This document shows positions 1-46,771 of a stretch of 46,771 bases of DNA, piece after piece; positions within the stretch are counted from its first letter, which is position 1, and every line of letters begins with the position of its first letter. Below the pieces are notes generated by a model. It did not search any database. It had not been told where the DNA came from and saw only the letters and a list, made by a program, of their open reading frames with translations. The DNA is from Methanosarcina spelaei (lineage in GTDB: Archaea > Halobacteriota > Methanosarcinia > Methanosarcinales > Methanosarcinaceae). The position numbers were made by a program, and so were the translations under genes. The stretch spans positions 1-46,771 of the forward strand of contig NZ_LMVP01000079.1 of assembly GCF_002287235.1 (NCBI RefSeq). The letters are read 5' to 3'.

Positions 1-1
1 A

Positions 2-709
2 GGAAAAAGACATTGGCTTCATGTAGCTTCTACTGACAAATACACCTGTTATTTTACTCATGCAAAAAGAGGATCCGAAGCTATTGATGCTATGGGAATT
101 CTTCCAGAGTTTAAAGGGGTAGCAGTTCACGATGGATGGAAACCTTACAACAGTTATAATTGTGATCATGCTCTTTGCAATGTTCATCTCCAGAGAGAAC
201 TTACTGGAATTGAAGAGAATTATAAACAGCAATGGGCTAAAGATATGAATGAGCTGTTGTCTGAAATGAAAAAGTATGCTGATGAGTGTAAAGAGCAGGT
301 CAAAAATCTAGATTTTGAACAAGTTAAGGCATTAGAAAAAAGGTTCAATGCTGTAGTCGCGAAAGGAATTGAAGAAAATCCACCTTCTTTAAATCCTGAA
401 AAACGAGGAAAACGTGGTAAGAATCCAAAAACCAAAGCAAGGAATCTGCTTGATAGGTTTATAGAACATAAAGACAAGATTCTGAGATTCCTGACAGACT
501 TGAAAGTTCCGTTTGAGAATAATCAAGCAGAAAGAGATGTCAGGATGATGAAGCTACAGCAGAAAATATCAGGAACTTTCAGAACTGCACGAGGAGCGGA
601 AGCTTTCTGCAGAATTAGAGCATATATTTCAACAATAAGAAAGAATGGTTTACCTGTTTTAGAGGGTATTCTCGCGGCGCTCAATGGAGCGCCGCTAACT
701 ATACCCTGA
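2..709 (+). CDS. IS66-family transposase, C-terminal part (truncated by window edge)
   Basis: The reading frame is already open at base 2, so the start lies upstream of the window. The visible 235 residues cover the second half of an IS66-type DDE transposase. HDGWKPYN carries the second catalytic Asp. The segment ENNQAERDVRMMK carries the catalytic Glu and is followed by KISGTFRT, which is typical of this family. The middle holds a Lys/Glu-rich helical stretch and a basic segment (KRGKRGKNPKTKARN). The tail after the Glu motif (AFCRIRAYISTIRKNG) is also family-like. The first catalytic Asp must lie outside the window. IS66 elements normally carry accessory genes and terminal inverted repeats. 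None can be judged from this fragment, and I see no clear terminal repeat downstream of the stop. Confidence 0.85.
   Translation, partial: GKRHWLHVASTDKYTCYFTHAKRGSEAIDAMGILPEFKGVAVHDGWKPYNSYNCDHALCNVHLQRELTGIEENYKQQWAKDMNELLSEMKKYADECKEQVKNLDFEQVKALEKRFNAVVAKGIEENPPSLNPEKRGKRGKNPKTKARNLLDRFIEHKDKILRFLTDLKVPFENNQAERDVRMMKLQQKISGTFRTARGAEAFCRIRAYISTIRKNGLPVLEGILAALNGAPLTIP
674..695. repeat. Perfect 9-bp GC-rich hairpin in the transposase 3' end
   Basis: GCGGCGCTC and GAGCGCCGC flank a four-base loop, inside the last codons of the IS66 transposase and 12 bases before its stop. It is the most GC-rich point in the first kilobase. It could be a structural element near the insertion-sequence end or an mRNA stem. 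No U-run follows directly, so a terminator is less likely. Confidence 0.6.
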
Positions 710-848
710 ATAGTTACATTTATTTTTCCATTTCATTCCTTGCTGAAAGTAAAATTTGTGGTTAAAACTGTAATTAGAAAAGCCTTTTTGGGTCGAAAAA
801 TTACGACTAAAACAAAAATTCTTTTAACGAAGGCAGATTTTAACGAAA

Positions 849-1036
849 GCAAGTTTTAATGAAAGCAAGTTTTAATGAAGCAAGTTTTAATGAAAGCAAG
901 TTTTAATGAAGCAAGTTTTAACGAAAGCAAGTTTTAATGAAAGCAAGTTTTAATGAAGCAAGTTTTAACGAAAGCAAGTTTTAATGAAAGCAAGTTTTAA
1001 TGAAGCAAGTTTTAACGAAAGCAAGTTTTAATGAAA
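849..1036. repeat. Tandem repeat, 12 units of 15-16 bp with a 47-bp higher order
   Basis: Units read GCAAGTTTTAATGAAA, alternating with a 15-base form lacking one A and a form with ACGAAA instead of ATGAAA. The 16+16+15 pattern repeats as a 47-base super-unit, which implies duplication of blocks as well as of single units. It fills most of the gap between the transposase (stop 709) and the convergent PRC-barrel gene (stop 1158). Nothing else was seen in that gap. Confidence 0.9.
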
Positions 1037-1157
1037 ACAGGCGGAACTAAAAGAAGAGTTCCTCTAGAAGAGTTCCTCTGTTAAAAGAAAAATAAGAAAA
1101 CAAATGTAATGTCAGAAAGGAAAGGAAAGGAATTTTCGTCCTCTTCCTCTTTAGATT

Positions 1158-1412
1158 TTAGCTTGTCTTTGCTTTCATCTTATCTATTATTATATAATCT
1201 TTAATGGCACTTACGGAATCGAAAGGAATGAGGATAAAGTTATCCGCTTTCCTGTACCTGGAAGTATCTAAATTGACATTAGGGGCAACCACCATGTCAA
1301 TAATATTTCCCCCTTTAATCTCGACTACAACGTTACTCAATGTTCCTATTTCTGTTCCGTCGGTAGCCATTACCTGCTTGTTAAAGAGGTTCTTTGCAAA
1401 TTCCTTCGACAT
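1158..1412 (-). CDS. PRC-barrel domain protein
   Basis: An 84-residue protein that is essentially one PRC-barrel domain: a small beta-barrel related to the RimM C-terminal and photosynthetic reaction-centre H domains. Visible hallmarks are the opening LFNKQVMATDGTEIGTLSNV, an alternating hydrophobic core (GGNIIDMVVAP) and the closing FILIPFDSVSAIKDYIII. Archaea carry many such stand-alone PRC-barrel proteins. Their role is mostly unknown, with RNA processing or ribosome assembly suggested by analogy. The ATG is preceded by GGAGAT at about 9 bases. The gene lies 232 bases downstream of cdc48 on the same strand, so it may be expressed separately. Confidence 0.8.
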   Translation of the reverse strand: MSKEFAKNLFNKQVMATDGTEIGTLSNVVVEIKGGNIIDMVVAPNVNLDTSRYRKADNFILIPFDSVSAIKDYIIIDKMKAKTS

Positions 1413-1555
1413 TTTATCTTATCTCCATTCGCAGTATGTTATCGGTTTAGGTAAAGCTGGCTTTCCACTTCGAATATTTTATTCCATTTGAAACCAGGAT
1501 CTTTAAAACTTTTTCCTTTTAAAACTACTCTTCTAAAGAGTTACTGGATTAAATT

Positions 1556-1664
1556 CTTACCTGTAATTTTACATGCAGCTCTTACTGTAATTTTTACCTG
1601 TAGTTCTTATCAGTAACTCTTACACGTAATTCTAACCTGTAATTTTACCTGTAACCGATGTATC
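1556..1664. repeat. Degenerate tandem repeat overlapping the cdc48 3' end
   Basis: A loosely repeated unit of about 20 bases built on TTACCTGTAATTTTAC. Five to six degenerate copies run from the spacer into the last codons of cdc48 (stop at 1645). Repeat expansion here has reached the coding sequence, so the extreme C-terminal residues of the ATPase may vary between strains. Confidence 0.6.
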
Positions 1665-3972
1665 CAGATGTATCTGTGAGCCTCTGGCCTCCTTTGAACT
1701 GTGCCTCGATTTTTTCGTAGAACTGAGCAATATTTTCCGTAATAGTGGGTTTTACCTTCTTCAGAGCTTCCCTGAAGTGTCTCATTTCTACATATTCTAT
1801 ATCGAAGTTTTCTCTCAGGGCAATCATTACGGCTTCCCTGCAAACGGATTCGATATCAGCACCTACGTAACCCTCAGTTTCATCGGCAAGGGTTTCAAGG
1901 TTCACATCTTCAGCAAGAGGTGTGTCTTTTGTGTGGATCCTGAAGATCTTGAGCCTGCCTTTCCGGTCAGGAGAACCGATGTAAACCAGCCTGTCAAAAC
2001 GTCCTGGGCGGATGATCGCAGGATCCAGAAGGTTAGGGCGATTAGTTGCGGCAATTACGACCACATCTCTGAGGGACTCAAGCCCGTCCATCTCGGTAAG
2101 GAGCTGGTTAAGCACCCTCTCTGAAGTACGGCTGTCCGTGGATTCCATCCCTGGCATAGAAGCAATTGAATCGATTTCGTCAAAGAAAATTACACAGGGA
2201 GCAACCTGTCTGGCTTTCCTGAAGGTTTCCCGTATAGCTTTTTCCGATTCTCCAAGCCACTTTGAGAAAATCTCAGGCCCTTTGACGCTTATGAAATTTG
2301 CATTTGACTCCTTGGAAACAGCCTTGGCTATCAAGGTCTTTCCGGTTCCTGGAGGACCATAAAGCAGGATTCCTCTTGGAGCTTTTATGCCCATGTGAAC
2401 GAACTTTTCCGGATTTTTGATGGGCCATTCCACAGCCTCAATAATGGACTGCTTTGCTTCATCGAGCCCTCCAACATCATTCCAGCTAACTTTGGGCATT
2501 TCCACATAAATTTCTCTAAGCGCCGAGGGTTCAGCCTCCGTCAGGGCGTCTTCAAAGTTTCTCTTGGTTACAACAATTTTTTCCAGCCTTTCAGGTGGAA
2601 CTGGTTCATTTTCCAGGTCAAGGTCAGGCAGGTTTTCCCTGAGGCACCGCATGGCAGCTTCCTGTACAAGAGCCAGCAGATCTGCGCCTACAAACCCCTG
2701 GGTTCTTTCAGCCAGATACATAAGGTATTTGTCTGCTTTTTCTTTTCTTTCCCTCTCCAGGACAGCCTCGTCAACTTCGGTTTCGACTTTTCCGATCTCC
2801 TCAGTTTCCTCATCTCTTTCTATAGGCATGCCCCTGGTATGGATCTGCAGGATTTCATACCTGTCCTTGGTATCAGGCACACCGATATGTATTTCCCTGT
2901 CAAAGCGGCCTGGTCTTCTGAGTGCCGGATCAATTGCATCCACACGGTTTGTGGCTCCTATAACCACAACCTGCCCTCTTTCTACCATCCCATCAAGCAG
3001 GGTCAGGAGCTGGGCGACCACACGTCTTTCCACTTCTCCTGTTACATTCTCTCTTTTTGGAGCAATGGAGTCGATTTCATCAATGAAAATGACCGATGGA
3101 GCATCCTGAGTTGCTTCTTCGAAGATCTTCCTGAGCCTTTCTTCACTTTCTCCATAGAATTTCCCTACGATTTCAGGGCCTGCAATGTAATGGAAACTTG
3201 CTCCTGATTCATTGGCTACGGCTTTTGCAATCAGGGTTTTCCCGGTTCCGGGTGGGCCATAGAGAATGACTCCTTTCGGAGGTTCGATATTCAGGTGGCC
3301 GAAAAGTTCTGGATGCTTCATGGGCAGCTCTATCATTTCCCGGACACGCATAATTTCATCCCCGAGGCCTCCTATGTCTTCATAGGTAGTTACGCCTCGG
3401 GTTGCTTTTTCGTACCCCTGCACCGGCTTTTTACGCAGTTCGATAAGTGTTGCTTCCGTAATAAGGACAATTGTATTTGCAGGGTCAGTCTCAACAGCAA
3501 CCAGAGGAATTACCTGGCTTGTAGTAAGGGATTCTGTCATTGGTTGAGACATTGAATTTATTATAGGAATTATGTCTCCCCTGAAAACGGGTCTTTTGAG
3601 TATATGCCTTTTTATGATTTCATTTGCATGTTCCCCAAACTGAAGTTCAGGTCCCCCCTGTGTCATGCTTTCAGGAAGCGCCAGAACAAGCTTTTTTGCT
3701 TCCGGGGCTTCAATCTTTTTGATGGTTACCTTCTCTCCTATGGAAACTCCTGCATTTTGCCGGATGAAGTTATCAATTCTCACGAGTCCCTGGTCCCAGT
3801 CCTGCCTGTCAGCTCTCCACACCTTTGCCGTGGTCTTTTTCTTACCTCTTATTTCCACGATGTCGCCTGGCGAGAGCTGAAGCTTCAGCAAAGTTGTAGG
3901 GTCAAGTCGGATAATTCCTCTTCCAAGGTCGATAGGATATGCTTTTTCAACCTTCAACTGTATTTCTTCCAT
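1645..3972 (-). CDS. CDC48/VAT-type AAA+ ATPase (archaeal p97)
   Basis: A 775-residue double-AAA unfoldase, the archaeal counterpart of p97/Cdc48. It extracts and unfolds proteins in the cytosol, probably feeding the proteasome. The N-terminal substrate-binding region (residues 1-190, double-psi barrel type) is followed by D1 and D2. Both have Walker A GPPGTGKT (near residues 239 and 538), Walker B with DEIDSI (near 297 and 595), and an arginine-finger/sensor region ending RRPGRFDR or IRPGRFDR. D1 carries an extra highly charged stretch after RGMPIERDEETEE, roughly residues 380-410, which is longer than in the VAT proteins I know. The stop overlaps a degenerate repeat. A TATA-like TATATTTTATG lies on the minus strand near 4025-4040, consistent with a short leader. 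It is divergent from nadE. Confidence 0.95.
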   Translation of the reverse strand: MEEIQLKVEKAYPIDLGRGIIRLDPTTLLKLQLSPGDIVEIRGKKKTTAKVWRADRQDWDQGLVRIDNFIRQNAGVSIGEKVTIKKIEAPEAKKLVLALPESMTQGGPELQFGEHANEIIKRHILKRPVFRGDIIPIINSMSQPMTESLTTSQVIPLVAVETDPANTIVLITEATLIELRKKPVQGYEKATRGVTTYEDIGGLGDEIMRVREMIELPMKHPELFGHLNIEPPKGVILYGPPGTGKTLIAKAVANESGASFHYIAGPEIVGKFYGESEERLRKIFEEATQDAPSVIFIDEIDSIAPKRENVTGEVERRVVAQLLTLLDGMVERGQVVVIGATNRVDAIDPALRRPGRFDREIHIGVPDTKDRYEILQIHTRGMPIERDEETEEIGKVETEVDEAVLERERKEKADKYLMYLAERTQGFVGADLLALVQEAAMRCLRENLPDLDLENEPVPPERLEKIVVTKRNFEDALTEAEPSALREIYVEMPKVSWNDVGGLDEAKQSIIEAVEWPIKNPEKFVHMGIKAPRGILLYGPPGTGKTLIAKAVSKESNANFISVKGPEIFSKWLGESEKAIRETFRKARQVAPCVIFFDEIDSIASMPGMESTDSRTSERVLNQLLTEMDGLESLRDVVVIAATNRPNLLDPAIIRPGRFDRLVYIGSPDRKGRLKIFRIHTKDTPLAEDVNLETLADETEGYVGADIESVCREAVMIALRENFDIEYVEMRHFREALKKVKPTITENIAQFYEKIEAQFKGGQRLTDTSGYIGYR

Positions 3973-4580
3973 AGATCATCCCGAAAATAGTTGTCTTTTT
4001 GATTATAATTTTTATTTTAAGAATCGCATAAAATATACGGGTACCAGATTTTTTCCGATTTCTTCGGATTGTACATTATGGAGCTACCTGTTTGTATATT
4101 AGCCGTCTTTTTATTTCAATGCCTTTGATCAGGTAGATTTTAACCCCAGAGAGTTTGTAATGGAACTTTTATGTCTTGAATTTTCTGTCCAGCCTTCCTA
4201 TCCAGAGAAACCCCATTTATAGCCTGTAACCTTATCCGGATAATAATTTGTCGGTTATAGGTACATTTGATAATTAGTTATTGGTTAGAGGTACTTTTGA
4301 TAATCAGTTACTGGTTGGTTATAAGTACATCTGATAATCAGTTATTTATATTATATTACCAGGCATATATTACTCCCTATACCTTCCATTTATTAAATAA
4401 GTTTATCATAGCTCTATTTTTTTTCTCTGAGGTTTTATATATCTGGAACTTCTGTGTATAAAGCTGTTTAATTCTCAAAATAGTCATTTAAACTTGAATA
4501 GTGATTTAAATCTGACGTCTTTCTAATCTACTTCCTCAGGATCTTGAATTTTCAGGATCTTGAGGCATTTTAATTATTAT
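3973..4580. other. Divergent intergenic region between cdc48 and nadE, with a ~32-bp repeat
   Basis: This 600-base AT-rich spacer holds the cdc48 promoter at its left end. Around 4250-4346 there are three degenerate copies of a 30-34 base unit containing GGTACATTTGATAATTAGTTA. A 64-residue open frame at 4267 exists only because of these repeats and is not credible. The unit resembles the TTATCTGGTTA repeats at 34194-34445, so the two may share an origin. Confidence 0.6.
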
Positions 4581-4640
4581 ATGCCTGACGAGTACCAAGG
4601 AATTGACAGTATGCCTGACAAGCACCAAGGAATTGACAGC
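4581..4640 (+). repeat. 30-bp direct duplication carrying a start codon and Shine-Dalgarno just before nadE
   Basis: Two 30-base copies (ATGCCTGACGAGTACCAAGG and so on) differ at three positions. Each begins with ATG and contains CAAGGAATTGACAG, whose AAGGA lies about 9 bases before the next ATG. The second copy's AAGGA therefore serves the conserved nadE start at 4641. The first serves the ATG at 4611. All three ATGs are in one frame, so longer N-terminal forms of NadE are possible. Confidence 0.8.
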
Positions 4641-5408
4641 ATGAATCTTGAAATTGAGCAGAACAGGATTATTGATTTTATCCGGAACGAAATCCGTAAA
4701 GCAGGTGTAGACGGAGCTGTTATAGGCATTAGTGGAGGAATAGACTCAGCCCTTGCCGCAACGCTCACCGTAAAAGCTCTGGGGAAAGATAAGGTGCTTG
4801 GAATCCACATGCCCGAATCCAGCCTTACCCCTTCTGAAGACAGCAAAGACGCAAAAACTCTTGCAGACTGGTTGGGAATTGAGTTTCAGACTATTGACAT
4901 TTCAGGAATTCTCTCAGCTTTCATGGCTGCAATCCCTGAAAGTGAATCTGCAGACCGTCTCTCCATGGGCAACCTTAAAGCACGAATCAGGATGTCCCTC
5001 CTCTACTTCCATGCAAACCGGATGAACCGTATGGTCATAGGAACCGGTAATAAAACCGAGATCTTACTTGGCTACTTCACAAAATATGGAGATGGAGGCG
5101 TTGATCTCGAACCCATAGGTGGACTTTACAAAACCGATGTATGGGAGCTTTCTCGCAGACTAGGAGTTCCTGAATCTATTATCACGAAAAAACCCTCAGC
5201 AGGCCTCTGGGCAGGTCAAACAGATGAAGCCGAACTTGGAATCTCTTACTTAAAAGTAGACGAAGTACTCAAAAGGCTTGAACAGTATGAGGATCCTGAA
5301 ACTATTCTGAACACTCTCGAGATTTCTGTAGAACAGCTGAATTCAGTCATAAACCGTATAGAGAAAAGTGAGCATAAAAGAAGTGCTCCCCAAGTACCAC
5401 TCAGCTGA
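4641..5408 (+). CDS. nadE: NH3-dependent NAD+ synthetase
   Basis: Makes NAD+ from nicotinic acid adenine dinucleotide, ATP and ammonia, the last step of NAD biosynthesis in the cytosol. The 255-residue form starting MNLEIEQ has the length of ammonia-dependent NadE and lacks the glutaminase domain of the long form. The PP-loop SGGIDSA is at residues 31-37. GTGNKTEILLGYFTKYGDGG and the substrate-loop segment KKPSAGLWAGQTDEAELG are typical. I chose the ATG at 4641 because homologous N-termini begin there and it has AAGGA at about 9 bases. In-frame ATGs at 4560, 4581 and 4611 arise partly from the upstream 30-base duplication. It is divergent from cdc48, and its downstream spacer is a compound repeat, so it is probably a single-gene transcript. 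Confidence 0.95.
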   Translation: MNLEIEQNRIIDFIRNEIRKAGVDGAVIGISGGIDSALAATLTVKALGKDKVLGIHMPESSLTPSEDSKDAKTLADWLGIEFQTIDISGILSAFMAAIPESESADRLSMGNLKARIRMSLLYFHANRMNRMVIGTGNKTEILLGYFTKYGDGGVDLEPIGGLYKTDVWELSRRLGVPESIITKKPSAGLWAGQTDEAELGISYLKVDEVLKRLEQYEDPETILNTLEISVEQLNSVINRIEKSEHKRSAPQVPLS

Positions 5409-5411
5409 GCT

Positions 5412-5660
5412 TCCCGCAAGTCTTTTCAAAAAACTGCTTGCCCGCAAGCCTTTTCAAAAAAGGCTTGAGCGAAAACCCCAGTAACATTTGGATTTGAGAA
5501 CCTTATCCTCAAACCCTATAGGCGTGATCACAAGCCTTTTCAAAAAAGGCTTGAGCGAAAATCACTGCAAAATCTAAAACATTACAACGGCGTGATCAAC
5601 CGGCGCAACGGTTGCGGCCCAACGGTTGCGGCCCAACGGTTGCGGTCAAGCGGACTGATT
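5412..5660. repeat. Compound dispersed intergenic repeat, copy 1
   Basis: Fills the gap between the convergent genes nadE and tiaS. Three modules are visible. The first is a hairpin, CAAGCCTTTTC with GAAAAGGCTTG, followed by AGCGAAAACCCC and repeated several times. The second is CTTATCCTCAAACCCTATA followed by GGCGTGATCA. The third is CCGGCGCAACGGTTGCGG with extra tandem AACGGTTGCGGCCC units. The same modules occur at 8176-8425 and 37440-37800. The hairpins could act as terminators for both flanking genes. Confidence 0.85.
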
Positions 5661-5726
5661 TAGGAATAAGAAAACTTTCTATGTTTCTGAGTTTTTAAGA
5701 GGGCTTTTTTAGTCTTCTTTTTTTCT

Positions 5727-7013
5727 TTAGCGGGCAGGGTTAATCTCTATGTCATTACTCTGTTCCCTTACCAGGGGTTTTGCAAGATGTCGGCGGGCGC
5801 AGGGTGGTACTTCATATAATCCTGTTGTGAGATTTCTTTTTACTTCACACAGGACTTTTGAGGTAGCCTGGGTTCCGCATTTTTTACAGCGGAAGCCCTG
5901 GGTTTGGCCTGATGATTTCATATGTTTTCCGCAGGTTGGACATATAGGGTTTTCTTCCCTGTAAAGGGGAGCCAGCTTTTTTATCTCTATTTTTTCGATG
6001 TTGAGGGTTCCAGAGCTTACACTTCCAGATACTACAATTCTATCTCCAGGTCTGAGTTTCCTTATGAGCAGGCGGAAGTTTTTTGTGGGTTCGAAGGCTG
6101 CGCAGTCAATTCCATTTCCTTCTTTATCCTGGACTGGAAAAATAACGTGTCCTCCATGAATAGTTTTCGGAACTGCGGAAACTGTGCCTTCGAACCTGTA
6201 AGAGTGCATATCTCTTATTTCTGTAAGATTTTCTGCGGAAAGCAGGTGCATGTCAGTGCCCTGATTTGTTCTATATATGGCAAAACGTTCAACAGGTTCG
6301 GCCCTGATAAGGGACGCAGCTTTTATAACTATGGCTGGGCTTTTCCCCCTAATCCCGAAAAGCACGGGATCGGCCGAGTGGGGTACACAGACAATAAGTT
6401 TGTTTTTAAGGTCCACGGTGTCCCAGGTATCAGGATAAGTCTTCCTATCAGCCTCAAAGAAACTTTCCTTTTCGATCTCGCGTGGGGTTCCCCATTTTTC
6501 TTTTTTCCTGTATGCCAGGTACTCAAAAGTGTGGTCCCACTCCTCGAGGTTAAGCATAGCCCCGCATGCTGCAAGGGCACCTATCAATCCTCTTCCGTTT
6601 TTGAAGCTCTTTGAAGGAATTCCGGATTCCGAGATAAGGCTTTTTGCCTCCTCTATTTCGATCACGTCCTTTACGGCTTTCTCCAGAAAGGTTCTGAGAA
6701 CGGGTTTGAGCTTTTCGTAAGCTTTTTCCGGGATAAAAACAGCGCCGGGATTAGTTTTTTCGCATTCCATACGTGCAAATGCTTCTATTCTGGAAGCAAC
6801 GTGAGCAATTACTTTTTCAGGGCAGTCAGTCTTGAGTTTCAGCGCTACTGCAGCGTTTCCTCTTGTTTTATAGGGGATAGTCGGATTCAGACGTATGAGA
6901 AGTGGAAGAGTCTCAACCGCTCCGTAGACCTGAAGTTCTTTCAGCAGCAGAGCTCCCAGATACGTTGTGCACATTCCTTCGTTTGAGTCGGTATCATCAA
7001 TTCCGATAATCAT
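5727..7013 (-). CDS. tiaS: tRNA(Ile2) 2-agmatinylcytidine synthetase TiaS
   Basis: Uses ATP and agmatine to convert C34 of tRNA-Ile2 (anticodon CAU) to 2-agmatinylcytidine (agmatidine), so that AUA is read as isoleucine. This modification is specific to archaea and essential. The protein has 428 residues. The N-terminus MIIGIDDTDSNEGMCTTYLG is the characteristic Asp-rich kinase-like segment. It is followed by a ferredoxin-like/ATP-binding core (KNGRGLIGALAACGAML), an OB-fold region near 275-345, and a C-terminal zinc ribbon (CPTCGKHMKSSG and CKKCGTQ) for tRNA contact. The start is fixed by the conserved MIIGIDDTD. It converges on nadE across repeat DNA and is divergent from the regulator at 7165. 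Confidence 0.95.
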   Translation of the reverse strand: MIIGIDDTDSNEGMCTTYLGALLLKELQVYGAVETLPLLIRLNPTIPYKTRGNAAVALKLKTDCPEKVIAHVASRIEAFARMECEKTNPGAVFIPEKAYEKLKPVLRTFLEKAVKDVIEIEEAKSLISESGIPSKSFKNGRGLIGALAACGAMLNLEEWDHTFEYLAYRKKEKWGTPREIEKESFFEADRKTYPDTWDTVDLKNKLIVCVPHSADPVLFGIRGKSPAIVIKAASLIRAEPVERFAIYRTNQGTDMHLLSAENLTEIRDMHSYRFEGTVSAVPKTIHGGHVIFPVQDKEGNGIDCAAFEPTKNFRLLIRKLRPGDRIVVSGSVSSGTLNIEKIEIKKLAPLYREENPICPTCGKHMKSSGQTQGFRCKKCGTQATSKVLCEVKRNLTTGLYEVPPCARRHLAKPLVREQSNDIEINPAR

Positions 7014-7126
7014 TTTTTTTAGTTCCAGTTTTTGCCTTTTAATTTCCCAGATGCGTTTCGGAGAATTACAGTTTTCGTTATTCTTCGACGTTTTCTTCTA
7101 CTGTGAGGATTATCAAAAGTAAAGAA

Positions 7127-7138
7127 AAATATATATAG
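7127..7138 (+). promoter_or_regulatory. TATA element for the COG1395-type regulator
   Basis: AAATATATATA lies about 30 bases before the ATG at 7165. With archaeal spacing of roughly 25 bases the transcript would start near 7158, giving a leader of only a few bases. No clear Shine-Dalgarno is present, which fits a nearly leaderless mRNA. Confidence 0.5.
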
Positions 7139-7164
7139 ATGTTCAAACAGAGATTGATACTGGA

Positions 7165-8148
7165 ATGACAAAAGAGGTTCTCATACATCAAATTATCGAT
7201 GTATTGGCATGTGCAGGTTTTGCACTCTCCGATCGCTGCAATATTCGTCCGAGGAGCTTTGACGTTGCCGCACGGAAAGACGAAACACTATTACTTTGCA
7301 AGGTTTTATTTAACATTGACGGCCTGAACGAAGAAACTGCCAGAGAGATGAAGTACCTGGCCAAATACCTTGGAGGCTCTGCTATTGTCGTGGGGGCAAA
7401 GACCAGAGACCAGATGCTTGAAGATAGCGTTGTGTATATGCGTTATGATATTCTCGCCTTAAATGTACAGACTCTTTTCGATTACTTTATTGAAAATGTT
7501 CCTCCTCTAGTCTCAGCAGCTCCGGGTGGGTTATATGTCTCCATAGAAGGAGATATCCTTAAAAAAGCCAGGATGGGTCAGTCAATGTCTCTTGGAACTC
7601 TTGCTGCCATGGTAGGGGTTTCAAGGAGAACGATCAGTAAGTACGAAGAAGAAGGCATGGATGCGTCGATAGATGTCGTCCTCCAGCTGGAGGACATCTT
7701 TGGGGTTGAGCTTGCAAAGCCCATAGATATCCTGAAATCCTGTGGGAGCAGGAAACCCAGGAAGAAAGCAGAGTCCATTACCGAAATCCAGGAAAAACCC
7801 TCTGCACTTTTACCGGAAGACTTGATACTTAACACAATTTCCATGCTTGGCTATGACGTCCTTCCTACTGCCCAGGCTCCTTTCAAGGCCATTTCACGGG
7901 ATAAATCCTCAGTTATCCTTACAGGAGTCAGTGAATTCAATACGACCGTGGTCAAAAGAGCTCATTTAATGAGCAGTATCTCCTGCATCACTGAGACCCA
8001 GTCCGTGTTTATCATCAACGGACACTCAAAAATAAAATCCGTAGAAAATACCGTTATGATAGAGAAAAAAGAACTTGACAAAATAAGTGATTCTCAAGAA
8101 CTTCTTAACTTCATAGAAGAACGTAGAGAAACTCACGACGAGAAGTAA
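7165..8148 (+). CDS. Archaeal HTH-type transcriptional regulator (COG1395-like)
   Basis: A 327-residue DNA-binding protein of the archaeal family annotated as a putative HTH transcriptional regulator. The N-terminal ~115 residues resemble a nuclease-like fold domain (CNIRPRSFDVAARKDETLLL) without an obvious function. An XRE/Cro-type helix-turn-helix follows at about 128-185 (MSLGTLAAMVGVSRRTISKY, then EEEG and a LEDIFG helix). A second domain of the same type as the N-terminus follows from about residue 215 (LILNTISMLGYDVLPTAQAP), so the protein looks like an internal duplication around the HTH. Its targets are unknown. It lies divergent from tiaS and 320 bases upstream of the one-carbon island, from which it is separated by repeat DNA. 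Confidence 0.85.
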   Translation: MTKEVLIHQIIDVLACAGFALSDRCNIRPRSFDVAARKDETLLLCKVLFNIDGLNEETAREMKYLAKYLGGSAIVVGAKTRDQMLEDSVVYMRYDILALNVQTLFDYFIENVPPLVSAAPGGLYVSIEGDILKKARMGQSMSLGTLAAMVGVSRRTISKYEEEGMDASIDVVLQLEDIFGVELAKPIDILKSCGSRKPRKKAESITEIQEKPSALLPEDLILNTISMLGYDVLPTAQAPFKAISRDKSSVILTGVSEFNTTVVKRAHLMSSISCITETQSVFIINGHSKIKSVENTVMIEKKELDKISDSQELLNFIEERRETHDEK

Positions 8149-8175
8149 AATCGAGTTTCCACTACCCTAGTCCAA

Positions 8176-8425
8176 TAAGCCTTTTCAAAAAACTGCTTGC
8201 CCGCAAGCCTTTTCAAAAAACTGCTTGCCCGCAAGCCTTTTCAAAAAAGGCTTGAGCGAAAACCCCAAGTAACGGTGATCAACCGGTGCAATAATTATTC
8301 AAATACCCTTTTCAAAAAACCTTTACCAAAAACGGTTCATCATTTAAATTTGATAACCTTATCCCCTAACCCTATCGGCGTGATAAACCGGCGCAACGGT
8401 TTTGATTAAACGGCGCAATGGTTGT
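8176..8425. repeat. Compound dispersed intergenic repeat, copy 2
   Basis: Same modules as at 5412-5660: three GCAAGCCTTTTCAAAAAA hairpin units, GGCTTGAGCGAAAACCCC, CTTATCCCCTAACCCTATCG and the CCGGCGCAACGGTT module. It sits between the regulator and purN, which run in the same direction. A 70-residue open frame at 8197 is made entirely of repeat and is not a gene. Confidence 0.85.
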
Positions 8426-8467
8426 TCCAAAACCCTAATATAGCACTGTTTCAATCTAAAAGCTTTG

Positions 8468-9076
8468 ATGACTGTAAAAATTGCAGTGCTGGTTTCTGGA
8501 AGGGGTTCGAATCTCCAGGCAATTATGGACAGCATTGAGAAGGGTTACATAAAGAACGCTACAGTTAATGTGGTTATTTCCAATAAGGCAAATGCGTACG
8601 CGCTCGAACGTGCAAGAAATCACGGAATAGATGCGGTTTTCCTTGATCCGGACGAATATGACCGGGATGAATATGATAGGGCTATCCTTAATGTTTTGAG
8701 CCAGTATAATATCGACCTTCTTTTGCTTGCAGGTTACTTCCGGCTTTTAGGAAATGAAATAATTATAGCTTACAGGAACAGAATTATGAACATTCATCCT
8801 TCTCTTCTTCCTGCCTTCAAAGGACTTCACGCCCAGAAGCAGGCTTTCGAATACGGGGTAAAAGTTGCAGGTTGTACAGTGCATTTTGTTGACGAAGGAT
8901 TGGACTCGGGACCGATAATCATCCAGAAGTGCGTGCCTGTGCTTACCAGGGATACCGAAGAAACCCTTACTGCCAGAATTCTGGAGCAAGAACATGTCAT
9001 TTATCCTGAAGCAGTCAGGCTTTTTACCGAGGGTAAACTTAAAATTGAGGGTAGAAATGTAGTAACCGGAAATTGA
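8468..9076 (+). CDS. purN: Phosphoribosylglycinamide formyltransferase PurN
   Basis: Transfers the formyl group of 10-formyl-tetrahydrofolate to GAR, the third step of purine synthesis. At 202 residues it has the usual length. The N-terminal phosphate loop VSGRGSNLQAIMDS is clear. The catalytic Asn-His pair lies in MNIHPSLLPAFKG and the catalytic Asp in VHFVDEGLDSGPII. The frame also has a TTG one codon upstream, but the ATG at 8468 matches the family. A TATA-like CTAATATAG at 8438-8446 lies about 27 bases before the ATG, so a leaderless transcript is likely; no Shine-Dalgarno is visible. It begins the one-carbon island. It implies a formyl-folate pool in an organism whose main C1 carrier is tetrahydrosarcinapterin. 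Confidence 0.93.
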   Translation: MTVKIAVLVSGRGSNLQAIMDSIEKGYIKNATVNVVISNKANAYALERARNHGIDAVFLDPDEYDRDEYDRAILNVLSQYNIDLLLLAGYFRLLGNEIIIAYRNRIMNIHPSLLPAFKGLHAQKQAFEYGVKVAGCTVHFVDEGLDSGPIIIQKCVPVLTRDTEETLTARILEQEHVIYPEAVRLFTEGKLKIEGRNVVTGN

Positions 9077-9485
9077 GCAAACGCTTAAGATCATATAAAA
9101 CCGGAACAGATTTTACTGATTAATAACTTCTTTAATCCCTGATAGTTATAAATATTCCAAACTTATAGGTATTCCGCGAAACCATATAGACCATAAGGGC
9201 TTTTCAGGTTTCGAAATCTCCTATCTTCAAGTTCAGGAGCTTTTTGCCGGAATTTTTGAAACTTCAGAATGAAAAATCCCATCAGGAAGGTTATAGAGTC
9301 TGTTTAATTACACTCCACATTATTCGGCGGTTTTATCGCTGAACGCCGACCTCTTGAGTAACTTTCCAATCTGGAAGGCAACTCCTGTATACGTGCACAT
9401 GTTAGCATTAATCAACCCATTAACCCAAGCTACAAAAACTCTTGATTTTGAAAAATTTTAAAGGAATAGGTTACAGGTGACAGTA
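9077..9485. other. Spacer between purN and glyA
   Basis: Four hundred bases without a credible gene. A TATA-like TAGTTATAAATATTCC lies near 9142-9157. No tandem repeat and no convincing riboswitch fold were seen. The start of glyA is decided by AGGTGA at 9476-9481, five to six bases before its ATG. Confidence 0.5.
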
Positions 9486-10724
9486 ATGTCTTATATTGAA
9501 AAAAATGATCCGGAATTGTTCGAGGCTATAAAGAAGGAAGCTGAGCGCCAGGAATATAAACTAAACCTCATCGCATCTGAAAACTATGCGAGCAAAGCCG
9601 TTATGGAAGCTCAGGGATCGATTCTGACGAATAAGTATGCTGAAGGATATTCCGGAAAGCGGTACTATGGCGGCTGTGATTTCGTGGACATTGCCGAGGA
9701 TCTCGCGATTACCAGGGCAAAGAAAGTCTTTAACGCAAATTATGTAAACGTCCAGCCTCACTCGGGTTCTGGATCTAATATGGCTGTCTATTTTTCGGTT
9801 TTGCATCCCGGAGACACCATCATGTCCATGGACCTTTCTCACGGAGGGCATCTTTCTCATGGCAGCCCTGTGAGTTTTTCCGGAAAGCTCTTTAATATTG
9901 TGCCTTACGGGGTCAGTGAAAAGACTGAGATGCTGGACTATTCCGAACTTCTAAAAAAAGCAAAGGAAAATAAACCGCAAATGATTGTTTGCGGGGCTTC
10001 AGCTTACCCTCGCGAAATTGATTTCAAACAATTCAGAGAAATTGCTGACGAAGTCGGAGCTTATCTGCTTGCAGATATTGCCCACATTGCAGGGCTTGTA
10101 GTTGCAGGTGTGCATCAGAGTCCTGTACCTTATGCGGACTTTGTTACCAGCACGACTCATAAAACTCTCAGGGGCCCAAGAGGCGGAATTATTATTTCCA
10201 AGACAGAAGAACTTGCGACAAGAATTAACAAAGCGGTTTTCCCAGGTCTTCAGGGTGGGCCTCTCATGCATATTATAGCCGCAAAGGCAGTAGCCTTCAA
10301 AGAGGCCATGAGTGTGAAGTTCAAACAGGATCAGATCCAGACCGTAAGGAATGCACAAACCCTCTGCAAATGCCTGAAAGAGAAAGGTTTTGATATGGTT
10401 TCCGGTGGCACGGACAATCATCTTATGCTTGTCAATCTCAATAATATGAATATAACAGGCAAAGATGCAGAAGCTGCCCTGAGCAAAGCCGGGATTATTG
10501 CAAACAAAAATACGGTGCCCTTCGAAACCCGTAGTCCCTTTATCACTAGCGGTGTAAGGCTCGGAACTCCTGCCTGCACCACAAGGGGTATGAAGGAAAC
10601 GGAAATGGAACTAATTGCCGACTATATTGAGACTGCAATCACGAATTCAGAAAATGATAGGATCCTGTCTGAAACTAGTGACAAGGTCAGAGAACTCTGT
10701 TCAAGGTTCCCGGTTTATTGTTAA
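9486..10724 (+). CDS. glyA: Serine hydroxymethyltransferase
   Basis: PLP enzyme interconverting serine and glycine with transfer of the hydroxymethyl carbon to a pterin carrier. It has 412 residues from the ATG at 9486. The first in-frame codon is a GTG at 9477, but that GTG is part of AGGTGA, an ideal Shine-Dalgarno for the ATG, so the ATG is preferred. Motifs are [10 protein letters not shown], the glycine-rich [14 protein letters not shown], and [15 protein letters not shown] with the PLP lysine near residue 225. The product resembles the bacterial THF-dependent form rather than the shorter H4MPT-specific form of many methanogens. Folate-specific SHMT activity has been described in Methanosarcina barkeri. 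The gap to folD is only 24 bases, so the two are probably co-transcribed. Confidence 0.95.
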
Positions 10725-10748
10725 TTGAAAAAGTGGGATGTTTTACCA

Positions 10749-11612
10749 ATGTCAGACGAAGGGTATGAATCACGAATTATAGATGGGAAAGTCCTTGCAA
10801 AGAAAATTGAAGATGAAGTGGAGTCTGGAGTTAAGGCTCTAGTAAGTGGCAGGGGAGTTACGCCTGGACTTGCTACCGTTCTTGTTGGCGATGACCCCGC
10901 TTCCAAGATGTACGTCCGCCTGAAGCATAAGGCCTGTGAACGTGTGGGCATTCGGGCAGAAGACCACTTTCTTCCGGCAGAAACCAGCCAGGAAGAACTT
11001 ATCTCCCTGATCAATACCCTTAACAAAGACAAGAATGTGCATGGAATTCTGCTTCAACTCCCACTTCCTAAACACCTCTTCCCTCAAGAAGCAATGGAAG
11101 CCATAGCTCCTGAAAAAGATGCGGATGGCTTTCATCCCTACAATATGGGAAAGCTAATGATTGGAGATGAAGGGCTTGTACCCTGCACTCCGCATGGGGT
11201 TATCCGGGCGCTTGAAGAATATAATGTGCCTATTAAAGGCAAAAACGTGGTTATTGTCGGGCACAGCAATGTTGTCGGAAAACCCATGGCAGCAATGTTC
11301 CTTAACCGGAATGCAACCGTTTCGGTTTGTCACGTATTCACGGATGACCTCAAAAAATATACTCTAGGTGCAGACATCCTGGTGGTTGCTGCTGGGGTCA
11401 AACACCTCATCAAAGCCGATATGGTAAAGGAAGGTGCAGTAATTTTTGATGTGGGTATTACTCAGGAAAAAGACGGCGTATACGGAGATGTAGACTTCGA
11501 AAACGTGATCAAAAAAGCAGCCCTAATCACCCCTGTTCCTGGAGGCGTTGGCCCTCTGACAGTTGCCATACTTATGAAGCACGTACTTAGCTGTGCAGAA
11601 ACGAGTTTTTGA
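10749..11612 (+). CDS. folD: Bifunctional methylene-THF dehydrogenase / methenyl-THF cyclohydrolase
   Basis: Oxidises 5,10-methylene-THF with NAD(P)+ and hydrolyses the methenyl form to 10-formyl-THF. It thus links GlyA to PurN in the same island. It has 287 residues. [14 protein letters not shown] carries the catalytic Lys, [10 protein letters not shown] lines the folate pocket, [14 protein letters not shown] is the dinucleotide-binding segment, and [15 protein letters not shown] is the FolD signature near the C-terminus. I use the ATG at 10749 ([14 protein letters not shown]). A TTG at 10725 is in frame but directly abuts the glyA stop and adds residues not expected in the family. FolD is rare in methanogens, which normally use F420-dependent Mtd and Mch for the pterin pathway. 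Confidence 0.95.
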
Positions 11613-12480
11613 AATTTCTTTAGTAAGGTCTTTACCAGGCCTTTTAATCTTTTTGAGACTTTTACTCGTTTTGTACTAAAGCAAGAAAAGTTGTTTTTCC
11701 TAATCGTACCAGAACAGGAAAATCACGTTTGTTCTCGTTGTCTTGTCAGTTTACAATATTAATAATTATTTTTATAAACGATTTCAATTAACATACGATA
11801 CTGCTTTCCTAATTGTGCCATATCAATTCTACACATCAATATTTTTATGTATTATTGGAGCTTATAATATTACAATAACGTTTACAATAGTGTTTATAAT
11901 AACGTTTACAATAGTGTTTACAATAGTGTTTACAATAGTGTTTACAATAGTGTTTACAATAGTGTTTACAATAGTGTTTACAATAGTGTTTACAATAGTG
12001 TTTACAATAGTGTTTACAATAGTGTTTATAATAACGTTTACTGCCAACAATATTCAAAATAACTACTTAGTTTAATATATAATCTCCCTACTATATAATG
12101 TGTCAGCGGAATGAGGTATATAGTAAGGCTTGAAACCTGCTTTAATGTGTCTTAAAGATACCTTTTAAACAAGTACACCTGATAAAGTCGGTTTATATAT
12201 ATTAATTGACATATAATTATAGTGATTACTTGTCCAGTCCTGATAATAATCAATAAACAATCTCCCCTGTCTGGAAGCCTCTGCGGATGAAATAAAAGAT
12301 TTTTCACGGAATGTAGTAAAAGTGGAATAAACTATATTTTCACGATTTAAAGGCATATCGTTGAAATCTCCGATAGTGAGAACGCTCTGTAAAGCCGGCT
12401 TCCCTCAATACCTGTTTACTAATGTCTTAAACGCCGGCTGGCGTAATTAAATTAAAACCTATAGAGTCTGGTTGTCAAAA
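11613..12480. other. Long spacer between folD and the DHPS-like gene
   Basis: Almost 870 bases. It contains the 12-bp satellite listed separately at 11869-12036. Near 12387-12443 there are GC-rich palindromic motifs, AAGCCGGCTT and ACGCCGGCTGGCGT, the second able to form a small hairpin about 40 bases before the next gene. A 63-residue minus-strand open frame at 12165-12356 has no recognisable features and no good ribosome site. Confidence 0.5.
11869..12036. repeat. 12-bp satellite, 14 units
   Basis: Eleven units read exactly TTTACAATAGTG. The variant TTTATAATAACG occurs as the third unit and again as the last, so the array is nearly symmetric in its variants. Because 12 is a multiple of 3, several frames stay open through it and produce artificial proteins (VFTI, KHYC or NTIV repeats) on both strands. 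Confidence 0.95.
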
Positions 12481-13707
12481 ATGGTTGTTGATACTGAAAT
12501 ATGTGGTATTAAAATAGGAGATCGATACCCTGCACACGTTATGGGTATTATTAACTTTAGTCCTGAGTCCTTTTACGGAAATTCGGTCATAAGCCCGGAA
12601 TCTGCGCTTGAGACTGCCCTGAAAATGGTTGAGAAAGGAGCAACATTCCTTGATCTTGGAGCTCGTTCAACCTGGATACATGCCGAACCTATTAGCAGGA
12701 AACAGGAACTTGAACGTATTTTGCCAGTGCTTGAAGCACTGGAAGGCAATGTGGATGCTGTGATTTCCGTGGATACAATGTTTTCTGAAATCGCAGAAGA
12801 AGTTCTCAAAAGAGGAGCTGACATTATAAATGATGTTTCCGGTTTTACAGCAGATCCCAGAATGATTGAAGTAGTGGCGGATTACGGATGTCCTGCTGTT
12901 GTTATGGCCTCAAATAAATTACCGGGCGACCCCCTTGGAATGGATGCAATTATCGAATCCCTCGAATCCATAATACAGGCTGCTGAGGCAGGCGGCATAA
13001 GTCCGGAAAAGCTTATACTTGACCCTGCATCCGGCAGGTGGATCGAAGAAAAACTTTCTATATATGACTTTGAGACTCTTGATGATTTTGAACGCCTGAA
13101 AATTTTTGAAAAACCTTTGTTAGCAGCTCTTTCAAGAAAATCTTTCATAGGAGATGTACTTGGAAAATCTGCAACTGAAAGGCTCTATGGTAGCCTGGCT
13201 GCAGCAGCTATTGCAGTTTACAAAGGTGCTCATATCGTCCGTACGCATGATGTACCTGAGACCGCTGACGTTGTAAAGCTTTCAGGAGCTATCAGAAGTA
13301 GGCCAAGTGTAGTAAAAGAGGGTAGGTATGAGGTCTCTGTGGTTGAGGTAAAGACACCACAGGATGCAGCTATTGCAATGCGGAAACTTGGGGTTACCAC
13401 GACAGGCTCAAAGGTAATGCAGAATAAAAGCATCCATCTTATGCTGAAAATTCGTAATCTTACGACCACAGAGGCTTTGATAATAAAACAGGAGATACTT
13501 GCTCGGGGAGGAGATGCAGCCCTGACAAGGAACGCAGTTTCCCACGAAACGGAGATAACTGATGTGCTTATAATGGGTACTCTACTTCAGTTTGAACGTC
13601 TTGCCAGGAAGCTTGAAGGACAGGCGCGCTCCCTTCCACTTATTGCCGAAATGATCCGAGAGTGTATTGCAAATCGGAACGATCTGGAATATCGATACTT
13701 GAGGTAG
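12481..13707 (+). CDS. Dihydropteroate-synthase-like protein with C-terminal extension
   Basis: A 408-residue protein whose first ~270 residues are a DHPS TIM barrel. It would join a hydroxymethyl-dihydropterin pyrophosphate to pABA or, in the methanopterin pathway, to a ribofuranosyl-aminobenzene phosphate. Recognisable landmarks are MGIINFSPESFY (usual MGILNxTPDSF), DLGARST (usual DIGGEST), DVSGF, LDPASGRW (usual LDPGIGF), PLLAALSRKSFIG and RTHDV. The catalytic Lys of SRKSFIG and the Arg-His of RTHDV are kept, but the pABA-side loops differ. About 130 further residues form an unrecognised C-terminal domain. The ATG at 12481 is preferred over a TTG three codons earlier. The stop lies 2 bases before the metV-like start, indicating co-translation. 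Substrate choice (folate or methanopterin) cannot be read from sequence. Confidence 0.8.
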   Translation: MVVDTEICGIKIGDRYPAHVMGIINFSPESFYGNSVISPESALETALKMVEKGATFLDLGARSTWIHAEPISRKQELERILPVLEALEGNVDAVISVDTMFSEIAEEVLKRGADIINDVSGFTADPRMIEVVADYGCPAVVMASNKLPGDPLGMDAIIESLESIIQAAEAGGISPEKLILDPASGRWIEEKLSIYDFETLDDFERLKIFEKPLLAALSRKSFIGDVLGKSATERLYGSLAAAAIAVYKGAHIVRTHDVPETADVVKLSGAIRSRPSVVKEGRYEVSVVEVKTPQDAAIAMRKLGVTTTGSKVMQNKSIHLMLKIRNLTTTEALIIKQEILARGGDAALTRNAVSHETEITDVLIMGTLLQFERLARKLEGQARSLPLIAEMIRECIANRNDLEYRYLR

Positions 13708-13709
13708 TT

Positions 13710-14324
13710 ATGATTATAACTTCAGCAAAACCCCTTGAAGAAATCCTGGCCTTATTGAAGGACGAAGATGATATATTTATTATCGGATGCAATGTCTGCG
13801 CTGCAAAATTGAAGACCGGTGGAGAACCCGAAGTCCTTGAGATGATCCGACAACTTGAGAAAAGCGGAAAGCATGTAGTAGGCTGGGCTCTTCCCACAGC
13901 AGCCTGCAGTGTCAGGTCTTTTGACTCCCTCGTCCAGAAAAACGAAAAAATAAAAGAGGCACGCTGTATTCTGGTTATGGGCTGTGGTAGTGGAGTTTCA
14001 ACGATTTCCAGTGTAACAGAGGTACCGGTATTCGGCTCAAACGATACGCTTTCTCTGGGAGGTTCAAGCGAGGGTAAGCTGCTTTCAGGACAGTGCATAA
14101 TGTGTGGAAAATGTACAATTGGTGAATTCGGAGGAATCTGTCCTAAATCACGGTGCCCAAAAGAACTCCTAAACGGGCCCTGTGGAGGAGCTGTTGACGG
14201 GATGTGTGAAGTCAACAGAGAAAACGATTGTGTATGGACTTTGATTTATAATAGGTTGAAAAAAATAAAGAGACTCGATCTTCTTTATACAATTCATGCC
14301 CCTCAGGAGCATATAGTTGATTAA
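13710..14324 (+). CDS. MetV-like cysteine-rich partner of methylene-THF reductase
   Basis: A 204-residue protein of the methylene-THF reductase C-terminal domain family (MetV type), the partner of MetF in acetogens, probably binding zinc or an Fe-S cluster. Cysteines appear in IIGCNVCAAKLK, in CIMCGKC, and in CPKSRCPKELLNGPCGG, followed by GMCEVN and a later Cys. The N-terminal half looks like a Rossmann-type domain (VVGWALPTAACSV, ILVMGCGSG). The ATG at 13710 has GAGGT five bases upstream, overlapping the stop of the DHPS-like gene. An earlier ATG at 13662 lies inside that gene and is rejected. metF follows after 341 bases. In acetogens MetV is needed for electron delivery to MetF, so a non-NADH donor is plausible here (inference). 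Confidence 0.8.
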   Translation: MIITSAKPLEEILALLKDEDDIFIIGCNVCAAKLKTGGEPEVLEMIRQLEKSGKHVVGWALPTAACSVRSFDSLVQKNEKIKEARCILVMGCGSGVSTISSVTEVPVFGSNDTLSLGGSSEGKLLSGQCIMCGKCTIGEFGGICPKSRCPKELLNGPCGGAVDGMCEVNRENDCVWTLIYNRLKKIKRLDLLYTIHAPQEHIVD

Positions 14325-14331
14325 ATTCATT

Positions 14332-14429
14332 GAGCTCATCCCAAAACCAATTTCATTCCCAAATCTATACTGTTTTCGTGTTTAGAAATTAGAGCAATTA
14401 TTGGAAATTCAAGGTTTTGGGATAGGCTC
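14332..14429. mobile_element. MITE-like element, 98 bp
   Basis: Begins GAGCTCATCCCAAAACC and ends GGTTTTGGGATAGGCTC; these 17-base ends are inverted repeats with two mismatches. A second element with the same ends lies at 16840-16927. It is too short to code for a protein and resembles a non-autonomous derivative of an insertion sequence. No clear target duplication is seen at this copy. It separates metV from metF, which therefore probably has its own promoter. Confidence 0.7.
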
Positions 14430-14665
14430 TTTTACAGTTTTTATTTAATTTTTTTACTCTAGTTTTTCCAGTGTGTTATACATGTCTTTTACGCATCAGG
14501 GTTAAACGTATGTTTTTTACGCATCAGTGTAAATCTGCTGTAACCTCTCTGATCTGCAAAAAGGATGATATATAGTATTAGGTTTTGGAAATAGTATTAA
14601 CCGACTGATAGTGCACGATTCAGGAGCATGGTTTTAAATAATTTCATTCCTAATATTCTTACTCA

Positions 14666-15544
14666 ATGCTCTTTAATTTTCGTGAAAAACTGAATTCCAG
14701 CAAATTTCTGGTTACTGCTGAAGTCTCCCCTCCTAAGGGCACAAGATTCTCAGTTCCCCTTGAAGATGCTCGTCAGCTCAAAGGAATTGCAGATGCTATA
14801 AACGTTACGGACAATCAGTGCTCAATAATGCACATGAGTTCTCTGGCTTTTAGCAAGCTTCTGCTTGATGAGGGACACGAGCCTATTATGCAGCTCACCT
14901 GTCGGGACAGGAACAGGATAGGACTTCAGTCCGATCTTCTTGGAGCATATGCTCTGGGTATCCGGAACATCTGTGTGATGACAGGAGATTTTCCTTCGTG
15001 TGGAGATCATCCAGGTTCAAAGCCCGTATATGACCTCGATTCCGTACATCTCCTGCAACTTGTCCGGAAGCTTGACTCGGGCATTAATTTTGCAGGAAAC
15101 AGGCTGGACGGGGGGACTTCTTTCTGTGCAGGTGCAGTTTCTGGCATAGATCCTGACAAACCTCTGCAACTCATAAAGCTTGAGAAAAAAGTAAGGTCCG
15201 GAGCTGATTTTATTCAAACTCAAGCGGTTTATGATGTAGGCATGTTTGAGGAGTTTATGGAGGCTATAAGCTACCTTGAAGTGCCTGTAATTGCAGGCCT
15301 GATTCCTCTGAAATCTCTGGGTATGGCCGAATTCATGAACAAAAATATTTCAGGAGTTAATGTGCCTGAAGAAATCATGTTTCGCATAAAAGACTCACCT
15401 GATCCTGTTGAAGAAGGTCTTTCAATAGCTTCAGAGACTATAAAAGAGCTTATGAAACTCTCAAGAGGGGTTCATATTATGCCCGTAGGCTCTCACAACA
15501 ATACCTCAAGACTGCTTTCTATGGCTGGACTTTCCGGAAAATAA
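14666..15544 (+). CDS. metF: Methylenetetrahydrofolate reductase
   Basis: A 292-residue TIM-barrel flavoprotein of the MetF family, reducing 5,10-methylene-THF to 5-methyl-THF. Visible family segments are FLVTAEVSPPKG at the N-terminus, LMQLTCRDRNR, the FAD/folate segment MTGDFPSCGDHPG, GADFIQTQAVYD and PVIAGLIPLKS. It lacks the extra C-terminal regulatory domain of eukaryotic MTHFR. TTTTAAATAA at 14632-14641 sits about 28 bases before the ATG and there is no Shine-Dalgarno, so the mRNA may be leaderless. It works with the MetV-like protein upstream. Methanosarcina has a separate F420-dependent reductase (Mer) for methanogenesis, so this one is probably for folate C1 units. Confidence 0.88.
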   Translation: MLFNFREKLNSSKFLVTAEVSPPKGTRFSVPLEDARQLKGIADAINVTDNQCSIMHMSSLAFSKLLLDEGHEPIMQLTCRDRNRIGLQSDLLGAYALGIRNICVMTGDFPSCGDHPGSKPVYDLDSVHLLQLVRKLDSGINFAGNRLDGGTSFCAGAVSGIDPDKPLQLIKLEKKVRSGADFIQTQAVYDVGMFEEFMEAISYLEVPVIAGLIPLKSLGMAEFMNKNISGVNVPEEIMFRIKDSPDPVEEGLSIASETIKELMKLSRGVHIMPVGSHNNTSRLLSMAGLSGK

Positions 15545-15679
15545 TTTTCGTAGAAGTTTAAATCAATCTCTGTTCCGGAAGACTATTTTTTGTATCCTCT
15601 TCAAATTTAAGGGATTTTCAACCGCATAAAAAATATAATAGTTTTTCCATTTTCCCTTATCATATTTTGGAGTAGAAAA

Positions 15680-15902
15680 ATGGAACTTGAAGCTTTAAAA
15701 CAATTGCTTGCTTCACTGGACATCAATCCTGATGAAATTAAAGATCTCTTTTTCAGTGGTAAAATCTTTTACTTCCTGTATACTCTGCCTGAGACCTTTA
15801 TTCTCATGGCATTTTATCGGAGCCTTTGGATACATTTATCAATATCTTCTTGTATTTTACGGTTTGATTTCGTACCTATTTTTGATTACGCAAAGTAATT
15901 AA
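15680..15902 (+). pseudogene. Small membrane protein gene with a one-base frame interruption
   Basis: GGAG at 15669-15672 lies seven bases before ATG 15680, a good ribosome site. The frame opens with MELEALKQLLASLDINPDEI, a soluble helix, then a hydrophobic run. At the T-run 15812-15815 the original frame turns into an unconvincing sequence and stops at 15898. Removing one T continues as FIGAFGYIYQYLLVFYGLI and stops at 15902, giving a 73-residue protein with two membrane helices. This could be a real mutation, a sequencing error, or slippage on the T-run. I do not recognise the family. It lies between metF and the cofE-like gene, with its stop 27 bases before the latter's ATG. Confidence 0.5.
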
Positions 15903-15929
15903 TCATTAGCTTTTAAGGCAGCAGAGAAT

Positions 15930-16739
15930 ATGAGTTCAGAAAATACTTCCATCCAGATGTTTGGAATTAAGACCCCTATTATCAGGGAAGGGGATGATAT
16001 TGTACAGATTCTATATGAGGCTCTGGAGGAAGCAGGGCTTGTCCCTATTGACGGGGATATTTTCGTACTTGCAGAATCTGCAGTTGGCACGTCGGAAAGA
16101 AGAGTCGTCAAGCTTGCAAGCGTAACTCCAGGCGAAAGGGCAAAGGTGCTTGGGGAAAAGTACGGGATTGACCCCAGGGAAATGGAACTCGTGCTTCAGG
16201 AATGCGATGAGGTTTTTGGAGGCGTTCCCGGAGCTGCTCTTACAATCACAAAAGGTGTTCTGGCTCCAAATGCAGGAATCGACGCTTCAAATGCCCCCGA
16301 AGGTTATGTAATCCTGCTCCCTGAAGACCCACGAAAAAGTTCCGAGATTATTAGATCCCGGCTTGAGCAGCGTTACTCATGCAGGCTAGGGGTAATTATA
16401 GGAGATAGCAGGACTCAGCCTCTCAGGCTTGGTTGTTCGGGAATTGCTCTTGGAGTTTCAGGTTTTATACCTGTGGAAGATGCACGGGGAACTAACGATA
16501 TCTATGGAAAACCTCTACGTATTACATACAAGGCTGTAGCAGACAATCTTGTCTCGGCTGCCGAACTCCTTATGGGAGAAGCAGGGGAAAGGGTACCGTG
16601 TGTGCTTATCCGTGGTGCTCCTGTATGCATGATAAATGAGCCCCATGATATGCCAACGATCCCAATGGAAGGCTGTATGTACTTCGGCAATATAATAAAA
16701 GGTCGGCCTGAGGATAAAAATTGCGAGAAAAAGGTATGA
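15930..16739 (+). CDS. CofE-family gamma-glutamyl ligase (F420-0:L-glutamate ligase-like)
   Basis: A 269-residue member of the CofE family (COG1478), enzymes that use GTP to attach glutamate to coenzyme F420-0. Family segments are the early IKTPIIREGDDI (usual LPLIxxGDDL), APNAGIDASNAPEGYVILLP, and the metal/GTP region GVIIGDSRTQPLRLGCSGIA followed by LGVSGF. The middle motif departs from the usual SDSFGRPWR, so substrate specificity may differ. It sits at the end of an island of folate-linked genes, not with other F420 genes. COG1478 proteins have been proposed as FolC replacements in organisms lacking folylglutamate synthase. A dihydrofolate or tetrahydrofolate glutamylation role is therefore a plausible alternative to F420. 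I am confident of the family but not of the substrate. Confidence 0.8.
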   Translation: MSSENTSIQMFGIKTPIIREGDDIVQILYEALEEAGLVPIDGDIFVLAESAVGTSERRVVKLASVTPGERAKVLGEKYGIDPREMELVLQECDEVFGGVPGAALTITKGVLAPNAGIDASNAPEGYVILLPEDPRKSSEIIRSRLEQRYSCRLGVIIGDSRTQPLRLGCSGIALGVSGFIPVEDARGTNDIYGKPLRITYKAVADNLVSAAELLMGEAGERVPCVLIRGAPVCMINEPHDMPTIPMEGCMYFGNIIKGRPEDKNCEKKV

Positions 16740-17185
16740 TTTCTTTAACGTGTTCCTGATAAAAACAATATTTTAAATATTCTTCAACAAACTGAACGTT
16801 TTTTTAAATTAACAAATTTTCTGGCAAGAATTATAATACGAGCCTATCCCAAAACATTATCTAATCTACTATTACCGCCAATATTATAACTTCTATTCTG
16901 GCATTATATTGGTTTTGGGATAGGTTCTACTAATAAATTTTATAAGCAGAGTCCCAGATCCGGATCTCACTCTTTCAGGAGCTCTTATTGGAGAATCTGC
17001 AATACTTTCCAATTTTCTAATCCTTAAAAAAGAGATTTTAAGAAAAATATATAACTCGTCGATTCAGAAAATACGATTTTTAATAACTTGCCAGTCAGGC
17101 CGTGAAAATATAGCTATTATGCTTTTTCCCTTCACATGAAATAATTATTTCAGACTAGTCCGTCATTGTTGACAGCTTCAGTCCC
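16740..17185. other. Spacer holding a MITE-like element
   Basis: AT-rich DNA downstream of the cofE-like gene. Apart from the 88-base inverted-repeat element listed separately, I see no gene and no tandem repeat. Confidence 0.5.
16840..16927. mobile_element. MITE-like element, 88 bp, with 3-bp target duplication
   Basis: GAGCCTATCCCAAAAC at the left end and GTTTTGGGATAGGTTC at the right end form inverted repeats with one mismatch. The element is bordered by TAC on both sides (16837-16839 and 16928-16930), consistent with a 3-base target-site duplication. It shares its ends, though not its interior, with the element at 14332-14429. Confidence 0.75.
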
Positions 17186-17377
17186 TTAACAGTCCCATCC
17201 ACGGTCCCAGAATCTTCGACGGCCGCAATGGCGACCTCTAAATCTATGGTCACAATCAAACCGGCCGCCATGATGGCCAAAACCGAAGCCATCAAATCCA
17301 CCACGGCCTCCATAGCCGCCCCATCCGCAGCCACCATGACCATCGAACCTATTTTTAAAGAATGGATATCCTCCCAT
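17186..17377 (-). CDS. Small Gly/His/Arg-rich protein
   Basis: A 63-residue protein beginning MGGYPFFKNRFDGHGGCGWG and continuing with Gly-Gly, His-His and Arg/Asp-rich motifs, ending in a Cys. A run of G (GGGGGT) lies about eight bases before the ATG on the minus strand. The segment is far richer in GC than the surrounding DNA, as expected for Gly/Arg codons. Low-complexity glycine-rich mini-proteins of this kind occur in Methanosarcina, with no established function. An overlapping minus-strand frame (Ala/Val-rich, 17155-17343) is open because of the same composition and is less convincing, since it lacks a ribosome site. Confidence 0.5.
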   Translation of the reverse strand: MGGYPFFKNRFDGHGGCGWGGYGGRGGFDGFGFGHHGGRFDCDHRFRGRHCGRRRFWDRGWDC

Positions 17378-18406
17378 TATAGTTACCCCCGTGATTTTGC
17401 GATGTTCTTTTTTATGTTTTTAACACTTATTCTTTAACGCTCAGTCTGTATACCTGAGAAGATGAACTTTTTAAGATCATAATGCAACCATTTGTAATCA
17501 TTTGATCAAATTTCCCTCACCTCTCCAATCCTATAGTGTACACATAGCAGTTATTTAGCAATTATTTAGCAGTTATTTTTCGAAATTGTTGATGTTTCCC
17601 TTATTTACTTGAGTTAAAATGTTCAAACTTAATTTACATGGATACAAACATAAATATAATTATATTTTATATAATAATGATAGAATAATTCTTTCTTATT
17701 ATCAATAGTTTTGAAAAATTAATAAATCTTTGATGGTGAAACAGATTGACTTATGTTTAGAAAACTATGAATTTTAGTTTCTGTCCAACCAGACCGGCAA
17801 TAAAAATGAAGTATTATAATTGGAAACTGAAAAACCACAATTTGGCCAAGCAGTAGGTGATGATTCTGAGAAGATTCATCTCCGGGCTGGAACCAGGAAC
17901 TTTATAATATGAGAAAACACACATGCAAATCGGCGGCTTAAAATCGTCATCTAGATAATGCATATTGCGACTATCTCGGTTCTAACCTGGTATTAATGGA
18001 CGGTATCAGTTTTATCCTTTTTGCGAGATCATACACGATAGAAATATAAATGCAGCGATCAATATAAGACTATTATTGCACTTCGATATGGAAATAGTTC
18101 ACCTTAAGGTTCCAGGGTATAGTCTGTGGACTTATTCTCAGTAGAGGGAAGTATGAAGCTGGAAGAAACAACTGGATATACGGAAAACTATTTCACATTA
18201 TCGAGATATATATAATTATTGAGTCCCGACCCTGTACTTGGTAAATCCAGCTTTCATGTCGCCTACCATCAGGATTGGGCTTTCGGTAGCTTTGTCGTAC
18301 AGACCATTGAGGCCAGTATATGCGCGACTCTTCGGTATGCTTTCCGGAGTGGATTAAATAAAAATAAAGAAAGTCTCAGAAGTTTCAAAAATATAAAGGT
18401 GATTTT
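17378..18406. other. Gene-poor kilobase upstream of the thioredoxin gene
   Basis: The left part (17450-17760) is very AT-rich with no credible frame. The right part (17770-18380) has a more mixed composition and contains the TnpB relic listed separately. A 63-residue frame at 18219-18410 overlaps the thioredoxin start and has no family signal, so it is not called. Confidence 0.4.
17998..18144 (+). pseudogene. Relic of an IS200/IS605-type tnpB (C-terminal zinc ribbon / RuvC end)
   Basis: One frame reads YPFCEIIHDRNINAAINIR at 18013-18069. TnpB proteins end with a zinc ribbon and the last RuvC motif in the form CPxCGxxHDRDINAAxNI, so the match is specific. The first Cys and the Gly are lost, and the catalytic Asp of the last RuvC motif (HDRD in intact proteins) appears as Asn. 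Upstream frames are broken by stops, so this is a decayed fragment. The frame closes at 18142. I did not find a matching left end or a tnpA. Confidence 0.45.
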
Positions 18407-18673
18407 ATGAAACCAATATTATTGGACTTTTCCGCAACATGGTGTGGACCTTGCAGGATGCAAAAACCGATTCTTGAAGAGCTTGAGAAAAAGTATGGGG
18501 ATAAGGTTGATTTCAAGGTTGTCGATGTGGATGAAAACCAGGAACTGGCTTCCAAATACGGCATACATGCGGTCCCAACTCTGATTATTGAGAAAGACGG
18601 GACTGAGGTAAAACGCTTCATGGGAGTTACCCAGGGTAGTGTACTGGTGTCGGAACTCGATAAGATCCTCTAA
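18407..18673 (+). CDS. Thioredoxin-like protein
   Basis: An 88-residue, minimal thioredoxin fold. The active site WCGPC is at residues 12-16 (FSATWCGPCRMQ), with the conserved cis-Pro in HAVPTLIIEKDG. It lacks the first helix and strand of bacterial thioredoxin, like the short archaeal thioredoxins and glutaredoxin-like proteins. It reduces protein disulfides in the cytosol; the reductase partner is not in the window. GGTGAT lies about five bases before the ATG. It is followed within 30 bases by a good terminator hairpin and so looks monocistronic. Confidence 0.92.
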   Translation: MKPILLDFSATWCGPCRMQKPILEELEKKYGDKVDFKVVDVDENQELASKYGIHAVPTLIIEKDGTEVKRFMGVTQGSVLVSELDKIL

Positions 18674-18698
18674 CCCTCAGCTTTTCTGACAAAGACCG

Positions 18699-18730
18699 CC
18701 CAGGGTTCCATAAACCTGGGGCTATCTTTT
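18699..18730 (+). terminator. Hairpin plus T-run after the thioredoxin gene
   Basis: CCCAGG and CCTGGG pair around a ten-base loop and are followed by ATCTTTTTC. The position, 26 bases after the stop codon, suits termination of the thioredoxin transcript. Confidence 0.7.
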
Positions 18731-19340
18731 TCCGTATCTGTTTTTGTATGTTCCACAAGTCCGGAAGTGTCCTTTTTCGTATCCCTGGTTGTCTGTTTTT
18801 TGGACTCTTTCTATAATTCCTAAAACAGAAACAGTTTTACTGCCCGTATTCTTCAGTATTTTTTCCTCAGTACTTTTTCAAACTGAACATATTTATTAAT
18901 ACTGTATATAAAACTTATTTTTATAATATAGGATCTGAATGGAAAAATGATGGAATTTAATACCTTCGTTTTCTGGTTTTCATATTAAACCGCACAGCTA
19001 TTCTTAATTTCTTTATAGAGGTCCAGTAAATTCGTATTGAATAAAGAAACAGTGGCAGATGGACTATATGTGTCTATTCTCTTACTGTGAAAAGTAAGTC
19101 CCTGAAACACCTGGCTGAAAAATTCTAAAACTCCACAAAGGTAATAATAATTAAATAAGTTTGTATAAATTAATTATATAAGTTATCTGAGAAATTTTAA
19201 TTAAAAAAATGTTTCTTAAACTGAAAACTCATAATACTATCTAAATAATGTTAGTTCAATGGGATAAATATTTATAGTCAGTATATCTTAGTTATATCAA
19301 TGTAAAAACGTAAAAAAATTCAAAGTGAGATGAGAAAAAC
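18731..19340. other. AT-rich spacer upstream of the first DUF1699 gene
   Basis: Six hundred bases without a credible gene. A TATA-like AAATATTTATAG at 19266-19277 lies about 65 bases before the ATG and is the likely promoter. No tandem repeat was seen. Confidence 0.4.
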
Positions 19341-19748
19341 ATGAAGATCCGAGTGGTTAGTTCCAGAGAAGAAATTTTTACACTTAACCCGAACGAGCGC
19401 ATTGTTCACCTGGCCTTCAGGCCATCGAACAAGGATGTTTTGGGCCTGGTTGAGACCTGCCCAAAAATCGAGGTAATTCAGTTGCCAAAATCCTATATGG
19501 CTACAGTTTCAAAATCCATAGAGATGTTCCTTGAGATGCAGAGAATCCAGCTCATTGAAGGGGACGTCTGGGGCCACAGAAAAGATATAAACGAGTACTA
19601 TACCATTCCTTCCTCAGTGACTGAAAAAATAAAGGAAATGAAATCCGAAGGTATATCCACTGAGGATATTGAGGCAAAGGTTTCAAGGGAAAATATGCTT
19701 AACCCTGAAATGGTCGCTTATATCATAACTAAGGAATCCACTGCCTGA
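19341..19748 (+). CDS. DUF1699 family protein, copy 1
   Basis: A 135-residue protein starting MKIRVVSSREEI, one of three paralogues in the window (others at 35947 and 36982), all of the same length. Nearly invariant blocks among them are HLAFRPSNKD, the helix QLPKSYxxTVSKSIEMFLEM, and EGDVWGHRKDINEYY. The C-terminal 45 residues (GISTEDIEAKVSRENMLNPEM) could form a small helix-turn-helix-like unit, which is only a guess. The function is unknown and I know the family only from Methanosarcina relatives. This copy stands alone between the thioredoxin gene and the restriction-modification locus. It is the most divergent of the three in its central region (YMATVSK, MQRIQLIEG). Confidence 0.85.
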   Translation: MKIRVVSSREEIFTLNPNERIVHLAFRPSNKDVLGLVETCPKIEVIQLPKSYMATVSKSIEMFLEMQRIQLIEGDVWGHRKDINEYYTIPSSVTEKIKEMKSEGISTEDIEAKVSRENMLNPEMVAYIITKESTA

Positions 19749-19828
19749 GTTTCAACCGGATAAAATACGCTACAATGTGTGTTTCACTGGAGATTAAACC
19801 GCAAAGGCGTCGAATTTTTCGCGTTTTC

Positions 19829-20266
19829 GCGATCTGATCTCCGGCTTAAATCTTCTACTAGAGAAGACTTATGTCCGGAAAAAGTAAGAAACCCTGAAAA
19901 TATAATTGAGATCCGCTTTTTAAGAGGATTTTCTTATTTATTAATTTCTTTTGCTACTTTTTTTAAGAGATTTGGAATCTGGGGAGAAATTGAAATTCCC
20001 AGAGTTGCTGTGGAAGTTGCTGTCAATACTAACTGGAAAACAAGTTTTGCGATTTCTTCATTTTCTTCCAGAGGCGCAGCAGAGTTTTCTATTTCTTCAA
20101 TCAGTGAATTTTCGTTTGTGATACTTATTCAAGGAAGTTCTGAATAGCTTCTGCGATCTGATCTCCAGCTTAAATCTTGTATTTGAGTGAGTTTATACTT
20201 AAGAGGAAGTGAGAAAACTTGAAAGTATAATTGAGATCCGCATTTCAAGAAGATCTTTTTATTTCA
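19829..20266. repeat. Direct repeat of ~110 bp, two copies 324 bp apart
   Basis: Copy 1 (19829-19940) and copy 2 (20153-20266) both begin GCGATCTGATCTCC and both contain GCTTAAATCTT, then ATAATTGAGATCCGC and an AAGA-rich end. They diverge by scattered substitutions. They lie in the 730-base gap between DUF1699 copy 1 and the end of hsdR. No third copy is apparent on the other side of the hsd locus. A 122-residue frame at 19779-20147 runs through copy 1 without any family features and is not called. Confidence 0.75.
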
Positions 20267-20480
20267 TCAGGATCAAATAGACTTTAGTTTTTTCAGCTAA
20301 TCTTTCAGGTAGCTTGGATTATTTTTTCAGTTTTCCTTTTATTTTATTCAGTTATTCTTTTAATTCGGAACATGAATTTCTTGTAAGGGGATAGTAACAA
20401 CGTGTCGAATTCCAGAACCGGCAAGCTGAAATTTCGTTTTTCGATAGTTAAGTAGTTGTTATTACCAGTTTCAAGATTCA

Positions 20481-23400
20481 TTAATTTGTCCATGAATTTG
20501 AAAGTGCTTCAGCTTGCTTCAACACTAATTCGATGGCATCTGTTGCCTTGTCCGGTGGGTACTTGTAGCGTTGCAATGTACGGCGGACAAGAATACGCAA
20601 TCTGGCTCTTACACTATCGCGCACCTGCCAATCTACTGTAGTGGATTTACGCAGTTTTTCGGTAATTTCTACAGCAATCTTTTTGAGAGTTTCATCACCT
20701 AACTCACGAACGGCGCTTTCGTTATTCGCTAAGGCATCATAAAAAGCTACTTCATCCGGTTGCAGGCCAAGTTCATCATTGCGCTTGAGTGCTTCTTGAA
20801 ACTCTTTAGCCATCTGAATCAGTTCTTCAATCACCTGGGCGGTTTCAATAGCACGGTTATTGTACTTACGCAAGGTTTCCTGCAAACGATCACTGTACTT
20901 TTTCTCCTGCACCACATTATTACTGGTTTTCGATTTTATGTTGTCTTTCAACAATTTTTCCAATAGCTCGACTGCCAGATTACGGTAAGGCATCTGCCGA
21001 ACATCTTCCAAAAACTCATCCGACAGCAGGCCAATATTAGGTTTCTCTAACCCGGCCAGCTTGAACACATCGACAACGCCTTCGGCAATCACGGCATTAT
21101 CCAGAATCTGCTTAAGAACTGAATTTTTTTCATCCTCGGTGAGCTTTTTATCGACAGATGTGAACTTACTAATGGCGGCTTTAATGGCCGAAAAAAAAGC
21201 GATTTCGGCACGTAGTTCTTTTGCTTCATCCAGGGTGCCGCACAATGAATATGCTTTGTTAATCGCCAGCACTGCATCTAAAAAGCGTTTTTTACCGTCA
21301 TCAAACCCCAATATATGGTTCGATGCAGGCACCAGCAATTTGTAAGATTGGTCTATAAAGTCACTGTAATCAAAACCATGGAAAAGCCCACGCACCACAT
21401 CCATTTTTTCCAGCAACACCGAAAACGCTTCTTCGGCGCGTAGCGTGGGCTCGCCTCTCCCTTTGGCGTCAGTATAGGTTTTCAGTGCTTGCTTTAAGTC
21501 ACTGGCAATGCCGATGTAATCCACTACCAGGCCACCCTGTTTGTTTTTAAATACCCGGTTTACTCGTGCAATGGCCTGCATCAGGTTGTGGCCTTTCATC
21601 GGTTTGTCGATATACATGGTATGACAACAGGGCACATCAAAACCGGTGAGCCACATATCCCGCACAATCACCAACTTGAGAGGATCGTTATTATCTTTAA
21701 AACGTTTTTCCAATTTTTTCTTGTTTTGTTTGGTATAGATGTGTGGCTGTAACAATTTGCGCTCAGAAGCCGAGCCGGTCATCACAATTTTAATCGTGCC
21801 TTTGCTGGGATCAGTATCGTGCCAATCAGGGCGCAATTCCACAATGGCATCATATAAATGAACACAAATATCGCGGCTCATGGCCACAATCATGGCTTTG
21901 CCATCTATCGACTCAGTGCGTGCTTCAAAATGTTCTACCAGATCGGCAGCCACTTGCTTAATGCGCGGTTCAGCCCCCACCAATTTTTCTAAACGGCTCC
22001 ATTCACCTTTGGTTTTTTCGCGGTTAGAAACGTCTTCTTCGTCTTCCACCACTTCTTCAACTTGATCAGACAAAGCTTCGATTTCGGCATGATTTAAATC
22101 GAGCTTGGCCAGACGGGATTCATAATAAATAGGCACTGTTGCGCCATCGTCAACGGCATCTTGAATGTCGTAAATAGAAACATAATTACCAAATACTGCG
22201 CGCGTGTCTTTGTCTTCAAGGGCAATCGGTGTACCTGTAAAACCAATAAAAGAGGCATTTGGCAAGGCATCACGCATGTACTGGGAAAAGCCGAATACAA
22301 GCTTGTTACCTATCACATTTTTGTCTTTATCTTTCACTTTTACAAAGCGGCCTTTTTGGCCATACTGGCTGCGGTGTGCCTCATCGGAAATGACCACAAT
22401 ATTATGGCGGTTGTTTAAGACTGGGTAGGCACTTTCGCTTTCTGATGGTGAGAACTTTTGTACCGTGGTAAAAATAATGCCACCCGATTCCCTTTCCGAG
22501 AGCAACTGGCGAAGTTCATCTCGATCATTAACCTGCACCGGCGTTTGCTTAAACAACTCCTGGGCATTGGAGAATGTTTGGAACAGTTGACCGTCCAGAT
22601 CGTTGCGATCCGTTACCACTAATAAGGTCGGGTTATTCATCTCCGGCTGCTGCAATAGCTTACCGGCATAACAACACATAGAGATACTCTTGCCCGAACC
22701 CTGGGTATGCCACACCACACCAGCCTTTTTGCTGCCAGGCACCACCTCAGCGCCATAGTTTGCGCGCTTTTCTGCCACACCTTTCGGCTCCTGTGCAGCA
22801 ATGATTGTGGCTTTTACCGCCTCTCGCACAGCATGGAACTGGTGATAACCGGCAATTTTTTTGATGATTGATCCACCATCATTTTCAAAAAGCACAAAAA
22901 AGCGGATGTAATCAAGCAACATTTCGCGGTCGAAAAAACCCCGCACCAGGGTTTCCAGTTGCCATTCCAATAGTGGTTTATCATCTTCATTCTTGACAGC
23001 ACGCCAGGGTGAAAAGCGTTCCTGGTTTGCCGTTAGCGCACCAATCCGAGCGTTATATCCATCACTCACCACCAACGCTTCGTTATACACAAAGAGGTCG
23101 CTGATTTCATCCTTGTAGGTTTGCAGCTGATTAAAGGCATCCCAGATATCGACGTTCTCATCGTCAGGACTTTTAAGCTCTAAAACTGCAATAGGCAAGC
23201 CATTAATAAAACAGACAACATCGAGGCGGCGCGGTCTTTTTGTTCCTTGAATGGTGAACTGATTTACTGCCAAAAAACTATTATTTGCGATGTTTTCAAA
23301 GTCCATTAAAAAAGCTCGGTCTTGAATAGTCTCATCATCTTTACGATATTCGACAGGTACACCTTCCAGTAACAAGCGGTGAAAGGCGTGGTTATTAGTT

Positions 23401-23639
23401 GTCAAATCGAGGTTTTCAGGTTTTAAAACAAGGGCAATGGCTTGCTCAATAGCACTAGAAGGAAGATGAGGATTAATTATCTCTAAAGACTCTTGTAAAT
23501 AACGCTTTAAAACTACCTCACGATAATCTTTGCGTTCGGGATTATCTGAATCGGGGGCAATGTCAGGTCCATATTCCACTTCCCAGATGTTAGCACGAAA
23601 CCATTCAAGACAGTGTTGTTCTAATTGGTCTTCGTTCAT
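20481..23639 (-). CDS. hsdR: Type I restriction enzyme, R (motor/nuclease) subunit
   Basis: A 1052-residue HsdR that translocates and cleaves DNA lacking the host methylation, in complex with HsdM and HsdS. The N-terminal nuclease domain shows [20 protein letters not shown] (Asp...Glu-x-Lys motif, near residues 135-155). The helicase motor follows with Walker [10 protein letters not shown] (near 310) and DEAH box [13 protein letters not shown]. Motif III is in FIGFTGTPI, and motif VI is [14 protein letters not shown]. The C-terminal ~300 residues are helical, as in EcoR124-type enzymes. Its ATG lies 10 bases after the hsdS stop and has GGAGG/AGGGG sequence upstream. The protein looks bacterial in character, suggesting horizontal acquisition. 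All motifs appear intact, so it should be active. Confidence 0.95.
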
Positions 23640-23649
23640 AGTTTAACCC

Positions 23650-25149
23650 CTATTCCTCCGCTAACTTGGCGGTATCAACGGATAGTTCACCGGAGAGGAG
23701 TTTTGGAAGCAAGGTATCGCGCAGTTGGGATAACAACCTATTCTGTTTTTGTCTCCCTAGCTTTTCATTATGGAGTAATAAAGCCACTTTATTCCACGCA
23801 GTAAGAATTGGATCATTTGGAACAATTATTTGAAAGCTCCCAACACTTGCAAGACTAACATTAGCCTGAACACCTTGAACAATAGATGCTATCGCAAACT
23901 CTTGAATTCTTTTACTTTTTAGGTGTTCTAGAACTAAAGATAAGTGTTCTTGTCTACTTAAACGTATAAATGCAATGGCTTGATTAATATTGGAGTCATG
24001 AAGGTCATTTTCGACAATAGAAACTCGTCCTATTGTTCCAGCTATTGAGAACAACAAATCATTTTCGGAAAGAATGGAACGCTTCAACGCACCTTTATGT
24101 ATTGATTCGTGAATGAGTTCCAACCCTGCCCTATTTATTTGCCCGTCATCCGCTATATCTTTTACTTTAATGAAGCTTATCGATGGGGCACCTTCAGCAT
24201 CTGTAATCTGTTTTTTAGATGGCGTTGTTCCTTTGGAAATAGTTTTGCTCATTTCCTTCAAATCAACAGCTTTCCACCCTTCCGGAATCTCCCCTAATTC
24301 AGAATCCTGCATAGCAGTAGGAAATAGTTCAGCGACGGTTTTGAGTTGTGTGTAGTATTCTGGCTGTTCGACTTGCAGTTGGTCTAATTCTTCATTGGTC
24401 TTGCCGGAGATGGCACTCATGGCGGCGCGGGTTACACCCTCGGCATTTTCACCTGCTTCAATTGCGGCGATTTTGGCTTTAACAGGATCAAAATCCACAA
24501 ACCAGCTTTTGAAAATGGCTTGCGCCATTGCTTCGAGGGTTTTATTGATTTGATGGTTGAGTTCGATTTTGTCGTCGAGAGAAGAAAGAATATTGACTAT
24601 GAAATCTTGAATTTTCAAAGGTGGGACAGCAATTGGCAAATTTTTCAAAACTGAAAGATTGATCAAGGGAACTGTTGAACCTGTGTTATGATTTACAATT
24701 AATTTGGTCACTATTGGACTTGCAAACCAATAAAATGAATAAAGAGGATAGATTTTTTTTTCATTGACTCTAAGTCTCAATTGTTTGTTCGATATAATAT
24801 ATTTTTCAAATTTTGAATTCTTTTCTATAATTCCTACCTGTCCTAAAGTTCCAGCTGCTGTAAAAATTATATCATTCACTAAAGCCCAAGTGTTCAATTC
24901 ATCCGCTTTTTCAGGAGTTACAAAAACGAACCCTTCGTCAATGAATCTTCTCATATCAGTTGTAAGGTTGTTACCTCTAATTACTGGTACTCCAGATTCA
25001 ACAAAGAATCTTTTACCTATGTTTGATCCGAATGGACCGGAAATTATTGCTTTTTTTTCATTAGACTTAATGTCATCAACTTTTAAGAGTTCCCAATGTT
25101 CAGGAATCAACCCAATCTCGGTTTTTTTGAATTTAGTTTCAGAGGCCAA
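23650..25149 (-). CDS. hsdS: Type I restriction-modification specificity subunit
   Basis: A 499-residue HsdS that determines the bipartite recognition sequence. Two target-recognition domains are visible. The first runs from KKTEIGLIPEHWELLKVDDI to about residue 180. The second begins at DSELGEIPEGWKAVDLKEMS near residue 290. Each is followed by a conserved helical spacer (ILSSLDDKIELNHQINKTLE and LSQLRDTLLPKLLSGELS). The segment after the first spacer, with FKSWFVDFDPVKAKIAA, is typical of the EcoR124-like class. Translation starts at a TTG, supported by GGAG eight bases upstream and by the conserved N-terminus. It is coupled to hsdR. The 315-base gap to hsdM is unusual, because these two genes normally touch. 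Confidence 0.93.
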   Translation of the reverse strand: MASETKFKKTEIGLIPEHWELLKVDDIKSNEKKAIISGPFGSNIGKRFFVESGVPVIRGNNLTTDMRRFIDEGFVFVTPEKADELNTWALVNDIIFTAAGTLGQVGIIEKNSKFEKYIISNKQLRLRVNEKKIYPLYSFYWFASPIVTKLIVNHNTGSTVPLINLSVLKNLPIAVPPLKIQDFIVNILSSLDDKIELNHQINKTLEAMAQAIFKSWFVDFDPVKAKIAAIEAGENAEGVTRAAMSAISGKTNEELDQLQVEQPEYYTQLKTVAELFPTAMQDSELGEIPEGWKAVDLKEMSKTISKGTTPSKKQITDAEGAPSISFIKVKDIADDGQINRAGLELIHESIHKGALKRSILSENDLLFSIAGTIGRVSIVENDLHDSNINQAIAFIRLSRQEHLSLVLEHLKSKRIQEFAIASIVQGVQANVSLASVGSFQIIVPNDPILTAWNKVALLLHNEKLGRQKQNRLLSQLRDTLLPKLLSGELSVDTAKLAEE

Positions 25150-25464
25150 TTGCTCTTCTCCATATAATTTTTCATCAAATTATCATGAATTTTTGATCAA
25201 ATCTTTATAGTTTAGGAGGACTTTTGCACTTGATTTTTGACATTTGGCTTTTATTCATATTTTTCTTCATTTTTATTTCAAGGGCAAGACCGCTCTTCGA
25301 GCGTGACAAGACACGTTAAAGACGAGTGTTACTGCTTACCGTTTTTTGGACTCACTAAATCTGCCTTTTTCGGCCTTTATTGAGTAGTCTTGGGTATATC
25401 TATCCAATCGCCATCTTAGGTAGTAATTAAAAAATCACTCATGTTAGAGGTTACAATTTATAAT
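25150..25464. other. Unusual gap between hsdM and hsdS
   Basis: No gene found on either strand. It includes the hairpin CGCTCTTCGAGCG near 25291-25303 and, on the minus strand, AAACTATAAAG near 25203-25213, which could be a separate promoter for hsdS and hsdR. Independent control of methylase and nuclease expression would be one consequence. Confidence 0.4.
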
Positions 25465-27189
25465 TCAACGACCCAACCCCTTCAAATTCTCTCGAATCAT
25501 CTGCTCCAGTTTCGCACTTTTGGCAAACTGCACTTCTAACTCTTGTGTGAGCCGAGTCATCTTCACTTCAAAAGACTCACCATCGTCTTCCTCAGCTTCT
25601 GTGCCCACATAGCGCCCAGGGGTAAGGACAAAATCGTGTTTTTGGATTGTGGCGAGATCGGCTGAAAAACTAAAGCCTGCCTGGTTATTTTCTTCTGACC
25701 ATTCTTGTTGCCAATTATGGAATATGTTTGCGATTTGCTGGATATCTTCATCTGTGAAATCTCGCAGTACACGGTCTTTCATGTAACCCATGTTACGGGC
25801 GTCGATAAACAGCACCTGGCCTTGTCGATCACGCTTGCCGTTCTTAACACTTTTATCCTTCGTTAAAAACCAGATACATGCGGGAATTTGAGTGTTAGTG
25901 AACAGTTGTCCTGGTAGTGCTACCATACATTCCACCAGGTCTAGCTCGACGAGAGCTCTGCGGATATCGCCTTCGTTGTTGGTGTTACTGCTCATGGAGC
26001 CATTGGCCAATAAAAGCGCCATACTGCCTGTGGGAGCCAGGTGGTACAGCATATGCAACATCCATGCGAAGTTGGCGTTACCAGTTGGTGGTGTAAGGAC
26101 TCGTTTTTCGCCATTGTGATTAACGGTCCATCGTGCATCGTCAGCCAGCTTTTCGTTCCACCAGTCTTTCATATTAAAAGGTGGGTTGGTCATGACAAAG
26201 TCAGCACGAAGGTCGGGATGTTGATCATCTAAAAAGGAGTCGGCATTCTTTTTACCAAAATTAAAATCAATGCCACGGATTACCATGTTCATGGCAGCAA
26301 GCTTCCAGGTGGTGGGGTTTGATTCCTGCCCGTACACCGAAATTTGTTTTTTCTGTTCGGAAGCATTGTAATGTTTTACATTGGCGTGTTTTTCAATGAA
26401 TTTGTCACTGGAAACAAAAAAACCGCCACTGCCCATGGCAGGGTCGTACACACGGCCTTTGTAAGGTTCCAGCATTTCCACGATCAAGGTAACGATAGAT
26501 TTGGGTGTGTAATACTGGCCACCCTGTTTGCCTTCTGCAAGAGCGAATTGACCCAAAAAGTATTCGTAAACATGGCCGAGAATGTCTTTGGACTTAAGGT
26601 TAAGTTTTTCGCCGTTGTACTCGGGGTTACTAAAACTGGTACGGCTAAATTCATTTACCAGCTCAATAAGCTTGTCTGCATCCAATTGGTACTGGCTGAT
26701 GCGGTTGAGAATACCTTTGAGTTTCGGGTTGTCTTTTTCTATGTCGTCGAAGGCATTATCAATCAGCCATGACACGGATCTCAGTTTAACTTCTTCACCC
26801 TTTTCATTTTGCCAGATAACGCTGCCAGCAGGAAGAGTAATTACATTTCTCAGATCGTTCCAGCGGGCAGTTTTAGGTACCCAAAAGACATTTTTTTCGG
26901 TGTAGTAATCGACAATTTCCAGCTCGTCTGCTATGGCTTGCTGGTAGGCTTCATCGCTGTCGTAATCGTCGCGGGGTAGGTAATAGATATTGTCGTCATC
27001 GTCTTTTTGAAACAGCTCAGTAAGTTCTTGCTGGCGCTCTTCGAAGGCATCGGACACGTATTTAAGGAAAATCAGCCCTAACACCACATGTTTGTAATTG
27101 GCGGCATCCAGGTTAGAGCGTAGTTTGTCGGCGGCCCTCCACAGCTGGTTGTCGAGATCCTTTAAAAATTCCTGTTCAATATCAATCAT
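25465..27189 (-). CDS. hsdM: Type I restriction-modification methyltransferase subunit
   Basis: A 574-residue adenine-N6 methyltransferase, first gene of the hsd operon. The N-terminal helical domain (MIDIEQEFLKDLDNQLWRAA, residues 1-150) is followed by the SAM-binding motif I VYDPAMGSGGFFV and the catalytic motif IV NPPFNMKDWW. Between them lies LAAMNMVIRGIDFNFGK, typical of HsdM. The C-terminal tail (QELEVQFAKSAKLEQMIREN) is a coiled coil that contacts HsdS. The ATG has GGAAGG about nine bases upstream. As methylase it protects host DNA and is needed for restriction as part of the R2M2S complex. It reads as bacterial-type and shows no truncation. Confidence 0.95.
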   Translation of the reverse strand: MIDIEQEFLKDLDNQLWRAADKLRSNLDAANYKHVVLGLIFLKYVSDAFEERQQELTELFQKDDDDNIYYLPRDDYDSDEAYQQAIADELEIVDYYTEKNVFWVPKTARWNDLRNVITLPAGSVIWQNEKGEEVKLRSVSWLIDNAFDDIEKDNPKLKGILNRISQYQLDADKLIELVNEFSRTSFSNPEYNGEKLNLKSKDILGHVYEYFLGQFALAEGKQGGQYYTPKSIVTLIVEMLEPYKGRVYDPAMGSGGFFVSSDKFIEKHANVKHYNASEQKKQISVYGQESNPTTWKLAAMNMVIRGIDFNFGKKNADSFLDDQHPDLRADFVMTNPPFNMKDWWNEKLADDARWTVNHNGEKRVLTPPTGNANFAWMLHMLYHLAPTGSMALLLANGSMSSNTNNEGDIRRALVELDLVECMVALPGQLFTNTQIPACIWFLTKDKSVKNGKRDRQGQVLFIDARNMGYMKDRVLRDFTDEDIQQIANIFHNWQQEWSEENNQAGFSFSADLATIQKHDFVLTPGRYVGTEAEEDDGESFEVKMTRLTQELEVQFAKSAKLEQMIRENLKGLGR

Positions 27190-27590
27190 TATTAATGCCT
27201 TCCGTTATTAAATTGTAAATTAACTTGATAAAGTGGTGAAATCATTAGTTTGTAAATACTTTATAGATATATGGATAGCCATAAAGTGAAACTTCGGCCC
27301 TTAAAATTCGTATTCCATCGCTTTAAGTTTGCTGAACTTTACTCCATATTTTTGTACCTTGACCGTAATACTATCGGGCTTAAAACTCGTATAAATTTTA
27401 TAAACAATCGTATAACTTGAAATATTGATTTTGATATAAATCAGTTACTAAAATTTATTTAATTTTGTTCATTTCGCGGTGGTTAAAACTTTATATACTG
27501 TCTGTTATTTATATATAAATCGGCATATTACGAGTCTACGAGATTTCCCTAACCTTAAATACCTTAAGTATTATTTCCTCAAGGATTTGC
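27190..27590. promoter_or_regulatory. Divergent promoter region between hsdM and the MBL-fold gene
   Basis: TTTATATA at 27490-27497 and TATATAAA at about 27511-27518 are candidate TATA elements for the plus-strand gene at 27591. The hsdM promoter should lie in the AT-rich 27220-27290 part. No gene is visible in these 400 bases. Confidence 0.45.
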
Positions 27591-28610
27591 GTGATTTCTA
27601 AAAAACTGATTGATCTTGGTGTGCTGGCGCTCAGACAGCGTAATTCTCGCGGGACCTTTAAACCGCATATCTCACTCCGGTTCAGGGACAATGCCGGGGA
27701 TTTACGCACCTTTTCCATTGATACTACCAGGACGTTGGGAAAGTATCCTCAGCCCGATGCCTATCTGATCACACATGCCCATTCCGACCACAACGGAAAA
27801 TCGGCTATGCTCTCCCCCAATGCCGTTTGTACGGAAAAAACCGCAGTGGCGCTTGAAATCAGGCACGACAGAAAATATGCGGGCAGCATGTGTAAGCTTG
27901 GGGATGAAATCGACATACAAGGAACAAAGGTAAAGACGTTTCCTACGGAACACACCGCAGGAGCGAGTGCTTTTTACTGGGAAAACGATGTAGGGACAAG
28001 GATTCTGGTTACAGGCGACGTCAAAGATGCAAGCAGCCTTCCTCCGTGTGACGTCCTTATCACTGAAGCTAACTATGGGGACCCTGCAGATCCCTCCTGC
28101 CATTTTGCAGATGACCTTGAAGGCATGAAATCTGCACTTTTCGAAAAAGGGCCTGTAGCCTTTGGAGCATATGAATTCGGAAAAACTCAGCGTGCAGTTG
28201 AACTCATAAGAGGCTTCGGATATGACGGTGCCATCCGTATGGAGGCAAGGACAAGGGCTCTTACTCGCAGTATGCTTGAAGATGCCGGAGAACTTGCAGG
28301 GCTTGATTCCGGAGAAGATGACGGGGTTTTCATAGTTGCTCCCTGGAATCTTGACAAGTTGCCCTGGAACATGAAAAAATATGTTTTAAGTTGCCGCATG
28401 GATTATCCTTACCCAACAATCAGGATAAGCGATCATCTTGACGCTTGCGGACTTGAAGATATGGTCAGGAGACTTTCCCCTGAAGTTACTCTTGTCTATC
28501 ACCCAGGGGGGAATAGACCTTCAAAATTTTCAAAACATTTAAATTCGATAGGAATTGATTCGATATCTATAGATCAGATCGGTAATGTTTTAAGCAATGA
28601 ATTTATTTAA
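27591..28610 (+). CDS. MBL-fold (metallo-beta-lactamase) nuclease-like protein
   Basis: A 339-residue metallo-beta-lactamase-fold protein of the RNA/DNA exonuclease type. The metal-binding motif THAHSDHNG (near 63) is canonical HxHxDH. Further ligands are likely in FPTEHTAGASA and VTGDVKD, and the late His in LVYHPGG. It lacks the full beta-CASP insert motifs that I would expect of archaeal CPSF73-like proteins. Hydrolysis of a nucleic acid phosphodiester is therefore likely but the substrate is not clear; SNM1/Pso2-like DNA crosslink repair nucleases are an alternative. Translation starts at GTG, with AAGGA six bases upstream. Related proteins are found across methanogens. Confidence 0.75.
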   Translation: MISKKLIDLGVLALRQRNSRGTFKPHISLRFRDNAGDLRTFSIDTTRTLGKYPQPDAYLITHAHSDHNGKSAMLSPNAVCTEKTAVALEIRHDRKYAGSMCKLGDEIDIQGTKVKTFPTEHTAGASAFYWENDVGTRILVTGDVKDASSLPPCDVLITEANYGDPADPSCHFADDLEGMKSALFEKGPVAFGAYEFGKTQRAVELIRGFGYDGAIRMEARTRALTRSMLEDAGELAGLDSGEDDGVFIVAPWNLDKLPWNMKKYVLSCRMDYPYPTIRISDHLDACGLEDMVRRLSPEVTLVYHPGGNRPSKFSKHLNSIGIDSISIDQIGNVLSNEFI

Positions 28611-28683
28611 AGCTGTGAGATCCGGTCTTAATACTGATCCCGAATTCAATTTAGAGGGCCTTGTATCAGAAACTAACTCCAAG

Positions 28684-28779
28684 GATTTAATTTCATATTG
28701 ATTTAATTTCATATTGATTTAATTTCATATTGATTTAATGCCATATTGGTTTAATTCCATATTGGTTTAATTCCATATT
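28684..28779. repeat. 16-bp tandem repeat, six units
   Basis: Units GATTTAATTTCATATT (three exact) grade into GATTTAATGCCATATT and then two GGTTTAATTCCATATT, so the array diverges from left to right. It occupies the gap between the MBL-fold gene and the EMC6-like gene. The rest of that gap is AT-rich without features. Confidence 0.9.
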
Positions 28780-28986
28780 ATAGTTCCAGGAATCTTGTTT
28801 CAGCACAAATTATCATAGCTTAATAAATAATTTCATTCTATTAATTTAAATATAATGATTTTAATCTGATATCTCAAATCTGCAAATCAAAATTTTATAA
28901 CTCAGGTCTAATTTTTTAACCGAGATTAGATCCTGACTATGATTACATCTCGGGAATGTTAATTACCGTTCAGGAGAGTATACAGG

Positions 28987-29400
28987 TTGAGTAAGCAAAA
29001 TCCGAAGTCAAAGTCCAGAAAGGAACCTTCAAAAATAGCAGAGGCTACTTCAGAAGTTCCTGCAGCAAAGATTGAGACTCCAGAGAAGAAAAGTTTTGTC
29101 AAGGAGAGGACGCCTGAGGAAAAACAAAAGGATCACAGGGATGGAATTATAAAGACGATAGTAGCCGCATTACTTGGCACAATCGCAGGAGTTTTATGTT
29201 TCCACCTGTATGGGACTGGAGAAGACAAGATCTGGTATGCTATACTTACTATTGTTATTGGAATTACATACTACATACAGAAATTTTTTTATCCCCAACT
29301 CAATATCAGTACAAAGGAGTTCAAATTCAAGGACTGGTTCTACGTAGAGTTTATAGTTATTGATTTCTTCCTTATCGTCTGGACTCTCCTTCTAAACTAA
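28987..29400 (+). CDS. EMC6-like small membrane protein
   Basis: A 137-residue protein with a charged, Lys/Glu/Pro-rich N-terminal tail (residues 1-50) and three hydrophobic segments: IIKTIVAALLGTIAGVLCFH, IWYAILTIVIGITYYIQ and FYVEFIVIDFFLIVWTLLLN. This layout matches the archaeal EMC6-like family, related to subunit 6 of the eukaryotic ER membrane protein complex that helps insert membrane proteins. The evidence is topology and the short YYIQKFF region, so the call is moderate. It starts at TTG, with AGGAG ten bases upstream; no ATG exists in the early frame. A terminator hairpin follows at 29422. Confidence 0.6.
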   Translation: MSKQNPKSKSRKEPSKIAEATSEVPAAKIETPEKKSFVKERTPEEKQKDHRDGIIKTIVAALLGTIAGVLCFHLYGTGEDKIWYAILTIVIGITYYIQKFFYPQLNISTKEFKFKDWFYVEFIVIDFFLIVWTLLLN

Positions 29401-29421
29401 AGTCTTCTTTCCTGAACTACA

Positions 29422-29453
29422 AAAAGGCTCTCTTAAAGTTAAGGGCCTTTTAT
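29422..29453 (+). terminator. Hairpin after the EMC6-like gene
   Basis: AAAAGGC pairs with GCCTTTT across about 17 bases, 22 bases after the stop. The right arm ends in the T-run, as in typical terminators. Confidence 0.5.
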
Positions 29454-29910
29454 ACAGTCTTTAATCAAGATTTTCACCTTTTTGATTTACTCAGCTCCTG
29501 TACTACCTGGAGCTCCTGTACTACCTGGCCTTTATTTCATTAAACTCCTTACACTGGTATTTTATGCCTGCAATAGTCCAACGGTTCATATATTAGAGCA
29601 GGCATCTCATAACCGATGACCACTATATGTAAAATATCTTAGGCAAATGAACTGCTGTATATGCAAAATATCTGAGGTAAGTAAACTGCTGTATATATGT
29701 AAAGTATTTTAGGCAAATGACTGCTGTATATATGGAAATATCCTCTTAACATACTTGACATTACATTATCAACTGCCTTGCCGTGGATAACCGTTCTTTA
29801 CTATAGCAAGCATTACATTGCTATACTTCGGTTACGTTTGAAATCATAGCAAGTGCTTCATCTAATATTATTTAACAAATTAACAAAAAACGTAATTTTC
29901 GGGGACTATC
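29454..29910. other. Spacer upstream of the ABCE1 gene with a ~34-bp repeat
   Basis: Between 29621 and 29744 there are four partial copies of a 34-35 base unit containing ACTGCTGTATATATG and TATTTTAGGCAAATG. A small direct repeat, AGCTCCTGTACTACCTGG, occurs twice at 29494-29530. The likely ABCE1 promoter is in the last 60 bases. Confidence 0.65.
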
Positions 29911-31677
29911 ATGAGAATAGCTATACTTAATAAAGATAGGTGTCAGCCCAGACGGTGCAGTAAGGAGTGCGAGAAATATTGCCCGAGGGTCCGGACAGGG
30001 GATGAGACTATTGTTTTTGAGGAAGACGGAAAGCCCGTCATTTCCGAGGAACTATGTGTAGGCTGCGGAATTTGCATTAACAAATGTCCTTTTAAAGCTA
30101 TAATGATCATAGGGCTTCCTGAAGCTCTGACAGAACCCACTCACAGGTATGGAGCAAACGGTTTTGCCCTCTTCGGGCTACCTGTGCCAAGGATAGGAAA
30201 AGTAACAGGGATTCTCGGCCCTAACGGGATAGGAAAAAGTACGTCAGTCCAGATTCTTTCAGGAGCTTTGATCCCTAACTTCGGACAGGAAAAAGGTGAT
30301 TGGGATACTGTGCTTGAACACTATGCCGGAACTGCGCTTTATGACTACTTTAAAGCTGTTGTGGACGGGAAAGTTCGGGTTTCCCAGAAACCCCAGTACG
30401 TGGACCTCATTCCTAAAGCTTTCAAAGGAAAAACCTCCGAACTCCTAGAAAAAACCGATGAAAGAGGAGTCCTTGATGAGCTTATCGACTATCTCGATTT
30501 AAAAAGCATAATCGACAGAAAAATCTCTGAATTGAGCGGCGGAGAGCTTCAGCGTGTAGCAATAGCAGCATGTGCGGCAAAGGATGCTCAGTTCTACTTC
30601 TTTGATGAAATTAGTCCCTACCTTGACATCTACCAGAGGATTAACGTCGCCCGCCTTATCCAGAATATCTCAAAGGATAGGGCTGTGCTCGTAGTAGAGC
30701 ATGACCTTGCGATTCTGGATATGCTCACTGATGTCATTCACATTGCCTACGGAGAGCCTGCTGCTTTCGGTGTGGTTACTCTTCCAAAGAGCGTACGTGT
30801 GGGGATCAACCAGTATCTTAAAGGCTATCTCCCTGAAGAAAATATAAGAATACGACCTGAAGCCATCAAGTTTGAAGTCCATCCTCCAAGGGAAGACTAC
30901 CAGTTAAGGTCTATGGTTAACTTTAATGGTTTTTCAAAGAAATTTGGAGATGGCTTCTCCCTCAAAGCTACAGGTGGGAGTCTTCGTGAAGGCGAGGTGT
31001 TGGGAGTAGTAGGCCCTAACGGGATAGGAAAGTCAACCTTCGTAAAAGTGCTTGCAGGGGAAATTAAACCTGATGAGGGCGATCCAGGCATAGATGTAAA
31101 AATCTCTTACAAGCCTCAGTATATTAAAGCCGATATCCCTGTGCGCGTACAGGACTTCCTGCGTGGGATCTCTAAACACTTTGGAACCAGCTACTACGAG
31201 GTAGAAATTTCAAATCCACTCCAGCTTGATAAGATCTATGACAGCCTGCTTACGGATCTAAGTGGCGGAGAACTGCAAAGAGTTGCGATTGCAGCTTGCC
31301 TTTCCCAGGAAGCCGACCTCTATATTCTGGACGAACCCAGTGCCCATCTGGACGTGGAACAGCGTTCTATGGTCACGAAAGTCCTCAATCGCTTTGCCGA
31401 AAACAACAAGAAGACAGCTCTTGTTGTAGACCATGATATCTACATGATAGATATGTTGAGTCAACGACTCATGGTTTTTGAAGGTAAACCTTCGGCATAC
31501 GGTGAGGCGCATGGCCCATTTAGCATGGAAAACGGTATGAACAGATTCCTGAAAAACCTGGGCATAACCTTCCGAAGAGATGAGGAAACAAGGCGTCCAC
31601 GTGTGAATAATTTGGGCTCACGGCTTGACAGGGAACAAAAAGACAGTGGAAATTACTATTACTCAGCAGGTGATTAA
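29911..31677 (+). CDS. ABCE1/Rli1 ribosome recycling ATPase
   Basis: A 588-residue soluble twin-ATPase that splits ribosomes after termination together with aRF1 or Pelota. The N-terminal Fe-S domain binds two [4Fe-4S] clusters through the Cys set at residues 11-63 (CQPRRCSKECEKYCP and CVGCGICINKCPF). NBD1 has Walker A GPNGIGKST near residue 107 and signature LSGGELQRVAI near 210. NBD2 repeats the same motifs (GPNGIGKST near 370 and LSGGELQRVAI near 450). Walker B reads FFDEISPYLD and ILDEPSAHLD. It is universally conserved in archaea and eukaryotes and has no membrane segments. It is transcribed in the same direction as hel308 with a 212-base gap. Confidence 0.96.
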   Translation: MRIAILNKDRCQPRRCSKECEKYCPRVRTGDETIVFEEDGKPVISEELCVGCGICINKCPFKAIMIIGLPEALTEPTHRYGANGFALFGLPVPRIGKVTGILGPNGIGKSTSVQILSGALIPNFGQEKGDWDTVLEHYAGTALYDYFKAVVDGKVRVSQKPQYVDLIPKAFKGKTSELLEKTDERGVLDELIDYLDLKSIIDRKISELSGGELQRVAIAACAAKDAQFYFFDEISPYLDIYQRINVARLIQNISKDRAVLVVEHDLAILDMLTDVIHIAYGEPAAFGVVTLPKSVRVGINQYLKGYLPEENIRIRPEAIKFEVHPPREDYQLRSMVNFNGFSKKFGDGFSLKATGGSLREGEVLGVVGPNGIGKSTFVKVLAGEIKPDEGDPGIDVKISYKPQYIKADIPVRVQDFLRGISKHFGTSYYEVEISNPLQLDKIYDSLLTDLSGGELQRVAIAACLSQEADLYILDEPSAHLDVEQRSMVTKVLNRFAENNKKTALVVDHDIYMIDMLSQRLMVFEGKPSAYGEAHGPFSMENGMNRFLKNLGITFRRDEETRRPRVNNLGSRLDREQKDSGNYYYSAGD

Positions 31678-31889
31678 ACTCGCATTGGTTACTTTAATAA
31701 GTGATGCTGAACAAGGTATATTCAAAAGATCTTAAAAATTGGAAAAATGTCAAAAATCAGGTTCCCTTAATAGGGAATCAGGTTTTTTGCAGAACCTTTT
31801 GAAGAGGTCTCTGCATATACTACCTTTTTCGATACTGGCATTCAATTCCAAAATAGTTTTTTATCTAATGTGTGAGTTTCTGATTTTCA

Positions 31890-34079
31890 ATGAAGATAGA
31901 AAGTCTCGATCTGCCCGATGAAGTAAAACGGTTTTATCTCGATTCCGGGATTCTGGAACTTTATCCCCCTCAAGCCGAAGCAGTGAAAAAAGGGCTGCTT
32001 GAAGGAAGAAACCTGCTTGCTGCAATCCCAACGGCTTCAGGGAAGACTCTCCTTGCCGAACTTGCAATGTTGAAGTCTATCTTAGCAGGAGGAAAGGCAC
32101 TCTATATCGTGCCTCTTAGAGCTCTTGCTTCCGAAAAGTTCAAGCGGTTTAGGGAGTTTTCGGAACTTGGAATTCGAATCGGGATATCTACAGGTGACTA
32201 TGACTTGCGGGATGAAGGACTCGGAGTAAACGACATTATTGTGGCAACCTCCGAGAAAACCGATTCACTGCTCAGAAACGAGACTGCCTGGATGCAGGAA
32301 ATTTCGGTTGTTGTGGCAGATGAGGTGCACCTCATAGACTCACCGGATAGGGGCCCAACGCTTGAGGTCACTCTTGCAAAGCTTCGGAAAATGAATCCTT
32401 CCTGCCAGATTCTGGCGCTGTCTGCAACTGTCGGGAATGCCGATGAACTCGCATCCTGGCTGGAAGCCGAGCTTGTAGTAAGTGAATGGAGGCCTACTGA
32501 GCTTCTCGAGGGGGTATTCTTTAATGGGGCTTTCTATTGCGAAGACAGGGAAAAACGTATTGAGCAGTCCACAAAAGATGAAGCCGTGAACCTTGTGCTG
32601 GATACCCTCAAAAAAGATGGTCAGTGCCTGGTTTTCGAAAGCAGTAGAAAAAACTGTATGGCTTTTGCAAAAAAGGCGGCTTCAACTGTTAAAAAGACGC
32701 TTTCAGCAGAAAGCAGGAAAGTCCTTGCAGAAACTGCAGATGAAATCCTCGAAATCAGTGAAACTGATACTTCAACGAGCCTTGCCGCCTGTGTCCGTTC
32801 AGGGACAGCTTTTCATCATGCGGGTCTTACCACACCTTTAAGGGAAATTGTGGAGGATGGTTTCAGGGCTGGAAAGATCAAATTAATTTCAAGCACGCCT
32901 ACCCTAGCAGCCGGACTCAACCTGCCTGCACGACGTGTAATTATACGAAGTTATCGGCGTTATTCTTCTGAAGACGGAATGCAGCCTATCCCTGTGCTCG
33001 AGTATAAACAGATGGCAGGCAGGGCAGGCCGGCCAAGGCTTGATCCATACGGAGAGGCTGTACTCGTTGCAAAATCATATAATGAGTTTGTTTTCCTTTT
33101 TGAGAACTATATAAAGGCCGAAGCCGAAGATATCTGGTCCAAACTCGGAACCGAAAATGCTCTCAGGACCCATGTGCTCTCTACAATCTCCAACGGTTTT
33201 GCGAGGACATATGATGAACTAATTGACTTTCTGGAGGCAACATTTTTCGCTTTCCAGTACTCGAACTTCGGGCTTTCTACGGTTGTGAACGAATGCCTTA
33301 ACTTTTTGCGTCAGGAAGGGATGCTTGAGAAAACCGATGCCCTTATTCCTACAAGCTTCGGAAGACTTGTTTCAAGGCTCTATATCGACCCTCTTTCAGC
33401 TGCTCGCATTGCAAAGGGCCTGAAAGAGGCAAAGAGCCTGAGTGAGCTTACCCTACTTCATCTGGTGTGCAGCACACCTGACATGCGCCTTCTATACATG
33501 CGGAACCATGATTATCAGGATATCAATGATTATGTAATGGCTCATGCAAGCGAGTTTGTAAAGGTGCCAAGTCCTTTCGACGCTACAGAATACGAATGGT
33601 TCCTGGGAGAAGTCAAAACTTCTCTCCTTCTGCTTGACTGGATCCGTGAAAAGTCTGAAAATGAGATTTGCTTGAAGTTCGGTACCGGAGAAGGTGATAT
33701 TCATGCAATTGCGGATATTGCGGAATGGATAATGCACGTTACCGCTCAGCTTGCAGGGCTCCTTGACCTGAAAGGTGCAAAAGAAGCCACAGAACTTGAA
33801 AAAAGGATTCATTACGGAGCAGCCCCCGAACTTATGGATCTGCTCGATATAAGAGGTATAGGGCGCGTGAGAGCAAGAAGACTTTATGAGGCAGGCTTCA
33901 GTTCCTCAGCAGAGCTTGCAGGAGCTGACCTTGAGAAAGTAGCAGCTCTTCTCGGACCGAAAATTGCAGACCGGATTTTTAGGCAGATTGAGGGCAGGGA
34001 TGTAGTCCCTCAAATTGTTGAGTCTGAACATCCTGAGAAAAGTCCTTCTTCAGGGCAAAAGACAATTAATGATTATTGA
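31890..34079 (+). CDS. ATP-dependent DNA helicase Hel308
   Basis: A 729-residue 3'-5' superfamily 2 helicase that acts at stalled replication forks. Motifs are Q-motif region LYPPQAEAV, motif I PTASGKT (near 47), motif II ADEVHLI (near 147), motif III LSATVGN, motif IV and V with [18 protein letters not shown], and motif [14 protein letters not shown]. The winged-helix, ratchet and C-terminal HhH-like ([20 protein letters not shown]) domains follow in order. The protein ends [10 protein letters not shown]. The QKTINDY tail has the spacing of a PCNA-interacting peptide. A T-rich TATA-like stretch about 28 bases upstream and no Shine-Dalgarno suggest a leaderless mRNA. Confidence 0.95.
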
Positions 34080-34543
34080 ATTTGCTTTTTTCATCTCTTA
34101 TATATTTTGATAGTTTTGGTCTGCTTAACAATTTTATTCTCTGTTGGCCGATCCAATAAGGGATAAAATATTAAATGAGGGTAGAGATTTAATGGAATTG
34201 GATTATCAGGTTAACCGATTATCTGGTTATCCAGTAGTAAATAACGGGATTGAATTATCAGGTTAACCGATTATCTGGTTATCCAGTAGTAAATAACGGG
34301 ATTGAATTATCAGATTAACTAATTATCTGGTTACTGGTTCTCAGATTAACCAATTATCTGGTTATTCTTTCTCAGATCAACCAGTTCTGGTTGTTCAGTT
34401 GTCAGATTAACCAATTATCCTTTATTCAGTTGTCAGATTACCGACTATCAATTTGTAGTAGACTCGTTTTATATCGGGTTTGATTAGCACTTATATCAAG
34501 TTCAGTTTCAACCTGTATAAGGTCCTGTCAGGTTCGTTTAGAG
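34080..34543. other. Spacer between hel308 and hisD with a 52-bp tandem duplication
   Basis: 34194-34245 and 34246-34297 are near-identical 52-base copies containing TTATCAGGTTAACCGATTAT and CTGGTTATCCAGTAG. Degenerate shorter units (CAGATTAACCAATTATCTGG) continue to about 34445. The motif ATTATCTGGTTA resembles the repeat before nadE. No gene is present. Confidence 0.85.
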
Positions 34544-34552
34544 ATGGTTATG

Positions 34553-35845
34553 ATGTTATTCAAAAAGTTGTCTGATGTTTCGGAAGCTGAAATGCAGAAA
34601 TTGCTTTCCCGGGGGTCCGGGCTTGAGGATGTAGCGAAAACTGTTTCAGCTGTGCTTTCGGATGTGCGTACTAAAGGAGACGCCGCGCTCAGGGAATATA
34701 CGGCTAAATTCGATAAAGTTGAACTTGCAAACTTTGAGGTGAGTGAGGAGGAACTTCAACAGGCTCTTTCCAGCATAAGTCCCGAACTTCTGGATCACCT
34801 CAAATCCGCAGCTGCAAACATTAGGGCTTTCCATGAAGCTCAGCTTCCGGAAGCTATCTGGTTTATGGAACTCAAACCAGGGGTCGTGCTGGGTCAAAAG
34901 GCAACACCTCTGGAAAGTGTAGGTGCGTATGCTCCAGGAGGGCGTGCTTCCTATCCTTCAACTGTGCTCATGACTGTAATCCCTGCCAGGGTTGCAGGTG
35001 TGGAGCAGGTTATAGTCTGTACACCTCCAAGACCTGACGGTTCCGTGCACCCGCTTACACTTGCTGCCTCAAAGGTTGCTGGAGCGGATAAAGTTTTCAA
35101 ACTCGGAGGCGCGCAGGCTATAGGGGCAATGGCTTATGGGACTGAAACGGTTCCTAAGGTGGATAAAATCGTAGGGCCTGGAAATGTTTTTGTCACATCT
35201 GCTAAAATGCAGATCAGGGACGTTGCGGAAATCGATTTTCCGGCAGGCCCAAGCGAGGTACTTATTATTGCAGATGAATCGGCAGATGCCGTTATGGCAG
35301 CTTCGGACATTATTGCACAGGCCGAACATGATCCAAATTCACTCTCGATACTCATCACAAGTTCGGATACGCTTGCGGAAGCTGTAAACAAAGAGGTTCT
35401 GGTTCAGGCAGAAAAGACTGCAAGAAGCAGCATTGTAAAGGCTTCTCTTAAGAATGCCGCAATTATTATTGCAGATTCCCTGGAACAATGTATTGGGTTT
35501 AGCAATAAGTTTGCTCCCGAACACCTTGAGATAATGGTATCGGATCCTGACTTCGTACTTGACAGGATTAAAAATGCAGGATCGATTTTTATAGGAAACT
35601 ATTCTCCTGTTCCTGTTGGGGATTATGCCTCAGGGACAAATCACGTGCTTCCTACATCCGGATACGCCAGAGTTTACTCAGGTCTGAATATAAACCATTT
35701 TATTAAATACTCAAGTATTCAGAGAATCAGCAAGAGTGGGCTTGAAAGTCTGAAAGAAACTGTAATCGCATTAGCCGAGGAAGAGGGTCTACAGGCACAT
35801 GCTGATGCTATAAGAACTCGTTTTGGGTATAAACCCTCTAAATAA
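34553..35845 (+). CDS. hisD: Histidinol dehydrogenase
   Basis: Oxidises L-histidinol to L-histidine in two NAD+-dependent steps, the last of histidine synthesis. About 430 residues, the full family length. Zinc ligands and catalytic residues are visible in [33 protein letters not shown] and [11 protein letters not shown]. The dinucleotide region [15 protein letters not shown] and the phosphate-binding [10 protein letters not shown] are clear. The upstream in-frame ATGs at 34544 and 34550 are possible; I prefer 34553 (MLFKKLSDV) because GAGATGG ends five bases before it and the family starts there. The next gene downstream is a DUF1699 copy, not another his gene, so hisD stands alone. Confidence 0.94.
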
Positions 35846-35946
35846 TATATTAGCTAATCGATATGTATTTAAAATGTAAATGCGTAAACAAAATTTGATT
35901 TTTAAATAAATGAAAATCTAATTGTTAAATAAGGAGTGGGGATAGT

Positions 35947-36354
35947 ATGAAGATAAGAGTAGTTAGTTCACGGGAGGAAATTCCTACCCTGAATCCGAAT
36001 GAAAAGGTTATCCACCTTGCTTTCAGACCATCTAATAAGGACGTATTCATGCTTGCAGAAACATGCCCGAAAATTGAAGCTATACAGCTTCCTAAATCTT
36101 ACAGAAGGACAGTTTCCAAGTCAATTGAAATGTTCCTGGAGATGCAGAAGATAAATCTTCTGGAAGGAGATGTATGGGGACACAGAAAAGACATAAACGA
36201 ATATTATAATGTATCTCAGAACGTTCTTGAGAAAATTCAGGAATTAAAAGCCGACCGGTTTACCAATGAGGTTATCGCTGAAAAGCTTTCGAGGGAAAGT
36301 AAATTAAATTCGGATATGATCCTTTATATTCTGAGCAAAAGAATTGTGGATTAA
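35947..36354 (+). CDS. DUF1699 family protein, copy 2
   Basis: A 135-residue paralogue, starting MKIRVVSSREEIPTLNPNEK, 102 bases after hisD. Shares HLAFRPSNKDVFM, QLPKSYRRTVSKSIEMFLEM and EGDVWGHRKDINEYY with the others. The C-terminus differs most (ELKADRFTNEVIAEKLS). AAGGAGTGGGG lies about eight bases before the ATG, an unusually strong ribosome site. It could be read from the hisD transcript or from an AT-rich promoter at 35880-35930. Function unknown. Confidence 0.85.
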   Translation: MKIRVVSSREEIPTLNPNEKVIHLAFRPSNKDVFMLAETCPKIEAIQLPKSYRRTVSKSIEMFLEMQKINLLEGDVWGHRKDINEYYNVSQNVLEKIQELKADRFTNEVIAEKLSRESKLNSDMILYILSKRIVD

Positions 36355-36981
36355 TCGGTTAATTCTTTCGTTTTCTAAAGCTTTTAAAGTTTTAACCCTT
36401 CTTTTCAGGATGGAATTCCGGACTGGAACTTCCATCTAATCTATACTTTTCTCAAATTGTTCTTATATTTTGCAGTTTGGAGAATATATACTTCATTTTT
36501 GTTTGAAGGCAGATCAAGAACCTATACTACATCTTATGAACCTATACTTCATCTATACTGCATCTTATCTGTTACTTAATTTCTCATGCCTTGTTTCCGT
36601 CTCAGCTTATGGGACTTTTTGTTCTTCTATTCGTTTCAGTTTTTCCTGAAGTTTCTCTGTACTCTGTACACAATATTAATAACATCTTAACTTGGTTTTT
36701 TTATTCCAATCTCTTCTGTATTATTTACCATTTTTATTATATCCATAATAACATAATTATTATATTTATTAAGAACACGGCAATTAATTTACATATGTTT
36801 AAGATATGAAAATTCTTTGTTTTCTTAGTTCTTTTTTTCCTGCTTCCCATACATACCCATTTTTAAATACTCTCAATTAAACAGGACAAAATAGATGAGT
36901 ATACACAGAAGATTATTTAAATAAAGTAGTGTAACTTATTTTATTGATTCTTTAATTAAGTTTTGGGTCGGGGGATCTATA
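36355..36981. other. Spacer between DUF1699 copies 2 and 3
   Basis: About 630 bases of AT-rich DNA. ACCTATACTACATCTTATGA recurs as ACCTATACTTCATC and TATACTGCATCTTATC at 36521-36570. A 72-residue hydrophobic frame at 36591-36809 looks like chance translation of T-rich DNA and lacks a ribosome site. It is not called. Confidence 0.5.
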
Positions 36982-37389
36982 ATGAAAATAAGAGTCATCA
37001 GTTCAAGAAATGAAATTCTGTCACTGAATCCAAATGAAAAAGTCGTTCACTTTGCATTCAGGCCATCAAATAAAGACATTTTCCTGCTTGTTGAGACCTG
37101 TCCGAAACTGGAGACAATTCAGCTTCCAAAATCATACAGAAAAACAGTTTCAAGAGCCATAGAGATGTTTTTGGAAATGCAAAAGGTTCAGCTTGTGGAA
37201 GGAGATGTATGGGGACATAGAAAAGACATTCATGAGTATTATACTGTTCCTGATTCAATAATTTCAAAAATAAGAAACATGAAAGCTGAGGGTATTTCCG
37301 ATGAAAAAATTGCAGAGAAAATAGCACATGAAAGCAAACTTAGTCCTGAAATGATTTCTTACGTTCTAAACAAAAAAAATTTGGAATAA
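36982..37389 (+). CDS. DUF1699 family protein, copy 3
   Basis: A 135-residue paralogue starting MKIRVISSRNEILSLNPNEK. The same invariant blocks occur (HFAFRPSNKDIFL, QLPKSYRKTVSRAIEMFLEM, EGDVWGHRKDIHEYY). The C-terminal segment GISDEKIAEKIAHESKLSPE gives the clearest hint of a helix-turn-helix-like end. GGGGGATC lies about seven bases before the ATG. It is followed directly by a copy of the compound repeat. Together with copy 2 it makes a tandem pair, more likely a local duplication than an independent arrival. Confidence 0.85.
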   Translation: MKIRVISSRNEILSLNPNEKVVHFAFRPSNKDIFLLVETCPKLETIQLPKSYRKTVSRAIEMFLEMQKVQLVEGDVWGHRKDIHEYYTVPDSIISKIRNMKAEGISDEKIAEKIAHESKLSPEMISYVLNKKNLE

Positions 37390-37439
37390 GATCTGATCTC
37401 TGTCCGTGTCCTGCAGGTCTTTTATATCTAAATTTAACT

Positions 37440-37800
37440 GTACTTCTTTTCAAAAAGACTTGCTTGCAAGCCTTTTCAAAGAAGGCTTGAGCGCAAACTT
37501 TTTTTGAAAAGGCTTGAGCGCAAACTTTTTCAAAAAAGGTTTGATCGAAAACCTCTGATAACGTTTGAGTTTGAAAAAACTTATCCCCAAACCTATAGCG
37601 TGATCACAACCCTTTTTTCAAAAGGCTTGACTGAAAACCCCTGATAACGTTTAGATTTGAAAAATTTATCCTCTAACCCTATCGGCGTGATCAACCGGCG
37701 CAACGGTTGTGTTTGAACTTGAGAACCTTATCCCCAAACCCTATCGGCGTGATCAACCGGCGAACGGTTGCGGATCAACGGTTGCGCTCAAGAGGACGAG
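37440..37800. repeat. Compound dispersed intergenic repeat, copy 3
   Basis: The largest of the three copies. Hairpin modules (GCAAGCCTTTTCAAAGAAGG and degenerate forms) alternate with AACGTTTGAGTTTGAAAAA, CTTATCCCCAAACCC, ATCGGCGTGATCAACCGGCG and CAACGGTTG. It carries two full CGTGATCAACCGGCG modules, one lacking a C. The internal duplication of modules shows how the element grows. Confidence 0.85.
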
Positions 37801-37957
37801 TTTAAATTCAGGCTCAAATAACCTATTCTCAAATTTGATTATATATAATCAAAAACGAAAAAATTTAAAATGTGGGTTAGTTTTCCTTGAAAATAAGACT
37901 TATTAAGAAAAGCCTCTATTATATATACTTATGTAAGCAAATCTAATCTCTATCCCG

Positions 37958-38055
37958 ACTATTAATTTCCTAACTATTAATTTCCTAACTATTAATTTCC
38001 TAACTATTAATTTCCTAACTATTAATTTCCCAACTATTAATTTCCCAACTATTGA
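37958..38055. repeat. 15-bp tandem repeat, six units plus a partial
   Basis: ACTATTAATTTCCTA repeated four times, then twice as ACTATTAATTTCCCA, then a broken seventh unit. It sits in the long gap between DUF1699 copy 3 and the convergent trpB-like gene. The remaining 200 bases to trpB hold no credible gene. Confidence 0.95.
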
Positions 38056-38267
38056 AACTATCCTTGAGGCCCAACCATCCTGGAGTCTTTTGGGTAATTT
38101 AATGTTTCATAGAGCACTTTTTACTCTACTGGTTATATCTGTACAGATACAGCTTTTGTAATGTCTTTTTATGTAGCAGTTGCTTGAGCGACGTGAATTT
38201 GCTAATTGTCAGGATGCCTAAAGGCATCCTGCTGAGTCTTATCCTTACTTATATTCTTTCAATTGTT

Positions 38268-39566
38268 TCAGACAAGTTCCTTGTTGAAATACTTGTCATA
38301 GGAACTCATGTCGAAATGCCCGTGTCCGCTGAGGTTGAAAAGGATTGTTTTTTCTTCTCCGGTTTGTTTGCATTTGAGAGCTTCATCGATTGCGCAGCGG
38401 ATAGCGTGAGAAGATTCCGGAGCAGGGACTATACCCTCGGTCCGTGCGAATTGAACCGCAGCATCAAATACCGGGTACTGATCATATGAAACAGCTTCAA
38501 TAAGCCCTTCAGCACAGAGTTTACTTATAATTGGGGATGCCCCGTGATAGCGTAGCCCGCCTGCATGGATGGCAGGAGGCACATACTTGTGGTCCAGAGT
38601 ATACATTTTTAGAAGCGGGGTCATTTCGGCTGTGTCCCCAAAGTCGTATCTGTATTCTCCTTCAGTCAGGGACGGACAGGCCGAGGGCTCAACTGCGATT
38701 ACTCTCGGATTACGCTTTCCTTCAAGCCTGTCTTTAATAAACTCAAGGGATACTCCTGCAAGGTTACTTCCTCCTCCGCAGCAGCCTATAACTATGTCAG
38801 GATAAGTGTCAACCTTCTCAAGCTGTTTCTTGCATTCGGTCCCGATTACTGTCTGATGGAGCATAACATGGTTGAGGACACTTCCAAGGGAGTATTTCGT
38901 GCTATCGTGTGCGATTGCATCTTCAACTGCTTCACTGATTGCCATTCCCAGGCTTCCCGGTGTTTCTGGCTGTTCTTTCAGGGTCTTTCTCCCGAATTCG
39001 GTGTCTTCACTTGGAGAGGGCACAACATTTCCTCCCCAGATTGTCATCATAGATTTCCGATAAGGTTTCTGGTAATAACTGGAACGGACCATATAGACTT
39101 TACATTCGAGATCAAAGTAGTTGCAGGCAAGAGACAATGCACTTCCCCACTGCCCTGCACCGGTTTCGGTTGTGATCCTTTCGGTTCCTTCTTTCATGTT
39201 ATAATAGGCCTGGGCAATTGAGGTATTTGTCTTATGGCTGCCTGCAGGGCTTACCCCTTCGTTTTTATAGTATATTTTTGCAGGAGTTTTGAGAAGCTTT
39301 TCCAGCCTGTGAGCCCTGTAAAGTGGGCTGGGCCTCCATAGCCTGTAAATTTCAAGTATCTCATCGGGAATATCAATAAACCTCTCACTGCTCATTTCTT
39401 GCTTGATAAGGCTTTTGGGGAAAATAGGTTCAAGAGCTTCAGGGCTTATAGGTTCCCAGGTTCTGGGGTCGAGAGGTGGCTCGATAGGAGAAGATAAGTC
39501 TGAAAGGACATTATACCACTGCTTAGGCATTTCGTTTTCATCAAGGATAATCTTGGTCTGTTCCAT
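38268..39566 (-). CDS. TrpB2-type tryptophan synthase beta-like protein
   Basis: A 432-residue PLP enzyme of the TrpB2 class, which condenses indole with serine (or O-phosphoserine in some archaea). The lysine that forms the Schiff base is in [14 protein letters not shown]. The phosphate-binding glycine loop is [10 protein letters not shown], and the C-terminal serine-containing [12 protein letters not shown] and NLSGHGHFD complete the fold. The N-terminal extension and the length separate TrpB2 from TrpB1. There is no trpA or other trp gene nearby, so it is an orphan and its physiological partner is open. GGAGAAAAC lies just before the ATG; TATATAC on the minus strand near 39611-39619 is the likely promoter. 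Confidence 0.9.
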
Positions 39567-40037
39567 AGGTTTTCTCCGTCATTCGTTTATGCACAGATTC
39601 GTACTTCGACGTATATAAGTGTTATTTATTTTACAGTTAAGGTATTTACATTCCATTTATGTACTTCCTTATAGAGTGAAGTGTTTAAAGGAAAGCTACT
39701 AAGCAAAAATAAGGCATGAAAAAGGATAAACGCCAAAAATAAAAGCTGAAAAAAGGAAAAGTATTCGAAATAGACTTAAGTAAAGAAAATTACCTGTAAC
39801 AAAAATGAAAAAAGAATACTGCTACGAAACAGAATACTGCTACGAAACAGAAGTCAAAAAGTAAAAACGTCAAACCTAAAACTCGATCCCCATAAAATAG
39901 CTTAATTCTGAGAAAAGTTTGATTTTAAGAATTTCGATGATTTAGAATGACTTGGCAATACCTTAAATTCTTGATTCCTAACCGATTTTTACAGTATCTT
40001 TTCTGCAAGCTCCACAGCAAGTTTTTTCTTACCGGAT
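39567..40037. other. Spacer between trpB2 and the thiamine gene, with two small repeats
   Basis: Contains the trpB2 promoter, an 18-base direct duplication (GAATACTGCTACGAAACA at 39814-39831 and 39832-39849), and the left copy of the 50-base duplication described separately. No gene is present. Confidence 0.6.
39611..39619 (-). promoter_or_regulatory. TATA element for trpB2
   Basis: CTTATATAC on the minus strand, about 45 bases upstream of the ATG at 39566. Predicted transcript start near 39588, leaving a leader that contains the GGAG ribosome site. Confidence 0.5.
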
Positions 40038-40080
40038 TTACTGTATCTTTTCTGCAAGCTCCACAGCAAGTTTTGCCACT
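39981..40080. repeat. 50-bp tandem duplication of the 3' end of the ThiD-ThiN gene
   Basis: 39981-40030 and 40031-40080 are 50-base copies with a common core of CTTTTCTGCAAGCTCCACAG. The right copy encodes the C-terminal residues [11 protein letters not shown] and the stop. The left copy is the same end repeated just beyond the stop. If the stop were lost the protein would gain a near-copy of its own tail. Confidence 0.9.
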
Positions 40081-41387
40081 TCAGTGGCACATCTCCCGAG
40101 CAAGCGTATCATTGGTTCTTTTCCTGATCCACCACCTTTATCATAGATGACTGTCGGCACGCTTCCGTACTTTTTGATTGCTTCGGCTGTACCCCAGTCC
40201 GTAGTACTGGTGTTTTCCGGTTCTTCAGCCCTGTCAAAAGAGGAAATTCCAAGTTTCATTTCTCTACAGGCTGCAAGTAACTCCATGGAGTACTTTACAT
40301 TAATTGCTGCCCTTATTTCAGGATTATATCGAAGGGACGAGAGAATGATCCTTGCTACATGTCGGCTGGCTCCAAAATCCACACAGCCTACAGGAACTGT
40401 CCGTCCTCTGTGCCTTACTATCCTGCCTTCAATGGCTGCAATGTCTTCGTAGTTGTCAGCCTCGGGAATAGCCATTCCGATGTTACAGCCTACTTCGGGA
40501 ATGAGTTTTGAAAAATCAGGGCTGCCTTCAAGAATCGAGACTGCGTCTTTTAATTCTCTTAAAACCAGATAGCGTTCTTTTTCCTCCAGAACTGCCCCAA
40601 GCTGGTTTACAGGACTTACTCCCCTGCCTGCAGGGCGACTCCTGAGGATTGCCTGTTCAACGAATTTCTTTGCTTTCCTTGCAGCTTCCTCCAGGTCCTC
40701 TCCTGAGGCTAAGAAGGCAGTCACTGCCGCAGAGTAAGTGCAACCAGTGCCGTGTGTTCCTCCTTTAACAAAAGTGCCTGGAACACGGGTAAAAGTCTCA
40801 GAATCGGCTTCATAAATCAGGTCAGTAGCATCCAGATGCCCTCCTGTAACAATGACAGCTTCAACACCCAGGTCTGCAATTTTCCTGGCTGCAACTTTTG
40901 CGTCTTCAGGTGTTTTGACAGTCATGCCAGTGAGTGCACCTGCTTCGGATGCGTTGGGTGTCGTAACTTTACAGAAGGGCAGCAGTTCTTCAGCAAGGAT
41001 AGAGAGAGCTTCTTTTCGCAGCAGGTTCCCTCCTGCTTCAGCAGCTATAACGGGGTCCAGCACAAGGGAAAGCTCATGTTTCCTGACTTCTTTTGCAACT
41101 TCCCTTACGATCTCCGATGAGGCAAGCATACCGCTTTTTGCCCACCTGACTTCCATATCTGTGCAGACCGCTTCAATCTGACTGGCTACGGTTTCAGGGG
41201 TGAGGTCAAAGGTTTTCAACACTCCGGTAGTATTCTGTGCTGTAACCGATGTAATAGCGCAGGTCCCGTGCACTCCAAGAGCGGCAAAAGTCTTCAGATC
41301 CGCAGCAATCCCGGCTCCTCCTCCTGAGTCCGAGCCTGCAATAGTCAGAACGATCGGAGTTTTTACTTTTAAGGGTTTTTCGGTCAT
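40038..41387 (-). CDS. ThiD-ThiN fusion: HMP-P kinase / thiamine-phosphate synthase
   Basis: A 449-residue bifunctional thiamine-biosynthesis enzyme. Residues 1-270 are ThiD, a ribokinase-like kinase of hydroxymethylpyrimidine and its phosphate; ADP/HMP motifs are [19 protein letters not shown] and [17 protein letters not shown]. Residues ~280-449 are ThiN, the archaeal alternative to ThiE, which joins HMP-PP to the thiazole phosphate; segments [25 protein letters not shown] and RAAINVKYS are typical. The Arg needed in ThiN appears within SRHVAR. An in-frame ATG at 41459 would add 24 basic residues; I prefer 41387 (MTEKPLKVK), with GAGAGA before it. Its 3' end is tandemly duplicated downstream. 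Confidence 0.92.
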
Positions 41388-41559
41388 GGATTTCTCTCTT
41401 TTCTTATTCGTTTCCCTATTATTCCAGGAACTTTTTCTTCTGGCAATGAGTTTAGGCAATAAGTTTAGTTATTTTAATATTGTGCCTTCCAGGAAGATTC
41501 TGTAATGTCCTGAGGAAATTTTTTATACAAATCTTCCAGATGGTTTAAATTCGACAATT

Positions 41560-41793
41560 TTAAGCTATAATTTCCTCCTGGAGGGGTTTTCCTGTCTTAA
41601 GAAGTTCTAGTTCATATTTCGCTTTTATCAGGGAATTCTTGAAGGAAATTTTATTGATCTCAGATTTTTTCTGCTTGATCTCAGATTTTTTCTGCTCAAT
41701 ATCAGATTTTTTCTGCTCAATATCAGGTTTTTTTCTGCTTGATACCAGGTTTTTTATATGGTAACTTAAAAATGACATATTGCTTCGATACAT
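41560..41793 (-). CDS. Possible small heptad-repeat protein
   Basis: A 77-residue frame whose middle is a repeat of KKSDIEQ/KKSEIKQ heptads, encoded by a 21-base tandem repeat (41661-41755), and whose C-terminus (KAKYELELLKTGKPLQEEII) would continue a coiled coil. The frame starts next to a TATA-like TATATAAATG near 41790, and the second ATG (41778) could be leaderless. Since 21 is a multiple of 3 the repeat keeps the frame open, so this may be an artefact. No homologue is known to me. Located between the divergent ThiD-ThiN and lsm genes. Confidence 0.3.
   Translation of the reverse strand: MYRSNMSFLSYHIKNLVSSRKKPDIEQKKSDIEQKKSEIKQKKSEINKISFKNSLIKAKYELELLKTGKPLQEEIIA
41661..41755. repeat. 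21-bp tandem repeat, about 4.5 units
   Basis: Units CAGATTTTTTCTGCTCAATA plus T, with variants CTTGATCT and CTTGATAC at the end and a G-for-A change (CAGGTTTTTT) in the last two. On the minus strand each unit encodes seven residues of a heptad. Confidence 0.85.
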
Positions 41794-41904
41794 TTATATA
41801 GTGTATTTGCGACTTTGATTCAAATAATCGAATTTAAGACGCGGCGATCAATTTAAATCTGGATTAACTATTTATATTGATATAGATAATGACTTGATTT
41901 ATAA

Positions 41905-42144
<240 letters not shown>

Positions 42145-42267
42145 TCTATATCAAGCACTTCATCTATTATCGTTAAATCTCGGTGAGCTCCAGGACTTAT
42201 TGTTACTGGCTACAGAGACTAAATTCAGATGAACAGAATCGCTTCAGATTATCGAATACTGCTCTAA

Positions 42268-42465
<198 letters not shown>

Positions 42466-42514
42466 ACCTGTCTGATCCACTTTCTCTATTTTTTACCTTT
42501 ATCGGAGGTCAAAA

Positions 42515-43948
42515 TTGAAAGAAGAATGTGGCGTTGCAGGCATAATTCTACCAGGCGACAGGCCACAATCCAATACTGTCGCATTCAAGCTATATTACGC
42601 CTTGTATGCCCTCCAGCACAGAGGACAGGAATCCACTGGCATAATGGTATATGATGGTACATCCTCTCATTCCATTAAAGGCATGGGTCTTGTCCCTGAT
42701 GTGTATAACAAAGATTCTCTGGGGCACCTGATCGGAAATGTAGGAGTAGGGCATGTCCGTTACTCAACTACCGGAGGATCAAAAATCGAAAACTGCCAGC
42801 CCTTTATCCTGAATTTCAAAGGAGGCGCAGTTGCAATTGCCCATAACGGGAACCTTGTTAATGCCAGAACGCTCAAGGACGAACTGGAGTGCGAAGGCCG
42901 TATCTTTATCAGTGATTCCGATACCGAAGTTATTGGTCACCTTCTTGTAAAAGAATTGATAAGACACGACCCTATAGAATCAATCCGGAATGTCATGCGC
43001 AAGCTTGTTGGTTCCTATTCTCTTGTTATCCATATCGACGGCGCTATATACGCTGTGCGGGACCCTCTTGGTCTTAAACCGCTATGTTTCGGGAAAGTCG
43101 ATTGTGGATATGCAGTCTTCTCGGAAAGCGTAGCCCTTGATACCCTTAATGGCACCCTTATCAGGGATGTACGGCCAGGTGAGGTAATAGTTTTTACGGG
43201 AGACGGCTTTGAGAGCTATCAGATAGGAAACGAGCCTCATCCTGCGCACTGTGTCTTTGAGTTCATTTATTTTGCAAGACCCGATTCTATTATTGACGGA
43301 AAACTGGTCTACAAAGTGCGGGAAAATATCGGAAGGGAGCTTGCAAGAGAGCATCCGATAGAGGCTGACGTTGTTTCTCCTGTCCCGGACTCCGGGATTA
43401 CTTCGGCAATTGGCTATGCCAGGGAATCAGGCACTAAATACCTCGAAGGCTTGATGAAGAACCGTTATATAGGGCGTACATTTATCCTGCCTGGCCAGGA
43501 GCTGCGCGAAACCGCAGTCCGACTTAAAATGAATGCTATCCAGGATAATGTCAAAGGCAAACGTGTGGTTCTGGTTGACGACAGCATTGTCAGGGGTACA
43601 ACCTCAAGGCGGATTATAGATATGATCCGCAGGGCAGGTGCGTCAGAAATTCATTCAAGGGTAGGAAGCCCTGCAATTATCGCTCCCTGCTATCTGGGTA
43701 TAGATATGGCTACCCGGCAGGAACTTATTGCTTCTTATAAAACCGTAAAAGAGGTTGAAAGCCTTATTAATGCGGATTCCCTCGGATATCTGAGTATTGA
43801 AGGACTTATGAGGGCTCTTGAATGCGATAGGAGTGACATGTGCCTTGGCTGCCTCACAGGCGAGTATCCTGTGGAAATCCCTGGAGAAAACTGCATACGG
43901 AAACAGACACGTCTGGACGACTTCGACAATAAACCGAAAAGTCCCTGA
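42515..43948 (+). CDS. purF: Amidophosphoribosyltransferase PurF
   Basis: Converts PRPP and glutamine to phosphoribosylamine, the first committed purine step. The 477-residue product starts MKEECGVAGI: the Cys at position 5 would be the N-terminal nucleophile after removal of a four-residue propeptide. The glutaminase domain (to about 230) has RYSTTGGS and HNGNLVN. The PRTase domain has VVLVDDSIVRGTTSRRI, the PRPP loop. C-terminal Cys in CDRSDMCLGCL fits the [4Fe-4S]-containing subclass. Translation starts at TTG, with GGAGGT five bases upstream; the Cys position supports this start. It links with PurN in the one-carbon island, both in purine synthesis. Confidence 0.95.
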   Translation: MKEECGVAGIILPGDRPQSNTVAFKLYYALYALQHRGQESTGIMVYDGTSSHSIKGMGLVPDVYNKDSLGHLIGNVGVGHVRYSTTGGSKIENCQPFILNFKGGAVAIAHNGNLVNARTLKDELECEGRIFISDSDTEVIGHLLVKELIRHDPIESIRNVMRKLVGSYSLVIHIDGAIYAVRDPLGLKPLCFGKVDCGYAVFSESVALDTLNGTLIRDVRPGEVIVFTGDGFESYQIGNEPHPAHCVFEFIYFARPDSIIDGKLVYKVRENIGRELAREHPIEADVVSPVPDSGITSAIGYARESGTKYLEGLMKNRYIGRTFILPGQELRETAVRLKMNAIQDNVKGKRVVLVDDSIVRGTTSRRIIDMIRRAGASEIHSRVGSPAIIAPCYLGIDMATRQELIASYKTVKEVESLINADSLGYLSIEGLMRALECDRSDMCLGCLTGEYPVEIPGENCIRKQTRLDDFDNKPKSP

Positions 43949-45029
43949 ACGACTCTTCCCAGTTGATTCGTAAGGAACTTTCTTCACTATTCTTTTTGAA
44001 TTCTTTCATTATCTTCGTGAAATCTGCAAGGAGACTGGATTCGCCTACGACATTTTAAGCCATGAATGGAAGCTTCACGGATTCACCGAGTGCAGCCCGA
44101 GTCAGTTTTCAACTCCGGAACCCGGATAAATCGCCATTGTCTCCGAGCTGGGTTATATGCTTGAAAAAGTCCGTGATAGATCGGACACTTGGATCATGTG
44201 ATGACGCTGGGACTGAACAGAAAATGTGGAAACAATTGAACGTTTCGAATCGTGTTGACGTGGTGATTTTCAGAAACCAGGTGCATGAACACCTGCATGA
44301 GTGGCGTGTATATCCAAGTGAGTCGAGTTTCCCAGAATAATTTTCCGGAAATACCTAGCTATGGCGATGCATTTTACAGTGCGGATGACATCGATGCCTT
44401 AGTGCGTGAACTGAGCGGCGGTGAAATCACGGAATGTGTCGGGTGAATCCATTTTTTGGAAATTGGCATCGAGGTACTTAAAACGGTCTCCTGATGTGTG
44501 AGCCAACAGTTTATAAAGTTAACGTCGCAAAAAACAATCATCAAACGATCCATTTATGTTTTTTTGAAAAATATTATCGGGCGACTTGAAAACAGCCATC
44601 CGTTTTAGTTATCACGAGTTTACACTGTTATTGAAAACCAACATCAATAGACGTTGCTCAAGGCACATGTTTGTGATTTTTCAGTGTGACCGGCATGATG
44701 GTCGGTAGTAAGTGGTCACTATCATCCTTTGCCCGCCCCGGCCCTTACAGCTTAGTCGAGGCCGGTTTAAAGCTGGCGGTCCTTCGGACCCGCTTCGCTC
44801 GCCAGTATTAAACGGCTGCTTCTTCACTTTTTTGGGCGCATGCCGGGGCGGGATAGAGTGGGGCTGGAAAAAGAATTCCTCCAGTGGAGAACTTAACGGT
44901 GAAAAACACCGACCGAAGCTCGTGGGATTGAGTTAAAAGAGAGAATGAGTGGATTATGGTGATACAAAATGCAAGTGTGAATGCAAAAACGATTTAATTT
45001 AATCATTTTACATTTTTAAAAATCGTCCA
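43949..45029. other. Anomalous kilobase with coding-like scraps and a long palindrome
   Basis: No intact gene is recognised. A 92-residue frame (44062-44340) and a 53-residue one (44285-44446, ending IDALVRELSGGEITECVG) overlap in different frames and together look like a frameshifted gene; the second has coding character but no family name. Composition and codon choice look unlike neighbouring Methanosarcina genes. A 74-residue frame at 44712-44936 crosses the palindrome at 44732-44852 and is likely spurious. Overall it resembles imported DNA in decay. Confidence 0.5.
44732..44852. repeat. 121-bp imperfect palindrome
   Basis: Outer arms CCCGCCCCGGC and GCCGGGGCGGG pair perfectly. Inner arms GCCGGTTTAAAGCTGGCG (44761-44778) and CGCCAGTATTAAACGGC (44800-44816) pair with bulges. 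The apex holds GGTCC-TTC-GGACC and CGCTTCG. The whole can fold into one long bulged hairpin, reminiscent of integron attC sites or structured ends of mobile DNA, but the attC core ends (RYYYAAC and GTTRRRY) are not seen. Confidence 0.75.
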
Positions 45030-45386
45030 TTACATGTTACTAACTTCTTCTATAACTTTTTCTGCACATATGAGAGAATTGTTAACATGTCCCTTCTTTA
45101 CTTCAATGTGTAAAAAATAATCAGCGGTAGTTCTGTTTTGTCTTAATTTATATAACATATTACGTACTAAAACATTGATCCCTGCCATGTAGTTAATTAC
45201 TTCTTTATGCGCCTTCCCACTAGGACTTAAAGTATAATTTTTGGATTCCAAGTATGTTCTAGAAACTAAAAACGCCGAATAATAAGCTCTACTAACAGAT
45301 GTTCTATATTTAGATTCATCATGATAACTGCTATCATCTACCAATTGACGAGATAAATTTAAAAAATTGCATGGATCAAAAGGCAT
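45030..45386 (-). CDS. HEPN domain protein (UPF0332-like)
   Basis: A 118-residue helical protein of the HEPN superfamily, many of which are RNases in toxin-antitoxin or defence systems. Typical segments: FDPCNFLNLSRQLVDDSSYH, then YRTSVSRAYYSAFLVSRTYL, and LYKLRQNRTTADYFLHIEV, in which RxxxxD(Y) is the HEPN-like signature. I use the ATG at 45386; an upstream in-frame ATG at 45404 overlaps the previous gene. The stop of that gene is one base away (TAAAATG), so translation is coupled. It is the last gene of a three-gene operon. The catalytic RX4-6H motif is not fully clear, so enzymatic activity is uncertain. Confidence 0.75.
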   Translation of the reverse strand: MPFDPCNFLNLSRQLVDDSSYHDESKYRTSVSRAYYSAFLVSRTYLESKNYTLSPSGKAHKEVINYMAGINVLVRNMLYKLRQNRTTADYFLHIEVKKGHVNNSLICAEKVIEEVSNM

Positions 45387-45387
45387 T

Positions 45388-45975
45388 TTAATCAACAAAA
45401 CCATCTATTTTTTCTGGGTCTTCCAAGAGAATTATTGGGTTTCCATATTTCTCAAGGATGTCTTCATCCCGAACCTCGGTTGAATCTATCCTTTCCTTTA
45501 CACTTTCACCAATCTTTCTCCATAAATCAAAATATTTATCATAATTAATAATCGTTAAGGGTAATTTTATAGAGATTACAAACTCTTCCCAGTCTGGGTA
45601 CTCTTTGTCTTTAATGAGACAAGCGTTTATTTTAATATTGTCAATTTTCCCAAATTTTTCTAATTGAGAAAAAATTTCTGACAAAATTTCGTCTAATAAA
45701 ATATCAAAAGATTCGTTATCTAATTGGCTTATCTTTGAGTCAAAAATAATATTATTAAGTATAGAGTTATCGTAATATTCATTAGCCGTTGAACTTTCAT
45801 ATTCTTCTATCCAAGCAAGATAGGGTTTAGACATTGTTTTAATCATTTTGTTTGAATAAATGTTAATTACATTGTCCACTGTTTGTATAGCAGTAAGGAA
45901 TACGGAATTTATCTGACTTGAATTAATCAACTCCACTCCAGAACTATTAAACTCTATGCAAGTAATGAAATCCAC
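45388..45975 (-). CDS. Unrecognised 195-residue protein, middle gene of the HEPN operon
   Basis: Begins at GTG (MDFITCIEFNSSGVELINSS), two codons after the stop of the upstream gene; AAGGA is very close to the GTG. No family is recognised. The N-terminal ~80 residues mix strands and helices, the middle (SFDILLDEILSEIFSQLEKF) is a helix, and the region INACLIKDKEYPDWEEFVISIKLP looks like an alpha/beta half. The C-terminus is acidic (DEDILEKYGNPIILLEDPEKI). No membrane segment or signal peptide. Strong AT bias in codons. By position it could be an antitoxin or a partner of the HEPN protein, which is inference only. Confidence 0.65.
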   Translation of the reverse strand: MDFITCIEFNSSGVELINSSQINSVFLTAIQTVDNVINIYSNKMIKTMSKPYLAWIEEYESSTANEYYDNSILNNIIFDSKISQLDNESFDILLDEILSEIFSQLEKFGKIDNIKINACLIKDKEYPDWEEFVISIKLPLTIINYDKYFDLWRKIGESVKERIDSTEVRDEDILEKYGNPIILLEDPEKIDGFVD

Positions 45976-45980
45976 CGTCC

Positions 45981-46385
45981 TTACCGAGATTTTAATTTAT
46001 GTTTTATTAAAGGCTGGGCTTGTACCACATATATAGGTATTTTTTTTGAATCAAATTCGCCTGTTCTAATAACCTGTGAAATGAAGGGTTTTATCATCAA
46101 AGTGACATCTTTTTCTAAGTTGTACTCGTTCCAGTCTTCGTCAGAACTTGTTACTTCTACATATTCATCCTTACCTAATGATGTACTCCCAATCATATCA
46201 TCGGTAGGCGTTACTCCTACGACATTAGTCACCTGAAAACCCAATGATGTATTTCCTCGTGAATCCTGTCCCTCTTTAATGACCTTCACTAAGACTATTT
46301 TTAATTTAAGAGTTGCACCGTCAGACAACTTGTAAAAATTCCATTTTTCTTTCACTTCATCAAATTTGATTTCTTTTGGATTCAC
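45981..46385 (-). CDS. Unrecognised 134-residue beta-rich protein, first gene of the HEPN operon
   Basis: The frame opens at TTG 46397, but GGTGAT (46391-46396) lies five bases before a GTG at 46385 and could serve as its Shine-Dalgarno, so I take the GTG. The start reads MNPKEIKFDEVKEKWNFYKL. The rest alternates hydrophobic residues as in a beta-barrel (TLKLKIVLVKVIKEG, TLMIKPFISQVIRTG, IPIYVVQAQPLI). No family recognised. It is closely followed by the 195-residue gene with a 5-base gap, so all three form one transcript. An upstream AT-rich region (46398-46568) should hold the promoter. Confidence 0.6.
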   Translation of the reverse strand: MNPKEIKFDEVKEKWNFYKLSDGATLKLKIVLVKVIKEGQDSRGNTSLGFQVTNVVGVTPTDDMIGSTSLGKDEYVEVTSSDEDWNEYNLEKDVTLMIKPFISQVIRTGEFDSKKIPIYVVQAQPLIKHKLKSR

Positions 46386-46568
46386 CGAAATCACCAATAA
46401 ATGTAGATAACATAATTAGGTCCAATAGATAAAAAAACATACGGTATTCAAAAACATATTTTAAATTATAGTCTTAGAGTATTTAAGAATAACTTTTTTA
46501 ATTGAAATTGTATGATAGGATCTCAAATTAGCTTTTAAAATCTCTAATCTAATTTGATATCCACTTCT

Positions 46569-46771
46569 TTAAAAGTATCTCCCAAATGAATTTTTGCTTT
46601 CAACTTTATTTTGCAATTCTGTCAACACCATCAGTTGATATGCTATGAAACTCAATAGAGAGTAGAGTTTTCTACTCTGATTTCTTACTCTTCTAATATC
46701 GAATTTTACTGTACCCTTAATATGTCCATGTATCTTTTCACATTCAGCTCTCTTTTTATACTGATCATCAA
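46569..46771 (-). CDS. Transposase, C-terminal fragment (truncated by window edge)
   Basis: On the minus strand a frame is open from the window end to the stop at 46569-46571. It reads DDQYKKRAECEKIHGHIKG, then VKFDIRRVRNQSRKLYSLLS and FIAYQLMVLTELQNKVES. This is the C-terminal end of a DDE-type transposase of the kind common in Methanosarcina insertion sequences. The Glu of RAECEK may be the last catalytic residue. The family (IS4, IS5 or IS1182 group) cannot be fixed from 67 residues. It lies upstream of the HEPN operon on the same strand, so read-through is possible. Confidence 0.7.
   Translation of the reverse strand, partial: DDQYKKRAECEKIHGHIKGTVKFDIRRVRNQSRKLYSLLSFIAYQLMVLTELQNKVESKNSFGRYF

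Follow-up and report, generated by a model that had tools for sequence, protein, structure and literature searches.

The 121-bp palindrome downstream of purF in a Methanosarcina draft genome is most likely a horizontally acquired, solitary member of a family of branched hairpins that we found in ten genera of the class Methanosarcinia. We give an even chance to the fuller interpretation, namely that the family is mobile, acts as a folded single strand and is represented here by one acquired copy. The window, i.e., the whole stretch of DNA analysed, is the complete 46,771-nt contig C79, one of 559 contigs of this genome. Most knowledge of folded single-stranded DNA sites, such as attC sites, REP sequences, IS200/IS605 ends and single-strand promoters, comes from bacteria. 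A family of covarying DNA hairpins in ten Methanosarcinia genera would give a new handle on gene movement in methanogens and related archaea; it is embedded in insertion sequences, brackets ArdC cargo and is nearly invisible to BLAST, and a covariance model makes it searchable.

Structure of the palindrome

Folding of the element (Table 1) confirmed the shape proposed in the initial annotation. The outer arms are a perfect 11-bp inverted repeat composed entirely of G and C, the inner arms are bulged, and the apex is branched, with stems of its own. The 125-nt stretch at 44730-44854 has a GC content of 61.6%. The palindrome folded better than dinucleotide shuffles as DNA (z -2.1) and better than shuffles as RNA on the two strands (z -2.7 and -2.9), and it was the most stable fold among 6,337 segments of 125 nt drawn from 382 kb of its genome. 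No other all-GC 11-bp inverted repeat with a spacing of 20-150 bp occurred in that sample, and when the 310-bp neighbourhood of the palindrome was shuffled 200 times, a perfect arm never reached 11 bp.

Table 1. Coordinates of the palindrome, its parts and the neighbouring features in the window.
Feature	Position	Strand	Remark
purF, amidophosphoribosyltransferase	42515..43948	+	left neighbour; collinear with relatives
Spacer downstream of purF	43949..44020	.	alignable with other Methanosarcina; left junction of the acquired region
Unmatched region	44021..44731	.	no detectable homologue; ORFs no longer than in shuffles
Palindromic element	44732..44852	-	121 bp; minus strand is the family model strand
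Left outer arm CCCGCCCCGGC	44732..44742	.	perfect 11-bp arm
Conserved 49-nt apex GTTTAA-TA-CTGGCG-A-GCGAAGC-GG-GTCCGAAGGAC-CGCCAG-CT-TTAAAC	44765..44813	-	
Mini-hairpin GTCCGAAGGAC	44779..44789	-	GAA triloop
Mini-hairpin GCGAAGC	44792..44798	-	GAA triloop
Right outer arm GCCGGGGCGGG	44842..44852	.	perfect 11-bp arm
Transposase C-terminal relic	44875..45000	+	frameshifted, ~40 aa; homology starts ~22 bp past the palindrome
Three-gene operon with HEPN protein (45030-45404)	45030..46397	-	reads toward the palindrome
End of a multicopy repeat	46515..46771	.	probable insertion sequence; the contig breaks there

A hairpin family in Methanosarcinia

The search for other copies gave a divided answer, negative by BLAST in the genome and the genus and positive by covariance model in other genera. 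BLAST detected no second copy of the palindrome in its own genome and none in 30 other Methanosarcina genomes, and neither the palindrome nor its kilobase had a match in plasmids, phages, E. coli genomes or the genus. Being single-copy and without a genus match, the palindrome did not present itself as an insertion-sequence end in its own genome or in Methanosarcina. The sole yield of a class-wide BLAST was an apex match in the Methanosarcinaceae MAG Zod_Metabat.786 (Zodletone; G032), with two short matches on one contig that carries three related hairpins. We built a covariance model (R2) from only these three hairpins, with the window copy excluded. In a search of 430 kb, it gave the window copy a score of 45.3 bits (E 6.6e-11), a test that is not wholly independent because the first two G032 hairpins were noticed via their likeness to the window apex. 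Searching 238 genomes of the class with a second model, which included the window copy, we obtained 29 matches in 15 genomes. For the final set, we dropped a weak match in Methanosarcina G009 (26.8 bits, with a poor fold of z 0.2), judged to be chance, and added a second G190 copy from a contig scan. The resulting 29 copies come from 14 genomes and 10 genera (families f1, f3, and f7), with 1-6 matches per genome; most of the carrier genomes are drafts or MAGs.

BLAST hardly detects this family, the shape of which is conserved more than its sequence. Searches of open-access papers and of Rfam returned no description of the family, which we provisionally regard as apparently undescribed. Exact-pattern scans of viral contigs and genome contigs gave no true relatives outside the G032 MAG. 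Matches at L128-L132 and L182 were chance matches in coding sequence. Four viral contigs (L075, L080, L081, and L083) share a conserved hairpin in which a CAAGCAAGCAA-type stem encloses two GAA mini-hairpins, next to a gene for a protein that begins (V/M)AQPEKLFWQQ. It is an otherwise different phage hairpin, the mini-hairpins in common were part of the search pattern, and the two hairpins are probably unrelated.

Conserved architecture and covariation

Members of the family are ~120-180 bp long. All are built from a long outer palindrome, whose arms vary, together with a GATMA/TKATC-type stem, a T-T mismatch and a short inner stem; most also have two apical mini-hairpins, often with GAA loops. 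Membership was defined by the T-T mismatch between the AT-rich stem and a CTGNCG-type stem, by two apical mini-hairpins and by GC-rich outer arms. The window copy has all of these features, with its T-T mismatch at 44807/44771, and deviates only by an A-C mismatch at 44806/44772, where most members have a G-C pair. The outer arms vary freely, whereas the apex fold, the T-T mismatch and the mini-hairpins are kept across the 10 genera. The mismatch, beside the apex, is nearly invariant: its left T was present in 29 of 29 copies, and a single copy (28 of 29 agreeing) departed at the right T.

Double-sided changes were observed in 12 of the 16 stem pairs, with 91% of cells paired; as the copies are related, these counts do not equal independent events, and the changes span different genera. 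The covariation score was 0.454, compared with 0.121 for shuffled and ≤0.080 for slid controls, and it was still 0.415 on an alignment that had not been fitted to the structure. As DNA, the members folded better than shuffles (median z -4.7), although several copies in G236 and G237 did hardly better (z -0.4 to -2.5). The strand with the GAA loops was the more stable one as single-stranded DNA in 23 of 28 members. In RNA helices, G-U pairs are normally more frequent than other mismatches. The 430 pair cells of the family stems comprised 410 Watson-Crick pairs, 3 G-T pairs and 17 other mismatches, i.e., G-T was no commoner than the other mismatches. Given this rarity, which is unlike RNA helices, the constraint on the stems looks to be at the DNA level.

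Genomic contexts and a possible mechanism

Most copies are solitary and intergenic, and the family recurs in mobile contexts. Three genomes (G127, G129, and G122) have the hairpin inside IS110-type elements, where it is placed between the transposase gene and what appears to be the right end. In G122, one copy sits in a transposase-less, internal-deletion derivative of such an element (L168 compared with L180), and a distance of 247 bp separates another copy from a different IS110-type gene. Eight copies in G236 and G237 belong to dispersed units of ~400 bp that have one common left end and no ORF. In 3 of the 14 genomes (G032, G204, and G190), a hairpin precedes an ArdC-type gene or its operon, and its model strand was the template strand of the ArdC operon in all three. 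G032 has two paralogous loci, ~81% identical, in which direct hairpin modules of 200-225 bp surround different cargo: ArdC and two small ORFs at one (L072, 6062-7401), and a 140-aa ORF at the other (L162, 2593-3110). The two cargoes have no similarity to each other. Two inverted hairpin modules enclose ArdC and a partner gene in G190. No recombinase, transposase or Rep protein was consistently found beside the hairpins, no plasmid matched them, and over all copies we saw no clear rule in the orientation of neighbouring genes. No integrase was recognised among the minority of hairpin-flanking genes that were scanned and annotated.

Several side observations were made at these loci. With the same hairpin-module frame around different cargo, L072 and L162 resemble a natural, cassette-like swap. 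An uncharacterised gene with a cysteine/histidine motif (CxGW...CRH) precedes the ArdC gene in L163 (10646-12451) and L164 (9853-11688), a pair conserved in two genera. Directly downstream of one G127 copy, we found group II intron domains (L136, 1749-2481).

These features suggest how the hairpins might work. The functional form would most likely be the folded single strand with the GAA loops, which is the minus strand in the window. A protein acting in trans may recognise this hairpin through the GATMA/TKATC stem, the adjoining T-T mismatch and the two GAA mini-hairpins; the last two features offer a direct target for a binding test. Either the hairpin itself or the DNA flanked by a pair of hairpins would then be moved or exchanged. 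A more specific form of this model, in which non-attC hairpins serve as single-strand recombination sites of an archaeal cassette system distinct from integrons, with a putative recombinase exchanging ArdC-like anti-defence cargo, seems to us unlikely. The cargo difference in G032 could also have arisen by homologous recombination between the 200-bp repeats.

Alternative explanations and known elements

ERIC/RU-type sequences are imperfect palindromic intergenic repeats of ~120-170 bp. The family might likewise be a passive palindromic repeat (ERIC/REP/MITE-like debris), non-autonomous and spread by the insertion-sequence enzymes of the host, a possibility that we regard with reserve. Its symmetry would then stem from its origin or from arm-to-arm gene conversion with no single-strand step, which we likewise hold to be possible but doubtful; palindromic repeats can stay paired by such conversion without any single-strand use. 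The mostly solitary, intergenic copies fit this explanation, as do the internal-deletion derivative in G122 and the ORF-less units of G236. Nevertheless, freely varying outer arms beside a retained apex fold, T-T mismatch and pair of mini-hairpins, together with covariation in the fold, argue against a passive repeat, in which an internal mismatch is not expected to be kept. The hairpins resemble ERIC/RU (RU: PMC2759123) in being ~120-170 bp imperfect palindromes scattered between genes, and differ in unrelated hosts and sequence, in covarying, in the branched apex and in bracketing cargo in G032 and G190. With REP/BIME and their RAYT (TnpA-REP), they share a dispersed, mainly intergenic distribution and conserved imperfections, and REP/BIME are thought to be moved in trans (PMC2817692). 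They are, however, 4-5 times longer than REP/BIME, have a branched apex and number 1-6 per genome. No REP-type, GTAG-like tetranucleotide occurs at the foot of the window copy, whose feet read CTTTG and CTCTAT on the two strands. Because IS1111/IS110 insertion sequences target attC or REP palindromes (PMC11187229), the IS110 links may reflect targeting. IS110-type genes adjoin or surround several hairpins, as at such targets, but the hairpin of G127, G129 and G122 is internal to the element, and most copies have no IS110.

The hairpin could also be an establishment site or single-strand promoter of conjugative elements, folded on the entering strand and driving or gating the early expression of ArdC and other anti-defence genes. 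Comparable cases are Frpo/ssi (PMC11541004) and, on pLS20, the inverted-repeat regions that precede ardC (PMC8708921). They likewise place folded DNA or inverted repeats ahead of anti-restriction genes such as ArdC, and the position upstream of ArdC in three genomes, with the model strand always the template, is consistent with this role. We think it improbable, as the majority of copies, including that in the window, have no ArdC nearby, and plasmid matches are absent. We also identified no archaeal promoter element within the fold, where the conserved stem alternates between TTATC and TGATC, and promoter activity is hypothetical. A further difference from the comparators is that the hosts are archaeal. 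A structured RNA, either regulatory or encoded by a small RNA gene, would explain the strong fold and the covariation, but we consider it very unlikely, given that G-T/U cells (3/430) are as rare as other mismatches and that the flanking modules and locations vary between lineages. Rfam gave no match at E ≤ 1 for the window stretch, nor did the hairpins at L072 and a further 14 loci match any of its models. As for attC, to which the initial annotation had likened the shape, the resemblance held up, in that the hairpins form a covarying family, occur in mobile contexts and, in two genomes, bracket cargo. Membership did not: the core boxes RYYYAAC ... GTTRRRY were found flanking the hairpin in 0 of 28 members, and the window has no such pair. 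We therefore rejected the hairpin as an attC, its conserved part being apical. Integrons are present in archaeal MAGs (PMC9668308), and attC sites are likewise long bulged hairpins with one active strand and with cargo between sites, as between the modules of G032; unlike the hairpins, attC sites are conserved at the feet, carry core boxes and are associated with an integrase, which we did not see near the hairpins examined. It would be very surprising if these were true attC sites of an archaeal integron or CALIN (cluster of attC lacking integrase).

The island beside purF

Alignment with relatives downstream of purF stops at ~44015-44025, and from ~44026 to 44860 there was no DNA match in the 30 other Methanosarcina genomes, plasmids or phages. 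The kilobase had been described as foreign in composition; the lack of matches agrees with a foreign origin, but its GC content (43-46%) is that of the purF side (45-48%), and the AT-rich part is instead the HEPN side (28-33%). In the closest relative, purF is followed by yjbQ (named by translation) and then by a gene for a PKD-type repeat protein. A DNA search for yjbQ in this genome found nothing, and contig C401, which holds the far side of the island, carries the PKD-type homologue, then a Schlafen/AlbA_2-type gene and the contig end; on these grounds, an island has replaced yjbQ beside purF. It contains the unmatched DNA with the palindrome, the transposase tail, the HEPN operon and the multicopy repeat at the contig break. 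Acquisition of the palindrome is suggested by its absence from 30 of 30 other Methanosarcina genomes by BLAST, with one weak covariance match (G009), and by the missing yjbQ. Since a partner hairpin and an obvious enzyme are missing in the window, the copy is probably an inert remnant within this island.

The overlapping frames before the palindrome had been taken for one frameshifted gene, which our analysis did not bear out. The longest ORF of the unmatched region (92 aa) was equalled in length in 337 of 1000 dinucleotide shuffles, and its frames had no convincing match in Pfam, NCBIfam, PHROG, PDB or Halobacteriota. For the frame-joined version (44000-44446), a PDB match (E 0.13) and Halobacteriota matches (best E 0.0014 over 393 genomes) were judged to be chance. 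The only coding debris near the palindrome is the transposase tail, spread over two frames, whose intact homologues in other genera are ~375-425 aa long with a DDE_Tnp_IS240 domain. Across L034-L039 and L041-L051, short C-terminal relics of one such transposase come from Methanosarcina genomes, where they are scattered, and full-length matches from other genera of the class. The locus between purF and the PKD-type gene is variable (window 43949-46771; C401, L090 4977-6783), with further differences after purF in G030 and G027.

Follow-up and report, generated by a model that had tools for sequence, protein, structure and literature searches.

Does a HEPN gene preceded by two genes of unrecognized families mark a new toxin-antitoxin or defence module, as a preliminary description of this locus proposed, and what might the two companions do? 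The locus lies near one end of a 46,771-nucleotide stretch of Methanosarcina spelaei DNA (contig NZ_LMVP01000079.1), which is referred to in full as the window. Reading of its open reading frames places the three genes in tandem on the minus strand: g1 (45981-46397) encodes 138 residues from a TTG or 134 from a later GTG, g2 (45388-45975) encodes 195 residues from a GTG, and g3, the HEPN gene (45030-45386), encodes 118 residues from an ATG, with an alternative ATG at 45404 giving a longer form that overlaps g2. Re-reading the frames returned the same spacing as reported earlier, 5 bases between g1 and g2 (45976-45980) and 1 base between g2 and g3 (45387), and the trio is AT-rich as described, with a G+C content of 31.4% against 41.0% for the window. 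The neighbouring insertion sequence also has its counterpart: the right flank, outside the module, is a multicopy element (about 46517-46771) with copies at 75-92% identity elsewhere in the same genome and in other Methanosarcina, fitting an insertion-sequence-like element, and the contig ends inside it.

The second gene and the HEPN gene recur as a pair

The g2 protein consists of a variable N-terminal part and a conserved C-terminal domain (about residues 77-190), named DPE in this analysis, and g2/DPE is a family that has no Pfam or NCBIfam entry. A first-pass genome scan using window g2 alone found nothing. Among 60 relatives searched, g2 was present in two other genomes, in both of which a HEPN gene follows 12 bases downstream, and g2 profiles found further loci in the phylum and class, with HEPN directly downstream wherever the locus is intact. 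Two loci depart from this arrangement, which almost all archaeal g2 loci show: in G394 the copy is decayed, with a truncated g2, a stop-containing g1 remnant and a HEPN gene reduced to its final residues, and in G468 the g2 match is weak and partial. Searches of plasmids and of viral contigs gave no match to g2.

The preliminary description had staked its reading on an unknown gene being conserved with HEPN, and had proposed looking for the gene order in other genomes with profile methods. For g2 both came out positively. In a search with DPE alone, covering 194 cyanobacterial-phylum and 201 Chloroflexota-phylum genomes, HEPN lies directly downstream in 20 of 21 loci from these two phyla, seeds being left out of the 21 (19 loci were called with HEPN, L147 was added on reading, and L142 has none). 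From the other direction, a profile of g2-associated HEPNs (A6) identified 80 relatives in public genomes of Lokiarchaeota, WOR-3, Cyanobacteria, Planctomycetes, Chloroflexota and others, nearly all with an upstream open reading frame that overlaps or lies a few bases away (mostly -25 to +12 bases, the commonest spacing being -4). The 78 such upstream frames comprise 55 g2/DPE, nine MNT and 14 that are neither, some of which resemble more distant relatives by eye; the proportion of 55 in 78 is biased by the seeding of that scan with g2-associated HEPNs, while the 20 of 21 is free of it. Since the g2-HEPN order recurs in so many genomes, the arrangement is far from chance, and by its position g2 occupies the place held elsewhere by MNT.

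Whether g2 and the DPE proteins are one family was assessed in several ways. Profile-profile comparison (hhalign) aligned them over 68 columns with a probability of 84.7 and an E-value of 6.7e-6. A leave-one-out test recovered all 46 rows of the alignment, window g2 at E 9.4e-9 with the help of the other g2 rows; a profile of DPE rows only reached window g2 at just E 0.017. When a g2-only profile was run against 4146 open reading frames, the first matches beyond g2 itself were DPE frames upstream of HEPN, at weak E-values of 0.0076 upward. Homology of g2 and DPE is nonetheless likely because the ranking, the common position and the consistent alignment point the same way together. Weak matches of the g2 profile in 410-residue Methanosarcina proteins were judged to be chance.

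The first gene is exchangeable

Window g1 contains two copies of a beta-rich domain, WNEY, that arose by internal duplication: its halves align with a score of 57, against 24.2 +/- 4.7 for shuffled sequences, and none of 2000 shuffles scored as high. A homolog of window g1 occupies the same slot in a Desulfobacterota locus (L064, E 1.3e-5) and is the sole match among the 4146 frames. Many archaea also carry the WNEY domain as a gene of its own, away from any HEPN, so the g1 domain need not be a dedicated sensor. As in window g1, it occurs twice in one frame in the f9-family genomes (G113 C1, 478573-478983; G118 C3, 57535-57948; G147 C1, 59062-59475).

Elsewhere the slot is filled by other families, namely TIGR04255 (16 rows, NCBIfam confirming the three that were scanned), HNPSI (seven rows), DUF3467-like proteins (seven rows, weak Pfam matches), YEPYHIG (three rows) and a cyanobacterial family (three rows), beside the two rows of the WNEY family; DUF2299 appears in G535 (E 1.1e-23), and TIR, SIR2-TPR and other genes occur singly. 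In several g2/DPE-HEPN loci, no g1 is clearly recognizable. The comparison of loci indicates that g2-HEPN is the core of the module and that g1 is exchangeable. On a HEPN tree built from few columns and with many open forks, MNT-paired and DPE-paired HEPNs separate in one change (branch support 99%), and the g1 classes need 13 changes. The closest relative of the window HEPN, from a Methanosarcina sp. and 51% identical, has a different g1, so that the triggers of the core could be compared by a natural experiment within a single genus.

The TIR and SIR2-TPR genes bring up a different division of labour, a multi-subunit defence complex with g1 as the effector or recognizer (a role that would be clear for TIR and SIR2) and g2-HEPN as an adaptor or accessory core and not a toxin-antitoxin pair. 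The defence neighbours of some copies (see below) speak for it as well. However, for most g1 occupants (TIGR04255, DUF3467, HNPSI and WNEY) the libraries searched revealed no enzyme domain, and several of the g2/DPE-HEPN pairs lack a clear g1; we regard such a complex as quite unlikely and favour a toxin-antitoxin-like reading with g1 in a controlling role.

Among open-licence PMC papers, none mentions TIGR04255 and none mentions HEPN with DUF3467 or DUF2299, a weak absence given the restriction to that literature. One TIGR04255 gene is the first of an operon that also encodes a 79-residue protein and a PIN-domain protein (L166, 1492-2917; Pfam PIN, E 6.8e-11), and TIGR04255 may therefore serve several toxin-antitoxin-like modules. 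Three cyanobacterial loci (L156, L157 and L158) have in common the order TIGR04255, a protein of 224-229 residues (weakly matching HTH_3 in L156) and a larger uncharacterized protein.

The HEPN protein retains a putative alternative active site

The g3 protein matches Pfam PF05168 (E 1.3e-5; 25.7 bits against a curated cut-off of 22), and profile A6 matches AF0298 (PDB 2hsb) at E 5e-9. It carries an E-x3-R motif (ESKYR), SRAYY, a second His (AHKEV) and R-x2-A-D-Y, the last as R-T-T-A-D-Y where class I of type VII would have RX4HXY. In the available text of PMC3710099, the AF0298-like HEPN-T branch is described as keeping the motif Arg and missing the motif His; a second conserved His lies between helix 2 and helix 3, and an alternative active site that includes it was proposed. 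According to the same text, many HEPN families have an Ex3[KR] motif. The window protein likewise keeps the motif Arg, is missing the motif His and has the second His upstream, and by these residues it is a member of this known branch.

These features extend well beyond the window. The canonical Rx4-6H is absent from 80 of the 80 HEPNs aligned, all of which retain R-x2-A-D-Y and the second His. An alignment of the window protein with 55 other g2/DPE-paired HEPNs gave the motif Arg and the second His in 56 of 56, the motif Asp and Tyr in 55, and for Ex3R the Glu in 50 and the Arg in all 56. The MNT-paired HEPNs also keep the second His and the R..DY, and their Ex3R Arg is present in one of nine and missing in eight. 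An RNase site is plausible in the g2/DPE-paired proteins because they keep Ex3R as well, and catalysis by the window HEPN is not assured because the canonical motif is missing; for a branch of this kind, the RNase claim therefore depends on the alternative His/Arg/Glu set. A plausible RNase site, required by the earlier reading, is thus offered by a set of conserved alternative residues and not by the textbook motif.

Two recent HEPN entries in the PDB, 9xbd and 9xbc, are matched by profile A6 and are close to the window subfamily; they differ in the Tyr of R-x3-D-Y, which is Phe in one of them, as if this residue had been tested by others. The window HEPN further matches phrog_5176 (E 1.8e-17), whose function is unassigned in PHROGs. 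In two viral contigs (L019, 4198-5384; L020, 4221-5384) a HEPN relative stands directly after a gene for 259-267 residues of another family.

The predicted strand order of g2 is unlike that expected of MNT

No above-chance match to g1 or g2 was found in Pfam, NCBIfam, PHROGs or PADLOC, and in a PDB sequence search neither g2/DPE nor the one TIGR04255 protein queried had a significant relative. The earlier statement that neither neighbour shows MNT motifs holds, as neither has a Pfam match or similarity to the MNT rows, and the MNT domain (GSx10DxD) that marks the HEPN neighbour in type VII is found in neither g1 nor g2.

Structure prediction, proposed earlier for both companions, succeeded for one of them. 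The single-sequence AF2 model of g1 is unusable (pLDDT 34.7), and the C-terminal 119 residues of g2, modelled with 46 rows, gave a mean pLDDT of 84.0 and a pTM of 0.77. The predicted fold is alpha-beta-beta-alpha-alpha-beta (helix 12-31, strands 39-46 and 54-61, helices 69-88 and 95-101, strand 105-109 of the model), the order of elements of a type II KH domain. By VIA-align the model resembles ribosomal protein uS3 (Z 7.1-7.4) and the probable RNA-binding protein 3gku (Z 6.5), with cation-transporter C-terminal domains and OsmC scoring nearly as high; values below the caution line of 8 may reflect merely a common arrangement, and these neighbours are weak, with Z at most 7.4. The GxxG loop of KH was not seen in g2. 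Foldseek gave nothing at E <= 0.001 in the PDB or viral libraries, and the Pol-beta fold is absent among the matches listed. RNA binding by g2 is at most a possibility.

The position of g2 relative to HEPN, the same as that of MNT, invites the view of g2 as a diverged MNT, the module then being a HEPN-MNT pair with a worn-down transferase. This degenerate-MNT candidate was rejected on the absence of profile similarity to the MNT rows; GSx10DxD was not seen in g2, its predicted strand order is unlike that implied by the MNT motifs, and the HEPNs paired with MNT and with DPE form separate groups. We consider it highly improbable. The weak KH-like matches, together with the absence of Rx4-6H from all aligned HEPNs, could instead suggest a non-toxic nucleotide- or RNA-binding signalling module, with a HEPN that binds a ligand, g2/DPE and g1 in a regulatory complex and no RNase. 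Yet the invariance of the second His, the R-x2-ADY Arg and the Ex3R Arg in the 56 g2/DPE-paired proteins suggests an active site, and this alternative seems unlikely to us.

A patchily distributed module with a probable HEPN effector

The g2/DPE-HEPN pair is found across archaea, Lokiarchaeota included, and bacteria. Its occurrence is patchy, since just two of 31 Methanosarcina genomes have g2, and this patchiness together with the swapped partners resembles conflict systems, a further point against a signalling role. Some copies adjoin type I restriction-modification genes, Cas3 or a candidate defence gene, as does the decayed copy (L009, 44-1905) beside an ATPase-like gene that corresponds to the PADLOC candidate PDC-S01 (E 1.5e-120); many others sit among ordinary genes, outside defence islands.

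We consider it on balance probable that the locus is a self-contained, tripartite toxin-antitoxin-like module of the abortive-infection type, with HEPN as effector, g2 as restraint and g1 as exchangeable control. HEPN would be the toxic component, most likely a ribonuclease with an alternative site composed of the second His, Ex3R and the R-x2-A-D-Y Arg. The g2 DPE protein, in place of an MNT antitoxin, would most likely neutralize HEPN by binding it directly and not by nucleotide transfer, as no nucleotidyltransferase motif is seen in it. The timing of HEPN release would be set by the product of the first gene, acting as a sensor or a chaperone-like subunit, and the module as a whole would presumably act against viruses. 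Of the toxin-antitoxin or defence module first proposed, the part that stands is a companion conserved with HEPN in the place of MNT; the single fixed trio does not, as g1 is exchanged.

More tentatively, the locus could represent a widespread, unrecognized tripartite class in which at least seven g1 families are swapped over a g2/DPE-HEPN core and respond to different triggers. If so, TIGR04255, DUF3467 and DUF2299 would gain a function as sensor subunits. Should the toxin-antitoxin-like reading be right, these three families of unknown function and the unnamed HNPSI and DPE families would have a common role, open to testing, in the service of a HEPN effector, and HEPN proteins of a branch that lacks the textbook active site would be seen to pair with something besides MNT.

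Comparison with known systems

In layout only, the module recalls tripartite toxin-antitoxin-chaperone (TAC) systems, which also have three genes, a core pair with a third, potentially controlling subunit. The libraries searched, including Pfam for the g1 proteins scanned, gave none of the g1 occupants a match to SecB, the kind of third gene that marks TAC; for window g1, the fold comparison is limited by the low confidence of its single-sequence model noted above.

The AF0298-like HEPN-T proteins (PF05168; 2hsb) share the retained Arg, the missing motif His and the second conserved His. The authors of PMC3710099 liken AbiV to them, and the PF05168 table entries there list MNT fusions and clustering with restriction-modification operons; in contrast, a g2/DPE partner or an exchangeable first gene was not found in the available text.

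HEPN-MNT modules (HepT-MntA, type VII) likewise place a short HEPN gene immediately after a short partner gene, often with a 4-base overlap, and MNT-paired relatives appeared in the same HEPN search. They differ from the window type, in which the partner has neither MNT motif nor profile similarity, Rx4HxY is missing from the HEPN protein and there is usually a variable third gene. The AF0298-like HEPN-T branch and the HEPN-MNT type of module are already known, and what appears new is that the unnamed g2/DPE family stands where MNT would be and that the first gene can be exchanged.
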